NCBI RefSeq assembly: GCF_001187785.1
Contig: NZ_CP012154.1
Coordinates: forward strand, 1,854,501-1,918,500
Source of the DNA: Wenzhouxiangella marina
Lineage (GTDB): Bacteria > Pseudomonadota > Gammaproteobacteria > Xanthomonadales > Wenzhouxiangellaceae
Length of the DNA stretch: 64,000 nt
Reading direction: 5' to 3'
Under the pieces are notes generated by a model. It was not told the origin of the DNA. It saw only the letters and a program-made list of their open reading frames with translations, and did no database searches. Positions 1-64,000 of this stretch are shown here, in pieces. A program made the position numbers and the translations under genes. Positions within the stretch are counted from its first letter, which is position 1; each line of letters opens with the position of its first letter.

Positions 1-1108
1 TCTTTCCGACCCAGGCGATTTCCGGGTCCGTGTAGATCACCCAGGGGATGGTCTCGAAATTGATGTGCCCATGGCCCGTGGCGATCTTCTCGACCACGGC
101 GATGCCTTCCTCCGAGGCCTTGTGCGCCAGCATCGGGCCGCGCACGATGTCACCGATGGCCCAGACGTTCTCGACGGAGGTGCGGCAGTCGTCATCGACG
201 TCGATCTGGCCCCGATCGGTCAGCTTGATGCCGGCATCCTCGGCCAGCAGGCCTTCCGTGGCAGCTCGGCGGCCAACCGCGACCAGTAGGCGATCGAAGG
301 TTTCCGAGTGCTCGCCCTGGGCGTCTTGGTAGGAGACGACGACCTGGCCGTCCTTCACCGTCGCCGAGGACACGCGCGCGCCGAGGCGGATGTCCAGACC
401 CTGCTTCTTGAATTCACGAGCCGCGGCGCGGACCACGTCGGTGTCGAGGACGCCGAGCAGTTCGTCCATGGCCTCGAGCAGCACCACTTCCGAACCGAGG
501 CGAGACCAGACGCTGCCCATTTCCAGGCCGATCACACCGGCGCCGATGACGCCGAAGCGCTTCGGTACCTGGTCGAATTCCAGCACACCTTCGTTGTCGA
601 CGATGTACTCGCCGTCGATCTCGACGTTGGGAATGGTGAACGGCACGGAGCCGGCGGCCAGCATCACGTGCTTGCCCTCGGCGGTCCAGGTCTCGCCTTC
701 GTGCGGGCTGACCTCGACCACGCGATTGGCCAGCAGCTTGCCCCAGCCATTGGCGAATTCGATCTTGTTGGCCTTGAACAGCTGCATCAGGCCGCTGTTG
801 AGCTGCTTGACGACCTTGCGCTTGCGCTCGATCATCTTCGCCACGTCCATCCTGACGTCGGAAACACTGATGCCGTGCTCGGTGTAGTCGTGCTGGATGT
901 GGTGGAAGTGCTTGGACGAATCGAGCAGGGCCTTGGAGGGCACGCAGCCCACGTTCAGACAGGTGCCGCCCGGCGCGGGCTTGCCGTCGCTGCCCTGGCG
1001 GTCGTCGATCAGCAGGGTCTTCAGATCGAGCTGCGCGGCGCGGATGGCCGCAGCATAGCCACCCGGGCCGCCGCCAATCACGATCAGATCAAATTGCTTG
1101 TCAGCCAT
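1..1108 (-). CDS. lpdA: Dihydrolipoyl dehydrogenase (E3), partial, C-terminus beyond window
   Basis: Flavoprotein that reoxidises the dihydrolipoyl groups of the 2-oxoglutarate dehydrogenase complex with NAD+. The first 369 residues are present. The FAD-binding GGGPGG is at residues 12-17, the redox-active disulfide is C50/C55 in GGTCLNVGC, and an NAD-binding GAGVIG lies near the middle. The gene leaves the window after WVGK, so the C-terminal dimerisation domain with the catalytic His-Glu pair is not seen. It is third in a sucA-sucB-lpdA order but separated from sucB by 180 bases holding a large palindromic repeat. The start is ATG at 1108, giving the usual short N-terminus before the FAD motif. 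Confidence 0.96.
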   Translation of the reverse strand, partial: MADKQFDLIVIGGGPGGYAAAIRAAQLDLKTLLIDDRQGSDGKPAPGGTCLNVGCVPSKALLDSSKHFHHIQHDYTEHGISVSDVRMDVAKMIERKRKVVKQLNSGLMQLFKANKIEFANGWGKLLANRVVEVSPHEGETWTAEGKHVMLAAGSVPFTIPNVEIDGEYIVDNEGVLEFDQVPKRFGVIGAGVIGLEMGSVWSRLGSEVVLLEAMDELLGVLDTDVVRAAAREFKKQGLDIRLGARVSSATVKDGQVVVSYQDAQGEHSETFDRLLVAVGRRAATEGLLAEDAGIKLTDRGQIDVDDDCRTSVENVWAIGDIVRGPMLAHKASEEGIAVVEKIATGHGHINFETIPWVIYTDPEIAWVGK

Positions 1109-1173
1109 GTCGATTCCTTCTCGATTTCTGTTCCGCGACTCGAAATATCGAGCCTGCGGCTTGTGATTTGCTG

Positions 1174-1248
1174 AACCACGAAGGGCACGAAGTTCACGAA
1201 GAAAACCCTGTTTTTGCTTCCTTCGTGTTCTTCGTGCCCTTCGTGGTT
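1174..1248. repeat. Palindromic intergenic repeat with 9-base internal period
   Basis: Two 31-base arms (1174-1204 and 1218-1248) are inverted copies with 28 of 31 positions matching, the outer 19 perfectly, around a 13-base spacer. Each arm contains CACGAAG (or its complement CTTCGTG) three times at an exact 9-base spacing: 1177, 1186 and 1195, then 1221, 1230 and 1239. The RNA would fold into a very stable hairpin between sucB and lpdA. It resembles a dispersed repetitive element rather than a simple terminator, since no clear T-run follows either side. Whether other copies exist in the genome cannot be seen here. Confidence 0.85.
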
Positions 1249-1288
1249 ACATCGGTTCTTGCCGAAACGCCAGAATCAGCGCTCTTCC

Positions 1289-2458
1289 TCAGAGTCCTAG
1301 CAGCAGGCGGGACGGGTCTTCCAGGGCGTCCTTGACCGCCACCAGGAACTGCACGGCGTCCTTGCCGTCGATGATCCGGTGGTCGTAGGACAGGGCGATG
1401 TACATCATCGGACGAATCACCACTTCGCCGTTTTCGGCGATCGGGCGTTCCTTGATCGTGTGCATCCCCAGAATCGCGCTCTGCGGCATGTTGAGCAGCG
1501 GCGTCGAGATCAGCGAGCCGAACACGCCACCATTGGTGATCGTGAAGGTACCGCCCTGCAGGTCCTCGAGCTGGATCGTGCCCTTGCGTGCCTGAGTGGC
1601 GTAGTCGGCAATGGCAGCCTCGATCTCCGCCAGACTCATGCTCTCGGCGTTGCGCAGGATCGGCACCAGCAGGCCGCGGTCGGTGGACACGGCGATGCCG
1701 ACGTCCTGGTAACCGTGGTAGATGATCTCGTCACCATCGACGGAGGCGTTGACCACCGGGTGCTTCTGCAGGGCTTCGCAGCAGGCCTTGACGAAGAAGG
1801 ACATGAAACCGAGCTTGACGCCGTGCTTCTGGGCGAACTCGTCCTTGTAGCGGGCGCGGATGTCCATCACGGCCTGCAGATTGACCTCGTTGAAGGAAGT
1901 CAGGATGGCCGCCGTGTTCTGGGCCTCCTTCATCCGCTCGGCGATCCGCGAGCGTAGGCGCGACATCTTGACGCGCTCCTCCGGACGAGCGCCGCCGCCG
2001 GCGGCATGGCGCATGACATCGGGCTTGGTCACCCGTCCACCGCGACCACTGCCCTGGACTTCGGACGTGTCGACCTGGTGCTCGGCCGCGGCGCGCTTGG
2101 CCGAGGGCGACGGAGCGCCACCGGACTGGGCGGACTCGCCGGCGGCTGCCTTGGCCGGTGCCGCGTCAGCCTTCGCATCGCCTTCGCTCGCCTCGCTTTC
2201 GGCCGGTTTTTCCGGTGCTTCACCTTCTTCCAGAACGCCGAGCGCCTGGCCTTCGGTTACCGTCTCACCGGCCTCGGCGACGATCTCCTTGAGGATGCCA
2301 TCGGCCGGCGCCGGAACTTCCAGCACCACCTTGTCGGTTTCCAGGTCGACCAGGTTCTCGTCGCGAGCGACGAAGTCACCGGGCTGCTTGTGCCACTTGG
2401 CGACCGTGGCGTCGGACACCGATTCGGGGAGATTGGGAACCTTGATTTCTACGCTCAT
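1289..2458 (-). CDS. sucB: Dihydrolipoyllysine succinyltransferase, E2 of 2-oxoglutarate dehydrogenase
   Basis: Transfers the succinyl group from lipoamide to CoA and forms the core of the 2-oxoglutarate dehydrogenase complex. Domains in order: one lipoyl domain (residues 1-78) with the lipoylated lysine at K43 in DLETDKVV; an Ala/Glu/Pro-rich linker (about 80-115); an E3/E1-binding peripheral domain (about 116-152, [11 protein letters not shown] then GRGGRVTK); and a catalytic acyltransferase domain ending in the SYDHRIIDG active-site motif. At 389 residues it is typical of SucB. It starts 10 bases after the sucA stop, so the two are surely one transcript. Confidence 0.97.
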
Positions 2459-2468
2459 GAATACGTCC

Positions 2469-5261
2469 TTACGCTAAGCCTTCACCGTGCGTCAGCGCCT
2501 GGCTGACGAGTTTTTTCTGTTGTTCGAGATGGACCTGGTAATACCCGACCGCCGGCGAGGAGGAGCCCTCGCGACCTACGTACTTCAGGGACTTGCCGCC
2601 AGTGCAGGCCTGGAGATGGTGCCGGATCTGGAACCAGGCGCCCTGGTTCATCGGCTCTTCCTGGCACCAGATGACTTCCTCGGCCTTGCCATACCGTTCG
2701 ACGATGGCCTGGACCTCTTCGCGCGGGAACGGATAGAGCTGCTCGACCCGTACGAGGGCGATATCGTCGATGCCCTGTTCGTCGCGCTCGCTGGCCAGAT
2801 CGAAATAGACCTTGCCGGCGCAGAACACGACGCGCTTGGTCTTGCTCGGTTCCGGCTTGGCGGGATCGTCGATCACCAGCTGGAACTGACCATCGACCAG
2901 GTCGCTCAGGCTGGAGGTCGACGCCTTGTGCCGCAGCAGGGACTTCGGCGTCAGCACGATCAGCGGCTTGCGGAACGGGCGCAGCATCTGACGGCGCAGC
3001 ATGTGGAACATCTGCGAGGGCAGGGAGGGCACACAGACCTGGATGTTGTTGCCCGAGCACAGCTGCATGAATCGCTCCAGGCGAGCCGAACTGTGCTCCG
3101 GACCCTGGCCTTCGTAGCCGTGCGGCAGGAACATCACCAGGCCGCAGAGGCGTCCCCACTTAGCCTCGCCCGAGGCGATGAACTGGTCGATCACGACCTG
3201 GGCGCCGTTGACGAAATCCCCGAACTGGGCTTCCCAGATCACCAGGGTGCCCGGATCGGCCGTGGCATAGCCGTATTCGAAGCCGAGCACGGCCTCTTCG
3301 GAGAGCAGGGAATCGATGATGGTGACTTTCTTCGGATCATCGGCCAGCTCAGCCAGGGGAACGCGGTTGCTGCCGTCGTTCTGATTGTGCAGGACGGCGT
3401 GGCGATGGAAGAAGGTGCCGCGACCGGAATCCTGCCCGACCAGGCGCAGACCGTGACCGTCGGTGATCAGGCCGGCATAGGCCATGGTCTCGGCAAAGCC
3501 CCAGTCCAGGGGCTGCTCGCCGGCCGCCATTTTCTGGCGGGATTCGATGATGCGTTCGACCTGTTTGTGCAGGCCGAAGCCCTCGGGAATCGTCGTCATC
3601 TGCTCGGACAACGATCGAATGCTGTCCAGTGACATCCCCGTGGCCACGTCCTGGCGCCATTCCCGGTCGAGGTAGGGCTGCCAGTCGACGGTGACCAGGG
3701 CCTCCTCGTCGGGAACCAGGTCGACCACCGGCTCACCCGCATCGAGTTTGTCGCGGTACTCGCTCTGAAGTGCCTCGACCTTGCTCTTGTCGATCAGGCC
3801 ATCGGCCATCAGACGATCGGCGTATTTCTTGCGCACCGGATCGAGCTTGCGGATGACCTGGTACATGCGCGGCTGCGTCGCGGCCGGCTCGTCGGCCTCG
3901 TTGTGGCCATGGCGACGGTAGCAGACCAGGTCGATGACCACGTCCTTCTTGAATTCACGTCGGAAATCGGCCGCCAGCAGCGTGGCGTAGATCACCGCCT
4001 CGGGGTCATCACCGTTGACGTGCAGGATCGGCGCCTGAACCATCTTCGCCACTTCGGTGCAGTACAGGGTCGAACGGGCGTCGAGGGGATTGGAGGTCGT
4101 GAAGCCGACCTGGTTGTTGACGACGATATGGAAGGTGCCGCCGACGGCGAAACCGCGCGCCTGCGACATGTTGAGCAATTCCATCACCACGCCCTGGCCG
4201 GCGATGGCCGCATCACCGTGCACCAGCACCGGCATCACCTGCTCGTGCTCGTGGTCGCCCAGGCGGCTCTGGCGGGCGCGGGCCGAGCCGGCCACGACCG
4301 GATTGACGATCTCCAGATGGGACGGATTGAAGGCCAGGGCCAGGTGGACCACGCCGCCGGGCGTGCGCACGTCGGAGCTGAAACCCATGTGGTACTTGAC
4401 GTCGCCGGAGCGGGTCGGGTCGTCCTTGGCGATGACGCCCTCGAATTCGGCGAACAGGTCACCCGGGCGCTTGCCGAGCACGTTGACCAGTACGTTGAGC
4501 CGGCCGCGATGGGCCATGCCGATGACCATCTCTCGAACGCCCTGGCTGCCGGTATGACGGATCAGTGCGTCGAACAGCGGGATCATCGATTCACCGCCTT
4601 CGAGCGAGAACCGCTTCTGGCCGACGTATTTCGAATGGAGATATTTCTCCATGCCTTCCGCGGCCGTCAGCTTCTCGAGCAGGCGAAGGCGGTCTTCCTT
4701 CGGCGGGGTGTAGTTGCCCCGCGTGCCTTCCAGGCGGCGCTGCAGCCACTGGCGCTGCTCGGTGTCCCCGATGTGCATGTACTCCACGCCGATGGAACCG
4801 CAGTAGGTCTTCTGGCAGATGTCGATGATCTCGGCCAGCGGCAGATGATCGGGTGCAGCCAGAGAGCCGGTGTGGAAGGAGGTGCGCAGATCGGACTCGC
4901 TCAAGCTGTGGAAGCTCAGCTCGAGATCCGGCACCTGCGGCCGCTCGCTCAGACCCAGGGGATCGAGGTGGGCCCGCTTGTGGCCGCGCACTCGATAGGC
5001 GTTGATCATTCGCAGCACGCCGGCCTGCTTGTAGTCCTCGGCGGCGGCGCCAGCGGGTTTCAGGCCGCGGAAGGACTCGGCGATGGCGAGGTGACGAGTG
5101 TCGTCGCCGGCCTCGGCCCCGAGGCGGGAGAAGACCTGTTGCCAGTGCTCGGGCACGGCGAACGGGTCGTCCAGCCACTGTTCGTAAAGCTCCTCCACAT
5201 AGGCGGCGTTGCCTCCGGACAGGTGAGATGCCCGGTACTGCTCCTGGAGGTAATCGGTCAT
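2469..5261 (-). CDS. sucA: 2-oxoglutarate dehydrogenase E1 component
   Basis: Thiamine-diphosphate enzyme that decarboxylates 2-oxoglutarate and succinylates the lipoyl arm of SucB in the TCA cycle. The 930-residue length is normal. Visible family hallmarks are the N-terminal YLQEQYRA segment for complex assembly, [12 protein letters not shown], the ThDP/Mg region around GDAAIAGQG and NNQVGFTTS, and [15 protein letters not shown] in the C-terminal transketolase-like half. It is the first gene of the sucA-sucB(-lpdA) unit. A TATAAT -10 lies upstream on the minus strand at 5303-5308. Confidence 0.98.
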
Positions 5262-5302
5262 GGGTGCGCGCTCTGGATCGGCAAGGTCAAGGTCAACGCG
5301 GG

Positions 5303-5308
5303 ATTATA
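5303..5308 (-). promoter_or_regulatory. Probable -10 of the sucA promoter
   Basis: The minus strand reads TATAAT here, about 42 bases before the sucA ATG, in the only AT-rich patch of the 117-base gap between roxA and sucA. At 17-base spacing the -35 position reads CCCATA, a poor match, so the promoter may depend on an activator. This is a consensus match only. Confidence 0.5.
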
Positions 5309-5378
5309 ACGTTGCTGGTCGGGGTTATGGGCCGGAATAGTCCGCTTTTCAAGCCTTTCGAGTGATTCGCGGGGTAGT

Positions 5379-6512
5379 TCAATCGCCTCGGGACGAGACG
5401 ATGCGCGGCCCCGGGAGCGGGCCGATGGCATCGACGCCGATCAACTGCTCGAGGGCGTCGGGCGCTTCCAGCCACTCTGGTCCGATCCGGCGCCGAACGC
5501 TGAGCTCCCGCGCGAGCCGGGCAGGGGCCTCGATCCGCTCGCCGTTGACGAACAGGGCCATATCCTCGCCGTGACCGAGCAAGGCCAGGCGAGCATTCAG
5601 CGCCAGCGGGAGCTCGAGTCCGGCGCGAAGCTTTCCATGGATCTGTTCGGGCTCGACCTCGCTGTCGGACTCCCACAAGCGCCAGCGCGTCAGGAAAGCG
5701 GCCAACAGCTCGCCGAGCTGCCGGTCGTCCATCTCCAGGCAGGCTTCGAGCTGAGCGCGAGCCTGGGCAATCAGCTCGGATGGAATGCCATCGCTCTGCG
5801 CCGGGTCGATCCGCTCGAGACTCAGGCGCTGTGCCTTGTCCGGGCGTCCCAGCACGGTTTCGGCCAGCTCGAAGAGCAGTTCGGGACCGGACGGTGTGCG
5901 AAGCCCCACCGACCAGGTCTGGGCCTCGTCGAGCGCCACCCCGTGGTGGCCGACGCCGGCGGGCAGATAGAGGACGTCGCCCGGAACGGTCTCGATAGTG
6001 AATTCAGGTACCCAGCTCTCGAGCAGGGCCAGCTCGAAGCGCTCATCGGCGCGGAAGGAGCTGCCGTCGGCCAGCTCCCAGCGTCGACGGCCCTTCGCCT
6101 GGACCAGGAAGACATCGTAGGCATCGAGATGGGGGCCGACCGAGCCGCCGGGCACGGCCTGGCTGATCATGATGTCGTCGATGATCCAGTTGGGCAGGAA
6201 GCGGAAGTCCTCGAGAAGGGCCGCGACCGCTGGGTCGACCTTGTCGACTTCCTGGACCAGCACGGTCCAGTCCCTGGACTCTTCGGGAAGATCCATCTTC
6301 CCGATCGGCCCGTGATCCACGGACCAGTCCTCGTTCTCGCTGGAGCCGCGGACCAGGCGCGTCGGCAGGTCGCAGGCGTCGGCCAGATCGAGGAGCCGGT
6401 CGAATTCGAGCGGGCTCGGATCCAGCCAGCCGGTAATCAGACAGGGCTGCTTCCGCCAGTACTCGGCGAGGAAGCGCTGGCGATCGAAGCCCGCGAGCCG
6501 CCCGAGCTGCAT
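5379..6512 (-). CDS. roxA: Ribosomal protein uL16 arginine hydroxylase-like JmjC/cupin oxygenase
   Basis: Fe(II)/2-oxoglutarate-dependent oxygenase of the RoxA (YcfD) family, which hydroxylates an arginine of ribosomal protein L16. The iron ligands are visible as HLD (H128, D130) and the distal histidine in PAGVGHHG (H189). The following strands carry the family-typical VFLVQAKGRRRW. At 377 residues it matches YcfD length. Its ATG shares one base with the purB stop (TGATG), so it is translationally coupled to purB. The family assignment is firm; the substrate is inferred from family. Confidence 0.9.
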   Translation of the reverse strand: MQLGRLAGFDRQRFLAEYWRKQPCLITGWLDPSPLEFDRLLDLADACDLPTRLVRGSSENEDWSVDHGPIGKMDLPEESRDWTVLVQEVDKVDPAVAALLEDFRFLPNWIIDDIMISQAVPGGSVGPHLDAYDVFLVQAKGRRRWELADGSSFRADERFELALLESWVPEFTIETVPGDVLYLPAGVGHHGVALDEAQTWSVGLRTPSGPELLFELAETVLGRPDKAQRLSLERIDPAQSDGIPSELIAQARAQLEACLEMDDRQLGELLAAFLTRWRLWESDSEVEPEQIHGKLRAGLELPLALNARLALLGHGEDMALFVNGERIEAPARLARELSVRRRIGPEWLEAPDALEQLIGVDAIGPLPGPRIVSSRGD

Positions 6513-7891
6513 CAGACGTGACGAACGATGGCCCGAGCCATCTCGGCCGCGTTGCCGATGTAGCTCGACGGCGTCATGGCCAGCAGACGATCGCGATCGG
6601 CCTCGGGAATCTCGAGCTTGCGAATGAAGTCGTGCAGGCGCTCACGGTCGATTCCGTGACCGCGCGTCAGGGCCTTGAGCTTTTCATAGGGTTCGGGCAC
6701 CTCGTGCAGGCGCATGACGGTCTGCACCGGCTCGGCCAGCACTTCCCAGGCCCGATCGAGATCGGCCGCCAGGCGCTCGGGGTCGGCGGCGATGCGATCC
6801 AGGCCACGCAGGATCGAGTGCCAGGCCAGGGCGCAGTAACCGAAGGCCGAGCCCAGGGAGCGCTGAACGGTGGAGTCCGTGAGATCGCGCTGCCAGCGCG
6901 AAATCGGCAGTTTGGCTGCGAGGTGTTCGAGAAGGGCGTTGGCCAGGCCCAGATTGCCTTCGCCGTTCTCGAAGTCGATCGGGTTGACCTTGTGCGGCAT
7001 GGTCGAAGAGCCGACCTCACCCTCCACCAGTTTCTGGCGGAAGTAACCCAGCGAGATGTAGCCCCAGACGTCGCGCGCGAAATCGGTCAGGATCGTGTTG
7101 ACGCGCACCAGGGCATGGCTGACTTCGGCGATCATGTCGTGCGGTTCGATCTGGGTCGTGTAGGGGTTGAAGACCAGGCCCAGATCCTCGACGACGCGAC
7201 GGGACAATTCCGGCCAATCCAGCTCGGGGCAGGCGGCGAGATGGGCGTTGAAGTTGCCGACGGCACCGTTGATCTTGCCGGTCAGTTCGACCTGGTTCAG
7301 GCCGCGGCGCTGGCGGCGCAGGCGGAACACGACGTTGGCGAGCTCCTTGCCCATCGTCGTCGGCGAAGCGGTCTGGCCGTGCGTGCGCGAAAGCATCGGC
7401 AGCTCGGCCGTCTCCAGGGCAATGGCCTGCAGGCGCTCGTCGAGGCGCGAGAGCAGGGGGTCGAGCACATCGGCGATGGCCTGCTGGATGATCAGCGCCC
7501 AGCTCAGATTGTTGATGTCTTCGCTGGTGAGGGCGAAATGCACGAATTCCAGCGAGCGCTTCAGGCCCGGACGCTGGGCCATGGTCCGTTTGATCCAGTA
7601 TTCGACCGCCTTGACATCGTGGTTCGTGGTTCGCTCGATGGCCTTGACGGCCGCGGCCTGTTCCGGGCCGAAGTCCTCGACCATGGCGTCGAGAAAGGCC
7701 TCGTCGTCAGGACCCAGGGCGGGCAGGGCCGTGAACTCCGGATGCGCGGCCAGGGCCTTGAACCAGGCAATCTCGACCCGCACGCGCTGCCGGATCAGGC
7801 CGGCTTCGGAGCACAGTTCGGCCAGTTCACCGAGGCGGCCGGCGTATCGGCCATCCAGGGGCGAAAGGGCGGTCAGGGCGTGGTCGGCCAT
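6512..7891 (-). CDS. purB: Adenylosuccinate lyase
   Basis: Cleaves SAICAR and adenylosuccinate, releasing fumarate, in purine biosynthesis. It has the fumarase/aspartase superfamily signature GSSTMPHKVNP and the purB-typical N-terminus LTALSPLDGRYAGR. I chose the ATG at 7891 (459 residues, like E. coli PurB): it has a good GGAGAG ribosome-binding site, whereas the longer frame back to 7969 runs through the promoter of the divergent gene. It is followed by the one-base-overlapping roxA, and this purB-roxA pairing is common in gammaproteobacteria. Confidence 0.97.
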   Translation of the reverse strand: MADHALTALSPLDGRYAGRLGELAELCSEAGLIRQRVRVEIAWFKALAAHPEFTALPALGPDDEAFLDAMVEDFGPEQAAAVKAIERTTNHDVKAVEYWIKRTMAQRPGLKRSLEFVHFALTSEDINNLSWALIIQQAIADVLDPLLSRLDERLQAIALETAELPMLSRTHGQTASPTTMGKELANVVFRLRRQRRGLNQVELTGKINGAVGNFNAHLAACPELDWPELSRRVVEDLGLVFNPYTTQIEPHDMIAEVSHALVRVNTILTDFARDVWGYISLGYFRQKLVEGEVGSSTMPHKVNPIDFENGEGNLGLANALLEHLAAKLPISRWQRDLTDSTVQRSLGSAFGYCALAWHSILRGLDRIAADPERLAADLDRAWEVLAEPVQTVMRLHEVPEPYEKLKALTRGHGIDRERLHDFIRKLEIPEADRDRLLAMTPSSYIGNAAEMARAIVRHV

Positions 7892-7921
7892 GCGGGTCTC
7901 TCCGTGGGCAATCAAACTCGC

Positions 7922-7927
7922 TATGAT
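7922..7927. promoter_or_regulatory. Shared bidirectional -10 between purB and the quinone reductase gene
   Basis: In the 43-base divergent gap the plus strand reads TATGAT at 7922-7927, and the minus strand reads TATCAT over the same bases. Plus-strand initiation 7 bases downstream would fall at about 7934-7935, on the ATG of the plus-strand gene. Minus-strand initiation would give purB a leader of about 24 bases carrying its GGAGAG site. The -35 matches are weak on both sides. Confidence 0.5.
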
Positions 7928-7934
7928 ACCCCGC

Positions 7935-8528
7935 ATGGCCAGAGGCATGCCCGCAAAGGTCCTGATCATCCAGGCGCACCCGGATCCCCGAGGCGGCCAT
8001 TTCTGTCATGCGCTGGCTGCGGCCTACCGGGAAGCCGCCGAGGGCGCGGGGCATCGAGTCGAGCAGCTCGACGTGGCAAGCCTCGACATTCCGCCGCTGG
8101 AGTCCGAGTCGGACTGGAACCGCGAAGCCGATGCTGCCGATGTGCGAGCCGCACAGGCCGCCATCCTCGAGGCCGATCACCTGGTGTTCGTCTTTCCGCT
8201 CTGGATGGGCATGATGCCGGCCGTACTGAAGGCCTTTCTGGAGCAGGTGCTCCGGCCCGGTTTCGCCTTCGCGCCGGAGGCGCGCGAAGGCTTCGGCGAG
8301 CGCAAGCTGAAAGGCAAGTCGGCGAGAATCATCATCACGATGGGCATGCCGGGTCTGTTCTATCGAGGGTTCTACCGCGCGCATGCCTTTCGAGCTTTCA
8401 AGCGCAACATCTTGAAATTCAGCGGAATCAAGCCGGTTAGAGGGACCTTCATCGGCCTCGTCGATCGCGAGGCCAGTCGCGAAAAGGGCCTGGCGCGTGT
8501 CCGGGACCTGGGGCGGCGAGGGGTCTGA
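7935..8528 (+). CDS. NAD(P)H:quinone oxidoreductase-like flavodoxin-fold protein
   Basis: Member of the NQO1/MdaB/KefF flavodoxin-fold family, two-electron FMN/FAD-dependent reductases of quinones and related electrophiles. Evidence: N-terminal KVLIIQAHPDPRGGHF phosphate-binding strand-loop, the central LVFVFPLWMGMMPAVLKAF motif and IIITMGMPG. It has 197 residues from ATG 7935, or 193 from ATG 7947. I prefer 7935, because the -10 just upstream would start the message at that codon and neither start has a well-placed Shine-Dalgarno. It is divergent from purB and convergent with aguB. The substrate is unknown. Confidence 0.85.
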   Translation: MARGMPAKVLIIQAHPDPRGGHFCHALAAAYREAAEGAGHRVEQLDVASLDIPPLESESDWNREADAADVRAAQAAILEADHLVFVFPLWMGMMPAVLKAFLEQVLRPGFAFAPEAREGFGERKLKGKSARIIITMGMPGLFYRGFYRAHAFRAFKRNILKFSGIKPVRGTFIGLVDREASREKGLARVRDLGRRGV

Positions 8529-8558
8529 ACCTGTCGCCTCGGTCAGAGCGAAAGCCCG

Positions 8559-9443
8559 CTACCGCCGCCAACGCTTGAGCAGGTCACCGTAGGCGTCGAT
8601 GCGTCGGTCGCGCAGGAAGGGCCAGATACGGCGGACGTCTTCGCCACGATCCATGTCGAGTTCGACCACCAGCACTTCCTGCTCGCTGCCGGCTTCGTCG
8701 AGCAGCTCACCCTGCGGGCCCGCGACGAAGCTGTGGCCCCAGAACTCCGCGTCCCGACCGGCGCCGGAACGATCCGGCTCGTAGCCGACACGATTGCAGG
8801 CCAGCACCGGTAGACCGTTGGCAACCGCGTGCCCGCGCTGGATCGTGCGCCAGGCATCGAGCTGACGATGCTGCTCGTCCTCGGAGTCGTTGGGATCGGC
8901 GCCGATGGCCGTGGGGTAGATCAACAATTCGGCCCCGGCCATGGCCATCAGGCGCGCGGCCTCCGGATACCACTGGTCCCAGCAGACCAGAAGCCCTAAG
9001 CGCCCCAGGCTGGTGTCGATGGGCTCGAAGCCGAGATCACCGGGCGTGAAATAGAACTTCTCGTTGTAGCCGGGATCGTCCGGGATGTGCATCTTTCGGT
9101 AGACGCCGGCCAGGCTGCCGTCACGCTCCAGCACGATGCCGGTGTTGTGGGCCAGTCCGGGCGCGCGCGCTTCGAACAGGCTACCGACGATGACGCAGTC
9201 ATGCGCTCGGGCCGCGTCGGCCAGCAGGTGCCGGGTCGGGCCATCCAGGGGCTCGGCCAGCTCGAACAGGGCCGGGTCCTGATACTTGCAGAAGTACTCG
9301 CTGGCGTGCAGTTCGGGCAGCACGACCAGTTCAGCTCCCTGGGCCACCGCCTCGGCGATGCCCTCGAGGGAGCGGCGATGATTGCTTTCGATGTCCGGGT
9401 CCATCGCCTGCTGGACCAGACCGACCTTCAGGATGCGGCTCAT
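8559..9443 (-). CDS. aguB: N-carbamoylputrescine amidase
   Basis: Nitrilase-superfamily hydrolase converting N-carbamoylputrescine to putrescine, CO2 and ammonia, the last step of the agmatine route to putrescine. The catalytic triad is visible as E44 (LPELHASEYF), K117 (YRKMHIPDD) and C154 (LVCWDQWYPE). The 294-residue length is usual for AguB. Its ATG overlaps the aguA stop by four bases (ATGA), which confirms the paired pathway role. Confidence 0.95.
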   Translation of the reverse strand: MSRILKVGLVQQAMDPDIESNHRRSLEGIAEAVAQGAELVVLPELHASEYFCKYQDPALFELAEPLDGPTRHLLADAARAHDCVIVGSLFEARAPGLAHNTGIVLERDGSLAGVYRKMHIPDDPGYNEKFYFTPGDLGFEPIDTSLGRLGLLVCWDQWYPEAARLMAMAGAELLIYPTAIGADPNDSEDEQHRQLDAWRTIQRGHAVANGLPVLACNRVGYEPDRSGAGRDAEFWGHSFVAGPQGELLDEAGSEQEVLVVELDMDRGEDVRRIWPFLRDRRIDAYGDLLKRWRR

Positions 9444-10429
9444 GGCAATGCCGCCGGAATCTGCATGCTGGCGCAGTGCGGTCCCCCGAACTGGGAGATC
9501 ATGGTGCGCGCGGGGACCGGCACGATCTCCCGGTCATCGAAGGCTTCGGCGAGACGCTGCTGCGCCTCCCGGTCCGTTTCGACGCCGTAGGCCGGCATCA
9601 GGCAGGCCCCGTTGATGAGCAGGAAATTGGCGTAGTTGGCCGGCAGCTCCGGATCGAAGCCCTGGGCAGGCGGCAGGCCGATCAAGCGGTAGGGCTGGCC
9701 GTCGGCGCGCCGAAGCAGCTCCAGCTGGCCGAGCAGGCGGGTGCTCAGCGCCTCGTCGCGCTGGATCTGGAAGACCAACGTGTCCGGGCCGGCGAAGCGG
9801 ACCAGGGTATCGATGTGGCCATCGGTGTCGTCGCCGCTCATGGCGGGCAGGTCGATTCCGATGACCGCCTCCAGGTTGAAGGCTTCGCTCAGTTCCGCGC
9901 GGATGGCCTGGCGACTCAGGTGCGGATGCCGGGTCTCGAGGCAGTGCCAGTTGACCAGCAATCGGCCCTGGCCGTCGCTGTCGATGGCGCCGCCCTCCAG
10001 TTCGAACAGGGACTGGCGGAATTGGAACTTCTCGAAGAGGGGATGACGGGCCAGGCCCGAATTGATGCGATCGTCGTTCTCGGCGTTGTACTTTCCGCCC
10101 CAGCCGTTGAAGTGGAAATCCATGGCCAGGCGCTCACCCGCGGCCACCAGCACGATCGGGCCGTAATCCCGGCACCAGGTGTCGTCGAAGGGCAGCTCGA
10201 TGAAATGCAGGCCGGGGCGCTCGCCCAGCTGCTGCGAGGCGCTGCGGTCACCGGGCTGAACGAGCAGCAGCACCGACTGGCGAGCCAGAATGGCTTCGAT
10301 CAGTGCCTGATATTCCTCTCGAATGGCGGTCAGGCGCTCCGACCAGTCGCCACCTGCGTGCGGCCAGGCCAGCAAAACGGCACTCTGCGGCTCCCATTCG
10401 GCCGGCAGCCGGAAATCGACGTGGATCAT
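9440..10429 (-). CDS. aguA: Agmatine deiminase
   Basis: Hydrolyses agmatine to N-carbamoylputrescine and ammonia. It is a guanidino-group-modifying enzyme with DTWCRDYGP, DTDGHIDTL and the C-terminal catalytic cysteine in GGPHCAS. The ATG at 10429 gives 329 residues and starts the conserved LPAEWEPQSAVLLAWPH region, with a GGAG site 8 bases upstream; the longer open frame to 10528 lacks family similarity. It is co-transcribed with aguB, and both may follow the small gene at 10476-10793. No arginine decarboxylase is in this window. Confidence 0.95.
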   Translation of the reverse strand: MIHVDFRLPAEWEPQSAVLLAWPHAGGDWSERLTAIREEYQALIEAILARQSVLLLVQPGDRSASQQLGERPGLHFIELPFDDTWCRDYGPIVLVAAGERLAMDFHFNGWGGKYNAENDDRINSGLARHPLFEKFQFRQSLFELEGGAIDSDGQGRLLVNWHCLETRHPHLSRQAIRAELSEAFNLEAVIGIDLPAMSGDDTDGHIDTLVRFAGPDTLVFQIQRDEALSTRLLGQLELLRRADGQPYRLIGLPPAQGFDPELPANYANFLLINGACLMPAYGVETDREAQQRLAEAFDDREIVPVPARTMISQFGGPHCASMQIPAALP

Positions 10430-10475
10430 GGAACGCTGCTCCAGCGATAGAAAGTCGGGCGGGACGGCTCGGGGG

Positions 10476-10793
10476 TCAGTTGGGCCCGTCGTCGAGCTCG
10501 CGCATGACCGCCTCGGGGTCCAGGACACTCTCGATCACGATGCGGTACTCGAAGTAGACGCTGTAGTCCTCGTAATCCCAGCGCGTGATCGGCGGATCAC
10601 CGACCGGGCCCCTGCGATCGAGCGGCTCGCCATAGCGAGCTTCCACTTCGTCCATGGTCAGACCATTGACGGGAAGGTCGCGTAGCATCCGCTCGCGGAC
10701 CTTCTCGATGAGCAGGATGTCCGCGCAGGCCAGGCTCGTCAGGCTCAAGAAAACCACCCCCCAAATCAGCTTGGCGATGTGCTGTCTGATCAT
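10476..10793 (-). CDS. Small secreted protein with BamE/SmpA-like core, function unknown
   Basis: A 105-residue protein with a cleavable signal peptide (hydrophobic residues 8-22, then LACA before ADILLIEK). The mature part carries GLTMDEVEARYGEP followed by PITRWDYEDYSVYFEYRIVIESV, the helix-then-strand pattern of the BamE/SmpA/OmlA fold. I recall similar conserved proteins in other gammaproteobacteria but know no assigned function. It has a good GAGGA ribosome-binding site. Its stop is 46 bases before aguA, so it may be first in that operon without being functionally related. Confidence 0.75.
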   Translation of the reverse strand: MIRQHIAKLIWGVVFLSLTSLACADILLIEKVRERMLRDLPVNGLTMDEVEARYGEPLDRRGPVGDPPITRWDYEDYSVYFEYRIVIESVLDPEAVMRELDDGPN

Positions 10794-11006
10794 GGTGCTT
10801 TTCCTCGTGAATCAAGTGTTGTTGTCATGGGCACCACCCCTGCCGGGATGGCGCGCTGGATTCCGGTTTCGGGGCAGGATGCCCAGGATCGCCCGACCAG
10901 GATCGACGGCCGCGCTGATGCTTCCCCTCCAAGCCCGAAATTCACCACAAGGTGGCTGCGGGAAGTCTAGCATACGGCTCCGGACTCAAGGAATGAGGAG
11001 AAGACC

Positions 11007-11672
11007 ATGGCCACGGCAGTGATTACCGGCGCCAATCGGGGAATCGGTCTGGAACTGGCCAGACAGCTTTCCGGCGATTTCGACATCATCGGGATCTGTC
11101 GACGAAGTTCCGAAGAACTGGACGCCCTGGGCGTGCGGGTCGAGGCGGGCATCGACATCACCCAGGGCCAGGACCTGCAGCGGATGGCCGCCAGGCTGGC
11201 TGGCGTCTCCATCGACCTGCTGATCAACAACGCGGGCCTGTTGCGTCCATCGAGTCTGGCAGGCATCGAGGATGAGCTCGATGACTGGCGGGCCCAGTTC
11301 GAGGTCAATGCCCTGGCGCCGATCCGAGTGACTTCGGCCCTTCGAGAGCAACTCGCCGAGGGCGGCAAGGTGGTGATCATCACCTCGCGGATGGGCTCGA
11401 TCGCCGACAACGACTCGGGCGGCGCCTATGCGTATCGAATGTCCAAGTCGGCCGTCAACAGCGCCGGCGTGTCGTTGGCTCACGAGTTGAAGGGGCGGAG
11501 TATCGCGGTGGGTCTGCTGCATCCGGGCTATGTGCGAACGGGGATGACCGGGCACACCGGCCACATCGACCCGGATCAGGCGGCCGCACAGCTCATCGAG
11601 CGGATTCACGAGCTGGACATGCGCCTCACGGGCTCGTTCCGCCATGCCAACGGGGAGTCCTTGCCCTGGTAG
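11007..11672 (+). CDS. Short-chain dehydrogenase/reductase (SDR)
   Basis: Classical SDR fold: NAD(P)-binding TGANRGIG at residues 7-14, structural NNAG, and the active-site Tyr-Lys in YRMSK with an upstream catalytic Ser region (IITSRMGSI). At 221 residues it is somewhat short, close to the C-factor-like/CsgA-type SDR group. ATG is preceded by GAGGAG with 6-base spacing. A TAGCAT at 10968-10973 could be its -10. It is convergent with rsgA. The substrate cannot be deduced. Confidence 0.85.
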   Translation: MATAVITGANRGIGLELARQLSGDFDIIGICRRSSEELDALGVRVEAGIDITQGQDLQRMAARLAGVSIDLLINNAGLLRPSSLAGIEDELDDWRAQFEVNALAPIRVTSALREQLAEGGKVVIITSRMGSIADNDSGGAYAYRMSKSAVNSAGVSLAHELKGRSIAVGLLHPGYVRTGMTGHTGHIDPDQAAAQLIERIHELDMRLTGSFRHANGESLPW

Positions 11673-11688
11673 GCGCCGCGCTGGGTCC

Positions 11689-12570
11689 TCAGGACCGGCT
11701 CAGGCGAGCCTGCTCGTCGAGCAGGCGGAGCCAGGCGCGATAGCGGAAATCGGGAATCACACCGGCCTCGACGGCGGCACGCACGCCACATCCAGGTTCG
11801 TGTTGATGGCTGCAGTCCCTGAACCGGCAGCCATCCGAAGCCTCGAGGAACTCGGGAAAGCCCCGCAGCAGCTCTCGGGGCGTCATCTGCCAGAGGCCAT
11901 ATTCCCAGACGCCCGGGGTGTCAACGAGCCAGCCCGAATCCTCGGGCAGGTGGCAGAGCCGGGCCGAGGTCGTGGTGTGCCTACCCTTGCCGGTGACCTG
12001 GGAGAGGGCACCGGTCTGGCGGTCGAGCTCGGGAATCAGGGCGTTGACCAGGGAGGTCTTGCCGACGCCGGACTGGCCGGCGATCAGACTGGTCCGCCCC
12101 TCGAGGCGCTCCGCCAGACCGTCGATGCCGGAGGCGTGCGTGCAACAGGTCCGGATGACGGAATAGCCGAGCTCGATCAAGCCCTCGAGCTCGTCGAAGG
12201 GTGCCTGACTCGGGGTAGGGAGGTCGGTCTTGTTCAGCACGATGATCGGCTCGATGCCGCAGATACGACTGGCGGCCAGATAGCGATGCAAAAGGTCGGG
12301 GCTGGGTGCCGGTTCTGCGGCGATGACGATCAGGGTCTGATCGAGATTGGCCGCGATCGGCCGGAACTGGCCGCGGTTGTCGCCGCGGCCGAAGCGATTC
12401 CTGCGCGGCAGCAATTCGTCGAGCTCATCGCGCTCGTTGAGCAGGATCTCGTCGCCGGGCAGGGGGCGTTCGAGTCGGCGCGGAAAATGGAAGGCGACCA
12501 GGCGGCCGTCGACGGTCTCGGCCACCGCTCGATTGGCCCAGGCTTCCAGTACCGTCGCCCTGGTACTCAT
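11689..12570 (-). CDS. rsgA: Ribosome small subunit-dependent GTPase A
   Basis: Circularly permuted GTPase that helps mature the 30S subunit and releases RbfA. The permuted motif order is visible: G4 VLNKTDL, then G1 GQSGVGKTS, then G3 DTPGVWEY. Before them is a short OB-like domain, and after them a zinc-binding tail with FRDCSHQHEPGC. ATG 12570 gives 293 residues; the open frame continues upstream to a TTG at 12630, next to the orn start, but without family similarity. The protein is shorter than the E. coli form (350), lacking its basic N-terminal extension. It is divergent from orn, with which it is often paired. Confidence 0.94.
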   Translation of the reverse strand: MSTRATVLEAWANRAVAETVDGRLVAFHFPRRLERPLPGDEILLNERDELDELLPRRNRFGRGDNRGQFRPIAANLDQTLIVIAAEPAPSPDLLHRYLAASRICGIEPIIVLNKTDLPTPSQAPFDELEGLIELGYSVIRTCCTHASGIDGLAERLEGRTSLIAGQSGVGKTSLVNALIPELDRQTGALSQVTGKGRHTTTSARLCHLPEDSGWLVDTPGVWEYGLWQMTPRELLRGFPEFLEASDGCRFRDCSHQHEPGCGVRAAVEAGVIPDFRYRAWLRLLDEQARLSRS

Positions 12571-12591
12571 GCTGCCCGCCGTCCCCGGCCT

Positions 12592-12600
12592 TGATATAGT
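12592..12600 (+). promoter_or_regulatory. Extended -10 of the orn promoter
   Basis: TGA followed by TATAGT (12595-12600) forms an extended -10 in the 62-base rsgA/orn gap, 33 bases before the orn ATG. The same bases read TATATC on the minus strand, a weaker -10 candidate for rsgA. Assigned by consensus only. Confidence 0.45.
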
Positions 12601-12632
12601 TCGGCGCTTCCCGCCGCGAACGCCTTGCAACC

Positions 12633-13184
12633 ATGGACAACACGCACCTGATCTGGATCGACCTGGAAATGACCGGCCTGGACCCCGAGCGGGACCGGAT
12701 CATCGAAATCGCGACCATCGTAACCGACGAGCAGCTCGAGGAAGTCGCCGTGGGGCCGGTGCTGGCCATCGACACGCCGGCCGAGGTGCTCGAGGCGATG
12801 GATGAATGGAACCGGCGCACCCACGGGCAATCGGGCCTGATCCAGCGCTGCCTGGACAGCCGGGTCGACCTTGCCGACGCCGAGCAACAGACCCTGGACT
12901 TTCTTCAGGGCCACATCGAAGCGGGACAGTCGCCGATCTGCGGGAATTCCATCTGCCAGGACCGCCGCTTCCTCGCGAAGGGCATGCCGCGGCTGGAGGC
13001 CTTCTTCCACTACCGTAACCTCGACGTCAGCACGGTCAAGATCCTTGCCCAGCGCTGGGCGCCGGACGTGGCAGACGGCTTCCGAAAGACCGGTTCTCAT
13101 CAGGCGCTGGACGACATCCGCGAATCGATCGAGGAGCTGCGTTACTACCGGCGCTTCATGGGGCAACTGTCGGGCAAGGCCTAG
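12633..13184 (+). CDS. orn: Oligoribonuclease
   Basis: DEDDh 3'-5' exoribonuclease that degrades two- to five-base RNA fragments and pGpG, finishing both mRNA decay and c-di-GMP turnover; it is essential in many gammaproteobacteria. D10 and E12 lie in [10 protein letters not shown], the central Asp region is in SICQDRRFL, and the C-terminal H-A-L-D-D is in [10 protein letters not shown]. At 183 residues it is the standard size. Its TAG overlaps the ppsA TAG on the opposite strand within the palindrome CTAG. Confidence 0.97.
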
Positions 13185-15535
13185 TCGGAACTGGCCAGCA
13201 TTCGCCAGGTGTCAACCACCGTGTCCGGGTTCAGGGACATGCTTTCGATCCCCTGATCGAGGAGCCACTGGGCCAGATCGGGGTAGTCCGAAGGGCCCTG
13301 TCCGCAGATGCCGATGTACTTGCCGCGGTCCCGGCAGGCCTTGATCGCCATCGACAGCAGAGCCTTGACCGCATCGTTGCGTTCGTCGAAACGGTGCGCC
13401 ACCAGCGCCGAATCGCGATCCAGGCCCAGGGTCAGCTGGGTCATGTCGTTGGAGCCGATCGAGAAGCCGTCGAAATGCTCCAGGAACTGATCGGCGAGCA
13501 GGGCGTTGGAAGGCAGCTCGCACATCATGATCAGCTTCAGGCCCTGCTCGCCACGCTTCAGGCCGAAACCTTCCAGGACTTCGACCACGTCGCGGGCTTC
13601 GTCGACGGTCCGGACGAAGGGGATCATCGCCCAGACGTGACTCAGGCCCATGGTTTCACGGACCTTCTTCAGGGCCCGGCATTCCAGCTCGAACGCCGGC
13701 TTGAAGCTCTCATCGACGTAGCGCGACGCGCCGCGCCAGCCGATCATCGGGTTTTCCTCTTCGGGCTCGTATTGCTCGCCGCCAATGAGATTGGCGTACT
13801 CGTTGCTCTTGAAATCGGACAGGCGAACGATCACCGGATTGGGTGCGAAGGGCGCCGCGATCGTCGCGATGCCCTCGGCCAGCTTGTCGACGTAGAAGGA
13901 AACCGGATCGGCATAGCCGGCGATGCGGCGGTCGATCTCGGCGCGGACTTCCTCGTTCTGCTTCGAGTATTCGAGCAGGGCACGCGGGTGAATGCCGATC
14001 ATCCGGTTGATGATGAATTCGAGCCGCGCCAGGCCGATGCCGTGGTTGGGAATCTGTGCGAAATCGAAGGCCCGGTCGGCATTGGCCACGTTCATCATGA
14101 TCTTCAGCGGTGCCGGCGGCATTTCGTCGAGGGTGTCCTCGGCCACGCTGAAGGCGAGCTTGCCCTTGTAGATCCGCCCCGTGTCGCCTTCGGAGCAGGC
14201 CACGGTGACCTGTTCGCCATGGGGAATGCGATCGGTGGCATCGCCACAGCCGACCACGGCCGGAATGCCGAGCTCGCGGGCGATGATGGCCGCGTGGCAG
14301 GTGCGTCCGCCACGATTGGTGACGATGGCCGCCGCGCGCTTCATGATCGGCTCCCAGTCGGGATCGGTCATGTCCGTGACCAGGACGTCGCCGGGTGCCA
14401 CGTCATGCATCTCGTCGAGGCTCTCGATGACCCGTGCCACGCCGGTGCCGATGCGCTGGCCGATCGCTCGGCCTTCGGCGAGCACATCGCCGGTTTCTTC
14501 CAGCTTGAAGCGCTCCATGGCCTGACCCGATCGGCTCTTGACCGTTTCCGGACGCGCCTGGAGGATGAACAGCTGACCCGATTCGCCATCCTTGCCCCAC
14601 TCGATGTCCATGGGACGGCCGTAGTGCTTTTCGATGGTCAGGGCCATCTCGGCCAGACGCGTGGCGTCGTCATCACTGATCGAAAAGCGATTGCGAAGCG
14701 CCTCCGGGGTGTCTTCGGTCAGGACGCCGGAGCCTTCGGCGTAGACCATGCGGGTGGCCTTGCTGCCGAGGGAACGGCGCAGCACGGCTGGCTTGCCGGC
14801 TTCCAGGTTCGGTTTGAAGAGATAGAACTCATCCGGGTTGACGGCCCCCTGGACGACGCTCTCGCCCAGACCGTAGCTGGAGGTCACGAAGACCACGTTC
14901 CGGTAGCCGGATTCCGTGTCGAGGGTGAACATCACGCCCGACGCGCCGCTGCCGGATCGCACCATCAGCTGAATCCCGGCCGACAGGGCGACGTCATGGT
15001 GATCGAAGCCGTGGTGAACGCGATAGGCGATGGCCCGGTCGTTGTAGAGACTGGCGAAGACGGCGTGCAGCTTTTCCAGGACTTCATCCAGACCGCGAAC
15101 GTTCAGGAAGGTCTCCTGCTGACCGGCGAACGAGGCATCGGGCAGGTCTTCGGCGGTCGCCGAGGAGCGAACCGCGACGGCCAGGCCCTGTCCGTAACGT
15201 GATTCCATTTCCGCCCAGGCTTCCCGAATCGCCGCCTCGAGCGCCGGCTGCAGCGGCGTCTCCATGATCCAGTCGCGAATCTGCCGACCCGTGGCGGCGA
15301 GTGCGCGGGTATCTTCGGCGTCCAGATGTTCGAGAGCGTCCTGAATGCGACCCGCCAGTCCGGACTGATCCAGAAACTCGCGAAAGGCATCGGCCGTGGT
15401 CGCAAAACCGCCCGGCACGCTGACGCCGAGCCCGCTGAGATTGCCGATCATTTCGCCGAGTGAGGAGTTCTTGCCGCCGACCTTGTCGAGGTCGGCCATA
15501 CCCAGTTCGTCCAGCCAGAGAATGTAGTCAGTCAC
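13181..15535 (-). CDS. ppsA: Phosphoenolpyruvate synthase
   Basis: Converts pyruvate and ATP to PEP, AMP and phosphate for gluconeogenesis. Domains in order: N-terminal ATP-grasp/pyruvate-phosphate dikinase nucleotide domain ([10 protein letters not shown]), the swivelling phosphohistidine domain with GGRTCHAAI, and the C-terminal PEP/pyruvate barrel ending with [11 protein letters not shown]. The Thr next to the catalytic His is the residue the PpsR family phosphorylates to inactivate the enzyme. It has 784 residues and a GTG start at 15535. It is divergent from ppsR, consistent with PpsR control. Confidence 0.97.
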
Positions 15536-15580
15536 GAATCTTGCCCCGGAGTCTTGGTTCAGGTGAGCCGAAAAACCCGG

Positions 15581-15587
15581 TATTCTA
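15581..15587. promoter_or_regulatory. Bidirectional -10 between ppsA and ppsR
   Basis: Bases 15581-15586 read TATTCT on the plus strand (towards ppsR). Bases 15582-15587 read TAGAAT on the minus strand (towards ppsA). Predicted leaders are about 29 bases for ppsR and 40 for ppsA. The gap between the two starts is only 86 bases, and no other -10-like sequence stands out. Consensus match only. Confidence 0.45.
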
Positions 15588-15621
15588 CCCCCCTGACCAC
15601 CCTGATCGGCACTCGGATTCC

Positions 15622-16437
15622 ATGCGCAAGACCGTATTCTTCGTTTCCGATGGCACTGCCATCACCGCGGAAACCTTCGGGCACAGCCTGCTGACGCAGT
15701 TTTCGGCGGTCGATTTCCGGGAAATCCGCCTGCCTTTCGTCGACACCCACAGCAAGGCCAGGGACGCCGTTTCCCTGATCGATCGGGCGGCCGAGGCCGA
15801 CGGTACCCGTCCGCTGGTGTTCAGCACCATCGTCGATACCGGCATCGGCGGCGAGCTGACCGCCGCCAATGCGCACGTGTTCGACATGTTCGCGACCTTC
15901 ATGGAACCGCTCGAGGAAATTCTGGGCGTCGAGCGCTCGCCGCGGGTCGGGCAGGCCCACGGGATGGGCAACAGCCATGCCTATGAAGACCGCATGGAGG
16001 CCACGAACTACGCGCTGACCCATGACGATGGAATCAGCAAGAAGCTGGACCAGGCCGACGTGATCCTGGTCGGCGTGTCCCGCTCCGGCAAGACGCCGAC
16101 CTGCCTGTACATGGCGCTCCACTACGGCATCAAGGCGGCCAACTATCCGCTCACCGAAGAGGATCTGGAGCAGCCGCGCCTGCCGGCCTTCCTGCGTCAG
16201 CACCAGCGCAAGCTGTTCGGCCTGACCATCGACCCCGAGCGCCTGGCGCAGATCCGCGAGGTGCGGCGCCCCGGCAGCCGTTATGCGTCGATCAAGCAGT
16301 GTCGCTACGAGGTCGATGCGGCCGAGGCGATGTTCCGGTCGGAGAAGCTGCCGGTGCTGTCGACGACCGACTCCTCGGTCGAGGAACTGGCCAGCCGAAT
16401 CCTGCTCGAACAGGGCCTGCAACGCGATCAGGTCTGA
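15622..16437 (+). CDS. ppsR: PEP synthase regulatory kinase/pyrophosphorylase
   Basis: Bifunctional DUF299-family protein that inactivates PpsA by ADP-dependent phosphorylation of the active-site threonine and reactivates it by phosphate-dependent dephosphorylation. The P-loop-like [11 protein letters not shown] is present at about residues 152-162, and the N-terminus [19 protein letters not shown] is typical. From ATG 15622 it has 271 residues, the usual length. It is divergent from ppsA, its expected target. Confidence 0.96.
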
Positions 16438-16582
16438 TTCGAGCCGTGATCGATGCGGCAGGTCTTGCCATTCGGTGGTATTGCCACCACACTATGGGGA
16501 ACCTAGAACAACATTCCCGGTCCATCTTCTGACACTGACGTACTGAACTCAAGGCGCCATCGCGCCGTGCTGGCCTGAACCG

Positions 16583-17083
16583 ATGCTGACAACCGTCAAA
16601 AATCTGCACCCGCCCACCCAGGTTCTGGCCCGCCGCCTGCCCGAGCTGCACACTGCCGTCTTTCGTGCCTTGAACGTGCTCATGCCCGACGGCCTCGGCC
16701 GCAGCGATTGTCTGGTGTCGAGGATCGATGGCTGTCCGGACCTCTACATGCAGGTCATCGAGCGTCACGACTACACGACCTTCCTTCGTCTGACCTACCT
16801 GATCGGCGATTCCCAGCAGCACAATCCGAACGCACACATCCGCGTCTATCACGATGCCCGGATGGCCGAGGCCACGGCCTTCAGCCCGGAGCAGGGCATT
16901 CAGCGTCTGGCCGGCCCGGAGCTGCCGATGCACGGTCTGGTGGTACGCAACTGGCGCCTGAATCGGGCGCTGTTGAAGTGGCTGGACTACCTGCTGGCCC
17001 AGGGCCATAGCGCCCAGACCCTCCAGCCTGCCGAAGAGGCGCCGCTACTCGGCCCCGACCTGGTTCAGCAGGAAGTCAGCTGA
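16583..17083 (+). CDS. YqiB-like DUF1249 protein
   Basis: A 166-residue soluble protein of the DUF1249 family (YqiB in E. coli). The recognisable parts are YMQVIERHDYTTFLRLTY and HIRVYHDARMAEATAF, followed by NRALLKWLDYLL near the end. The family has no established biochemical role; in E. coli it neighbours the cAMP phosphodiesterase and ADP-ribose pyrophosphatase genes, which are not here. It stands alone: 145 bases follow ppsR upstream (no clear promoter or terminator seen there), and a GC-rich hairpin lies right after its stop. Confidence 0.85.
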   Translation: MLTTVKNLHPPTQVLARRLPELHTAVFRALNVLMPDGLGRSDCLVSRIDGCPDLYMQVIERHDYTTFLRLTYLIGDSQQHNPNAHIRVYHDARMAEATAFSPEQGIQRLAGPELPMHGLVVRNWRLNRALLKWLDYLLAQGHSAQTLQPAEEAPLLGPDLVQQEVS

Positions 17084-17084
17084 G

Positions 17085-17103
17085 TCCGCCCTGAACGGGC
17101 GGA
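17085..17103 (+). terminator. Hairpin after the DUF1249 gene, possible terminator
   Basis: TCCGCCC (17085-17091), a 5-base loop and GGGCGGA (17097-17103) form a perfect 7-bp stem 2 bases after the stop codon. No T-run follows, so it may only stabilise the 3' end rather than terminate. Confidence 0.35.
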
Positions 17104-17154
17104 AACCGCGACCCGTTCACGCATTCAGCGCTGGCCGAAACCGGCGCGCTCCGT

Positions 17155-17160
17155 TACAAT
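17155..17160 (+). promoter_or_regulatory. Probable -10 of the carA promoter
   Basis: TACAAT 97 bases upstream of the carA start. The 17-base-spaced -35 (TGGCCG) is weak. Transcription would begin near 17167, just before a leader with several hairpins and a short Arg-rich reading frame. Confidence 0.5.
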
Positions 17161-17173
17161 ACCCGCCCGGAAA

Positions 17174-17226
17174 TCGGGCATGCTGCCCGATCAGCGCCGG
17201 CGCTGATTCCAGGGCCTTTCAGGCCC
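17174..17226 (+). promoter_or_regulatory. Structured carA leader: competing hairpins
   Basis: Three perfect inverted repeats in a row. Hairpin A is TCGGGCA/TGCCCGA (17174-17180/17184-17190). B is an 18-base palindrome at 17190-17207. C is GGGCCT/AGGCCC (17212-17217/17221-17226). A further pair GCCCG/CGGGC (17165-17169/17175-17179) uses part of the left arm of A, so the two cannot coexist. CCGATC (17187-17192) can also pair with GATCGG (17228-17233). Mutually exclusive stems upstream of a biosynthetic operon suggest attenuation or translational control. No T-run follows hairpin C, so classical intrinsic termination is not shown. Confidence 0.5.
17180..17206 (+). CDS. Candidate leader peptide MLPDQRRR upstream of carA
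   Basis: An eight-codon frame, ATG to TGA, ends in three consecutive arginine codons (CGC CGG CGC) directly before the stop. It lies 13 bases after the predicted transcription start, within hairpins A and B of the carA leader. A weak GGA sits 8 bases before the ATG. CarAB supplies carbamoyl phosphate for arginine and pyrimidines, so an Arg-codon sensor is biologically sensible. GC-rich DNA makes Arg codons common, so chance cannot be excluded; no expression evidence is available. Confidence 0.4.
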   Translation: MLPDQRRR

Positions 17227-17256
17227 GGATCGGTCGGCTTACCCGGAGGTCAAATC

Positions 17257-18387
17257 TTGTCCCGACAGCAGGCACTACTGGTTCTGGAAGACGGCACCAC
17301 GTTTTCCGGAGAGGGCATCGGCGCGTCGAAGACGTGCACCGGCGAAGTCGTTTTCAACACGGCCATGACCGGATATCAGGAAATTCTCACCGATCCGAGC
17401 TACGCAGGGCAGATGGTCACCCTGACCGGCTCGCACGTGGGCAACACGGGGGTCAATGCGGCCGATGCCGAGTCCGATCGCATCCACTGCCGCGCGCTGA
17501 TCATGCGCCACAGCGCCCGCCGGACCAGTTCCTGGCGAGCGGAGCGCAGCCTCGATGACTACCTGCGCGATCACGATGTGCCCGGGATCACCCAGCTCGA
17601 TACCCGCAGCCTGACCATGCACCTTCGCGAGCATGGCGCGCTCAACGCCTGCCTGATGGTGGGCGACCAGCTCGACGCCGAGGCGGCACTGGCCCAGGCG
17701 CGCGACTGCGTGTCGATGACCGGCCAGGACCTGGCCAGCCAGGTCAGTGTCAAGGCGCCGATCGAATGGTCCGAAGGTACCCTGGATCTGCAGGCCGGCG
17801 AATTCGCCCGTAGCAGCGGACGTTTCCACGTCGTCTGCTACGACTACGGGTTCAAGCGCAACATCCTGCGCCTGCTGGCCGATGCCGGGTGTCGGATCAC
17901 GATCGTGCCGGCGGACTTCCCCGTCGAGAAGGTGCTGGCCATGCAGCCCGACGGCGTCATGCTTTCCAATGGCCCGGGCGATCCGCAGCCCCTGGACTAC
18001 GCGATTCGCTCCATTCGCACCCTGCTCGAGAAGGACGTCCCGACCTTCGGCATCTGCCTCGGGCACCAGCTACTGGCCCTGGCCGCCGGCGCCCGCACGG
18101 TGAAGATGAAGTTCGGTCATCACGGCGCGAATCACCCCGTCAAGGATCTCGATAGCGGGCAGGTGTTGATCACCTCCCAGAATCACGGCTTCGCCGTCGA
18201 CGAGGCCTCCATGCCCGAAGGGCTGCGGGCCACCCATCGCTCCCTGTTCGACGGCAGCCTGCAGGGCATCGAGGTGCAGGGCAGGGCGGCGTTCGGCTTT
18301 CAGGGCCACCCGGAAGCCAGCCCGGGACCGCATGATCTTCGTCCCCTGTTCCAGCGCTTTGCCCAGCTGATGGCCGAACGGCAGTGA
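17257..18387 (+). CDS. carA: Carbamoyl-phosphate synthase small (glutaminase) subunit
   Basis: Hydrolyses glutamine and channels ammonia to CarB for carbamoyl phosphate synthesis (arginine and pyrimidine pathways). Its class I glutamine amidotransferase domain has the nucleophile Cys in FGICLGHQLLALA and the His-Glu pair in GFQGHPEASPGP. The N-terminal domain carries FNTAMTGYQEILTDPSY. It has 376 residues. The start is TTG at 17257, chosen because a strong GGAGGT lies 6 bases upstream. It is followed by carB after 33 bases. Confidence 0.97.
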   Translation: MSRQQALLVLEDGTTFSGEGIGASKTCTGEVVFNTAMTGYQEILTDPSYAGQMVTLTGSHVGNTGVNAADAESDRIHCRALIMRHSARRTSSWRAERSLDDYLRDHDVPGITQLDTRSLTMHLREHGALNACLMVGDQLDAEAALAQARDCVSMTGQDLASQVSVKAPIEWSEGTLDLQAGEFARSSGRFHVVCYDYGFKRNILRLLADAGCRITIVPADFPVEKVLAMQPDGVMLSNGPGDPQPLDYAIRSIRTLLEKDVPTFGICLGHQLLALAAGARTVKMKFGHHGANHPVKDLDSGQVLITSQNHGFAVDEASMPEGLRATHRSLFDGSLQGIEVQGRAAFGFQGHPEASPGPHDLRPLFQRFAQLMAERQ

Positions 18388-18420
18388 TGCCGACCCACCG
18401 ATTCCAGAGAAAGCCCCGCC

Positions 18421-21636
<3,216 letters not shown>

Positions 21637-21645
21637 GGAGACATC

Positions 21646-22125
21646 ATGAGCCAGATCCCGTTGACCCGGGCCGGGGCCGAGCGCCTCAAGGCCGAGCTGG
21701 AACGTCTCAAGAAGAAGGACCGACCGGCGGTGATCGAAGCCATCGCCGAAGCGCGCGCGCACGGCGATCTGAAGGAGAACGCCGAATACCATGCCGCGCG
21801 GGAACAGCAGGGCTTCATCGAGGGCCGGATTCAGGCGCTGGAAGGCTCGCTCGGCAACGCTCGCATCATCGACCCCACCGAGACCAATGCCGGCGACAAG
21901 ATCGTGTTCGGCGCCACCGTCACCCTGATCGAGGACGCGGAGGGTGCCGAAGAGGCCACCTGGCAGATCGTCGGCGATCTGGAAGCCGATGTCGCCGAAA
22001 AACGTCTGGCCATCAGCGCCCCGCTGGCGCGTGCCCTGATCGGTAAGGAAGCAGGCGACGTGGTCGAATTCCAGGCCCCGAACGGACTGCGCGTCTACGA
22101 GATCATCGCGGTCGAGTACCGCTGA
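21646..22125 (+). CDS. greA: Transcription elongation factor GreA
   Basis: Stimulates RNA polymerase to cleave backtracked transcripts. It has an N-terminal antiparallel coiled coil (residues 1-75; [28 protein letters not shown] with the acidic tip [12 protein letters not shown]) and a C-terminal FKBP-like domain (about 80-159; [16 protein letters not shown]). It has 159 residues, starting 9 bases after carB with a GGAG site. The carB-greA linkage is widespread in proteobacteria. Confidence 0.97.
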
Positions 22126-22138
22126 TCGGTCAACCGGC

Positions 22139-23017
22139 TTGATCATCGTCCGCGCCCCGGATCTGGAAGCGCTGCTGGCCGGCGCAGGGGAGGTGCCGAA
22201 GCTGTTCGACCGTCTGTTCGCCAGGGCGGAAAGCCGGCCGCTCACCCCCGATTCCGATCTGTCCCAGCTGCTGACCGGCCAGGCGATCGCGTCGGCGGCC
22301 CTGACCCGCCGGATGGATCGTCCCGAGGACCATGATGGACTGTGGCTGCGGGCCGATCCGGTCGGCCTGCGACCGGATCTGAGCGCGGTCTGGGTCCAGC
22401 CTTCGAGCTTCGACGCGTCGCGAGATCGCGTTATCGACGCCCTTGGCCCGGTCTTCGAGGATGCCGGCCTGGACTTCGACCTGCCGCATCCAGCGCGCGG
22501 CTATGTTCGACTGGAGCGGTTGCCGGATTGCCTCTTCGCGGCCCCGGACCAGCTTCAGGGGCAGAGCATGGATCATCTTCTTCCCCGGGGGCCGGACGGT
22601 GCCTACTGGACCCGCCTGCTGACGGACGCCCAGGTTGCACTGCACCAGCTCGCCAGGGAGGTGGAAGGGCTGCCGACCGGGCTCTGGTTCTGGGGCGCCG
22701 GCGCACTACCGGATCGAGGGAGCGTTTCACCGCGGGTCAGGCAACTGGCGGCTTGCTCCGACGAGGCGGATGCATTGGCCGACTGGCTGGACCTGCCCCG
22801 GCCTTCGTCCAATGGAGCCGACGACAGTCTGCTCGAGTGGTTTCCCTCTGATGGCCTGGTGGCCGAAGATGCATTGGCCGAGCTGGCCGATCTCCTCCAG
22901 CCGTTTTGGCGGCGTCTGATCCTGGGGCGTCTTGACCAACTGGAGGTGGCCGGTCGGGAACGGGTCTGGTCCCTCCGCCCGGGGCAGGCGCGGCGATTCT
23001 GGAAAAGGGGCTCGTGA
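22139..23017 (+). CDS. rpfE: RpfE-type protein of unknown function
   Basis: A 292-residue protein resembling the Xanthomonas RpfE type, which databases also label as a phosphoglycerate mutase-related protein. The best motif is GLPTGLWFWGAGALP, preceded by LTDAQVALHQ. No catalytic signature of a mutase is evident to me. It begins with TTG 13 bases after greA, and its TGA overlaps the GTG start of recJ. The greA-rpfE-recJ order is the one I recall from xanthomonads, which is the main support for the name. Its biochemical function is not established. Confidence 0.65.
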   Translation: MIIVRAPDLEALLAGAGEVPKLFDRLFARAESRPLTPDSDLSQLLTGQAIASAALTRRMDRPEDHDGLWLRADPVGLRPDLSAVWVQPSSFDASRDRVIDALGPVFEDAGLDFDLPHPARGYVRLERLPDCLFAAPDQLQGQSMDHLLPRGPDGAYWTRLLTDAQVALHQLAREVEGLPTGLWFWGAGALPDRGSVSPRVRQLAACSDEADALADWLDLPRPSSNGADDSLLEWFPSDGLVAEDALAELADLLQPFWRRLILGRLDQLEVAGRERVWSLRPGQARRFWKRGS

Positions 23018-24750
23018 GCATGCGATCCGTGGCCATCCGTCGGCGAATCGCCGCTCCGAGCGAGCTTTCCGGTGTGCACCCCGTGGTCGCGCGTGTGCTG
23101 GCTGCTCGCGGTTGCCGGGCAATACCGGACTATCGCCTGGGCCAACTGCTTCCACCGACCCTCGGGGGCCTGGATCGGGCGACTGCCCTGATGGAGGCGG
23201 CGATCCGCGAAGGCCAGCGCATCGTCGTCGTCGGCGATTTCGATGCCGACGGCGCGACGGGAACGGCCCTGGCCGTTCGTGCCCTGCGCGCGATGGGCGC
23301 CGCCGAGGTCGATTGGGTCGTGCCGGACCGGTTTCGGCATGGCTACGGGCTCGGTGAGGCCCTCGTCGAGGAGATCGCGCCGAGTCGGCCGGATCTGCTC
23401 ATCACCGTCGACCAGGGCGTCAGTTCTCTGGCCGGCGTTGCCCTGGCTCGATCGAAAGGCATTCGGGTCGTGGTGACCGATCATCACCTGCCGGGGCGGG
23501 AGCTGCCGCAGGCCGACGCCATCGTCAACCCCAATCTGCCGGACGATCCCTTTCCCTCCGGCGCCCTGGCTGGCGTCGGGGTGATGTTCTACACACTGAT
23601 GGCACTCCGGGCGCGTCTTCGTGACGCGGGCTGGTTCGAGCAGCGACCACAGCCGCGCATGGACGTCTGGCTGGATCTGGTCGCCCTCGGCACCGTGGCC
23701 GATCTCGTGCCGCTGGACGAAAACAACCGTCGCCTCGTTCATCAGGGGCTCGCGCGCATTCGGGCCGGGCAGGCCAGTCCCGGCGTGGCGGCACTACTGG
23801 AGGTCGCCGGCCGGAATCTCCGCCATGTGGTGTCGGCGGATCTTGGTTTTGCCGCCGCGCCCCGGCTCAATGCGGCCGGCCGTCTGGACGATATGGGGAT
23901 CGGTATCCGCTGCCTGCTGGCAGAAAACGACCGTGAGGCCTGGTCCCTGGCCCGCCAGCTCGATCAGCTCAACGCCGAACGCCAGGCCATTCAGGCCGAT
24001 ATGCAGCAGGACGCCGAAGCCCAGGCCGACGCCCTGGCGAGCTCCATCGAAGGGCAGGTCAGTGGTCTATGCGTGTTCGATCCGGCCTGGCATCAAGGCG
24101 TGGTCGGACTGGTCGCCGGGCGATTGATGGAGCGCTTTCAACGTCCGGTCATCGCCTTCGCGCCGGCCGAGTCCGGCAGCGAGCAGCTCAAGGGCTCGGC
24201 CCGCAGTCCGGCCAGCGTGCACATGCGCGATCTGCTCGTCGACATCAACGCTGCCAACCCCGGTCTGATCGAGCGCTTCGGGGGCCATGCGCGAGCCGCG
24301 GGCCTGTCGCTGCGGGCCGAGGACTTCGAGGCCTTCCGGCAAGCGATGGACCGGCAACTGTCCAGAATCCGTTTTGCCGCAGAGGAGGTCGAGACCGATG
24401 GCGCACTCGAGTCGGGGGACTTCCTCGTCGAAACCGCCGAAGCGCTCGAGGCCGCCGGGCCCTGGGGACAGGAATGGCCGGAACCGCTCTTCGATGGCCG
24501 TTTCGAGGTCCTGGAGCGACGGGTCGTAGGGCAGGTGCACCTGAAGCTTCGACTCCGGCCGCTGCCGGATGGGCCAGTGCTCGACGCCATCGCCTTTCGC
24601 GCCGGCGGCCTGTGTCACCAGGAGCTGCCCGATCCGCTGCATGTGACCTATCGTTTGGAGGTCAATCGTTTCCGCGGTCGAGTGACTCCGCAATTGAATA
24701 TCCAGCATCTGGTCGACGCGCAACTCGATGGAGAGGGCGGGGACGATTGA
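23014..24750 (+). CDS. recJ: Single-stranded-DNA-specific exonuclease RecJ
   Basis: 5'-3' ssDNA exonuclease of recombination and mismatch repair, a DHH phosphoesterase. The metal motifs are visible: VVVGDFDADGATG, VDQGVSS, VVTDHHLPG and, in DHHA1, FGGHARAAGLSLR; an OB-fold region closes the protein. It has 578 residues. The start is GTG at 23014, overlapping the rpfE stop (GTGA). It is last in the carA-recJ run; 120 bases follow before ndk. Confidence 0.96.
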   Translation: MSMRSVAIRRRIAAPSELSGVHPVVARVLAARGCRAIPDYRLGQLLPPTLGGLDRATALMEAAIREGQRIVVVGDFDADGATGTALAVRALRAMGAAEVDWVVPDRFRHGYGLGEALVEEIAPSRPDLLITVDQGVSSLAGVALARSKGIRVVVTDHHLPGRELPQADAIVNPNLPDDPFPSGALAGVGVMFYTLMALRARLRDAGWFEQRPQPRMDVWLDLVALGTVADLVPLDENNRRLVHQGLARIRAGQASPGVAALLEVAGRNLRHVVSADLGFAAAPRLNAAGRLDDMGIGIRCLLAENDREAWSLARQLDQLNAERQAIQADMQQDAEAQADALASSIEGQVSGLCVFDPAWHQGVVGLVAGRLMERFQRPVIAFAPAESGSEQLKGSARSPASVHMRDLLVDINAANPGLIERFGGHARAAGLSLRAEDFEAFRQAMDRQLSRIRFAAEEVETDGALESGDFLVETAEALEAAGPWGQEWPEPLFDGRFEVLERRVVGQVHLKLRLRPLPDGPVLDAIAFRAGGLCHQELPDPLHVTYRLEVNRFRGRVTPQLNIQHLVDAQLDGEGGDD

Positions 24751-24798
24751 AATCGTCCGAAAAGCCCCGAGATTGCTGAATTCGCGGGACAAAGTGGC

Positions 24799-24804
24799 TA
24801 CAAT
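24799..24804 (+). promoter_or_regulatory. Probable -10 of the ndk promoter
   Basis: TACAAT in the context TGGCTACAATG, 67 bases before the ndk start. TTGCTG at 24773-24778 is a good -35 but at 20-base spacing. It would start a new transcript after recJ. Confidence 0.4.
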
Positions 24805-24870
24805 GCCGCGTCGTTCGCCTCCCTGAACGACTCCCATCCCAATCCAAGAACCCAGTTCCCAGGAGTACGC

Positions 24871-25290
24871 ATGCAGCGCACACTGTCCATCATCAAGCCC
24901 GATGCCGTTGCCAAGAACGTGATCGGTGAGATCTACACCCGTTTCGAGCGCGCCGGCCTGAAGGTCGTTGCCGCCAGGATGAAGCACCTCAGCCAGGCTG
25001 ACGCCGAAGGCTTCTACGCCGTCCACAAGGATCGCCCCTTCTTCGCCGATCTGGTCAAGTTCATGACCTCCGGCCCGGTCATGATCCAGGTGCTGGAAGG
25101 GCAGGATGCGATCGCCCGCAACCGTGAGCTGATGGGTGCAACCGATCCTCGTCAGGCCGCACCGGGCACCATCCGCGCGGACTTCGCCACCAGCATCGAT
25201 GCCAACGCCGTGCATGGTTCGGACGGTGAAGATACGGCCGCCCAAGAGATCGCCTTCTTTTTCGGCGACGATGAGATATACTCGCGATAA
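24871..25290 (+). CDS. ndk: Nucleoside diphosphate kinase
   Basis: Exchanges the gamma phosphate among NTPs and NDPs through a phosphohistidine. It starts with the standard [15 protein letters not shown], and the catalytic His is in NAVHGSD near residue 117. It has 139 residues, slightly below the usual 141-143. ATG with an AGGAG site. It heads the ndk-rlmN-pilW-rodZ run typical of gammaproteobacteria. Confidence 0.98.
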
Positions 25291-25320
25291 TTGACGATCG
25301 CTCTTAGAGAAGTCCGCTAA

Positions 25321-26439
25321 ATGTCTGCCACTGAAGCAGAAAGGGTGAACCTTCTCGGTCTCGACCGTGAAGGACTGACCGCGTTTTTCGCCGATCTAGG
25401 CGAAAAGCCCTTTCGTGCGCGGCAGATCCTGCAGTGGATTCATCAGCGCGGGGTCACCGATTTCGAGCAGATGACCGACCTGTCCCGCGCGCTGCGCGAG
25501 AAACTGAGCGGTCTTGCGGAGATCCGTGCGCCTCGCGTCATTCGTGAGCAGATCAGTGCCGATGGCACGGTCAAATGGCTGCTGTCGGTCTCCGGCGGCA
25601 GCGCGGTCGAGACGGTGTTCATCCCGGAAGCGCAACGCGGCACCCTGTGCATTTCCTCCCAGGTGGGCTGCATGCTCAACTGCACCTTCTGCTCCACCGC
25701 GACGCAGGGGTTCAAACGGAATCTCTCCTCCGCGGAAATCATCGGCCAGGTCTTCCACGCTGTGAATGCGCTGAAGGACGAGCGCTTCGGCGAGCGTCGC
25801 GTGACCAATGTGGTCTTCATGGGCATGGGCGAACCCCTGCTGAATCTGGATGCCGTTCAGGCCGCATTGAATCTGCTGCGCGAGGATCTGGCCTACTGCC
25901 TGGCCGCGCGCCGCGTCACCGTCTCGACGGCGGGTGTCGTTCCCGGACTGGAGCAGCTGGCAAAGGGCGTCGAGTTCGCCCTGGCCGTGTCCCTGCACGC
26001 ACCGGACGATGAGCTTCGCTCGCGGCTGGTGCCCCTGAACCGGAAGTACCCGCTGGACGAGTTGATGGCCGCCTGCAAGGCCTATGTCCGCGGCGGTCAT
26101 CGTCGAACGGTGACCTTCGAATACACCATGATCGACGGCCTGAACGATGGGCCTCAGCAGGCCCGGGGTCTGGTCAAGCGGCTCAACGGTCTGCCCTGCA
26201 AGATCAATCTCATTCCCTTCAATCCCTTCCCGGGCACACCGTTCCGCCCCTCGACGCCGGAAGCGATCTACGAGTTCCAGAAAATCACCCGGGCAGCAGG
26301 CATCATCACCACGGTTCGCAAGACCCGAGGCGAGGACATCGATGCAGCTTGTGGCCAGCTCGTCGGCAAGCTGCTCAGCCCCAGCGAGCGCCGCCGGACG
26401 GTTCAGGAACAGCTTGCACGACAGGCCTTGAGCGCATGA
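25321..26439 (+). CDS. rlmN: Dual-specificity 23S rRNA/tRNA adenine-C2 methyltransferase RlmN
   Basis: Radical SAM enzyme methylating A2503 of 23S rRNA and A37 of some tRNAs. The cluster-binding CxxxCxxC is CMLNCTFC, and the acceptor/resolving cysteine is in DIDAACGQL near the end. It has 372 residues. It follows ndk by 30 bases, and its TGA overlaps the next ATG (ATGA), so pilW is translationally coupled. Confidence 0.97.
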   Translation: MSATEAERVNLLGLDREGLTAFFADLGEKPFRARQILQWIHQRGVTDFEQMTDLSRALREKLSGLAEIRAPRVIREQISADGTVKWLLSVSGGSAVETVFIPEAQRGTLCISSQVGCMLNCTFCSTATQGFKRNLSSAEIIGQVFHAVNALKDERFGERRVTNVVFMGMGEPLLNLDAVQAALNLLREDLAYCLAARRVTVSTAGVVPGLEQLAKGVEFALAVSLHAPDDELRSRLVPLNRKYPLDELMAACKAYVRGGHRRTVTFEYTMIDGLNDGPQQARGLVKRLNGLPCKINLIPFNPFPGTPFRPSTPEAIYEFQKITRAAGIITTVRKTRGEDIDAACGQLVGKLLSPSERRRTVQEQLARQALSA

Positions 26440-27227
26440 CGTCATCGACTCGATTCATGGCCTGCCTGGCCCTCGCTCTGCTGCTGGCCGCCTGCGCCTC
26501 CACCGGCGGAAGTGGAACAGGCGAGCGGAGAGCGGGGCTCAATCAGGCCAGCCCGGTCCGGGCGGCCGAGATCAATACTCGTCTCGGGATCGGTTATCTC
26601 GAGCGCGGGCAGCTACAGGTGGCCATGGAGAAGCTCGAAACCGCTTTGCGCCATGATCCGCAGCATGTGCCGGCGCATCTGAGCCTGGCCATGATTCACG
26701 AACGACTGGGCGACGATGCCAGCGCCGAGCGCCACTACCGGGCGGCGGATCGCCTGGCGCCGGAAGACGGTGGAACGCAGAACGCCTATGGCGTGTTTCT
26801 CTGTCGCCAGCAGGACTACCGGGAGGCCGATGCTCATTTCCTGACGGCGACCCGCGATCCCTTTTACGGCACGCCCGAAGTGGCCTGGGCCAACGCAGGC
26901 GTCTGCGCCAGACGGGCTGGCCGCCTGGAGGACGCCACCGAGTACCTTCGCCAGGCCTTGGACATCGATTCCCGAAATCCGGATGCCCTCTATCAGCTGG
27001 CCGACATCTACCTCTCGCAGGGCGAAGCGTTCAGGGCGCGTGCATTTCTCCAGCGCCTCGAATCGCTGGGCAGTCGTGATCCGGCGACGCTGTTGCTCGG
27101 TTTTCAGATCGAATCCAGCCTTGGCAATCGCGATCTCGCCCGGCAATACGCAGATTCACTCGAACGCGACTACCCGGACAGTCGCGAAGCCGATCAGATG
27201 AGGCGTCTCAATCGTCATGACTCCTGA
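26436..27227 (+). CDS. pilW: Type IV pilus biogenesis/stability lipoprotein PilW (PilF)
   Basis: Outer-membrane pilotin needed for assembly or localisation of the PilQ secretin. It has a lipoprotein signal peptide with lipobox LLAAC and Ala at +2 (outer-membrane sorting). Tandem TPR units follow: GYLERGQLQVAMEKLETAL, HYRAADRLAP, AYGVFLCRQQDYREADAHF and ATEYLRQALDIDS. It has 263 residues from ATG 26436. Its 3' end overlaps rodZ by 11 bases. Confidence 0.92.
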   Translation: MTSSTRFMACLALALLLAACASTGGSGTGERRAGLNQASPVRAAEINTRLGIGYLERGQLQVAMEKLETALRHDPQHVPAHLSLAMIHERLGDDASAERHYRAADRLAPEDGGTQNAYGVFLCRQQDYREADAHFLTATRDPFYGTPEVAWANAGVCARRAGRLEDATEYLRQALDIDSRNPDALYQLADIYLSQGEAFRARAFLQRLESLGSRDPATLLLGFQIESSLGNRDLARQYADSLERDYPDSREADQMRRLNRHDS

Positions 27228-28164
27228 ACATCAGACTTCGATGCAAGCCACCTCCCAGGATACGGTCATGGATCGTTCGGAGCGATTCAAGGCCATCGGC
27301 CAGCGATTACTCGATGAGCGCCAGGCCCAGGGCCTGAGTCAAGCCGAGGTCGCAAGCCGTTTGCACCTGTCCGGGCTGCTTCTCGAGGACCTGGAACGGG
27401 GGAGAGTGGAGCGGCTCGCTCCCCTGTACCGTCGGGGCTACATCAGCAACTACGCACGTCTGCTTGGCCTGGACGAGGCTGAGCTCCTGTCCATGCTCGA
27501 TCAGGAGGAGCCGCCCCGATTGACCGAAGTCCTGCCGGTACGCAGACCCCGCTTCAGATTCGACCGTTACATGAAGTTTGCAACCTATGTTCTTGTAACT
27601 GTTGCAATCGTTCCGCCCATCATCATGATCTACCTGAATACCGGCGCCGCCTTGTTCGATGCCGAAGAGGGCTCGGTGACCGAAGGCGTCGAGCGCTCGC
27701 TCAGCCTGGACCTGGGTGCGAGCAATGCGGCTCCCGGGGCAGGGGCAGGGACATCGAGTGCCGACATGGCCAACGGCACGCAGCCGATTTCCGCCTCGAC
27801 CTTGCCACTGAGCGCCATTCGCGCCCGACGGCCGGAAGAGCTGCAGGCGTCGGAAAACGACTTGGCGCCCATCGCACCCCCTGCGGAAGCGCTGCTTGAG
27901 CCGGAGAGCTTCGAACTGACCGTTCATCTTCATGAAGACAGCTGGATCGAAATCACCGCGGGAGATGATCAACGCCTCGAGTATGACCTGCTTCGTTCCG
28001 GCCAGTCCCGGACCTATCGGGGCGAGCCCCCGTTCCAGGTCCTGATCGGTCGCTCCAGCGCGGTCGATCTGCTGCTCAATGGCGAACCCTTGAGTTACGA
28101 GGGTCACGAGCGCGCGGACGTCGTCGAGCTGACCATCGGCCAGGATGGGCAGATCCAGCGCTGA
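27217..28164 (+). CDS. rodZ: RodZ-like cytoskeletal helix-turn-helix membrane protein
   Basis: Bitopic protein linking MreB to the cell-wall elongation machinery. It has a cytoplasmic HTH (about residues 27-90: LLDERQAQGLSQAEVASRLHLS), a basic juxtamembrane stretch, one membrane span (about 122-142), a low-complexity linker, and a C-terminal periplasmic DUF4115-like beta domain (ELTVHLHEDSWIEITAGDDQ). It has 315 residues. Normally ispG follows, but here hisS follows directly. Confidence 0.9.
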   Translation: MTPEHQTSMQATSQDTVMDRSERFKAIGQRLLDERQAQGLSQAEVASRLHLSGLLLEDLERGRVERLAPLYRRGYISNYARLLGLDEAELLSMLDQEEPPRLTEVLPVRRPRFRFDRYMKFATYVLVTVAIVPPIIMIYLNTGAALFDAEEGSVTEGVERSLSLDLGASNAAPGAGAGTSSADMANGTQPISASTLPLSAIRARRPEELQASENDLAPIAPPAEALLEPESFELTVHLHEDSWIEITAGDDQRLEYDLLRSGQSRTYRGEPPFQVLIGRSSAVDLLLNGEPLSYEGHERADVVELTIGQDGQIQR

Positions 28165-28208
28165 TTCGACGACCTGCGGCCTGACCGCGTGATTTTCGAT
28201 CCAGGACC

Positions 28209-28237
28209 CGGTGCGATTCGGCACCGTCGCTTTCTTT
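28209..28237 (+). terminator. Hairpin plus pyrimidine run between rodZ and hisS
   Basis: CGGTGC (28209-28214), a six-base loop and GCACCG (28221-28226) form a 6-bp stem, followed by a run rich in T (TCGCTTTCTTTC). It resembles a weak intrinsic terminator or attenuator before hisS. The 92-base gap also holds a 23-codon GTG frame (28189-28260) ending across the hisS ATG, which I do not call as a gene. Confidence 0.35.
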
Positions 28238-28256
28238 CACCCAGATTCTCAGGACG

Positions 28257-29537
28257 ATGAAGAACATCCAATCGATTCGCGGAATGCACGACATTCTGCC
28301 CGAGCAGTCGCCGCTATGGCAGTGGCTGGAAGCACGCCTCCGTGACTGCGCATCCAGCTACGATTTCCGCGAAATCCGTATCCCGGTGCTGGAGAATGCC
28401 GAAGTGTTCACGCGCGCCATCGGCCAGGCCACCGACGTGGTCGAGAAGGAAATGTACGCCTTCGAAGACCGTAACGGGGACGTCTTGAGTCTTCGTCCCG
28501 AGGGTACGGCTGGCGTCGTGCGCGCTGCCATCCAGCACGGTCTGCTCCACACGCCAGGCCTCAAGGTCTGGTACCAGGGACCGATGTTTCGCCACGAACG
28601 CCCCCAGAAAGGCCGCCAGCGTCAGTTTCACCAGTTCGGTGCCGAAGTGTTCGGACTGGATCAGCCTGCGACCGACGTTGAACTGATCCTCATGGTCACC
28701 CGGATCTGGAAGATGCTCGGCTTGAGCGATCGGGTGCGACTCGAGATCAACAGCCTCGGTGACAAGGAAGATCGCGCACGCTACCGGCAGCAACTGGTCG
28801 ATTACCTGACGCCGCACCGGGAACGCCTCGACGAAGACTCGAGGCGTCGTCTCGAGCGCAATCCGCTGCGCATCTTCGACAGCAAGAATGCCGACACCCA
28901 GGCCATCATGGCCAAGGCTCCGCGCCTGGCCGATGCCCTTGGCGACGAGGCCCGAGCGCACTTCGACGAGGTCTGCCGGATGCTGGATGCGCTGGGCATC
29001 GAATATCGCGTCAACCCGGGTCTGGTGCGAGGTCTGGACTACTACTGTCGAACGGTCTTCGAATGGATCACCGATGATCTCGGCGCCCAGGGCACGGTCT
29101 GTGCCGGCGGGCGATACGATGATCTCGTGGAGATGCAGGGCGGCAAGCCGACGCCGGGCATCGGATTCGCCATGGGCATCGAACGGGTCCTCGCCCTGCT
29201 CGAAGCCTTGGGCGTACAGCAGCATCAGTCACCCCAGCTCTACCTTGTCAATCAGGTGGATCCGGGCCGGATGCTCGAGGTGGCGGAGCGGCTTCGAAAT
29301 GAACTGCCGGAGCTCGGTCTGGCCTGTTCCCTGGCCGGGGGCAGCTTCAAGGCCCAGTTCAAGCGCGCCGATCGCAGTGGCGCTCGCTACGCTCTGGTGC
29401 TTGGTGAGGCGGAAATGGAAGTGGGGCAGGTCCAGGTCAAGGACCTGCGCGACCCGCAGGCGGAGCAGGCGTCGGTCGCGATTTCCGATCTCGCTCAATG
29501 GATTGCGTCTCGCATCGACCGAGAAGCGATCGGCTGA
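28257..29537 (+). CDS. hisS: Histidyl-tRNA synthetase
   Basis: Class II synthetase charging tRNA-His. Motif 2 is visible in WYQGPMFRHERPQKGR, the histidine-specific GLVRGLDYYCRTVFEW follows, and motif 3 is GIGFAMGIERVLALL. A C-terminal anticodon-binding alpha/beta domain starts at about residue 325. It has 426 residues, starting ATGAAGAACATCCAATC with AGGA close upstream. It begins the hisS-yfgM-bamB-der block. Confidence 0.98.
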   Translation: MKNIQSIRGMHDILPEQSPLWQWLEARLRDCASSYDFREIRIPVLENAEVFTRAIGQATDVVEKEMYAFEDRNGDVLSLRPEGTAGVVRAAIQHGLLHTPGLKVWYQGPMFRHERPQKGRQRQFHQFGAEVFGLDQPATDVELILMVTRIWKMLGLSDRVRLEINSLGDKEDRARYRQQLVDYLTPHRERLDEDSRRRLERNPLRIFDSKNADTQAIMAKAPRLADALGDEARAHFDEVCRMLDALGIEYRVNPGLVRGLDYYCRTVFEWITDDLGAQGTVCAGGRYDDLVEMQGGKPTPGIGFAMGIERVLALLEALGVQQHQSPQLYLVNQVDPGRMLEVAERLRNELPELGLACSLAGGSFKAQFKRADRSGARYALVLGEAEMEVGQVQVKDLRDPQAEQASVAISDLAQWIASRIDREAIG

Positions 29538-29602
29538 CGGTTTTCTTAGTATCATTGACGGTTTGATCGAATCGACCCGCGCGGCGGGCAGGAACGAATA
29601 GC

Positions 29603-30256
29603 ATGGCTGTGGAACTTTACGACGATCACGAGCAGGGCGAGCGCGTACGCTCCTGGATCAACGAATACGGGGCCTCGATCGTGGTGGGCCTGGTGCTGGC
29701 CTTCGGCGGCATCTTCGGATTCAAGTACTGGCAGGGGCAGCAGGAAGCAGCCCGCCTGCTGGCTTCCGAATACTACAGTGTGATCCAGTCCGAGCTGAGC
29801 GAGGGCCGGATCGATTTCGCCCAGGAGCAGTTCGACGCGATGAAGGAAGCGTCCGGGCGTAGCGCCTACGTCGGCCTGGCCAGCCTGCTGATGGCCGGTG
29901 CCTATGTGGACGACGGGCGTCTGGAACCGGCGGCCGAACTGTATCGGGACGTGCTGAACAACGACCGGCTCGCATCCCTGCATGGTGCAGCGAGTCTTCG
30001 TCTGGCGAGGATCCTGCAGGCGCAAGGCGACATCGGTGGCGCGCTGGCCCAACTGGAAGGTGGGGCCCCCAGCGGGTTTCAAGGCGCCTGGGCCGAAGCG
30101 CGCGGCGATTTCTTCATGGTTCGCGGCCAGCTCGACCAGGCGCGCTTGGCCTATCAGGAGGCGATGGACAATCTGACCGGGCAGGGCATCGGCCGTAGTC
30201 TGCTGCAGATCAAGATCGATTCCACCGGTCCGGCCGCCGCCGAGGACGCTTCATGA
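29603..30256 (+). CDS. yfgM: YfgM-like ancillary SecYEG translocon subunit
   Basis: Tail-in membrane protein with one span (ASIVVGLVLAFGGIFGFKYW, about residues 28-47) and a periplasmic TPR domain. In E. coli YfgM it links SecYEG to periplasmic chaperones. It has 217 residues. Its stop overlaps bamB by four bases (ATGA). The conserved position between hisS and bamB supports the assignment. Confidence 0.9.
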   Translation: MAVELYDDHEQGERVRSWINEYGASIVVGLVLAFGGIFGFKYWQGQQEAARLLASEYYSVIQSELSEGRIDFAQEQFDAMKEASGRSAYVGLASLLMAGAYVDDGRLEPAAELYRDVLNNDRLASLHGAASLRLARILQAQGDIGGALAQLEGGAPSGFQGAWAEARGDFFMVRGQLDQARLAYQEAMDNLTGQGIGRSLLQIKIDSTGPAAAEDAS

Positions 30257-31419
30257 GTCGCATGATGCGACTGATGGTTTCGCTGTTCCTGCTCGCACTG
30301 TTGGCCGGCTGTCAGACGATCGGCGGCTGGTTCGACGGTGACGACGAGGCTCTGGGCCCGGCCGAGCTGGTCGACTTCGAGGAACGGGTCGAATTCGAAG
30401 AGCGCTGGACGGTGAAGGCTGGCGACGGAAGGGACGAGCGCATGGGCGCGATGCGTCCTTTCCACGTCGATGGTGAACTCTGGGTGGGTGACCACGACGG
30501 GGAAATCACCGTCGTCACCGCCGACAACGGCCGCATGATTCGCCGATTCGAGACCGATCTTGCCATTTCCGGCGGACCGGCGGTGTACGGTGATCTCGTG
30601 CTGGTGGGCAGCTTCGACGGCGGGTTGCTGGCCCTTGACCGCAGCACCGGGGCAGAACGCTGGCGTGCCCGCTTGTCCTCCGAGCTGTTGTCCTACCCGG
30701 TGATGCACGATGGCATCATCGTGGCGCGCTGCATCGATGGGCGAACCTTCGGTTTCGATCCGGCCGATGGGACCCGTCTCTGGGTCTACGATCGCTCGAT
30801 TCCCCTGCTGACCCTGCGCGGCAACAGCGATCCGCTGGCTCGAGCCGGACGGGTCTACCTGGGCTACGACGACGGTGCCGTGGTCAGCGTGGAAGTCAGC
30901 GATGGGGGCCTGAGCTGGGAGCAGCGAGTCAGCGTTCCCGAGGGTCGCAGCGAGCTGGAGCGTCTGGCCGACATCGATGGCCCGATGGCCGTCGTCGGCA
31001 GCGAACTCTATGTGGTTACCTACGCCGGTCGCATGGCGTCGCTGGCCGTGGAATCCGGTCGGATTCTCTGGGTCAAGGACCTGGCCTCCTACAGCGGCCT
31101 CAGCCTGCAGCGCACGCAACTGGCGGCCGTCGATAGCGATGACGGCCTCTGGATGATCGATCGACGCAACGGCTCGACTCTGTGGTCGGACGACCGGCTC
31201 GCCCGCCGCGGGCTCAGCCGCCCCGTCTTCGTCGGTGACTACCTGGTCGTGGTCGACGCCGAAGGCTATCTGCATGCCTTCGACCGGGAGAGCGGGGCCA
31301 TGGTCGGCCGTCGCAAGGCCACGCGCGACCGCCCGGCCACGGCCCCCGTCGTAGTGGGCGACACGCTCTACCTGCTCGAAGACAGCGGGCGCTTGAGCGC
31401 CTGGTCATTGCGCTCCTGA
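30253..31419 (+). CDS. bamB: Outer membrane protein assembly factor BamB
   Basis: Lipoprotein of the BAM complex: lipobox LLAGC with Gln at +2, followed by an eight-bladed PQQ-type beta-propeller. Repeated blade motifs include VYGDLVLVGSFDGGLLALDRSTGAERW, AGRVYLGYDDGAVVSVEVSDGGLSW and GDYLVVVDAEGYLHAFDRESG (each cited in part). It has 388 residues, between yfgM and der as in most gammaproteobacteria. Confidence 0.95.
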   Translation: MSRMMRLMVSLFLLALLAGCQTIGGWFDGDDEALGPAELVDFEERVEFEERWTVKAGDGRDERMGAMRPFHVDGELWVGDHDGEITVVTADNGRMIRRFETDLAISGGPAVYGDLVLVGSFDGGLLALDRSTGAERWRARLSSELLSYPVMHDGIIVARCIDGRTFGFDPADGTRLWVYDRSIPLLTLRGNSDPLARAGRVYLGYDDGAVVSVEVSDGGLSWEQRVSVPEGRSELERLADIDGPMAVVGSELYVVTYAGRMASLAVESGRILWVKDLASYSGLSLQRTQLAAVDSDDGLWMIDRRNGSTLWSDDRLARRGLSRPVFVGDYLVVVDAEGYLHAFDRESGAMVGRRKATRDRPATAPVVVGDTLYLLEDSGRLSAWSLRS

Positions 31420-31436
31420 ATCCGGAAATCCCGCCC

Positions 31437-32843
31437 TTGTCCAGGCTACCTGTCGTCGCCATCGTCGGCCGCCCGAACGTGGGCAAGTCGACCCTGTTCA
31501 ATGCCCTGACCCGAACCCGGGACGCGCTCGTGGCCGACATCCCCGGGGTGACGCGTGACCGCATCTACGGTCGCGCAACGCTCGGGGAACAGCCGGCGAT
31601 CCTGATCGACACGGGTGGCCTGGAGGAGGCCGCCGACGAAGTCATGGCCGGCGCGCAGCAGCAGACGCGGCTGGCCGTCGAAGAAGCCGACGTGGTCATC
31701 TTCGTGACCGATGCCCGCGCTGGCGTCACTCCGGATGATCTGGAGATCTCCCGCTGGCTCCGGAGCTGCGACAAGCCGCTCTATCTGGCCGTCAACAAGA
31801 CCGATGGCCTGTCGGAAGCCCAGGCCATGGCCGATGCGTCCGAGCTCGGATTCGAATCGATGACCCTGATGGCAGCCAGCCACCGCCGCGGCGTCGAACG
31901 CCTGGCCCGCGAAGTGGCCGAGGGCCTGCCAGCACATGAGCCGGAGGCCCCGGCAGCTGAGGGCTCCATCCAGCTCGCGCTGATCGGGCGGCCGAATGCC
32001 GGCAAGTCCACGCTGCTCAATCGCCTCGTCGGGGAAGAGCGCGCGCTGGCCACACCGATTGCGGGCACGACGCGAGATCCGATCCATGCCGATGTCGAGC
32101 GCGACGGCCTGAAACTGCACCTGGTGGACACCGCGGGCATTCGCCGCCGCCGGGGCAGCCACGAGGGTATCGAGCGATTCAGCACGATCAAGGCCCTGCA
32201 GGCCATCGAGCAGGCTCAGGTCGTTGTCCTGCTGGTCGATGCCAGTGATGGCGTGACAGAGCAGGACGCTCGCCTGGCCGGACATGTCATCGACGCGGGA
32301 CGAGCGCTGATCGTGGTGCTCAACAAGTGGGATTCGATCAGCGAGGATGAGCGCCACAAGGTCCTGGTCGCCATGGCCGAGCGGATGAACTTCGCCTCGT
32401 TCGCCCCGGTCGTCACGACTTCCGCGTTACACGGTAGTGGCCTGGGTGAGTTGACGGACGCCATCGACCATGTCTTCAAGGCGGCCAACCAGGACCTGTC
32501 CACGCCGGCGCTGACCCGGACGCTTCGCAAGGCGGTCGAGGCGCACGCGCCGGCCGGTTCGAAGCGCGGAACGCCGAAGTTGCGCTACGCCCATAGCGGC
32601 GGAACCTTTCCGACCCGGATCGTCATCCATGGCAACCGAACCGCGCACGTGCAGGAGCAGTACCGGCGCTACCTGATCAACTGTCTGCGCCGCCAGTTCG
32701 ACCTGACCGGCATTCCCGTGCGTTTGATCTTCAAGGATTCCGATAATCCCTATGCGGGCCGCAAGAACAAGCTCACCCCCCGCCAGCTGCAGAAGCGCAA
32801 GCGCCTGAAGAACCTGGGACGGCGCAAGAAGTCCAGAAAGTAG
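31437..32843 (+). CDS. der: Ribosome assembly GTPase Der (EngA)
   Basis: Essential 50S assembly factor with two GTPase domains: the first G1 is GRPNVGKS at residues 11-18 with DTGGLEE and NKTDG, and the second G1 is GRPNAGKS with DTAGIRRR and NKWDS. A C-terminal KH-like domain ends in a Lys/Arg-rich tail (KRLKNLGRRKKSRK). It has 468 residues. The start is TTG at 31437, because the P-loop begins ten residues later and no other start precedes it. Confidence 0.97.
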   Translation: MSRLPVVAIVGRPNVGKSTLFNALTRTRDALVADIPGVTRDRIYGRATLGEQPAILIDTGGLEEAADEVMAGAQQQTRLAVEEADVVIFVTDARAGVTPDDLEISRWLRSCDKPLYLAVNKTDGLSEAQAMADASELGFESMTLMAASHRRGVERLAREVAEGLPAHEPEAPAAEGSIQLALIGRPNAGKSTLLNRLVGEERALATPIAGTTRDPIHADVERDGLKLHLVDTAGIRRRRGSHEGIERFSTIKALQAIEQAQVVVLLVDASDGVTEQDARLAGHVIDAGRALIVVLNKWDSISEDERHKVLVAMAERMNFASFAPVVTTSALHGSGLGELTDAIDHVFKAANQDLSTPALTRTLRKAVEAHAPAGSKRGTPKLRYAHSGGTFPTRIVIHGNRTAHVQEQYRRYLINCLRRQFDLTGIPVRLIFKDSDNPYAGRKNKLTPRQLQKRKRLKNLGRRKKSRK

Positions 32844-32872
32844 GCGTTGGGCCCCGGTGAGGCCCGAACGCC
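32843..32872. terminator. Hairpin between convergent der and glutathione peroxidase genes
   Basis: GGCGTTGGGCC (32843-32853) pairs with 32861-32872 with one bulged base, starting at the der stop codon in a 55-base convergent gap. No T-run flanks it, so termination is only plausible. Confidence 0.35.
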
Positions 32873-32898
32873 GTGGAGAGACTGGCTCAGCGACCCGC

Positions 32899-33387
32899 TT
32901 ACAGCGACCAGGACTGTAGATTGCGGGTGATCTGATGGAGTACCGCGGGATCATCCGGCGGCGTCTGGGCCGGCCAGTGCTCGATCAGGCCGCCCTTGCG
33001 ATTGAACAGATACTTGTGGAAATTCCAGCGCGGCAGAACGTCGCCACCGTACTCCTGGGCCAGATCCTTGAACATCGGGTGTGCATTGATACCGATCACC
33101 GAGTACTTGGCCGTCATCGGGAAGCTGACCCGATACTGGGAATGGACGAATTCGGCGATTTCCTCCTCGCTGCCTGGCTCCTGCTCACCGAAATCGTTGC
33201 AGGGCATGCCGACCACCACCAGGCCTGACTGCTGGAAATCCTGGTAGATCTGCTGCAATTTCGCGTAGTGGGGGGTAAAACCGCACTCCGATGCCGTATT
33301 GACGAACAGAATGGGCTGATTGCGGAACCGCTCCATGGGCATGGGTCCGCCGTCCAAGGCAACGAAGTTGTAGTTGAAGATATTCAT
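32899..33387 (-). CDS. Glutathione peroxidase-family thiol peroxidase
   Basis: Reduces hydrogen peroxide or lipid hydroperoxides. The peroxidatic Cys (in place of selenocysteine) is C35 in [11 protein letters not shown], and the catalytic-tetrad W-N motif is in PRWNFHKYL. The helper motif here reads [13 protein letters not shown], where many homologues have GFPCNQFG. It has 162 residues, similar to BtuE. As in many bacteria it may use thioredoxin rather than glutathione. It is divergent from folD. Confidence 0.92.
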
Positions 33388-33438
33388 ACTCTGACCATGG
33401 GCAGTGTTGACTGGCTCTCAATCCTAACCGCTAATCGG

Positions 33439-33444
33439 TACAAT
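33439..33444 (+). promoter_or_regulatory. -10 of folD, implying a near-leaderless message
   Basis: TACAAT ends 9 bases before the folD GTG at 33454, so transcription should begin within about 3 bases of the start codon. No Shine-Dalgarno is visible before that GTG. The -35 (TTGACT at 33407) is too far away at 26 bases; the 17-base position is a poor match. Confidence 0.45.
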
Positions 33445-33453
33445 GTCGCCCCA

Positions 33454-34323
33454 GTGAATTCCTCGAACGCAAAAATTCTCGACGGACGTGACGTGGCCGA
33501 TCGTCTGATCGCCAACGTCCGATCGGCCGTGGACGCGCATTGCTCACGCGGCGGGCGCTCTCCGGGTCTTGCGGTGGTGCTCGTCGGAGACGATCCGGCC
33601 TCGGAAGTCTACGTGGCCAGCAAGATTCGAGCCTGCGAACGGGCGGGGATTCGTTCCACCAGCCATCGAATGGCTCACGGCGTGGGACGGGGCGAACTGC
33701 TGGCCCTGATCGACGAACTCAACGAATCGTCTGACATCGATGGCATTCTGGTGCAGCTGCCCCTGCCGGGACACCTGGATGAGCGCCTGATGACCGAACG
33801 CATCCACCCCGACAAGGACGTGGACGGCTTTCACCCGGTCAACATGGGCCGCCTGGCCTTGCGCAATCCGGGCCTCAGGCCGTGCACGCCGCGCGGCGTC
33901 ATGACCCTGCTGCATGCGAACGGGATCGATGCCAAGGGCATGGACGCCCTGGTCGTCGGCGCCTCCAATATCGTGGGACGTCCGCTCGCTCTGGAGTTGC
34001 TGCTGGCCGGCGCGACGGTCAACGTAGCGCACCGGTTCACCCGCGATCTCGAGCGCCATGTGCGCGCCGCCAATCTCCTTTGTGTGGCGGTCGGCAAGCC
34101 CGACCTGATCGATCCGGAATGGATCACGCCCGGCACCATCGTGGTGGACATCGGCATCATCCGCAAACCCGAGGGCGGGGTGCGCGGCGATCTGGATTTC
34201 GATGCCGCCGCCGAGCGAGCCGCCTGGATCACGCCCGTACCCGGCGGGGTCGGACCGATGACCGTGGCGACCCTGATGCAGAATACGGCCGAGGCGGCCG
34301 GGCTCGTGGTGAAGGCGCCATGA
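33454..34323 (+). CDS. folD: Methylenetetrahydrofolate dehydrogenase/cyclohydrolase
   Basis: Bifunctional enzyme interconverting 5,10-methylene-THF, 5,10-methenyl-THF and 10-formyl-THF. The catalytic Lys is K57 in [15 protein letters not shown]. It also has [11 protein letters not shown] and the Rossmann segment [11 protein letters not shown], with the C-terminal [17 protein letters not shown] chose GTG 33454 because it gives 289 residues, matching E. coli FolD (288); the open frame extends back into the divergent peroxidase gene. Its TGA overlaps the next ATG (ATGA). Confidence 0.95.
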
Positions 34324-35168
34324 GACAGGCGCTGACCATGGTTGCGGTTCTGCTGCTCGCGGGCTGCAGCGCCCTGGTCGATCGTGCGACCGAGCGCTTC
34401 GCCAGTGATCTGGAAACGGCCATTCGGGGATACAGCGATCCGGGCGTGGTCGCCGATGGCCTTCCCGCCTATCTGCTCCTGCTCGAAGCACGGATCAACG
34501 GCGCCCCGGAAGAGCCCAGCCTGCGCCTCAGCGCGGCCCGTCTCACGGGCACCTACGCGGCACTCTTCGCCGATGAAGATGCCCGTTACCGGCGCCTGAA
34601 CGATCGAGCCCTGCAGCACGCACGCATCGGCGCCTGTGCCGCCCGGACCCGCCTCTGCGAACTCCATCGCCTGGATTTCGACGCCTTCGATGCCCGGATC
34701 GACTCGCTCGATCCGGACGATCTGGACGCGCTCTACATCCTGGCCACGACCTGGACCGGCTGGATCGACGCCAACGCCTCCGATTACCGAGCCCTGGGCG
34801 ATCTGCCGCGGGTGGAACGCCTGCTCGACTGGGTAGCTCAGCAGAGCCCCCGGCACGACGATGGCGCCGTCTGGCTGTATCTGGCCGTCCTCAACTCGCA
34901 ACGGCCACCCGCTGCCGGAGGGCAACCCGAGCGCGCGCGCGCCTATTTCGAGCGCGCCCGCGAGGTATCTTCGGGTGACAATCTGCTGGTCAACGTGCTG
35001 ATGGCCGATTCCTACGCACGGCTGCTGTTCGACCGGGATCTCTACGTGACCCTGCTCGAGGAGGTGGTCTCGAGCGATGTGCAGACGCCGGATTACCGAT
35101 TGAGCAACCAGGTTGCGCGAGCTCGCGCGGCCGATCTGCTGCAACAGACCGAGGCGATATTCGATTGA
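34320..35168 (+). CDS. TatT-like TPR lipoprotein associated with a TRAP transporter
   Basis: A lipoprotein (lipobox LLAGC, Ser at +2) of 282 residues, mainly alpha-helical with TPR-like helices. It resembles the TatT family described from Treponema, where a trimeric TPR lipoprotein partners a TRAP solute-binding protein. It overlaps folD by four bases upstream and dctP by one base (TGATG) downstream, so its translation is coupled to both. The partner role is inferred from family and position. Confidence 0.8.
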
Positions 35169-36181
35169 TGAAAACGCAAGCCCCCCTGACCCAAGCAATC
35201 TGCGGGCTCCTGCTCGTCCTGTTCCTGGCCGGCGCCGTTCATGCCCAGCAGCTCAAGATCGCCACCCTGGCGCCCGATGGCTCGAGCTGGATGAACGCAC
35301 TCAATGCGGCCGCCGACGCGGTCGAAGCGGACACGGAAGGGCGGGTCAGCATCCGCTACTACCCGGGCGGCGTGATGGGAGATGCCAATGCGATCTTCCG
35401 CCGCATGCGCCTCGGCCAGCTCAATGGCGGCGCGTTCACGCTGGGCGACCTGGTCGGAATCAGCGGCGCGGTCAACCTGTATTCCTTGCCCTTCGTCTTC
35501 GACAGCGTCGATGAGATCCAGGCGCTCCGCCCGACTTACGATCCCTTGATCATCGAGGCCCTGGAAGAGGGTGGGGTGATCATCCCGGGCATCGCCCTCG
35601 GCGGCTTTGCCTATCTGTTCGGACGCGAGGCCTTTCCCGACCCGGACGAGATGGACACCTCATGGCGGGTCTGGGTGCAGCCCGAAGACACCCTGTCCCG
35701 CGAGACCCTGGAACGTCTGGGCGTCAGCCCCGTCCCCCTGGCACTCGCCGAGGTCTACACGGCGCTGCAGACCGGGGCGATCAACACCTTTGCCAGCACG
35801 ACCTCGGGCGCGATCATCCTGCAGTGGCATACGCGTGCTCGTCACATGCTGGATCTGCCGGTGTTGATGACCGGCGGCACGATCGGTTTCGATCCGCGCA
35901 GCCTCGGACGCATGGCCGATGCGGATCGTGAGGTCCTGCTGAGTCGCTTCGCCGAAGCCCTCGCCGAACTCGAACGCTCGAATCTGAGCGAAAACCAGCA
36001 GGCTCGCGAAGCCCTGCTGGAGCAGGGAGTCCAGATCGATCCAGCGACGGCCGCGCAGATCCAGACCTGGCGAGAAGGCGCGGCAGAGACCCGTCGAAAC
36101 CTGCTCGAAACCGGCGCGATCGACATTCCGCACCTGGAAGACATGCAGCGCGATCTGGAGGCCTTGCGTGCGGGTGACTAG
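35168..36181 (+). CDS. dctP: TRAP transporter solute-binding protein DctP (TatP-like)
   Basis: Periplasmic substrate-binding protein of a TRAP transporter. The signal peptide (residues 1-26, ending VHAQ) is followed by LKIATLAPDGSSWMNAL and, later, PVPLALAEVYTALQTGAI. Where organic-acid-binding DctPs usually read V-D-G after the gate Gly, this one has NTFASTTSG, so the ligand is probably not a simple dicarboxylate. It has 337 residues from ATG 35168. Its 3' end overlaps dctQ by 14 bases. Confidence 0.92.
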   Translation: MKTQAPLTQAICGLLLVLFLAGAVHAQQLKIATLAPDGSSWMNALNAAADAVEADTEGRVSIRYYPGGVMGDANAIFRRMRLGQLNGGAFTLGDLVGISGAVNLYSLPFVFDSVDEIQALRPTYDPLIIEALEEGGVIIPGIALGGFAYLFGREAFPDPDEMDTSWRVWVQPEDTLSRETLERLGVSPVPLALAEVYTALQTGAINTFASTTSGAIILQWHTRARHMLDLPVLMTGGTIGFDPRSLGRMADADREVLLSRFAEALAELERSNLSENQQAREALLEQGVQIDPATAAQIQTWREGAAETRRNLLETGAIDIPHLEDMQRDLEALRAGD

Positions 36182-36725
36182 GGCGCTGGCCGAGTTCTTC
36201 GGCCTGCTGTCCGACGCCCTGACGCGCCTCGAGGAGCTGCTCCTCACCCTGCTGTTGTTCGGCCTGATGGGCCTGGGACTTACCCAGATCATCCTGCGCA
36301 ACACCGGTGTGGCACTGCCCTGGGCCGATGGCGCCATGCGTGCCATGGTGCTCTGGCTGGCGATGGTGGCCGGCGTGATGGCCGCGGGCAAGCTCAGGCA
36401 TATCCGAATCAACCTCATCGAGCACTGGCTGCCGGAAAAGCCACTGGCCTGGGTCAATCGTTTCAGCTATGCCATGGCCGGTGGAGTGTCCCTGATGATG
36501 TGCTGGTACGGGCTCGAAATGGTGGCGCTCGAACATGAATTCGGTGCGTTCGCCTTCCTGCGCGTTCCGACCTGGGCCGTCCATTTCATCATTCCCATCG
36601 GTTTCGCCCTGATGGCCGCGCGCTTCTTTGCGGTCGCCTTTTCGCCGCGAGGACCGCTGTCCGGCAAGGCCGCCCCGCCGATGGAGATCGGCGGCACCCC
36701 GAGCGGCAGGGAAACGCAGGGATGA
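36168..36725 (+). CDS. dctQ: TRAP transporter small permease DctQ
   Basis: Four-span small membrane subunit: hydrophobic segments at about residues 20-38, 54-72, 95-115 and 132-153, with the family-typical WADGAMRAMVLWLAMVAG and HIRINLIE. It has 185 residues. GTG start at 36168, within the end of dctP; its stop overlaps dctM by four bases. The C-terminal tail after residue 160 is hydrophilic. Confidence 0.9.
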   Translation: MRVTRALAEFFGLLSDALTRLEELLLTLLLFGLMGLGLTQIILRNTGVALPWADGAMRAMVLWLAMVAGVMAAGKLRHIRINLIEHWLPEKPLAWVNRFSYAMAGGVSLMMCWYGLEMVALEHEFGAFAFLRVPTWAVHFIIPIGFALMAARFFAVAFSPRGPLSGKAAPPMEIGGTPSGRETQG

Positions 36726-38005
36726 TCGCTTTCCTGCTGATTCTGCTGGCGCTGGTGGGCGTGCCCCTGTTTGCCGTTATCGGCCTGGGCGCCATCCTCG
36801 GCTACATCGACGTGGAACTCGATCCCGTGCTCGTGGCGATGGAGTTCCAACGCATCGGCGACCTGCCGGTGCTGGTGGCGCTGCCGATGTTCTGCCTGGC
36901 CGGCGTGCTCGTGGCTGAAAGTGGCACACCCCGACGGCTGGTCGATCTGACCCGGGCCTCCCTGGGCTGGCTGCCCGGCGGACTGGCGATCCTCGGCCTG
37001 GTCATGTTCTCCCTGATGACGGCCTTCACCGGGGCGTCGGGAATCACGGTGATCGCGCTGGGCAGCCTGATGCTGCCGGCCCTGATCCAGGCCGGCTACC
37101 CGCGTCGCTTTGCCCTTGGCCTGGTCACGACCGGTTCGAGCCTGGGCGTGCTGTTCGCCCCGTCGCTGCCACTGATCCTGTACGCCGTCGTCGCTCAACA
37201 GGTGGCACCGGGGCAGGGCATCGGCGTCAACGACCTGTTCCTGGCCGGTCTGCTGCCGGGCCTGTTGATGATCGTCGTGCTGGCCGCCTGGGCCATCTGG
37301 CAGCGCCGCCACACCCAGGATGGTAGCGGCGAAGCCGCCGAGCCCGCACCGCCACTCTGGCCGAGCCTGCGCGCCATGGCCTGGGAGCTGCCGCTGCCCT
37401 TCGTGGTGCTGGGGGGCATCTACTCCGGCTGGCTGCTGGTCGCCGAAGCCGCGGTCGTCACGGCCGTCTGGGTGGTCGTCAGCCTGGTGCTGATCCGACG
37501 GGAGATTCCAATCAAGCGTCTGCCGGCGCTGATCAGCGAATCGATGATGCTGGTGGGTGCGATCCTGCTGATTCTCGGCATGTCGCTGGCCTCGACCAAC
37601 GTCATGATCGACGCCCAGGTTCCCCAGCGCCTGCTGGCCTGGGTCACGCCCCTGATCGATTCCAAGCTGGTCTTCCTGCTCCTGATCAACCTGGTGCTGC
37701 TGGTGGCGGGCATGGTGCTGGACATCTTCGCGGCCCTGGTCATCCTGGCCCCGCTCATCATCCCCATCGCGCTGGCCTTCGGCGTCGATCCCGTGCACCT
37801 GGGGATCGTCTTCCTGGCCAACCTGCAGATCGGCTACTGCACGCCACCGGTGGGGATCAATCTGTTTCTGGCCAGCCATCGGTTCGGCGACGACATCCTG
37901 CGCGTCTACCGTTCGACCCTGCCTTTCCTGGGCCTGCTGCTGGTCGCGCTGCTGATCATCACCTGGTTCCCCGGCCTGAGTCTCTGGCTGACCGGCCGGG
38001 GATAA
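36722..38005 (+). CDS. dctM: TRAP transporter large permease DctM
   Basis: The 12-span transport subunit that couples Na+ (usually) to substrate import, 427 residues. It shows the family signatures FTGASGITVIALGSLMLPAL and, near the end, NLQIGYCTPPVGINLF. Hydrophobic segments repeat along the whole length. It is last gene of the folD-tatT-dctPQM run and is followed directly by a strong terminator. Confidence 0.95.
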   Translation: MIAFLLILLALVGVPLFAVIGLGAILGYIDVELDPVLVAMEFQRIGDLPVLVALPMFCLAGVLVAESGTPRRLVDLTRASLGWLPGGLAILGLVMFSLMTAFTGASGITVIALGSLMLPALIQAGYPRRFALGLVTTGSSLGVLFAPSLPLILYAVVAQQVAPGQGIGVNDLFLAGLLPGLLMIVVLAAWAIWQRRHTQDGSGEAAEPAPPLWPSLRAMAWELPLPFVVLGGIYSGWLLVAEAAVVTAVWVVVSLVLIRREIPIKRLPALISESMMLVGAILLILGMSLASTNVMIDAQVPQRLLAWVTPLIDSKLVFLLLINLVLLVAGMVLDIFAALVILAPLIIPIALAFGVDPVHLGIVFLANLQIGYCTPPVGINLFLASHRFGDDILRVYRSTLPFLGLLLVALLIITWFPGLSLWLTGRG

Positions 38006-38009
38006 GAAA

Positions 38010-38039
38010 AACCCCGCGTAAGCCGTCTTACGCGGGGTT
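38010..38039. terminator. Strong bidirectional intrinsic terminator
   Basis: Perfect 13-bp stem AACCCCGCGTAAG (38010-38022) with CTTACGCGGGGTT (38027-38039) and a 4-base loop. An A-run lies on the left and TTCTTC on the right. It sits 4 bases after the dctM stop and 26 bases before the end of the convergent fadI, so it can serve both. Confidence 0.9.
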
Positions 38040-38065
38040 CTTCAAGGGCAAGCTGGCGATCCCGA

Positions 38066-39349
38066 TCAATCGCGTTCGACGATCGCGCTCACGCCCATGC
38101 CGCCGGCGGTGCACACCGAAATCAGGCCCCGGCCCGAACCGGCCTCTTCCAGAATCGCGCCCAGGGTGCCGAGAATGCGAGCCCCGGTGGCCGCGAAGGG
38201 ATGGCCGATCGCCACGGAACCACCCCGGACGTTCATCTTCGCCCGATCGATACTGCCCATGGCCTTGTCCAGGCCGAGCCGTTCGGTGCAGTAGCGCTCC
38301 GATTCCCAGGCTCTGAGCGTACAGAGCACCTGCGCGGCAAAGGCTTCGTGGATTTCATAGAAATCGAAATCCTGCAGGCTCAAGCCGGCTCGAGTCAGCA
38401 TCTCCGCCACGGCCACCGTGGGCGCCATCAGCAGACCCTCGTCCTTGTTGACGAAATCCACCGAGGCCGTGCGGCCGTGCGTCAGCCAGCCGAGAATCGG
38501 CAGATCATTGGCCTTCGCCCACTCCTCGGACGCCAGCAGTACGGCGGCGGCACCATCGGTGAGGGTGGTGGAATTGCCCGCGGTCAGAGTGCCGTTCTTG
38601 CGATCGAAGACCGGCTTCAGCGAGCCCAGCTTCTCCAGGGTGGTGTCAGGACGGATGATGCTGTCTCGAATCACCCCGTTGTGGGGGGTGACCAGATCGT
38701 CGAAGAAGCCTGCATCCCAGGCGGCGGCCGCCTTGCGGTGGCTGTCGAGGGTCAGTTCATCCTGTTCGCGGCGATCGATCGACCATTCCTTGGCCATGCG
38801 CTCGCAGTGCTGCCCCATCGACAGGCCGGTACGGGGTTCGCCGTTCTTCGGAGGCTGTGGCGCCAGCTCGCGCAAGGAGAAGCCCTTGAAGACGCCCAGC
38901 TTCTGTCCGAAGCTTCGGGCCCGTCCCAGCTTGATCAGGCGCTGGGCGAACTTGCGCTGGAAGACGATCGGCGCATCGCTGGTGGTGTCGGTTCCTGCCA
39001 CGATCGCGCAGTCGATCTGACCCGAGGCGATCTGGGCGCCGGCCATCAGTGCAGCGGTCAGGCTGGTACCGCAGGCCTGCTGCAGCGTGATGCCGGTGGT
39101 CAGCGGTGAGAGGGTGGTCGACAGCACCGCCTCGCGGGCCAGGTTGAAGTCCTTCGAATGGGTGGTCACCGCGCCGCCGATGACCTGATCGATCTGCTTG
39201 CCGTGCAGCTCGAAGCGGTCGGTCACGCCCTGGATGGCTGCGGCCAGCATGTCCAGGTTGGTCTGGTCCGCGTACAGGCTGTTCGAACGGCAGAAGGGAA
39301 TGCGGCTGCCGCCGACGATCGCGATCTTGCGAAGTTTCGTATCAGTCAT
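38066..39349 (-). CDS. fadI: 3-ketoacyl-CoA thiolase FadI
   Basis: Last enzyme of beta-oxidation, cleaving 3-ketoacyl-CoA to acetyl-CoA. It has nucleophilic Cys in LQQACGTSL, then NEHEAF-type HEAFAAQV, GGSVAIGHPFAATGA and the C-terminal CTAGGMG. It has 427 residues, FadI length rather than FadA (about 390). Its ATG shares one base with the fadJ stop (TGATG), giving a fadJ-fadI operon for the trifunctional complex. Confidence 0.95.
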   Translation of the reverse strand: MTDTKLRKIAIVGGSRIPFCRSNSLYADQTNLDMLAAAIQGVTDRFELHGKQIDQVIGGAVTTHSKDFNLAREAVLSTTLSPLTTGITLQQACGTSLTAALMAGAQIASGQIDCAIVAGTDTTSDAPIVFQRKFAQRLIKLGRARSFGQKLGVFKGFSLRELAPQPPKNGEPRTGLSMGQHCERMAKEWSIDRREQDELTLDSHRKAAAAWDAGFFDDLVTPHNGVIRDSIIRPDTTLEKLGSLKPVFDRKNGTLTAGNSTTLTDGAAAVLLASEEWAKANDLPILGWLTHGRTASVDFVNKDEGLLMAPTVAVAEMLTRAGLSLQDFDFYEIHEAFAAQVLCTLRAWESERYCTERLGLDKAMGSIDRAKMNVRGGSVAIGHPFAATGARILGTLGAILEEAGSGRGLISVCTAGGMGVSAIVERD

Positions 39350-41352
39350 CAGGAAGACTCCTCATCGCTCTGGGTGCTGGGCTCACCAGCGCGGGATTCG
39401 AGATAGTGCAGGGGGCCACCACGGAACGGTGCGAAGCCGGTGCCGAAGATCATGCCCGCATCGAGGAGATCCGCATTCTCGACCACCTTGTCCGCCAGAC
39501 AGGACTGGCACTCGTCGAAGTAGGGCTTCATCAGCATCTCGGCCAGGGCCTTCAGGTCATGACCCTCGTGGGCGTCCTTGTCACGCTGCGGCTTGCCCTT
39601 GGACCAGCGGTAGAAGCCCTGGCCACTCTTCTTGCCCAGCTTGCCGGCCTTGACCATGTCCTCGAGGATCTTGCGATCCTCACCGGCCTCGTCACCCATC
39701 AGCGTATCGATCACACCGAGCCCGACGTCCAGGCCGACGGTGTCGGCCAGCTCGACCGGCCCCATCGGCATACCGAATTCCTCGGCGGCCTTGTCCAGCG
39801 CCTCCTTGGGCACGCCTTCGCGATGCAGCTTCATGGCGTTGCGCATGTAGGGCGCGAGCACGCGATTGACCAGGAAACCCGGTGTCGAGGTAACGGGCAG
39901 GGCAAACTTGCCGATCTGCGTCGCGAAGCTCGATCCGTCATTGACCCGATCCGGATTGCTCTTGGCGTCATAGACGATCTCGACCAGGGGCATCTTGGCC
40001 ACGGGGTTGAAGAAGTGCAGGCCGATCAGACGGCTCGGGTCTTCGAACACGTCGGACAATTCGGCCAGTGGAATGGCCGAGGTGTTCGTGGCCACCAGGG
40101 TGTGCGGCTGGAGATCATCGAGCAGGTTCTTGAACAACTCCCGCTTGGCCTCGCGATTTTCGAAGATGGCTTCGATGATCACGTCGGCGCGCGCGACGCC
40201 CTTGCCTTCGACGTCCGCGATCAGGCGGCTCTTGGCCGCAGCCACCGCCGTCGGGGTCTTGAGCTTGCGCTTGAACAGGCTGGCTGCCCGCTTCAGTGCC
40301 GGCTCGATGTACTTCATCTCCCGGTCCTGGAGCGTCACTTCGAGGCCCCGGCTGGCGCACCAGGCCGCAATGTCACCCCCCATGACACCGGCGCCGATGA
40401 CGTGGACGCGACGAGCCTTGAAGCTGCTGCGCTTGCCCTGTTCCTTCAGCGACTCCATCAGGCGGAAGACCCGGCGCAGGTTGCGCGAGGTGTCGCCGGC
40501 CAGCAGGCGCGGCACCTTTTCCTCTTCGAGGCGGATCATGCCGGACTGGGACTGACCGCAATGCTCGAAGGCGTCGATCAGTTCGAAGGGCGCGGGATAG
40601 TGCGCCTGGCGGGCCTTGGCCGAGGTCTGCTTGCGCATCTGACCGGCCATGAACTTGCGAATCGGGCCCCAGGTCGTGGCGCGTGCTCCCAGGCCGGGCT
40701 TGCGGGCTTTCTTCTTCTTGAGCACGGCCTGGCGTGCCGACCAGCGCAGCGAACCGTGGCGATCGACGGTCTGATTGATCAGGTTCATGGCCCGCGCGGC
40801 ACGCGCCCGCAGCATGCGACCGGTGAGCATGATCTGCATGGCCTGCAGACCGCCAGCCGCCTGGATGGAGCGTCCCGAGCCGCCGAAACCGGGGTAGATG
40901 CCGAGGTTCACCTCCGGAAAGCCGATCCGCGTGTGGTCGGCGTCCAGAGCAATTCGCCAATCGAAACACAGCGCCAACTCGAGTCCGCCGCCGAGGCAGT
41001 AGCCCTCGAAGGCCACGACGGTGGGGAAGGGCAGATCCTCGATGCGCTGGAACAGACCGTGCACCTTCTTGATCTGTTCTTCCAGCTCGGAGACCTTGTC
41101 GGTCTGGTCGAACTCACGGACGTCGGCGCCGACGATAAAGCTCTTCGTCTTGCCGGACATCATGACCAGGCCGGTCGGCTGGCTGGCTTCGAGGTCGCCA
41201 ACGATGGTTTCCAGCTCCTCGAGCACGGCCGTACCGAGGGAATTCACCTTCTCGTCGGCGTGATCCAGGGTCAGCCAGGCGATGTGATCGATGTCGTGCT
41301 CGAGTCGCCAGTGCTTCCAGCGAGGCTCTGTGGATGCAGATGATGAGGCCAT
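39349..41352 (-). CDS. fadJ: Fatty acid oxidation complex alpha subunit FadJ
   Basis: Enoyl-CoA hydratase (N-terminal crotonase domain, about 1-300: FEGYCLGGGLELALCFDWRI oxyanion region and FPEVNLGIYPGFGGSGR, quoted in part) fused to 3-hydroxyacyl-CoA dehydrogenase (about 310-660: VIGAGVMGGDIAAWCA; HFFNPVAKMPLVEIV). At 667 residues it is slightly shorter than E. coli FadJ (714). It precedes fadI in the same operon. A minus-strand TACACT at 41390-41395 may be its -10. Confidence 0.95.
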   Translation of the reverse strand: MASSSASTEPRWKHWRLEHDIDHIAWLTLDHADEKVNSLGTAVLEELETIVGDLEASQPTGLVMMSGKTKSFIVGADVREFDQTDKVSELEEQIKKVHGLFQRIEDLPFPTVVAFEGYCLGGGLELALCFDWRIALDADHTRIGFPEVNLGIYPGFGGSGRSIQAAGGLQAMQIMLTGRMLRARAARAMNLINQTVDRHGSLRWSARQAVLKKKKARKPGLGARATTWGPIRKFMAGQMRKQTSAKARQAHYPAPFELIDAFEHCGQSQSGMIRLEEEKVPRLLAGDTSRNLRRVFRLMESLKEQGKRSSFKARRVHVIGAGVMGGDIAAWCASRGLEVTLQDREMKYIEPALKRAASLFKRKLKTPTAVAAAKSRLIADVEGKGVARADVIIEAIFENREAKRELFKNLLDDLQPHTLVATNTSAIPLAELSDVFEDPSRLIGLHFFNPVAKMPLVEIVYDAKSNPDRVNDGSSFATQIGKFALPVTSTPGFLVNRVLAPYMRNAMKLHREGVPKEALDKAAEEFGMPMGPVELADTVGLDVGLGVIDTLMGDEAGEDRKILEDMVKAGKLGKKSGQGFYRWSKGKPQRDKDAHEGHDLKALAEMLMKPYFDECQSCLADKVVENADLLDAGMIFGTGFAPFRGGPLHYLESRAGEPSTQSDEESS

Positions 41353-41422
41353 GTCAGGCGCGTCTCCATTCTGTTGCGTATGGTGCGGGAGTGTACCATC
41401 CGGCTCCCGAGTGGCGGCGTGA

Positions 41423-42019
41423 TCAGCGCGCCTTGAGCACCTCGATGCCGAACTCGGGCAGCAGCTCGGCCAGGGCGATCAACGGCAAACCGATCAACGC
41501 GGTCGGGTCATCGCTGTGAATCGACCGGGTCAACGCAATCCCGAGGCCCTCGCTCTTCATCGCGCCGGCGCAGTCCAACGGCCGCTCATGCGCCACGTAG
41601 TGCCGAATCCGCTCGGCATCGAGAGTTCGCATACGGACTCGAGTGGGGACATCGACCAGGCGCTCGAGCGAGTCGGATTTGAGGGCCAGCGCGCTGTGGA
41701 AGACCACTTCCCGCCCGGCGGTGAACCGCAATTGTTCGACGGCACGCTCGACGCTGCCTGGCTTGCCCAGCAGGCGGCCTTGGCAGACGGCGACCTGATC
41801 GGAGCCGATGACCACCGTGCCGGGGTGACGACGATGCACGGCCTGCGCTTTTTCCAGCGCAAGGCGCAGCGCCAGCGCCTCGGCCCCTTCGCCGTCCTTC
41901 GGTCGCTCATCGATGTCGGCTGGATGGACTTCGAAGGGCAATTCGAGGCGTTTGAGCATTTCGCAGCGGTAGCGCGAACCGGAGGCCAGGATCAGGGGTG
42001 GAGGAGGGCTGGAGACCAT
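41423..42019 (-). CDS. Maf-family nucleotide pyrophosphatase (YceF type)
   Basis: House-cleaning pyrophosphatase of the Maf family, which hydrolyses modified NTPs; YceF-type members prefer m7GTP. It shows LASGSRYRCEMLKRL at the N-terminus, VIGSDQVAV in the centre and the CAGAMKSEGLGI motif. It has 198 residues. Divergence from yceD is the usual position of the yceF subtype, which is why I favour YceF over YhdE, but substrate is inferred. Confidence 0.9.
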   Translation of the reverse strand: MVSSPPPPLILASGSRYRCEMLKRLELPFEVHPADIDERPKDGEGAEALALRLALEKAQAVHRRHPGTVVIGSDQVAVCQGRLLGKPGSVERAVEQLRFTAGREVVFHSALALKSDSLERLVDVPTRVRMRTLDAERIRHYVAHERPLDCAGAMKSEGLGIALTRSIHSDDPTALIGLPLIALAELLPEFGIEVLKAR

Positions 42020-42031
42020 GCGCAGAGCCTG

Positions 42032-42061
42032 TTGTTGTCATTGGAAAGCCAATGATATAAT
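42032..42061 (+). promoter_or_regulatory. yceD promoter with an inverted repeat in the spacer
   Basis: TTGTTG (-35, 42032-42037), an 18-base spacer and TATAAT (-10, 42056-42061) preceded by TGA make a strong extended -10 promoter 10 bases before the yceD ATG. A perfect inverted repeat TCATTGG-AAAG-CCAATGA (42038-42055) fills the spacer exactly, a classic repressor-site position. On the minus strand TATCAT at 42052-42057 can serve the Maf gene. Confidence 0.65.
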
Positions 42062-42070
42062 GGCGGGCTT

Positions 42071-42577
42071 ATGTCGCGAGACTATCCAGACTGGATTCAT
42101 CCGGAGAAGGCGGCCAGCGCCCGGCGCGATTTCAGCGGCCGCGTGCCGGTCGAGCGCCTGGAACGCCTGCGCGGCCTGGTCGTCGAAGGCGAACCTGGCT
42201 GGGTGGAGTTCAGCCTGCGCTTCTCTCACGACGAGCAGGGGCAGATCCGCATCGACGTCCACGTCGATGCCGAGGTACCCCTGCAGTGCCAGAGAACGCT
42301 GAAGACCTTTCAGCAAGCCCTGTCCAGCGACTCGGTCGTGGCAGTGGTGGGTAGCGAGGAAGAAGAAGCCGCGCTGCCCGAGGATTACGAGGCCAGGCTC
42401 TGCCCGGACGACCGACTCGAGGTGCTCGACCTGGTTGCCGAGGAAGTGTTGCTGGCACTGCCGCTGGTGCCGGTCGATCCGGCCTCCGAACCGATGGAGG
42501 CCCCGGCAGCCGAGGCGGAGACACATCGACCGTTCGAAGCGCTGGCCGCGCTGAAGAAACGGTCAAGGCAAAAATAG
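42071..42577 (+). CDS. yceD: YceD/DUF177 protein
   Basis: A 168-residue DUF177 protein, in bacteria and plastids linked to 23S rRNA accumulation. Family features are VDAEVPLQCQRTL and the acidic CPDDRLEVLDLVAEEVLLALPLVP stretch (quoted in part). It is encoded immediately upstream of rpmF as almost everywhere. The predicted transcription start lies about at 42068, so this gene, too, has a very short leader with no clear Shine-Dalgarno. Confidence 0.93.
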   Translation: MSRDYPDWIHPEKAASARRDFSGRVPVERLERLRGLVVEGEPGWVEFSLRFSHDEQGQIRIDVHVDAEVPLQCQRTLKTFQQALSSDSVVAVVGSEEEEAALPEDYEARLCPDDRLEVLDLVAEEVLLALPLVPVDPASEPMEAPAAEAETHRPFEALAALKKRSRQK

Positions 42578-42598
42578 ACTGGAAAACTGGAGAACAAC

Positions 42599-42808
42599 AT
42601 GGCCGTTCAGAAAAGTCGCAAGACCCCGTCCCGTCGCGGCATGCGTCGGTCACACGATGCCCTGTCCGCCCCGACCCTGTCGGAAGAATCGTCCACGGGT
42701 GAGACCCATCGCCGTCACCACGTGTCCGCGGAAGGATTCTATCGCGGCCGTCAGGTCGTCGAAGTCGCCCCCGAGTTCGACGAGGAAGCGGAAGACCTGC
42801 AGGACTGA
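42599..42808 (+). CDS. rpmF: 50S ribosomal protein L32
   Basis: A 69-residue basic protein starting [20 protein letters not shown], which is diagnostic of bL32. The zinc-binding Cys residues of some L32 forms are absent (C-minus type). It has an acidic C-terminal end, [16 protein letters not shown] lies 8 bases before the ATG. It sits between yceD and plsX in the fatty acid cluster. Confidence 0.97.
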
Positions 42809-42848
42809 GCCCGACGGGCACCACGTCCTCTGAGCTGAAAGCCAGGCC

Positions 42849-43859
42849 TTGCAAGGAACCACGCCGATCCGGATCGCCGTCGACGCCATGGGCGGGGATG
42901 GCGCACCGGACGTGGTCATCGACGCAACCCGCCAGGTCCTGAGCGATCGGCACGATCTCGAGATCGTGCTGGTCGGTCCGGAAGACCGTTTGCTGCCGGC
43001 GCTCGCCGGAGGCGCCGGGGGCAAGCTCCCGGATCGCCTGACGATCCACCACGCAGAACACGTTCTCGCCGCCGATGTCAGTGCCGCGGCGGCGATTCGT
43101 CGTGGGCGGGGCAGCAGCCTCTGGCAGGCCATCGATCTGGCCGAGCAGGGGCGGGTCGATGCCGTGGTATCCGGTGGCAGCACCGGCGCACTGATGGCAC
43201 TTTCCAGGCAGAAGATCGGCATGCTGCCGGGCATCGAGCGTCCGGCGTTGATGGCCGCACTGCCTAGCCGCCAGCAACAGTTGGTCTGGATGCTCGACCT
43301 GGGCGCCAACATCAACGTCGACGCGCCGCGCTTGCTCGAGTTCGCGCAGCTCGGCGCGGTGGCCGTCAAGGTGATCGAGAATCGTGCGCCGAGGATCGGA
43401 CTGCTGAACATCGGTAGCGAACCCGGCAAGGGCCCGGATGTCATCCGCGAGGCCGCTCGTCTCATCGAGGCCCAGGAGACCCTGGACTACGCGGGTTTCG
43501 TCGAGGCCGATCAGGTCTTTGCCGGCGCCGTGGATCTCGTCGTCTGCGATGGTTTCTCCGGCAACATCCTGCTCAAGGGTGCCGAGGGCGCCATTCGCCT
43601 GCTGTTCGAGCGGATGCGCGAGGAGTTCCAGGGCACCCTCGGCGGCATGGTGGCGCGACGCGGAATGAAACGACTGCATGACAGACTCGATCCAGCCCGT
43701 CATAATGGCGCTCCGATGCTGGGCGTGCGCAAGACCGTGATCAAGAGCCACGGCAGCGCGTGCAGCCGAGGTTTCGCAAGAGCGATCTCGCTGGCGGCAC
43801 TGGAAGTCGAACGCGACCTGATCAATCGGCTCGATGAGCAACTCTGGGCCAGCTACTAG
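42849..43859 (+). CDS. plsX: Phosphate acyltransferase PlsX
   Basis: Makes acyl-phosphate from acyl-ACP for phosphatidic acid synthesis. It shows IAVDAMGGDGAPDVV at the start, VDAVVSGGSTGALMA, and KSHGSACSRGF near the end. It has 336 residues. I use TTG at 42849, because the conserved strand starts eight residues later and no ATG or GTG precedes it in frame. The ribosome-binding site is weak. Confidence 0.95.
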   Translation: MQGTTPIRIAVDAMGGDGAPDVVIDATRQVLSDRHDLEIVLVGPEDRLLPALAGGAGGKLPDRLTIHHAEHVLAADVSAAAAIRRGRGSSLWQAIDLAEQGRVDAVVSGGSTGALMALSRQKIGMLPGIERPALMAALPSRQQQLVWMLDLGANINVDAPRLLEFAQLGAVAVKVIENRAPRIGLLNIGSEPGKGPDVIREAARLIEAQETLDYAGFVEADQVFAGAVDLVVCDGFSGNILLKGAEGAIRLLFERMREEFQGTLGGMVARRGMKRLHDRLDPARHNGAPMLGVRKTVIKSHGSACSRGFARAISLAALEVERDLINRLDEQLWASY

Positions 43860-43955
43860 GCTCTGAAGTACGACAACATAACGAGACAAGAATCAGTCCA
43901 GAACGATGTGCCGACTGGGTAGTCGGCCACGCCATGGGCATGGGGACCCGAATCG

Positions 43956-44921
43956 ATGTATGCGCGAATCGCAGGAACCGGCAGCCATCTGCCCGAGCGA
44001 GTAATGACCAACAAGGATCTCGAGTCGCTGGTCGACACCAGCGATCAGTGGATCCGGGAGCGAACCGGCATCGCAGAGCGCCGCATCGCCGCCGAGGGTG
44101 AGACCACCTGTGATCTGGCCGAGCAGGCCGCTCGCAAGGCGCTCGACGCGGCCGGACTGACCGGCGCCGACATCGACCTGTTGATCGTCGGCACGACCAC
44201 CCCCGACCTGGTCTTCCCTTCAACTGCCTGTCTGCTGCAGCACCGTCTCGGAGCGGCAGAATGTGCCGCCTTCGACGTCAATGCCGCCTGTTCCGGATTC
44301 ATCTACGCCATGTCCGTGGCCGACCAGTTCATTCGTGCCGGCTCGGCCAGCAAGGTCCTGGTCGTCGGAGCGGAAACCCTGACCCGCATGCTCGACTGGA
44401 ACGATCGGGGCACTTGCGTGCTGTTCGGGGACGGCGCCGGTGCGGCCGTGCTGGTGGCCGATTCCGAGCCCGGCATCCTGTCCACCCACATCCACGCCAA
44501 CGGCGGCTATGGCGACCTGCTCTGCACCGAGGTCGGCGTCTCGACCGGTTTCAAGGCCGAAGAGCGCGGTGGGGTGCGCGTGTCGATGCGCGGCAACGAA
44601 GTATTCAAGGTCGCCGTCAATACCCTGGGCCGCATCGTGGACGAGACCCTGGCCGCCAACCAGCTGGAGAAATCCGACCTGGACTGGCTGATTCCCCATC
44701 AGGCGAATCTCCGCATCATCAAGGCCACGGCAAAGAAACTGAACATGTCGATGGATCAGGTGATCGTGACCGTCGACAAGCATGGCAACACCTCTGCGGC
44801 TTCCGTGCCGCTGGCGCTGGACGAAGCCATCCGCAGCGGACGGGTCAAACGCGGAGAGAAGCTTCTGCTGGAGGCCTTCGGCGGCGGTTTCACCTGGGGT
44901 GCCGCGCTGGTCGTCTATTGA
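43956..44921 (+). CDS. fabH: 3-oxoacyl-ACP synthase III
   Basis: Condenses acetyl-CoA with malonyl-ACP to initiate fatty acid synthesis. The catalytic triad is seen: C112 in [10 protein letters not shown], His in PHQANLRI, Asn in HGNTSAASV; the C-terminal end is [12 protein letters not shown]. It has 321 residues. A 96-base gap follows plsX. Confidence 0.97.
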
Positions 44922-44983
44922 AGCCCCATCGGGGCTGACTACCGTCTTCCCGTTTTCTTTTCATCGCTGAAGGACCGACCGTC

Positions 44984-45931
44984 ATGAGCGATTTCGCATT
45001 CGTTTTTCCCGGGCAGGGTTCGCAGAGCGTCGGCATGCTGTCCGACCTGGCAGCCCGGCATCCCGAGGTCCAAGCGACCTTTGTCGAAGCCAGCGAGGCG
45101 CTGGGCGAGGATCTCTGGACCCTGAGCCAGAGTGGGCCGGCAGAACGCCTGAACCAGACGGCGATCACCCAACCGGTCATGCTGGCCGGAGGCATCGCCA
45201 CCTGGCGGGTCTGGCAGTCACTCGGCGGCCGGGCGCCTCGGCTTCTCGCCGGCCACAGCCTCGGCGAATACGCCGCCCTCGTCGCGGCAGGGTCCATGAA
45301 CTTCGGTGACGCCATCAAGGTGGTGGCCGAGCGCGGTCGCCTGATGCAGGCCGCCGTCCCCGAAGGTCAGGGCGCGATGGCCGCGATTCTGGGACTCGAC
45401 GACGAAGTGGTCGAAGCCCTTTGTCGCGAAGTCGCCGAAGGGCAGGTGGTGTCGGCCGCCAACTACAACAGCCCCGGGCAGCTGGTGATCGCCGGCGAGG
45501 CCACCGCCGTCGAGCGGGCCATGCACAGCGCCAAGGAAGCCGGCGCGCGGCGGGCGGTGATTCTGCCGGTCAGCGTGCCGTCGCACTGCGCGCTGATGAA
45601 ACCGGCGGCCGAACAGCTCGCCGCGACCCTGGCCGAGGTCGAGATCGGGCCACCTTCGATCCCCGTGCTGCATAACGTCGATGTCCAGTCGCGCATGGAA
45701 GGGGCATCGATTCGGGAAGCGCTCGTGGCTCAGATGCATTCGCCCGTACGCTGGACCGCGACGGTTCGGGCACTGGCCGAGGCAGGCATCGACCGGGTGG
45801 CGGAATGTGGCCCCGGCCGGGTCCTGGCCGGTCTCGGACGACGTATCGAACGCAGCCTGAACTGGGCCGCGCTGGAAGATCCCGAACAGATCACCAGCTG
45901 CGCCGCCGAGTGGGACCAGAGCGGCAACTGA
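44984..45931 (+). CDS. fabD: Malonyl-CoA:ACP transacylase
   Basis: Transfers malonyl from CoA to ACP. It shows FPGQGSQSVGM near the N-terminus, nucleophilic S92 in AGHSLGEYAAL, the catalytic His in VPSHCALM, and the GPGRVLAGL end motif. It has 315 residues. It lies between fabH and fabG in the standard order. Confidence 0.97.
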   Translation: MSDFAFVFPGQGSQSVGMLSDLAARHPEVQATFVEASEALGEDLWTLSQSGPAERLNQTAITQPVMLAGGIATWRVWQSLGGRAPRLLAGHSLGEYAALVAAGSMNFGDAIKVVAERGRLMQAAVPEGQGAMAAILGLDDEVVEALCREVAEGQVVSAANYNSPGQLVIAGEATAVERAMHSAKEAGARRAVILPVSVPSHCALMKPAAEQLAATLAEVEIGPPSIPVLHNVDVQSRMEGASIREALVAQMHSPVRWTATVRALAEAGIDRVAECGPGRVLAGLGRRIERSLNWAALEDPEQITSCAAEWDQSGN

Positions 45932-45955
45932 CCGTCAGCAAACGAGGAGGAGTCA

Positions 45956-46705
45956 ATGGAGTTCGAAAACGCACAACGCATCGACGGGCAGGTCGTCCTG
46001 GTCACCGGCGCGAGTCGTGGCATCGGCCAGGCGACCGCCGAATGGCTGAGCCGGATGGGTGGCCAGGTCTTCGGTACCGCAACCTCGCAGGCCGGGGCGG
46101 ATGCCATTTCCGAGCGCCTGGGCGAAGGTCGGGGCCTGGTGCTCGACGTGACCGATGGCGACGCGGTCCAGGCGACCATCGCCGCCGTCAACGAGCAGGC
46201 TGGCCCGATCACCGTTCTGGTCAACAACGCGGCCATCACCCGCGATCAACTGCTGATGCGCCTCAAGGACGAGGACTGGGAGGCCGTGCTGGACACCAAC
46301 CTGACCGGCGCCATGCGCATGACCCGCGCCTGCCTGCGCGGCATGCTGAAGGCGCGCGGCGGGCGCATCATCAACGTGTCGTCGGTGGTCGGTTATGCGG
46401 GCAATCCGGGGCAGGGCAACTATTGCGCCGCCAAGGCGGGCCTGGCCGGCTTCAGCCGCGCGATCGCCCACGAGGTCGGCTCGCGGGGCATCACCTGCAA
46501 CGTGGTGGCGCCCGGCTTCATCGACACCGACATGACTCGAGCGCTCGACGAGCAGCAGCGCGAGCGCCTAACGGGTACAATTCCGCTCGGGCGTCTGGGT
46601 GAGCCGGAGGACGTTGCCGCCTGCGTAGGATTCCTGGCCAGCCCGGCCAGTGCCTACGTCAGCGGGCAAACCCTGCATGTCAACGGCGGAATGTACATGA
46701 CCTGA
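45956..46705 (+). CDS. fabG: 3-oxoacyl-ACP reductase
   Basis: NADPH-dependent reduction of 3-oxoacyl-ACP. It is an SDR with TGASRGIG at residues 17-24, NNAAITRD, and Ser-Tyr-Lys in SSVVGYAGNPGQGNYCAAKAG (part). It has 249 residues, about five more than E. coli because of an N-terminal MEFENAQ extension. It starts after an AGGAGG site. A 6-bp hairpin (46700-46715) covers its stop codon. Confidence 0.96.
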   Translation: MEFENAQRIDGQVVLVTGASRGIGQATAEWLSRMGGQVFGTATSQAGADAISERLGEGRGLVLDVTDGDAVQATIAAVNEQAGPITVLVNNAAITRDQLLMRLKDEDWEAVLDTNLTGAMRMTRACLRGMLKARGGRIINVSSVVGYAGNPGQGNYCAAKAGLAGFSRAIAHEVGSRGITCNVVAPGFIDTDMTRALDEQQRERLTGTIPLGRLGEPEDVAACVGFLASPASAYVSGQTLHVNGGMYMT

Positions 46706-46731
46706 TGGTTCAGGTGTACTTCATAACTATC

Positions 46732-46748
46732 TGAAATCACGAATTTCA
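46732..46748. promoter_or_regulatory. Inverted repeat in an AT-rich segment before acpP
   Basis: TGAAAT (46732-46737), five bases and ATTTCA (46743-46748) form a perfect 6-bp inverted repeat within about 50 unusually AT-rich bases between fabG and the acpP promoter. It may be a regulator site or an UP-like upstream element. No known consensus is matched. Confidence 0.3.
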
Positions 46749-46795
46749 TAATAAAAACATGGTAGAACCCGATCCGCAGAAAGGGTCGGTTCAAC

Positions 46796-46824
46796 TGGTC
46801 ATCGACCGCGTTGTTCACTACAAT
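46796..46824 (+). promoter_or_regulatory. acpP promoter
   Basis: TGGTCA (46796-46801), 17 bases and TACAAT (46819-46824), 39 bases before the acpP ATG. A separate promoter for acpP inside the fab cluster is common, as ACP is needed in large excess over the enzymes. Confidence 0.55.
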
Positions 46825-46862
46825 GGCGCGGCTTTGGAAAACCCCCTTAGAGGACAAGCAAC

Positions 46863-47102
46863 ATGAGCAGCATTGAAGATCGCGTCAAGAAAATCGTCAT
46901 CGAGCAGCTGGGCGTCAAGGAAGAGGAAGTGACTCCGAGCGCGTCCTTCGTGGACGATCTGGGTGCCGATTCGCTGGACACCGTCGAACTGGTGATGGCC
47001 CTGGAAGAAGAGTTCGAGTGCGAGATTCCGGACGAAGAGGCCGAAAAGATCACCAGCGTTCAGCAGGCGATCGATTACATCAAGGCCAACGTCGACAAGT
47101 AA
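46863..47102 (+). CDS. acpP: Acyl carrier protein
   Basis: Small acidic carrier of fatty acyl intermediates. The phosphopantetheine attachment serine is S37 in [12 protein letters not shown]. It has 79 residues and begins [17 protein letters not shown]. It has its own promoter upstream and a hairpin between it and fabF. Confidence 0.99.
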
Positions 47103-47136
47103 GTCGTATGTGGGAGCCCAAGACGACAATCCGGGT

Positions 47137-47158
47137 GACGATGGGCATGCTCATCGTC
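47137..47158 (+). terminator. Hairpin between acpP and fabF, possible attenuator
   Basis: GACGATG (47137-47143) and CATCGTC (47152-47158) pair, and the inner bases continue the stem with one G-T pair, in the 81-base acpP-fabF gap. With no T-run it is more likely a partial stop or an mRNA 3'-end stabiliser keeping acpP message above fabF. Confidence 0.35.
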
Positions 47159-47183
47159 GCCACAAACGCGGCGGGTGATCAGC

Positions 47184-48431
47184 ATGAAAGGTGACCGTCG
47201 AATCGTCGTCACCGGCCTTGGCATGGTGAGTCCCGTGGGCAACGACGTGCCCAGCGCCTGGGACGCCATCAAGGCCGGCCGAAGCGGGATCGGACCGCTG
47301 ACTGCCTTTGACTGCGAGCGCTTCCCGGCGAAGATCGCGGGGGAAATCCGCGATTTCGACCTGGACGCCTACCTGTCACCCAAGGAGGCACGCAAGTCCG
47401 ACCCCTTCATCCACTACGGGATGGCTGCGGCCATCCAGGCGATCGAGGACGCCGGTCTGGGCGAGCAGCCCGACGAGGCCGAGCGCTTCGGAGTCGCCAT
47501 CGGAGCGGGAATCGGTGGCATCCAGACCATCGAGCAGACCTACCAGACCTATCTCGATAGCGGTCCGAGGCGGATTTCTCCGTTCTTCGTGCCCGGCTGC
47601 ATCATCAACATGGTCGCCGGGAACATCTCCATCCGCTATGGTTTCAAGGGCCCGAACATCTCCATCGTGACGGCCTGCACCACGGCAACGCACAACATCG
47701 GCGAAGCCGCTCGCATGATTGCCTACGGCGACGCCGACGTCATGGTCGCCGGTGGTGCCGAGTACGGTACGACGCCGACCGCTTACGGCGGCTTCACCGC
47801 GGCACGTGCGCTGTCGACGCGAAACGACGATCCCGAAGCGGCCTCCCGGCCCTGGGATGTCGACCGGGATGGTTTCGTGCTCAGCAACGGCGCGGGCGTC
47901 GTCGTCCTCGAGGAATACGAGCACGCGCGCAAACGTGGTGCCAGGATCTACGCCGAAGTGATCGGTTACGGCCGCAGCGCCGACGCCTATCACATGACCT
48001 CGCCACCCGAGGGCGGGGAAGGGGCTGCGCGCTGCATGAAGAATGCCCTGAACGACGCCGGCCTCAATCCGGATGACGTCGACTACATCAACGCGCATGG
48101 CACGTCCACCCTGGTCGGTGACCGGGCGGAGTGCGAGGCCATTCGGGGATTGTTCGGTGCCGAGGTCGGCAAACTGATGATCAGTTCGACCAAGTCGATG
48201 ACCGGACATCTGCTGGGTGCGGCCGGCGGGGTGGAAGCGATCTTCACCATTCTGGCCCTCGATGAGGGCGTGGTGCCGCCGACGATCAACCTCGATCAGC
48301 CGGACCCGGCCTGCGAAGGCCTGGACCTCGTGCCCAAGGAGGCCCGTCAGGCTCCGATCGAGGTTGCCCTGTCCAATTCCTTCGGTTTCGGTGGCACGAA
48401 CGGCTCGCTGCTTCTGCGGCGCCTGGCCTGA
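47184..48431 (+). CDS. fabF: 3-oxoacyl-ACP synthase II
   Basis: Elongating ketosynthase. The nucleophile is C165 in IVTACTTATHNI, and the two His are in NAHGTSTLVGD and KSMTGHLLGAAG. The C-terminal part has SNSFGFGGTNGSL. From ATG 47184 it has 415 residues; an in-frame GTG three codons upstream is possible. It is followed after 20 bases by pabB. Confidence 0.97.
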   Translation: MKGDRRIVVTGLGMVSPVGNDVPSAWDAIKAGRSGIGPLTAFDCERFPAKIAGEIRDFDLDAYLSPKEARKSDPFIHYGMAAAIQAIEDAGLGEQPDEAERFGVAIGAGIGGIQTIEQTYQTYLDSGPRRISPFFVPGCIINMVAGNISIRYGFKGPNISIVTACTTATHNIGEAARMIAYGDADVMVAGGAEYGTTPTAYGGFTAARALSTRNDDPEAASRPWDVDRDGFVLSNGAGVVVLEEYEHARKRGARIYAEVIGYGRSADAYHMTSPPEGGEGAARCMKNALNDAGLNPDDVDYINAHGTSTLVGDRAECEAIRGLFGAEVGKLMISSTKSMTGHLLGAAGGVEAIFTILALDEGVVPPTINLDQPDPACEGLDLVPKEARQAPIEVALSNSFGFGGTNGSLLLRRLA

Positions 48432-48451
48432 CCCGCCAAGCCAGCGCCCTC

Positions 48452-49801
48452 ATGTCCAGCATGGACGTCGCATGGTCCGAGCGCCTGAGTTCGGCGCCGG
48501 ACCTGCTCGCCGTGCATCGGGCCCGACCGGACGACTGGCCCTTTCTGCTGGCCAGTACCGCAACCTCTCCGAAGCTGGGGCGCTACTCCCTGTTGCTGTT
48601 CCAATCCGGGCCCGGCTTCGGTCTGTCCCAGCCCGCGCCCGGAGAACGTGTCCAGGCCTGCCCCGATTTCTTCCGACGTCTGTCGGGCCTGGTCGAAGCG
48701 GCGAACCCCGCTCCGAGCACTCGCTGGCCCTTCATCGGCGGCTGGTTCGTGTATCTCGGTTACGAACTGGCCGTATCGATCGAGCCGACCCTCGAACTCC
48801 CGGCAGCCGATGACGAACTGCCCGTGGCCTGGGTCAGTCCCTGTCCGGCCGCCCTGATCATCGATCACACGCTGGGCCATTGCGACCTGGTGGCAGAGAG
48901 CGAAGCCATGCTCGACGCCGCTCGAAGCTCACTGCAGGCCGCACTTCGATCACCCTCGACGTCGACAGGCATTCCCCGACTCGCGCTGGACTCCGATCCC
49001 GGCGGGCGCTTCAAGGCGGGTGTCGAACGGATCCGGGAGTGGATCCTTGCCGGAGATGTCTTCCAGGTCAATCTCTCCCGGGCCTGGCGCGGGGAAGCCG
49101 CGCGGGAGATCGACGCCAGCGCCGTGTTCGAGGCCCTGGCCGAGGCCAATCCCGCGCCCTTCGCGGGACTGGCGAAACTGCCGGGTGCAACCGTGGTCAG
49201 TTCCTCACCCGAGCGCCTCGTTGAACTGCGGGGGCGAGACGTCCAGACCCGGCCGATCGCCGGCACACGTCCCCGTGGCGAGACCGATCACGCGGATCGC
49301 TCCCTGTCTGCCGAGTTGATGGGACACCCCAAGGAGCGCGCGGAACACATCATGCTGATCGATCTGGAACGCAATGACCTCGGACGGGTCTGCGAAGCCG
49401 GCTCGGTCGAAGTCGACGAACTGATGGTCGTCGAGAGCTATGCCCACGTGCATCACATCGTCTCGAACGTGCGCGGCCGGCTCCGGCCCGAGCTCGGTGC
49501 CGCGGAGCTGATCCGTGCCGTCTTCCCCGGCGGCACGATCACCGGATGCCCGAAGGTACGATGCATGGAGATCATCGCGGAGCTGGAAGCGCAGGGTCGC
49601 AGCTTCTACACCGGCTCCATGGGCTACCTGAGCCGTGACGGTCAGATGGATCTGAACATCCTGATCCGCAGTCTGTCCGTGTCGGGAAACCGCCTGGGCT
49701 TCCGTACCGGCGCGGGCATCGTCGCCGATTCCGATCCGGATGCCGAGCTGGCTGAAACCCAGGCCAAGGCGCGGGGGCTGCTGCGGGCGCTCGAGCCATG
49801 A
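48452..49801 (+). CDS. pabB: Aminodeoxychorismate synthase component I
   Basis: Chorismate-binding enzyme forming 4-amino-4-deoxychorismate for folate. It shows the chorismate domain motifs PIAGTRPRGETD, HIMLIDLERNDLGRVC, FPGGTITGCPKVRCMEII and YTGSMGYLSRDG. It has 449 residues. The Lys that forms a covalent intermediate in E. coli PabB (PIKGT) is Ala here, as in anthranilate synthase. Placement directly before pabC, with no trp gene nearby, favours PabB. Its stop overlaps pabC (ATGA). Confidence 0.87.
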   Translation: MSSMDVAWSERLSSAPDLLAVHRARPDDWPFLLASTATSPKLGRYSLLLFQSGPGFGLSQPAPGERVQACPDFFRRLSGLVEAANPAPSTRWPFIGGWFVYLGYELAVSIEPTLELPAADDELPVAWVSPCPAALIIDHTLGHCDLVAESEAMLDAARSSLQAALRSPSTSTGIPRLALDSDPGGRFKAGVERIREWILAGDVFQVNLSRAWRGEAAREIDASAVFEALAEANPAPFAGLAKLPGATVVSSSPERLVELRGRDVQTRPIAGTRPRGETDHADRSLSAELMGHPKERAEHIMLIDLERNDLGRVCEAGSVEVDELMVVESYAHVHHIVSNVRGRLRPELGAAELIRAVFPGGTITGCPKVRCMEIIAELEAQGRSFYTGSMGYLSRDGQMDLNILIRSLSVSGNRLGFRTGAGIVADSDPDAELAETQAKARGLLRALEP

Positions 49802-50631
49802 GCAGGGCCCGGATCGACTGCCTGATCGACGGGCGGGCCGATGATCGTCTGCCTGCCGACGATCGCGGGCTGCTCTACGGAGATGCCCTGTTCGAGACCA
49901 TGGCCTTTCTGAACGGCCGTTGTCCGCTCTGGTCGCGGCACTGGACCCGCCTTCGACACGGGGCTGGCGTGCTGGGCATTCCCTTGCCGGAGGAAACCCT
50001 CGTCGAAAGCGAATGCCGACGACTGCTCGCCGGCGACGAGCGGGCCGTCATTCGACTGACCCTGACTCGGGGCAGCGGAGGGCGCGCCTACTGGCCTGCG
50101 CCGGAATGCCGGCCTCGTCGAATCCTTCAGCGTCGGGACTGGCCGCCCGGCATCGAGCAGCAGCATCGGTCGGGCCTGCGCGTCGTTCGTAGCAGCATCC
50201 GCCTCGAGGGCTCTCCGACCCTGGGCGGGCTCAAGCATGGCAACCGCCTGGAACAGGTGCTGGCCGCCAGAGAATGCCTGGAAAGAGGCGCGGACGAGGC
50301 GATTCTCCTCGACACGGACGGATGCCTGGCCGAAGCGATCGCCAGCAACCTCCTGCTCCTCATCGACGGCGAGTGCCTGGCCCCGGATTCGCGCGCGGCT
50401 GTGGCCGGTGTCGGTCTGGACTGGCTCCTCGACCAGCCAGAGGCCGGCGTCCGCAAGGCCCGACTCGAAGCCAGCGATCTGGACCGGGCTGAATCGATCA
50501 TGGTGATAAACTCGGTGGCCGGCATTCGTCCGGTCAGGGAACTGGACGGGCGCGCACTGGAAATCGGTGGACTGTGCCGCCGCTTCCAGGCCTTGTGGAC
50601 CCAGCGACTCGACCCGCCATGCGACGACTGA
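49798..50631 (+). CDS. pabC: Aminodeoxychorismate lyase
   Basis: PLP fold-type IV enzyme releasing p-aminobenzoate and pyruvate. The catalytic Lys is in LGGLKHGNRLEQVLAA. RGLLYGDALFETM is typical of the N-terminus, and EAIASNLLLLIDG of the PLP phosphate region. It has 277 residues. It overlaps pabB at its start by four bases and mltG at its end by 13 bases. Confidence 0.94.
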   Translation: MSRARIDCLIDGRADDRLPADDRGLLYGDALFETMAFLNGRCPLWSRHWTRLRHGAGVLGIPLPEETLVESECRRLLAGDERAVIRLTLTRGSGGRAYWPAPECRPRRILQRRDWPPGIEQQHRSGLRVVRSSIRLEGSPTLGGLKHGNRLEQVLAARECLERGADEAILLDTDGCLAEAIASNLLLLIDGECLAPDSRAAVAGVGLDWLLDQPEAGVRKARLEASDLDRAESIMVINSVAGIRPVRELDGRALEIGGLCRRFQALWTQRLDPPCDD

Positions 50632-51614
50632 TCAGCGTTTTCCTACTGTTCCTGCTGCTGGCTGCAGGGGTGACCGCCTGGCAGTGGTCGGCCTGGCGCG
50701 ATTTCCTGCAATCGCCCGTCAATCCGGATGGACCGGTGGCGCTCTGGATCGCGCCCGGCACGAGCTTCGGCGGCCTGGTCCGCCAGTTCGAGGCGCTCGG
50801 CCTGGCCCGACCGGACTGGCGCTGGCGTCTGTACGGCCGGCTGCATCGACCCGGCCTGCAGGTCGGCGAGTTCCTGATCGATGCCAACCAGACGCTGCCG
50901 GCCCTGCTGGCCCGACTGGAATCAGGACGGGTCCGCGAACACCGCTGGACCCTGGTCGAGGGCTGGACCCTGCGACAGATGCGCGCCGACCTTGCAGATG
51001 ACCCACGACTGCGTCACGAAAGCCGGGGCATGGACACGGAGGCGCTGATGGCCGCGCTGGACTGTGCCGGTTGTGAGGCCGAAGGGCGCTTTCTGCCCGA
51101 AACCTACTTCTTCATTCGCGGCAGCAGCGATCTGGACCTGCTGCAACGCGCCCATGAGGCCATGGACCGGGCCCTCGCCGATGCCTGGGCCCGTCGTGAT
51201 CCCGAGCTGCCGATCGATTCGCCCGAGGAGCTGTTGATCCTGGCCTCGCTGATCGAGCGCGAAACCGGCGACCCGTCCGAGCGTGCCCAGGTGGCCGGAG
51301 TGTTCAAGCGGCGGCTGGAACGTGGCATGCGGCTGCAGACCGACCCGACCGTGATCTATGGCCTGGGTGAGGGCTTCGATGGACGCCTCAGACGTGTGCA
51401 TCTGCGTACCGATCATCCCTGGAACACCTACACTCGCCATGGCCTCCCGGTCACGCCGATCGCCATGCCGGGTCGAGCCTCCCTCGAGGCCGCGGCCAGA
51501 CCGGCCGATGGCACGGCCCTGTATTTCGTGGCCAAGGGCGATGGAACCCATCAATTTTCCGATACGCTCGATCAGCACAATGCGGCGGTCGATCGTTACA
51601 TCCGTGGACGCTGA
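50619..51614 (+). CDS. mltG: Endolytic murein transglycosylase MltG
   Basis: Membrane-anchored lytic transglycosylase proposed to end nascent glycan strands. One N-terminal span (residues 4-20), a LysM-like part, then the YceG domain with the catalytic Glu E213 in LASLIERETGDPSE, and VFKRRLERGMRLQTDPTVIYGLG (part). It has 331 residues from ATG 50619; the earlier frame reads into pabC without a better start. Confidence 0.95.
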   Translation: MRRLISVFLLFLLLAAGVTAWQWSAWRDFLQSPVNPDGPVALWIAPGTSFGGLVRQFEALGLARPDWRWRLYGRLHRPGLQVGEFLIDANQTLPALLARLESGRVREHRWTLVEGWTLRQMRADLADDPRLRHESRGMDTEALMAALDCAGCEAEGRFLPETYFFIRGSSDLDLLQRAHEAMDRALADAWARRDPELPIDSPEELLILASLIERETGDPSERAQVAGVFKRRLERGMRLQTDPTVIYGLGEGFDGRLRRVHLRTDHPWNTYTRHGLPVTPIAMPGRASLEAAARPADGTALYFVAKGDGTHQFSDTLDQHNAAVDRYIRGR

Positions 51615-51617
51615 AAG

Positions 51618-52241
51618 ATGAAAGCTCGTCTGATTACCCTGGAGGGCGGCGAAGGAGCGGGCAAGTCGACCGCCGTGGCCACCGTGCGCGACTGGCTCAA
51701 AGCGCAGGGTCGCACCTTCACAGAGACTCGCGAGCCGGGCGGGACTCCGCCGGCGGAAAGGATTCGTGCGCTGCTGCTGGACCCCGAGACCGGCGATCTC
51801 GAGCCGCTGACCGAGCTGCTGTTGATGTTCGCGGCGCGTGCGGAAAATCTCCGGCAGGTAATCCGGCCGGCACTGGCGCGCGGCGAGGACGTGATCTGCG
51901 ATCGCTTCACCGATGCCTCGATGGCCTATCAGGGCTACGGTCGCCAGCTCGGACCGGCCCCGGTCGAAACCCTGGCGGGCCTGGTCCACCCCGATCTGGA
52001 GCCGGCGCTGACCCTGTTGCTCGATGTACCGGTGAGCGTCGGGATGGCACGGGTCGGGCGTCGCTCCGATCAGCGCGACCGCTTCGAACAGAACACCGTG
52101 GCCTTTCTAGAGCGCGTGCGCCAGGGCTATCTGGAGCAGGCGCGGAAACATCCGGAGCGCTACCTGGTGATCGACGCCTCACAGCCGCTCGAACAGGTCA
52201 CCCAGGCGATCAGGCAGGGCCTGGCGGAGCGCCTGTCGTGA
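51618..52241 (+). CDS. tmk: Thymidylate kinase
   Basis: Phosphorylates dTMP to dTDP. P-loop GGEGAGKS at residues 10-17, the TREPGGTPPAERIR dTMP-binding loop, DRFTDASMAYQGYGR, and a LID region RVGRRSDQRDRFEQ. It has 207 residues. It starts 3 bases after mltG and overlaps holB (GTGA). Confidence 0.97.
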   Translation: MKARLITLEGGEGAGKSTAVATVRDWLKAQGRTFTETREPGGTPPAERIRALLLDPETGDLEPLTELLLMFAARAENLRQVIRPALARGEDVICDRFTDASMAYQGYGRQLGPAPVETLAGLVHPDLEPALTLLLDVPVSVGMARVGRRSDQRDRFEQNTVAFLERVRQGYLEQARKHPERYLVIDASQPLEQVTQAIRQGLAERLS

Positions 52242-53200
52242 ACCTGCCCTGGATCACACCCTTGCAAGAGGCCCTGAACGAGCGCCTTGACCACGATCGG
52301 CTCGGTCACGCGCCGTTGATCCAGGGCCCGGCCGGAGTCGGCAAACGCCGGTTGGCTCGCTGGTTGGTCCATCGACTGCTCTGCCTGCAGCCGGCCGATG
52401 GCCAGCCCTGCGGCCAATGTCGGGCCTGCGAACTGCTCGACAAGGGCACTCATCCCGATCATTTCCAGGTCCGGATTCCCGAAGACAAGAAGGAAATTCC
52501 CGTTGATAGCGTGCGCGCCTTCAATGCCCAGCTGCAGTTGACCGGAAGCATCAGTGAACGCCGAGTCGGGCTGATCGAGCCTGCCGAAGCGATGAACACC
52601 AACGCTGCCAACGCCCTGCTGAAGACCCTCGAGGAGCCGGCTGCGAACGCCTGGCTCGTGCTGGTCAGTGACCGCCCCGGACGCCTCCCGGCCACGATCC
52701 GCAGTCGCTGCCAGCCGATCTCGGTGCGCCCTCCCGATCATGACATCGCGCTGCAATGGCTGGAAGGCAGCGGCCCGGCAGTCGACTCCAGCCGTCGCCT
52801 GCAGGCCCTCACCCTGGCCGGGGGCGCGCCTCTGGCGGCGGTTCGACTGCTCGAGGCGGGCGGCCTGGACTTCGGGTTCCAGATCCGCTCGTCCCTGCTG
52901 GCGCTGGCACAGGGGCAGGGCGTCGATCAGGTCCTCAGCGAGGAATGGACGCAGGAGGCGCGCAGCACCTGGCAATGGCTGGCCCTGTGGACCGAGCGTG
53001 CCACTAAGCAGCGCATGATGGCCGGCGGCGATGAGGCTCTGGACATGCCGATCGGAACGGCGCCGCCGGCCACGGCCATGGCTGAACTCTGGCAGCAGGC
53101 GCTGGAGGGCGCCGCATTGTCGGCGACGAGTGCGCGTCAGGATCTACTGCTCGGCAAATGGCTGCTAGAATGGAAATCCGTCTGTCAGCAGGGAAGATGA
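52238..53200 (+). CDS. holB: DNA polymerase III delta' subunit
   Basis: Clamp-loader subunit of the AAA+ type. GPAGVGKRRLARW stands at the P-loop position, a zinc module follows in QPCGQCRACELLDKGTHPD, and the SRC-like motif is in IRSRCQPI. It has 320 residues with a GTG start at 52238 overlapping the tmk stop. The C-terminal collar domain is poorly conserved, as usual. Confidence 0.94.
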   Translation: MNLPWITPLQEALNERLDHDRLGHAPLIQGPAGVGKRRLARWLVHRLLCLQPADGQPCGQCRACELLDKGTHPDHFQVRIPEDKKEIPVDSVRAFNAQLQLTGSISERRVGLIEPAEAMNTNAANALLKTLEEPAANAWLVLVSDRPGRLPATIRSRCQPISVRPPDHDIALQWLEGSGPAVDSSRRLQALTLAGGAPLAAVRLLEAGGLDFGFQIRSSLLALAQGQGVDQVLSEEWTQEARSTWQWLALWTERATKQRMMAGGDEALDMPIGTAPPATAMAELWQQALEGAALSATSARQDLLLGKWLLEWKSVCQQGR

Positions 53201-53203
53201 GCG

Positions 53204-53542
53204 ATGGCACAGAAAGGCATCCTCTCCTACAGCATCGAGAACAAGCAGGATCTCTATGCAGCCTACATGCCGTTCCTTACCAACGGCGGCTTGTTCGTGC
53301 CCACCAAGAAGTCCTTCAAGCTCGGTGACGAGGTGCTGATTCTGCTGAGCCTGCTCGGCGAGGAGCGGATCGCGATTCCTGGCCAGGTCGCGTGGATCAC
53401 GCCCCTGGGATCGCAGCACAGCATCAGCCCGGGCGTGGGCGTGCACTTCGCCGACAGCCCGGAAGGCACCCAGGCAAGAAACACCATCAGCTCTCTGCTC
53501 GCCGGCATGCTCGAAAGCGACAAGCCGACGCGAACCATCTGA
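53204..53542 (+). CDS. pilZ: Type IV pilus assembly protein PilZ
   Basis: A 112-residue PilZ-domain protein located right after holB, the position of the founding PilZ of type IV pili. It lacks the RxxxR start motif for c-di-GMP binding; the SPGVGVHFADSP part stands for the second half motif. It probably acts with FimX/PilB rather than binding c-di-GMP itself. It works with pilW elsewhere in the window. Confidence 0.92.
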   Translation: MAQKGILSYSIENKQDLYAAYMPFLTNGGLFVPTKKSFKLGDEVLILLSLLGEERIAIPGQVAWITPLGSQHSISPGVGVHFADSPEGTQARNTISSLLAGMLESDKPTRTI

Positions 53543-53561
53543 GCAGGCCAGCCGTCGGGCC

Positions 53562-54644
53562 GTGACCGCCCGAGCCATCATCCATGTCGACATGGATGCC
53601 TTCTACGCCAGCGTCGAACAGAACGACCACCCCGAGCTTCGCGGACGTCCGGTCATGGTCGGCGGAGGCAGTGCGCGGGGCGTGGTAGCGGCAGCAAGCT
53701 ACGAGGCCAGACAGTTCGGTGTGCGTTCGGCCATGCCCGGTCGGACGGCCCGCCGCCTCTGCCCGAACGGTGTCTTCGTCAAGGCCCGCTTCGATCGATA
53801 TCGCGAGGTATCGGCACAGGTGTTCACGATCTTTCGATCACACAGCGAGCTGGTCGAAGGCCTGAGCCTCGACGAGGCCTATCTCGACGTGAGCGAAGCG
53901 GTTCGCGCCGGCGACGACCTGCTCGCCATCGGGCGCGAGATCAAGCTCGAGATCGCCCGCCAGACCGGCTTGAGCGCCTCGGTGGGGATGGCCCACAACA
54001 AACTGCTGGCCAAGCTGGCTTCCGATTACGACAAACCCGACGGTTTCGTCCACGTCCCTCCCGATCAGGTCCGACGCTTTCTCGATCCCTTGCCGGTGCG
54101 TCGACTCTGGGGCATCGGGCCAAGAACCGCGGAACGCCTGCACGATGCCGGTATCTACACGGCCGGGCAGTTGCGACGAACGGCGGCGGACGTGCTCACC
54201 GAGCTCTTCGGCCCCTCCGGTCCCGATCTGGCCAGGCGTGCCAGCGGCGAAGACGACCGCCCGGTCAAGGCATCGAGAGCGCGCCGTTCGATCAGTCAGG
54301 AAAGCACCTTCAGCGAAGACCAGACCTCGCTCGAGGCCTTGCGAGCGGTGATGGATCAGCAGGCGGCGCAGGTCGCCAGGAGCTTGCAGGACAAGGGGTT
54401 GCACGCCCGAACGGTCATCCTGAAACTGCGCTCGAGCAGCTTCTCGACCCTGACACGCTCACAGACCCTGGCGGGCTACACGCGCGATTCCAGACTCATT
54501 GCGGACACGGCCTGGAGTCTGCTCCAGGCCTGGGCGGATTGGCACCCGAGCTTTGCGGTTCGTCTGATCGGCGTGGGGGTGTCGGGGCTGGTCAGCCAGC
54601 CCGACGAAGCGAGCTGGCTGACCGCAGAGCAGCCTGGAGGGTAG
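53562..54644 (+). CDS. dinB: DNA polymerase IV (DinB)
   Basis: Y-family translesion polymerase. Catalytic D10 in HVDMDAFYASVE, with Y15 as steric gate, and the second acidic pair in EGLSLDEAYLDVSEA. The helix-hairpin-helix (GIGPRTAERL) and little-finger domain are complete. It has 360 residues with a GTG start at 53562. The C-terminus (SWLTAEQPGG) shows no QL-x-LF-type clamp-binding motif. It ends 3 bases before the convergent fadD stop. No LexA box is evident upstream. Confidence 0.95.
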   Translation: MTARAIIHVDMDAFYASVEQNDHPELRGRPVMVGGGSARGVVAAASYEARQFGVRSAMPGRTARRLCPNGVFVKARFDRYREVSAQVFTIFRSHSELVEGLSLDEAYLDVSEAVRAGDDLLAIGREIKLEIARQTGLSASVGMAHNKLLAKLASDYDKPDGFVHVPPDQVRRFLDPLPVRRLWGIGPRTAERLHDAGIYTAGQLRRTAADVLTELFGPSGPDLARRASGEDDRPVKASRARRSISQESTFSEDQTSLEALRAVMDQQAAQVARSLQDKGLHARTVILKLRSSSFSTLTRSQTLAGYTRDSRLIADTAWSLLQAWADWHPSFAVRLIGVGVSGLVSQPDEASWLTAEQPGG

Positions 54645-54647
54645 AAC

Positions 54648-56336
54648 TCAGTCGCTGGAGCTACGGGGATCCCCGTACTGATCACGCAGCTCGCGCCGCA
54701 GGATCTTGCCGACGTTGGTCTTCGGCAGTTCATCGACGAATTCGACGTACTTCGGCACCTTGTAGCCGGTCAGTTCCTTGCGACAGTGCTCGCGCAACTC
54801 CTTGACGGTCAGGCTCGGATCCTTGCGAACCACGACCACCTTGACCACTTCACCGGACTTCTCGTCGGGTGCTCCGATGGCTCCGACCTCGAGCACTTTC
54901 GGATGATCGGCCACCACGTCTTCGATCTCGTTCGGATAGACGTTGAATCCCGAGACCAGGATCATGTCCTTCTTGCGATCGACGATGTAGAAGTAGCCGT
55001 TCTCATCCATGCGCGCCATGTCACCGGTCCTGAGCCAACCATCCTCGGTCAGGACCTTGGCCGTTTCCTCGGGGCGCTGCCAATACCCCTTCATGACCTG
55101 AGGACCGCGCACGCACAGCTCACCCGTCTCGCCCTGGGCGACCGGCTGGCCGTCGGGATCGACCACCTGGCAGGAAGTCGACGGGATCGGCAGGCCGATG
55201 GCGCCGTTGTAGTCCTTCAGATCCATCGGGTTGATGCAGGCTGCCGGCGAGGTTTCCGTCAGTCCGTAGGCCTCGATCAGCGGCACGCCGGTGGTCTTCT
55301 TCCAACGCTCGGCCACCGCGCGCTGGACGGCCATGCCACCACCCAGGGTCAGGCGCAGGCTGGAGAAGTCCAGATCAGCGAACCCCGGCGTGTTCAGCAG
55401 GCCGTTGAACAGGGTGTTGACCCCGGTGATCGCGGTGAAACGAATGCTGCCCAACTCCTTGACGAAGCCGGCCATGTCACGGGGATTGGTGATGAGCAGA
55501 TTGCGCCCGCCGAACTTCAGGAAGACCAGACAGTTCGCGGTCAGTGCGAAGATATGGTAGAGGGGCAGAGCGGTGACGATGGTTTCTTCCCCCGGCGTGA
55601 CCAGGCTCCCCAGCCAGGCCGAGCTCTGCTGCATGTTCGCCACCATGTTGCCGTGGGTCAGCATCGCGCCCTTCGAGACCCCCGTCGTGCCACCCGTGTA
55701 TTGGAGGAAGGCGAGGTCGTCGTGATTCAGGGCGGGCTCGTCGAGGGACGCCCGAGCACCGTCGGCCAGGACCGCCTTGAACGTCAGCGAGCCGGGCAGC
55801 GAGTAGGGCGGCACCATCTTCTTGACCCGGCGGATGACGAAATTCATGATCGCCCCCTTCAGGCCCCCGACCATGTCGCCCATACGGGTCAGGATGACGT
55901 GCTCGACCTGAGTGTCGTCGACCACGGCTTCCAGCACGCTGGCAAAGTTGTCCATGATCACGATGGCCCTGGCACCGGAGTCCTTGAGCTGGTGCTTGAG
56001 CTCCCTGGCCGTGTAGAGCGGGTTGGTATTGACCACGACGAGCCCGGCCCGCAGTGCGCCGAACACGGCGATCGGATACTGCAGCACGTTGGGCATCATG
56101 ATCGCGATCCGATCGCCCTTGCCAAGGCCCAGGGCCTGCATCTGCGCGCCGAAGGCACGACTGTAGTCATCGACCTGCTTGTAGCTGAGCTCGGCGCCGA
56201 AATTGACGTAGGCCGTCTTGTCGGCGTAGGTCTCGCAGCTCTTCTTGATCACGTCGGTGACCGAGCTGAACTCGGTCATGTCGATTTCGGCCGGCACGTT
56301 GGCGGGGTACTGCCCAAGCCAAGGTTTGTCGGTCAT
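54648..56336 (-). CDS. fadD: Long-chain fatty acid-CoA ligase
   Basis: Activates free fatty acids for beta-oxidation. It is an ANL-superfamily enzyme with the P-loop-like [43 protein letters not shown] and the C-terminal catalytic Lys region [12 protein letters not shown]. It has 562 residues. It pairs functionally with fadI-fadJ. A perfect inverted repeat lies 26 bases upstream of its ATG. Confidence 0.95.
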
Positions 56337-56361
56337 CGGTCTACCCTTTTTTGTTGGTGAA

Positions 56362-56382
56362 TGACGCTGTTACAGAGCGTCA
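56362..56382. promoter_or_regulatory. Inverted repeat upstream of fadD
   Basis: TGACGCT (56362-56368), seven bases and AGCGTCA (56376-56382) form a perfect 7-bp inverted repeat, 26-46 bases before the fadD ATG, next to a minus-strand TTGACG that could be a -35. It has the size and spacing of a dimeric repressor site. The regulator is unknown; it does not match the FadR or PsrA consensus I know. Confidence 0.4.
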
Positions 56383-56508
56383 AGCTTGGCATAACCGGGC
56401 ATTCGAGACAAGAGAATCCGGGGCCGATCGACCCTGCGGAGAAATCCATCCTGCCGGCGCGACACAGGGTCCGGACGGTCCATCGCGCGGGAAGAAGCGC
56501 AGGGAGGT

Positions 56509-56537
56509 TTGCCCGTTTACCCGGAGGCGGCTATCAT
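56509..56537 (+). promoter_or_regulatory. Promoter of the GCS2-CBS gene
   Basis: TTGCCC (56509-56514), 17 bases and TATCAT (56532-56537), about 30 bases before the ATG at 56567. Assigned by consensus. Confidence 0.5.
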
Positions 56538-56566
56538 CCCGATTGAAACGAAGGGCAGTCCCGGAT

Positions 56567-58489
56567 ATGGGTGAGCAAAACGTAGATCAGGGCTCGGACG
56601 AGAATACCCGCCGCGCCTTCATGAAGGCACTCCTCGACGAGGTTCGAGCGCTGGAGGACATGCACGAGAACGGCATGTTCGAGTCGGGCATTCGCCGGAT
56701 CGGTGCCGAGCAGGAAATGTTCCTGGTGGATCGCGCGGCCCGCCCGGCCCTGACCGCGATGCAGATCCTCGAGCGCATCGACGATCCCCGCTTCACCCAT
56801 GAGCTCGGCCTGTTCAATCTCGAGGCCAATCTCTCGCCCCTGGAGCTCGGTGGCGACTGCCTGCGGCAGATGGAGGCCGAGACCGAGGAAGTGTGCGCGA
56901 TCGCCCGGGAGAAGGCCGCCGAGGTGGAGAGCCGCATCGCCCTGGTAGGAATCCTTCCAACCCTGACCCGGGACCACCTCAGCCTGGATGCGATGGTCCC
57001 GACGGCGCGCTACTTCGCGCTCAACGAGGCCCTGCTGCGGCTGCGAGGCAGCCATTTCCAGATCAACATCAAGGGCATCGACCAGCTCAACTTCAAGCTC
57101 GACAACCTGATGCTCGAAGCCTGCAATACGAGCTTCCAGATCCATTTCCAGGTCGGGGCCGACGAATTCGCGCACCTGTACAACATCGCCCAGGCCGTCA
57201 CCGGCCCGCTGCTGGCGGCCTGTGTCAATTCGCCCATCCTCCTCGGCAAGCGTCTCTGGCACGAAAGCCGGATCGCGGTGTTCGAGCACTCCATCGATGC
57301 GCGCTCCGAAGCCCATGCGGCGCGCGGTCACAAGCCCAGGGTGCATTTCGGAGATCAATGGGTCGAGGAGTCGGTGATCGAGATCTTCAAGGAAGACATC
57401 GCACGCTTCCGGGTCATTCTGACCACCGAATTCGAAGACGACCCGATCGGCAAGGTGGCACGCGGAGAAGCGCCCAAGCTCAATGCGCTGCGTTTGCACA
57501 ATGGGACGGTCTACCGCTGGAATCGCGCCTGCTACGGGATTTCCGACAACGGCAAGCCGCATCTCCGGATCGAGAACCGGGTCATCCCTTCCGGCCCCAC
57601 GGTGCTCGATGAGATCGCCAACGCCGCGTTCTTCTTCGGCATGATGGCCGCGCTGTCGCGCCGCGAATCCGACATCCGGGACAAGCTCCAGTTCGCCGAC
57701 GTCAAGGCCAATTTCATCGCCGCCGCTCGCGAGGGTCTGCGCGCACAGCAGATCTGGTTCGACGAGCGCCAGATGACGGCCCAGGAACTGCTGCTCGAAA
57801 TCCTGCTGCCGCTGGCCCGCGATGGCCTGGCCGACAGCGGCATCGACGCTGCCGACATCGATCGCTACATCGGCACCGTCGAGAAACGGGTCAAGAGCCG
57901 TCGGACGGGCGCCCGCTGGCAACTCGCCTCCCTCGATGCCATGCGCGGCAAGGCGAGCGATCACGAATGCCTGCGCGCCCTGACCAACAGCATGATCGAT
58001 CAGCAGGAGCGCGGCGACTGCGTCGCCGACTGGGAACTGGCCGAGTTCTCACCCAGCCAGGACTGGCGCGACAGCTACCGCACCGTCGGGCAGTTCATGG
58101 CCACGGATCTGTTCACGGTCCGCCCGGATGACATCGTGGATTTCGCGGCGAGTCTGATGGAATGGCGCTACGTTCGACACGTGCCCGTCGAGGACGATTC
58201 CGGACACCTGCTCGGCCTGGTCTCACATCGGCAACTGCTTCGCCTGGTCGCCCGCGGCGGCCGGGCAGGGCAGACCACCATGGTTCGCGACATCATGCAC
58301 ACCGAACCCCTGTCGGTGACTCCCGAGACGACCACCGTCGAGGCGATCCGCATGATGCGGGAGAAACGCCTGAGCTGCCTGCCCGTGGTCAAGGACGGCA
58401 AGCTGGTGGGCCTGGTCACCGAATACGACCTGATCGTGGTCGCCGGCCGCCTGCTCGAGTCCTATCTGGCCGAAGACAGCGAGGCGTGA
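56567..58489 (+). CDS. GCS2-family carboxylate-amine ligase fused to a CBS-domain pair
   Basis: The N-terminal part (about residues 40-430) resembles glutamate-cysteine ligase family 2: RIGAEQEMFLVD, THELGLFNLEANLSPLELGG (part), RLRGSHFQINIKG, and RIENRVIPSGPT. A helical segment follows, then two CBS domains (about 506-630) with FMATDLFTVRPDD and DIMHTEPLSVTPETTTVEAI. CBS pairs usually bind adenine nucleotides. It has 640 residues from ATG 56567, which follows a promoter; the open frame upstream has no similarity. Its stop overlaps the next gene (GTGA). The ligated substrates are unknown. Confidence 0.85.
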   Translation: MGEQNVDQGSDENTRRAFMKALLDEVRALEDMHENGMFESGIRRIGAEQEMFLVDRAARPALTAMQILERIDDPRFTHELGLFNLEANLSPLELGGDCLRQMEAETEEVCAIAREKAAEVESRIALVGILPTLTRDHLSLDAMVPTARYFALNEALLRLRGSHFQINIKGIDQLNFKLDNLMLEACNTSFQIHFQVGADEFAHLYNIAQAVTGPLLAACVNSPILLGKRLWHESRIAVFEHSIDARSEAHAARGHKPRVHFGDQWVEESVIEIFKEDIARFRVILTTEFEDDPIGKVARGEAPKLNALRLHNGTVYRWNRACYGISDNGKPHLRIENRVIPSGPTVLDEIANAAFFFGMMAALSRRESDIRDKLQFADVKANFIAAAREGLRAQQIWFDERQMTAQELLLEILLPLARDGLADSGIDAADIDRYIGTVEKRVKSRRTGARWQLASLDAMRGKASDHECLRALTNSMIDQQERGDCVADWELAEFSPSQDWRDSYRTVGQFMATDLFTVRPDDIVDFAASLMEWRYVRHVPVEDDSGHLLGLVSHRQLLRLVARGGRAGQTTMVRDIMHTEPLSVTPETTTVEAIRMMREKRLSCLPVVKDGKLVGLVTEYDLIVVAGRLLESYLAEDSEA

Positions 58490-58935
58490 GTCCGGGTACC
58501 CTTCGGCACGGCGGATGGCTGGCCATCGTTCTGCTGCTGAGCGCCTGCGCGCCGCCTCCGCCATCCGAAGAACGCATCCGTGCCCGCCTGGGAGAAATGA
58601 CCGAGGCCCTGGCCGAAGGGGATGTCCGGGCCGTACTGGCCCCCCTGGCCGAGGACTTCAACGGTGAGACCTGGAACCTCGACCAACGCGCTCTGCGCCT
58701 GCTGCTGCAGCGTGAGATGCGCGCCCATGAACGGGTTCGGGCGCGACTGATCGATATCGATGTAGAGCTTCACGGGGGCGAGCGGGCCACGGCAAGCTTT
58801 CAGGCCGTGCTGACCGGTGGCAGCGGGCTGTTGCCGGACGAGGGGCGCTGGATCCAGGTGGAAACGGGCTGGCGCCTGGATGACGATGACTGGTGGCTGA
58901 TCTCGGCGTCGTGGGAGGACGTGATCGGCCGCTGA
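58486..58935 (+). CDS. Small lipoprotein with NTF2/SnoaL-like features
   Basis: A 149-residue putative lipoprotein: lipobox LLSAC with Ala at +2, followed by a proline run and RIRARLGEMTEALAEGDVRAVLAPLAEDF, then alternating strands ending WRLDDDDWWLISASWEDV (parts quoted). That pattern fits the NTF2-like fold, ligand-binding or structural. GTG start at 58486 overlaps the preceding stop, implying coupled expression with the GCS2-CBS protein. The function is unknown. Confidence 0.7.
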   Translation: MSPGTLRHGGWLAIVLLLSACAPPPPSEERIRARLGEMTEALAEGDVRAVLAPLAEDFNGETWNLDQRALRLLLQREMRAHERVRARLIDIDVELHGGERATASFQAVLTGGSGLLPDEGRWIQVETGWRLDDDDWWLISASWEDVIGR

Positions 58936-58951
58936 ACGGCATAATGAAGGC

Positions 58952-61900
58952 ATGCTGCCGTCGACCTTCAGCCCGAAGACCCGAGCCTGGTTCCAGGCAG
59001 CGTTCGACGAACCCACCCCGATCCAGCGTGAAGCCTGGCCGAGAATCCAGGCCGGCGAACACGTACTGATCAGTGCCCCGACCGGCGCCGGAAAATCCCT
59101 GGCGGCCTGGCTGCCCCTCCTCGATCGCCTGCACCGAGCGCCGCAGTCGGGCGAGCGGCGCGTTCGTCTCCTCTACCTCTCGCCGCTCCGCGCCCTGTCC
59201 CGGGACATGGCCCAAAGCATGCTCGAGCGGATGATCGGACCGAACAGTGGCCCGGCCGAAGGCCTGAGCATCGGCCTCCGAACGGGCGACACGAGCCCGC
59301 GAGAGCGGGCCGCTCAGCGGCGCCGGCCGCCCGATGTGTTGCTGACCACGCCGGAGTCCCTGTTCGTCCTGCTGGGCAGTCGAGGGGGAAGGTCCATGCT
59401 GGCCGGCGTCGAGGCCGTCATCATCGACGAGGTCCATGCGCTCATCGAGAACAAGCGCGGCGATCACCTGAGCCTGTCCTTGGAGCGACTTCAGGCCCTC
59501 GTCAATCGGCCGATACAACGCATCGGACTGTCCGCGACGGCCCGTCCTCTGGAGCGCGTGGCAAGCTTTCTGGTCGGGCAGGGGCGCGATTGTCGAATCG
59601 TCGATTGGGGTGCCCCGCAGAGCCCGTCGCTCCGGATCGAAACCCCGCCCCTGCCATTGGGCCATTTCGCGGGGCAGCTGCACTGGGCCTTCATCGAAGC
59701 ACGCCTCATCGAGTTGGCCGAGCAGGCGGGCACGATGCTCGTCTTCTGCAACACGCGTGCCCTGGTCGAACGCCTCGGGCATCGGCTGGCGGACGCCCTG
59801 GGCGAGGATCGGGTCGCCTCTCACCATGGCAGCCTCGGACACGATCGGCGGCAGGTGGTCGAACAGGGGCTCAAGAGCGGAACGCTGAAAGTGGTCGTGT
59901 GTTCATCCTCACTCGAACTCGGTATCGATATCGGCCCCCTCGAGCGGGTCTGCCAGATCGGCAGCTGCCAGTCCATCAACACCTTTCGACAGCGCGCCGG
60001 TCGCGCCCGTCACCGGCCCGGTGAGCTCGGTCGAATCCACGCCTTTCCGCTCAGCCTGTCCGATCGCCTGGATCTGGCAGCCATGGAATCGGCGCTCGAC
60101 CAGTCCGACATCGATCCCGTTCAGCCACGTTCCATCAGCGAGGACGTGCTCGCCCAGCAGCTGCTGGCCGAAGTCGCCACCGGGGAGGGGCGGATCCAGG
60201 TCCTGCTGCAGCGCTTTCGTCGAGCCTGGCCCTTCCGGGCCCTGGAGCTCGAAACCCTCGATGCCGTGATCGACATGCTGCACGACGGTTTCGTGCCCGG
60301 TCGGGAGACCGGCCGTGGCCCGCTCCAGCGCCTGGACCGCGACCGCCTCGAGGCCAGCGAATGGATCGATCGCCTCAGCCTGGTCAACGCCGGCACGATT
60401 CCCGAATGGTTCGAGTACGAAGTCATCAGCGACAAGGGCCGCCTGCTGGGCCGCCTGGACGAGGAGTTCGCCTTCGAGTCCTCACCGGGACAGGTCCTCA
60501 GCCTCGGTGGCCAGAGCTGGCGAATCCTGCGCATCGGGCCTGGCCACGTCGAAGTTGAAGCCAGCGAGGACGAGGCACCGAATCTCCCCTTCTGGTTCGG
60601 CGACGGCGCCGGTCGCAGTCAAGCGCTGTCCAGGCGTGTCCAGGGCATCATGGACGCCTCCGATTCCCAGCCCGGAGAACTGGGCCAATGGCTGGAGACC
60701 AGCCGCCAGCAGCTGGGACGTCTGCCGAGTGCGACACGGATCGTGATCGAACGATTCTACGACCCGGGCGGGGATCAGCATCTCGTTCTGCACAGCCTGT
60801 TCGGAGCTCGCCTGAATCGTGGCTGGGGCCTAGCCCTGCGGAAACGTTTCTGCCGGGGCTTCAATTTCGAGCTGCAGGCCGCCGCCACCGACAACGGCGT
60901 GCTGATTTCCCTCGGTGCGGTGCACAGCTTCGCCCTGGAGGACGTGATCCGCTGGCTGACGGCAAGCAGCATCGAGCCCGTGTTGACCCAGGCCCTCCTC
61001 GATACACCGATCTTCCAGACTCGACTGCGCTGGTGCGCCAATAACGCGCTCGCCATCGCCCGCCGCGACCTGCGCGGCAGGGTTCCAGCCCAACTGCAGC
61101 GAAGTCAGACCGAGAACCTGATCGCCCGCATCTTTCCCGACCAGCTGGCCTGTCTGGAGAATCTCTCCGGCGAGCGCAGGATTCCGGACCACCCGCTGGT
61201 TCGACAGGCGATGCGCGATTGCCTTGAAGAACACATGGACCTGCCGGGACTGATCGCCCTGTACCGCTCGATCGAGTCCGGCACCTGTGAGGTCCATTGT
61301 GTGGACCGTCAGCAGCCCTCGCTGCTCTCCGAAGCCATGATCCATGCGCCGCGCTCGAGCTTCCTCGACCCGGCCGCGGCCGAGGAACGCCGAACTCGCA
61401 GCTTCGAGACACCGGCCAGGAATCGAGGAAGCGCCGCTACCTTCGCACGCCCGCCCGAGGAGCTGGCTACGGCCCGAGGTCTGATGAGCGCTCTGAACCA
61501 GTTCGGCTACCTGCGCGTGGACGAGGGCGAGCGAGCGGGTGCTGCAGCCTCATTCCGTGGTCTGAGTTCGAGTTGCGCGGCCCTGGTGGTCCGACCTGAC
61601 GGTCAGCGGCGCTTCTGGGTCGCACTGGAACGTCTGTCCCAGGTGCTGGCGGTCTGGCCGAAGGCCACGATCGGGCCGTTTCTCAGCCGAGCTCAAAGGC
61701 CCAGGCCGGATGCGGATGCCGACGAAGCCCTGGCCCGTCTGCTACTCGGGCGGGTTCGCTATCTGGGGGCAGGAAGATCCGGAGAATTGGCCAGTGAAAC
61801 CGGCCTGCCGGTCACCACGATCGAAGCCGCGCTGGCCCGACTGGAAGCCGAAGGCCTGCTCGAACGCATCACTGAAGAGGATGAAAAGGGAAGCTGGCGA

Positions 61901-61972
61901 GAGCGCCTTGCCTGCCAGGGCAGTGCCCCGGCAAACAGAGGATCCGGGTCGCCGAGCGGGGCGACCCGGTGA
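58952..61972 (+). CDS. lhr: Lhr-family DEAD/DEAH helicase, shortened form
   Basis: ATP-dependent helicase of the Lhr family (ssDNA 3'-5' translocase). Walker A APTGAGKS at residues 42-49, DEVH at 159-162, SAT at 194-196, and QRAGRARH as motif VI. The Lhr-type winged-helix and Lhr-core domains follow. At 1006 residues it is longer than the ligase-associated Lhr core (about 820) and much shorter than full Lhr (about 1500). Past the core it keeps RRFWVALERL and a winged-helix (SGELASETGLPVTTIEAAL), then stops after a low-complexity GSAPANRGSGSPSG tail. The stop lies next to the convergent ctaE. Confidence 0.9.
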   Translation: MLPSTFSPKTRAWFQAAFDEPTPIQREAWPRIQAGEHVLISAPTGAGKSLAAWLPLLDRLHRAPQSGERRVRLLYLSPLRALSRDMAQSMLERMIGPNSGPAEGLSIGLRTGDTSPRERAAQRRRPPDVLLTTPESLFVLLGSRGGRSMLAGVEAVIIDEVHALIENKRGDHLSLSLERLQALVNRPIQRIGLSATARPLERVASFLVGQGRDCRIVDWGAPQSPSLRIETPPLPLGHFAGQLHWAFIEARLIELAEQAGTMLVFCNTRALVERLGHRLADALGEDRVASHHGSLGHDRRQVVEQGLKSGTLKVVVCSSSLELGIDIGPLERVCQIGSCQSINTFRQRAGRARHRPGELGRIHAFPLSLSDRLDLAAMESALDQSDIDPVQPRSISEDVLAQQLLAEVATGEGRIQVLLQRFRRAWPFRALELETLDAVIDMLHDGFVPGRETGRGPLQRLDRDRLEASEWIDRLSLVNAGTIPEWFEYEVISDKGRLLGRLDEEFAFESSPGQVLSLGGQSWRILRIGPGHVEVEASEDEAPNLPFWFGDGAGRSQALSRRVQGIMDASDSQPGELGQWLETSRQQLGRLPSATRIVIERFYDPGGDQHLVLHSLFGARLNRGWGLALRKRFCRGFNFELQAAATDNGVLISLGAVHSFALEDVIRWLTASSIEPVLTQALLDTPIFQTRLRWCANNALAIARRDLRGRVPAQLQRSQTENLIARIFPDQLACLENLSGERRIPDHPLVRQAMRDCLEEHMDLPGLIALYRSIESGTCEVHCVDRQQPSLLSEAMIHAPRSSFLDPAAAEERRTRSFETPARNRGSAATFARPPEELATARGLMSALNQFGYLRVDEGERAGAAASFRGLSSSCAALVVRPDGQRRFWVALERLSQVLAVWPKATIGPFLSRAQRPRPDADADEALARLLLGRVRYLGAGRSGELASETGLPVTTIEAALARLEAEGLLERITEEDEKGSWRERLACQGSAPANRGSGSPSGATR
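61944..61969. terminator. Hairpin across the lhr 3' end, terminator of the cox genes
   Basis: CCGGGTCGCC (61944-61953) and GGCGACCCGG (61960-61969) form a perfect 10-bp stem with a 6-base loop, lying within the last codons of lhr and 9 bases past the ctaE stop. Leaving the hairpin on the minus strand the sequence is moderately T-rich (CTCTGTTTGC), so it probably terminates the minus-strand oxidase transcript. Confidence 0.55.
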
Positions 61973-61978
61973 TCGGCA

Positions 61979-62839
61979 TCAGACGATGTAGACGAAGATG
62001 AACAGGCCAAGCCAGACGACATCGACGAAGTGCCAGTACCAGGCCACAGCCTCGAAGCCGAAGTGGTTCTTCTTGGTGAAGTGGCCCATGGCGCAGCGCA
62101 CGGTGATCACGGTCAGCATGATCGCGCCGACGGTCACGTGCAGACCGTGGAATCCGGTCAGCATGAAGAAGGTCGAACCATAGATCCCCGAACCCAGGGT
62201 CAGCCCCAGGTCCTTGTAGGCGTGAGCATATTCATACATCTGAACGTACAGGAAGACCACACCGAGCAGGATGGTGGCGATCATCCAGGCGATCAGGGCG
62301 CCGCGCTGGGAACGCTTCAGCGCCCAGTGAGCCATCGTGATCGTCACACCGGAGGTCAGCAGCAGCAGGGTATTGACCAGCGGCAGACCGAAGCCGGAAA
62401 TGGTCTGGAAGGAACCACCCATCTCCGCCGGACCATTCGTCGGCCAGACGGCCTCGAAGCCCGGGTAGAGGAATTGGTTGGTCATCGCGCCCGTGCCCTC
62501 GCCACCCAGCCACGGCACGGCGAACATGCGAGCGTAGAACAGAGCGCCGAAGAAGGCGGCGAAGAACATGACTTCTGAGAAGATGAACCAGATCATGCCC
62601 TGGCGGAACGAGGTATCGACCGCCGAGTTGTACATGCCGGCTTCGGATTCCCGAATCACTTCCGCGAACCAGCCGAACATCATGGTGATCACGACCGCAG
62701 CACCTGCTGCGAAGAACCACGGGCCGGAACTGGCCTCGTTCAGCCAGTTAGCGGCGCCGATCATCATGATGAACAAGCCGATCGAGCCGACGATCGGCCA
62801 CTTCGCGGTGTGGGGGACGTAGTAATTGCCTTGTGCCAT
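61979..62839 (-). CDS. ctaE: Cytochrome c oxidase subunit III
   Basis: Integral membrane subunit of the aa3-type oxidase. It has seven predicted spans, including WPIVGSIGLFIMMIGA, MIWFIFSEVMFFAAFFGALF (part), TGFHGLHVTVGAIML and the C-terminal WHFVDVVWLGLFIFVY. The family motif G-F-H-G-x-H is complete. It has 286 residues. It is last gene of the minus-strand oxidase cluster, after ctaG. Confidence 0.97.
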   Translation of the reverse strand: MAQGNYYVPHTAKWPIVGSIGLFIMMIGAANWLNEASSGPWFFAAGAAVVITMMFGWFAEVIRESEAGMYNSAVDTSFRQGMIWFIFSEVMFFAAFFGALFYARMFAVPWLGGEGTGAMTNQFLYPGFEAVWPTNGPAEMGGSFQTISGFGLPLVNTLLLLTSGVTITMAHWALKRSQRGALIAWMIATILLGVVFLYVQMYEYAHAYKDLGLTLGSGIYGSTFFMLTGFHGLHVTVGAIMLTVITVRCAMGHFTKKNHFGFEAVAWYWHFVDVVWLGLFIFVYIV

Positions 62840-62857
62840 GAGGGCTCCCTCGATTCT

Positions 62858-63412
62858 CTAGTTCGTAGCGGCCAGCGCGTCGCTGGCGTCGTTATTGGGG
62901 TAGATGATGTAGCTCAGGGTGATCAGATCGGTCCGCTCGGGCAGATCCGAACCGACGAAGAAACGCACCGGCATCTCGCGGCTCTCGCCCGGCTCGAGGA
63001 CCTGCTCGGTAAAGCAGAAGCACTCGGTCTTGTTGAAGTAGAGCGAGGCCAGGCCCGGAGCGACGCTGGGTACGGCCTGCGCCACCAGGGTGCGATCCGA
63101 GCGATTGTGCGCGATGTAGACCGTCTCGTACATCTTGCCCGGATGCACCTGCATCATGCGCTCGGTCGGCTCGAAGGCCCAGGGCAGGCCCGAATTGACG
63201 TTCGCATCGAAGTGCACCGTCACCAGGCGCGACTCATCGATCTCGGTGCTGAGCGTTTCGGTTACCGCGGTCTCGGCGGTTCGACCGCCGATCCCGGTGA
63301 TCTCGCAGAACTTGTCGTAGAGCGGCACCAGCAGGTAGCCGAAGCCGAACATGCCGATGGCCACGAGCGTCAGCAGACCCGCCGTACGAGCGGTACCCAT
63401 GGACTGACTCAT
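62858..63412 (-). CDS. ctaG: Cytochrome c oxidase assembly protein CtaG (Cox11)
   Basis: Copper chaperone delivering Cu-B to subunit I. One N-terminal span (about residues 12-30, LLTLVAIGMFGFGYLLVPLY in part), then a periplasmic immunoglobulin-like domain with the copper-binding ECFCFTEQ and the YDKFCEITG segment after the span. It has 184 residues. It overlaps the small upstream gene by four bases (ATGA) and precedes ctaE by 18 bases. Confidence 0.96.
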   Translation of the reverse strand: MSQSMGTARTAGLLTLVAIGMFGFGYLLVPLYDKFCEITGIGGRTAETAVTETLSTEIDESRLVTVHFDANVNSGLPWAFEPTERMMQVHPGKMYETVYIAHNRSDRTLVAQAVPSVAPGLASLYFNKTECFCFTEQVLEPGESREMPVRFFVGSDLPERTDLITLSYIIYPNNDASDALAATN

Positions 63413-63552
63413 GAACCGGTACCCGACACGTTCATGAATGCCCGGCCGATGAAGGCCAGGTAGATGCCGAAGACGACGACGAGGAGCACCAGCACCGTGC
63501 GGATCACCCCACGGCGCTGATGCTTCGAGTCCTGTTGCTCGGTGGAACTCAC
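63409..63552 (-). CDS. 47-residue single-span membrane protein between ctaD and ctaG
   Basis: Translation of the minus strand from GTG 63552 gives 47 residues: a short charged cytoplasmic head (SSTEQQDSKHQRRG), one membrane span (VIRTVLVLLVVVFGIYLAF) and a short polar tail. GGAG lies 8 bases before the GTG, and its TGA overlaps the ctaG ATG, which supports real translation. Tiny single-span proteins occupy this position in several proteobacterial oxidase operons and are presumed assembly factors. An in-frame GTG three codons earlier is an alternative start. Confidence 0.7.
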   Translation of the reverse strand: MSSTEQQDSKHQRRGVIRTVLVLLVVVFGIYLAFIGRAFMNVSGTGS

Positions 63553-63570
63553 GTCATTCACTCCGACCGA

Positions 63571-64000
63571 TCAGGCCAGGTTGTCCTTGTGGACGGCGAC
63601 GCTGTCGTCGACGACCGGCGGCGTGTCGAAGGTGTGCAGCGGAGCCGGGGAGGGCACCGTCCACTCCAGACCACGCGCGCCTTCCCACACCTGGGCCGTG
63701 GCTTTCTCGCCGCCACGAGCGCACTTCCAGATGATGTAGACGAACAGCAGCTGGCCGATGCCGAACATGAATCCACCGATCGAGGAGATCATGTTGAACT
63801 CCGCGAACTGCACGGCGTAGTCGGGGATACGACGCGGCATGCCGGCCAGGCCCAGGTAGTGCTGCGGGAAGAACAGCACATTGATCCAGATCGTGGACCA
63901 CCAGAAATGGACCTTGCCGAGGGTCTCGTTGTACATGTGCCCCGTCCATTTGGGCAGCCAGTAGTACACCCCGGCCATGATCGCGAAGATCGCACCCGTC
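63571..64000 (-). CDS. ctaD: Cytochrome c oxidase subunit I, C-terminal part
   Basis: The last 142 residues of the heme-copper catalytic subunit; the gene enters the window from the right. Recognisable are AIMAGVYYWLPKWTGHMYNE, VLFFPQHYLGLAGMPRRIPDY (parts) and a final transmembrane helix MISSIGGFMFGIGQLLFVYI (part), then a soluble tail. The heme and copper ligands lie upstream, outside the window. It heads the ctaD-small protein-ctaG-ctaE order. Confidence 0.96.
   Translation of the reverse strand, partial: TGAIFAIMAGVYYWLPKWTGHMYNETLGKVHFWWSTIWINVLFFPQHYLGLAGMPRRIPDYAVQFAEFNMISSIGGFMFGIGQLLFVYIIWKCARGGEKATAQVWEGARGLEWTVPSPAPLHTFDTPPVVDDSVAVHKDNLA

Follow-up and report, generated by a model that had tools for sequence, protein, structure and literature searches.

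Glutathionylspermidine synthetase/amidase (GspSA) is a fused ligase/amidase in which an ATP-grasp ligase is joined to a CHAP amidase. Amide formation is likewise paired with amide removal in PafA and Dop, with PafA placed in the glutamine-synthetase-fold (GS-fold) superfamily (PMC2588565), and Dop reported as homologous to its ligase PafA (PMC7947786). The GCS2 family (PF04107), which includes gamma-glutamyl-cysteine ligase 2, YbdK and EgtA, is assigned to the same glutamine-synthetase fold in PMC2588565. The carboxylate-amine ligase superfamily is described there by the motif GhExE (Ex[EH]) on strand 1, conserved acidic positions on both strands 2 and 3, [HD]x[NH] on strand 4 (with the form [HQ]x[NH] in PafA), and Ex[RK]x2D on strand 6 (PMC2588565). 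Here we describe a bacterial gene in which a divergent GCS2-like ligase domain is fused to a CBS pair, and whose CBS-free relatives in Pseudomonadota are typically accompanied by a hydrolase which, as opposed to the removing partners in PafA/Dop and GspSA, belongs to an unrelated zinc family. Neither such a ligase-hydrolase pair nor a GCS2-CBS fusion is described in the open-access titles and opening parts of abstracts among the matches listed. Related families may be covered in the 2009 amidoligase survey by Iyer and colleagues.

The window, i.e. the whole stretch of DNA analysed, comprises 64,000 nucleotides of the Wenzhouxiangella marina genome, itself a single contig of 3.68 Mb. Open reading frame and family searches delineated a GCS2-like ligase-CBS fusion protein of 640 residues at 56567..58489 on the forward strand (stop codon included), with its ATG at 56567 and its TGA at 58487-58489. 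Residues 1-491 (56567..58039, +), which comprise the ligase domain and a helical C-terminal part, exist as a stand-alone unit elsewhere in bacteria, and the CBS pair identified with Pfam occupies about residues 502-626 (58070..58444, +). The GTG start of a 149-residue NTF2-like lipoprotein, identified from its frame, a structural model and fold matches (58486..58935, +, the stop ending at 58935), lies at 58486 and overlaps the ligase TGA as GTGA. This gene layout had been proposed in a first-pass annotation of the window, and is confirmed here. Upstream, on the reverse strand, a divergent fadD-type long-chain acyl-CoA ligase gene (54648..56336, −), named from an NCBIfam match of its homologue at locus L144, is a frequent anchor of these loci. 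Downstream, 58952-61972 contains a frame named by eye as an Lhr-like helicase.

The family of the ligase domain was examined through several types of searches. In Pfam, GCS2 scored 20.1 bits on the whole 640-residue protein and 21.2 bits on residues 1-491 alone, for a cut-off of 21, and was matched by 25 of the 27 members of an N-terminal alignment (A3) at E <= 1, with a best E of 5.7e-11. A profile of the family matched six strong GCS2 proteins, taken from relatives in the genus and the order, across 394 columns (E 1.6e-5, probability 79%); its comparison to YbdK-type GCS2 proteins, taken as one and as three sequences, gave no convincing match (E 0.02 and 0.04, probability 1-2%). Searches of the PDB with the sequence of residues 1-494 alone gave no match at E <= 10, and searches by profile gave four matches, all to topoisomerase V (E 0.16 to 0.31), which we read as chance. 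An AlphaFold2 model of the whole 640-residue protein, based on an alignment (A1) of five close sequences (the window protein and L003-L006), reached a pLDDT of 35 and was set aside. Close relatives were found in four records with a ligase part 82-83% identical, three of them titled Wenzhouxiangella and one Gammaproteobacteria, and a scan of viral contigs for ligase relatives revealed one partial relative. Further away, the RefSeq “Glutamate-cysteine ligase family protein” of Streptomyces fungicidicus (WP_121549401.1) is homologous along the ligase domain, and three actinobacterial plasmid records show 37-39% identity to this domain, with annotations that carry no specific function and frames of ~490-500 residues, which leaves no room for a CBS pair.

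The superfamily motifs of GCS2 are largely shared by the window subfamily, as assessed in an alignment (A2) of 29 of the fetched homologues. This set omits five sequences with a stop inside the extracted frame (L046, L057, L062, L063 and L067), one over-long frame (L058), L051 as close to L052, the truncated L032, and near-identical genus copies. The counterpart of GhExE, the metal/ATP site of the superfamily (PMC2588565), is G46-A-E48-Q-E50 (56702..56716, +), in which G46, E48 and E50 are invariant in 29/29 homologues. E79 and E86 are equally kept in 29/29, and are candidates for the acidic residues of strands 2 and 3. Q191-I-H193 (57137..57145, +), the counterpart of [HD/HQ]x[NH] (PMC2588565), keeps Q191 and H193 in 29/29 homologues in what is the PafA-type form, and aligns with the Q-x-N of the six strong GCS2 proteins. 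For strand 6, with a motif placed by eye, E336-N-R338 (57572..57580, +) provides an ExR motif with E336 and R338 kept in 29/29, and the D expected three residues on is replaced by P (P341) in 27/29 and by A in 2/29. This substitution distinguishes the window subfamily from GCS2 proteins at large, and the absence of the D of Ex[RK]x2D from the aligned homologues counts against a reading as an active ligase. With the other active-site motifs kept and this D replaced, the site looks catalytic and the domain looks like a distinct GCS2 subfamily. The earlier proposal of a carboxylate-amine type ligase fused to a CBS pair, without an assigned product, is in line with the motifs kept in 29/29 sequences. 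Its label of “ATP-grasp-like”, on the other hand, is unsupported, because both the Pfam matches and the motifs point to GCS2, a glutamine-synthetase-fold family (PMC2588565). By family, the fold would be of the glutamine synthetase type rather than ATP-grasp, and no ATP-grasp family matched the window protein in Pfam at E <= 1.

In addition to the ligase domain, the window clade carries a CBS pair that sets it apart from the GCS2 family, detected as two PF00571 repeats with 99.2 bits in a Pfam search of the whole protein. A T/SxxD-type motif, which we take to be the nucleotide motif of a CBS repeat, is kept in the second repeat of 7/7 fused sequences (T618-E-Y-D621 in the window protein; 58418..58429, +), and the first repeat is variable at this position, with SHRQ in the window protein. 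A single kept motif fits one putative nucleotide site in the pair, and since the second repeat keeps it, gating of the ligase by energy state, as suggested in the first-pass annotation, is plausible. Within the genus, 24 of 25 genomes, the window's own included, encode the fused protein (the copy in G022 is cut at a contig edge), the exception being an 84% complete genome (G015). It is also encoded in 6 of 16 genomes of the same order, a recurrence which indicates that the fusion is more than chance. At the class level, a ligase-domain homologue was detected in 103 of 274 genomes (E <= 1e-3). Most of the homologues extracted from these genomes are ~477 residues long and without CBS, and the fused form is present in at least two of the 103, the window's own genome and G045; one more fused gene was detected in another class (G672). 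In a tree of 41 rows, which includes the A2 rows, six genus rows and L111, cut at 495 residues, a branch supported at 100/100 separates all 14 fused sequences from the others; among six extra loci, L091 passed the motif filter and five were left out. On this tree, the CBS fusion arose once.

The usual partner of the window subfamily, unlike that of the GCS2 family in general, is an AstE-like hydrolase encoded outside of the window. This hydrolase was detected in 100 of the 274 class genomes at E <= 1e-40, a different limit from the 1e-3 used for the ligase, and both proteins co-occur in 98 genomes, with five genomes encoding the ligase without the hydrolase and two the hydrolase without the ligase. 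The Fisher value computed for this co-occurrence takes no account of shared ancestry. In 89 of these 98 genomes, the hydrolase match begins no more than 600 bases downstream of the ligase on the same strand, with a median gap of 32. Two genomes (G049 and G311) encode ligase and hydrolase in one open frame, of 814 and 844 residues, respectively. The 844-residue listing starts at a TTG located 23 codons before the ATG that matches the family start. According to Pfam, the over-long frame of L058 is the ligase-hydrolase fusion. The association extends to ten further loci, five of which belong to the same class, that were hand-picked among the hits of a phylum-wide search. All of them (10/10) have the hydrolase directly downstream (E 1e-18 or better), with hydrolase identities to the query down to 24% and, in some, ligase identities near 32%. 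In nine of these ten, for which the individual genes were mapped, no other neighbour is common to more than three loci. Within 6 kb of the ligase relative, no AstE-like hydrolase was found in the three actinobacterial plasmids or in one haloarchaeal relative.

The hydrolase of locus L069 matches PF24827 of the AstE/AspA family with 38 bits for a cut-off of 25. As a difference from this family, it falls below the NCBIfam cut-offs for AstE and aspartoacylase, and the copy in the window's own genome matches no NCBIfam model at E <= 1e-4. Residues H48, E51, H135, E189 and R100, which resemble a metal site, are invariant in 13/13 aligned hydrolases, the window genome's copy included; the roles of these residues are presumed from aspartoacylase. 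In the window's genome, the hydrolase (49% identity) is encoded at C1:2109829-2110815, 197 kb away from the ligase. By eye, the genes that surround it there are ABC-transporter-like. Among 16 fused-ligase genomes checked, 12 encode the hydrolase, and it is absent at ortholog level from G028, G031, G039 and G672, so that the CBS-fused form may work with another partner, or with no partner at all.

We favor, as the better-supported reading though by some distance short of certain, an interpretation in which the window protein is a carboxylate-amine ligase under CBS control, working in a so far uncharacterised cycle of amide formation and cleavage. The ligase would phosphorylate a side-chain carboxylate, probably that of a glutamate-like acid, and then transfer it to an amine. 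Given that its usual partner is an AstE-family hydrolase, the ligase and this AstE/aspartoacylase-family zinc hydrolase most likely act on one amide, which the ligase would make and which the hydrolase would break, unless it trims a related compound. For CBS-free forms, the ligase and hydrolase genes are arranged as a cassette, or in two genomes as one frame, often located right after murU. In the window's genome, where the hydrolase gene lies elsewhere, the CBS pair would represent a regulatory add-on to the ligase, probably binding an adenine nucleotide and thereby tuning ligase activity. The sequences themselves show the domain composition, the kept motifs, the single origin of the fusion on the tree, the gene pairing and the fused frames; enzyme activity, a substrate common to both proteins, the direction in which the cycle runs, control by nucleotides and a role in wall recycling are inferred from them.

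The neighborhood of CBS-free ligases provides a possible, still tentative, identity for this amide: a recycled wall peptide or sugar-peptide may receive from the ligase a gamma-glutamyl-type amide, which the hydrolase would open, next to the AmgK-MurU salvage genes. Such a reaction would be chemically familiar, as the gamma-D-Glu-diaminopimelate link of the wall is a gamma-glutamyl amide. Of the 87 ligase genomes with a listed murU position, 47 have murU on the same strand at most 645 bases upstream of the ligase. In 20 CBS-free loci hand-chosen from the matches and read closely, a murU-like gene is upstream on the same strand in 12 and an AmgK-like gene present in nine, although in one of these nine it is 6 kb away. 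Both names derive from a single locus, L069, in which MurU scored 331 bits for a cut-off of 250 and AmgK 281 bits for a cut-off of 550. In G132, a genome in which no ligase was found, 54 bases separate murU from the hydrolase. Against this reading, murU is encoded in 242 of the 274 class genomes (E <= 1e-30) anyway, and since it is nearly universal in the class, its presence is uninformative and only its position is informative; co-occurrence with murU was accordingly rejected as evidence. In addition, murU was not found at any of the ten further loci with a downstream hydrolase, and the three genes are unlinked in the window's genome (ligase at C1:1911067, hydrolase at C1:2109829, murU at C1:2921090).

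A rather unlikely alternative is that the ligase and the lipoprotein constitute one functional unit tying a cytoplasmic conjugate to the envelope. The 149-residue protein itself is in line with the NTF2-like lipoprotein first proposed. Its signal peptide ends in LLSAC, which we consider to fit a lipobox, and an AlphaFold2 model of the mature protein (mean pLDDT 61, i.e. moderate) displays three helices and four long strands in a curled sheet. With this model, Foldseek returned NTF2-like proteins among its matches, the best row (E 3.9e-5) being a CaMKII hub, an NTF2-like domain, and the VIA-align Z scores reached 13.6 with a designed protein and 12.5 with a natural NTF2-like protein. The Pfam score alone is below cut-off. 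The gene overlap in the window and the presence of the lipoprotein downstream of the fused gene, observed in 24 of the 28 genomes inspected there, both favor a common unit. These 28 are drawn from 32 fused-ligase genomes seen, leaving out G021 (208 bases), G004, G007 and G022, and no lipoprotein was found downstream of the fused ligase in the remaining four of the 28 (G024, G030, G032 and G672). However, a family profile detected the lipoprotein in 29 of the 274 class genomes, and frame lengths and neighbors indicate that 27 of these 29 do not encode a fused ligase, the two that do being the window's own and G045. In two genomes of the same order without the ligase (G025 and G036), the lipoprotein lies directly beside the divergent fadD with no ligase in between, which suggests that it is tied to this location no less than to the ligase. 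Ligase and lipoprotein seem to have a location in common rather than a function, and the lipoprotein is weakened as an essential partner. Regarding the envelope partner put forward in the first-pass annotation, its regular position after fused genes holds, and its co-conservation with the ligase breaks down in G025 and G036 and in the class genomes lacking the fused ligase. The comparison of homologous neighborhoods that had been suggested there similarly recovers the lipoprotein behind 24 of 28 fused genes, and points to the AstE-like hydrolase, adjacent in 89 of the 98 class genomes with both genes, as the better and firmer partner of the ligase family. In three loci (L028, L029 and L032), a carbon-nitrogen hydrolase (cluster 38) was observed downstream of the lipoprotein, the L028 copy matching PF00795.

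We also find it improbable, and slightly more so than a unit with the lipoprotein, that the window protein is a second gamma-glutamyl-cysteine ligase, or another maker of thiol-type gamma-glutamyl dipeptides, held as a spare for glutathione synthesis. Its NCBIfam matches outside of the CBS part are indeed to glutamate-cysteine ligases and EgtA. These matches are weak, and the window protein and three scanned homologues alike fall far below the ligase cut-offs, which sets them apart from established GCS2 enzymes. The same genome contains other GCS2 genes, one scoring 303.7 bits and one scoring 94.3 bits, the latter beside a RimK-type ATP-grasp gene; the strong one offers another candidate for ordinary gamma-glutamyl-cysteine synthesis, and the window protein is likely not the glutathione enzyme of the cell. 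Glutathione synthesis, moreover, is not known to involve a dedicated hydrolase partner of the AstE type. Least probable of all, a ligase fold turned inactive and now serving as a CBS-controlled binding or regulatory protein could account for the borderline GCS2 score and for the P (27/29) or A (2/29) at the expected D of Ex[RK]x2D, yet this sits poorly with the invariance of GhExE, QxH, ExR, E79 and E86 across the 29 CBS-free and CBS-fused sequences alike, and with a usual partner whose metal-site-like residues are kept.

Beyond the preferred reading of a CBS-regulated ligase in an amide cycle, a broader and more speculative possibility, to which we would give perhaps one chance in several, is that the Pseudomonadota harbor a widespread and so far undescribed amide cycle, in which a GS-fold ligase and an AstE-type zinc hydrolase, encoded side by side or as a single bifunctional protein, act on a wall-derived or glutamate-based metabolite beside AmgK-MurU genes, and which the window lineage has rewired such that the ligase reads nucleotide state through its CBS pair and the hydrolase is encoded elsewhere. 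The occurrence of ligase and hydrolase together in 98 of 274 class genomes, and their fusion in two, points to a conserved metabolite, and the frequent adjacency of murU shows where to look for it first. The CBS-fused clade, for its part, offers a natural experiment in the regulation of such a cycle. Should the compound prove to be a wall fragment, this system would have a bearing on the salvage routes that are tied to antibiotic tolerance.

In two genomes, fadD and the NTF2-like lipoprotein gene adjoin in divergent orientation and the ligase is absent (G025:C31, locus L144; G036:C1, locus L145); this arrangement is the window's locus minus the ligase. At G132:C324:7601-9267, 54 bases separate the cell-wall recycling gene murU from the AstE-like hydrolase gene, and no ligase was found in G132. 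Elsewhere, a single open frame encodes both ligase and AstE-like hydrolase (G049:C37, L160:798-3242; G311:C42, L161:929-3463), and these frames are a natural fusion of the ligase-hydrolase cassette.

The own genome also holds, outside the window, a second GCS2-family gene (94 bits; C1:1828669-1831112, L002:245-2688), immediately preceded by a RimK-like ATP-grasp gene and followed by a putative N-formylglutamate amidohydrolase-like gene, identified by eye. In the same genome, the AstE-like gene and ABC-transporter-like genes are transcribed divergently (L114:2078-7882, C1:2105077-2110881), the latter by eye an ATP-binding protein, a permease and a large membrane-anchored protein, with counterparts in loci L115, L116 and L118 and, for the most part, L119.

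Within the window, one sigma-70-like promoter match lies at 56509-56537 (+), ~30 bases 5' of the ligase start, with 0.2 expected from shuffles of the region. Downstream of the lipoprotein, loci L028, L029 and L032 have in common a carbon-nitrogen hydrolase, whose L028 copy matches PF00795, and a protein of >1000 residues; these shared genes possibly represent a lineage-specific operon.
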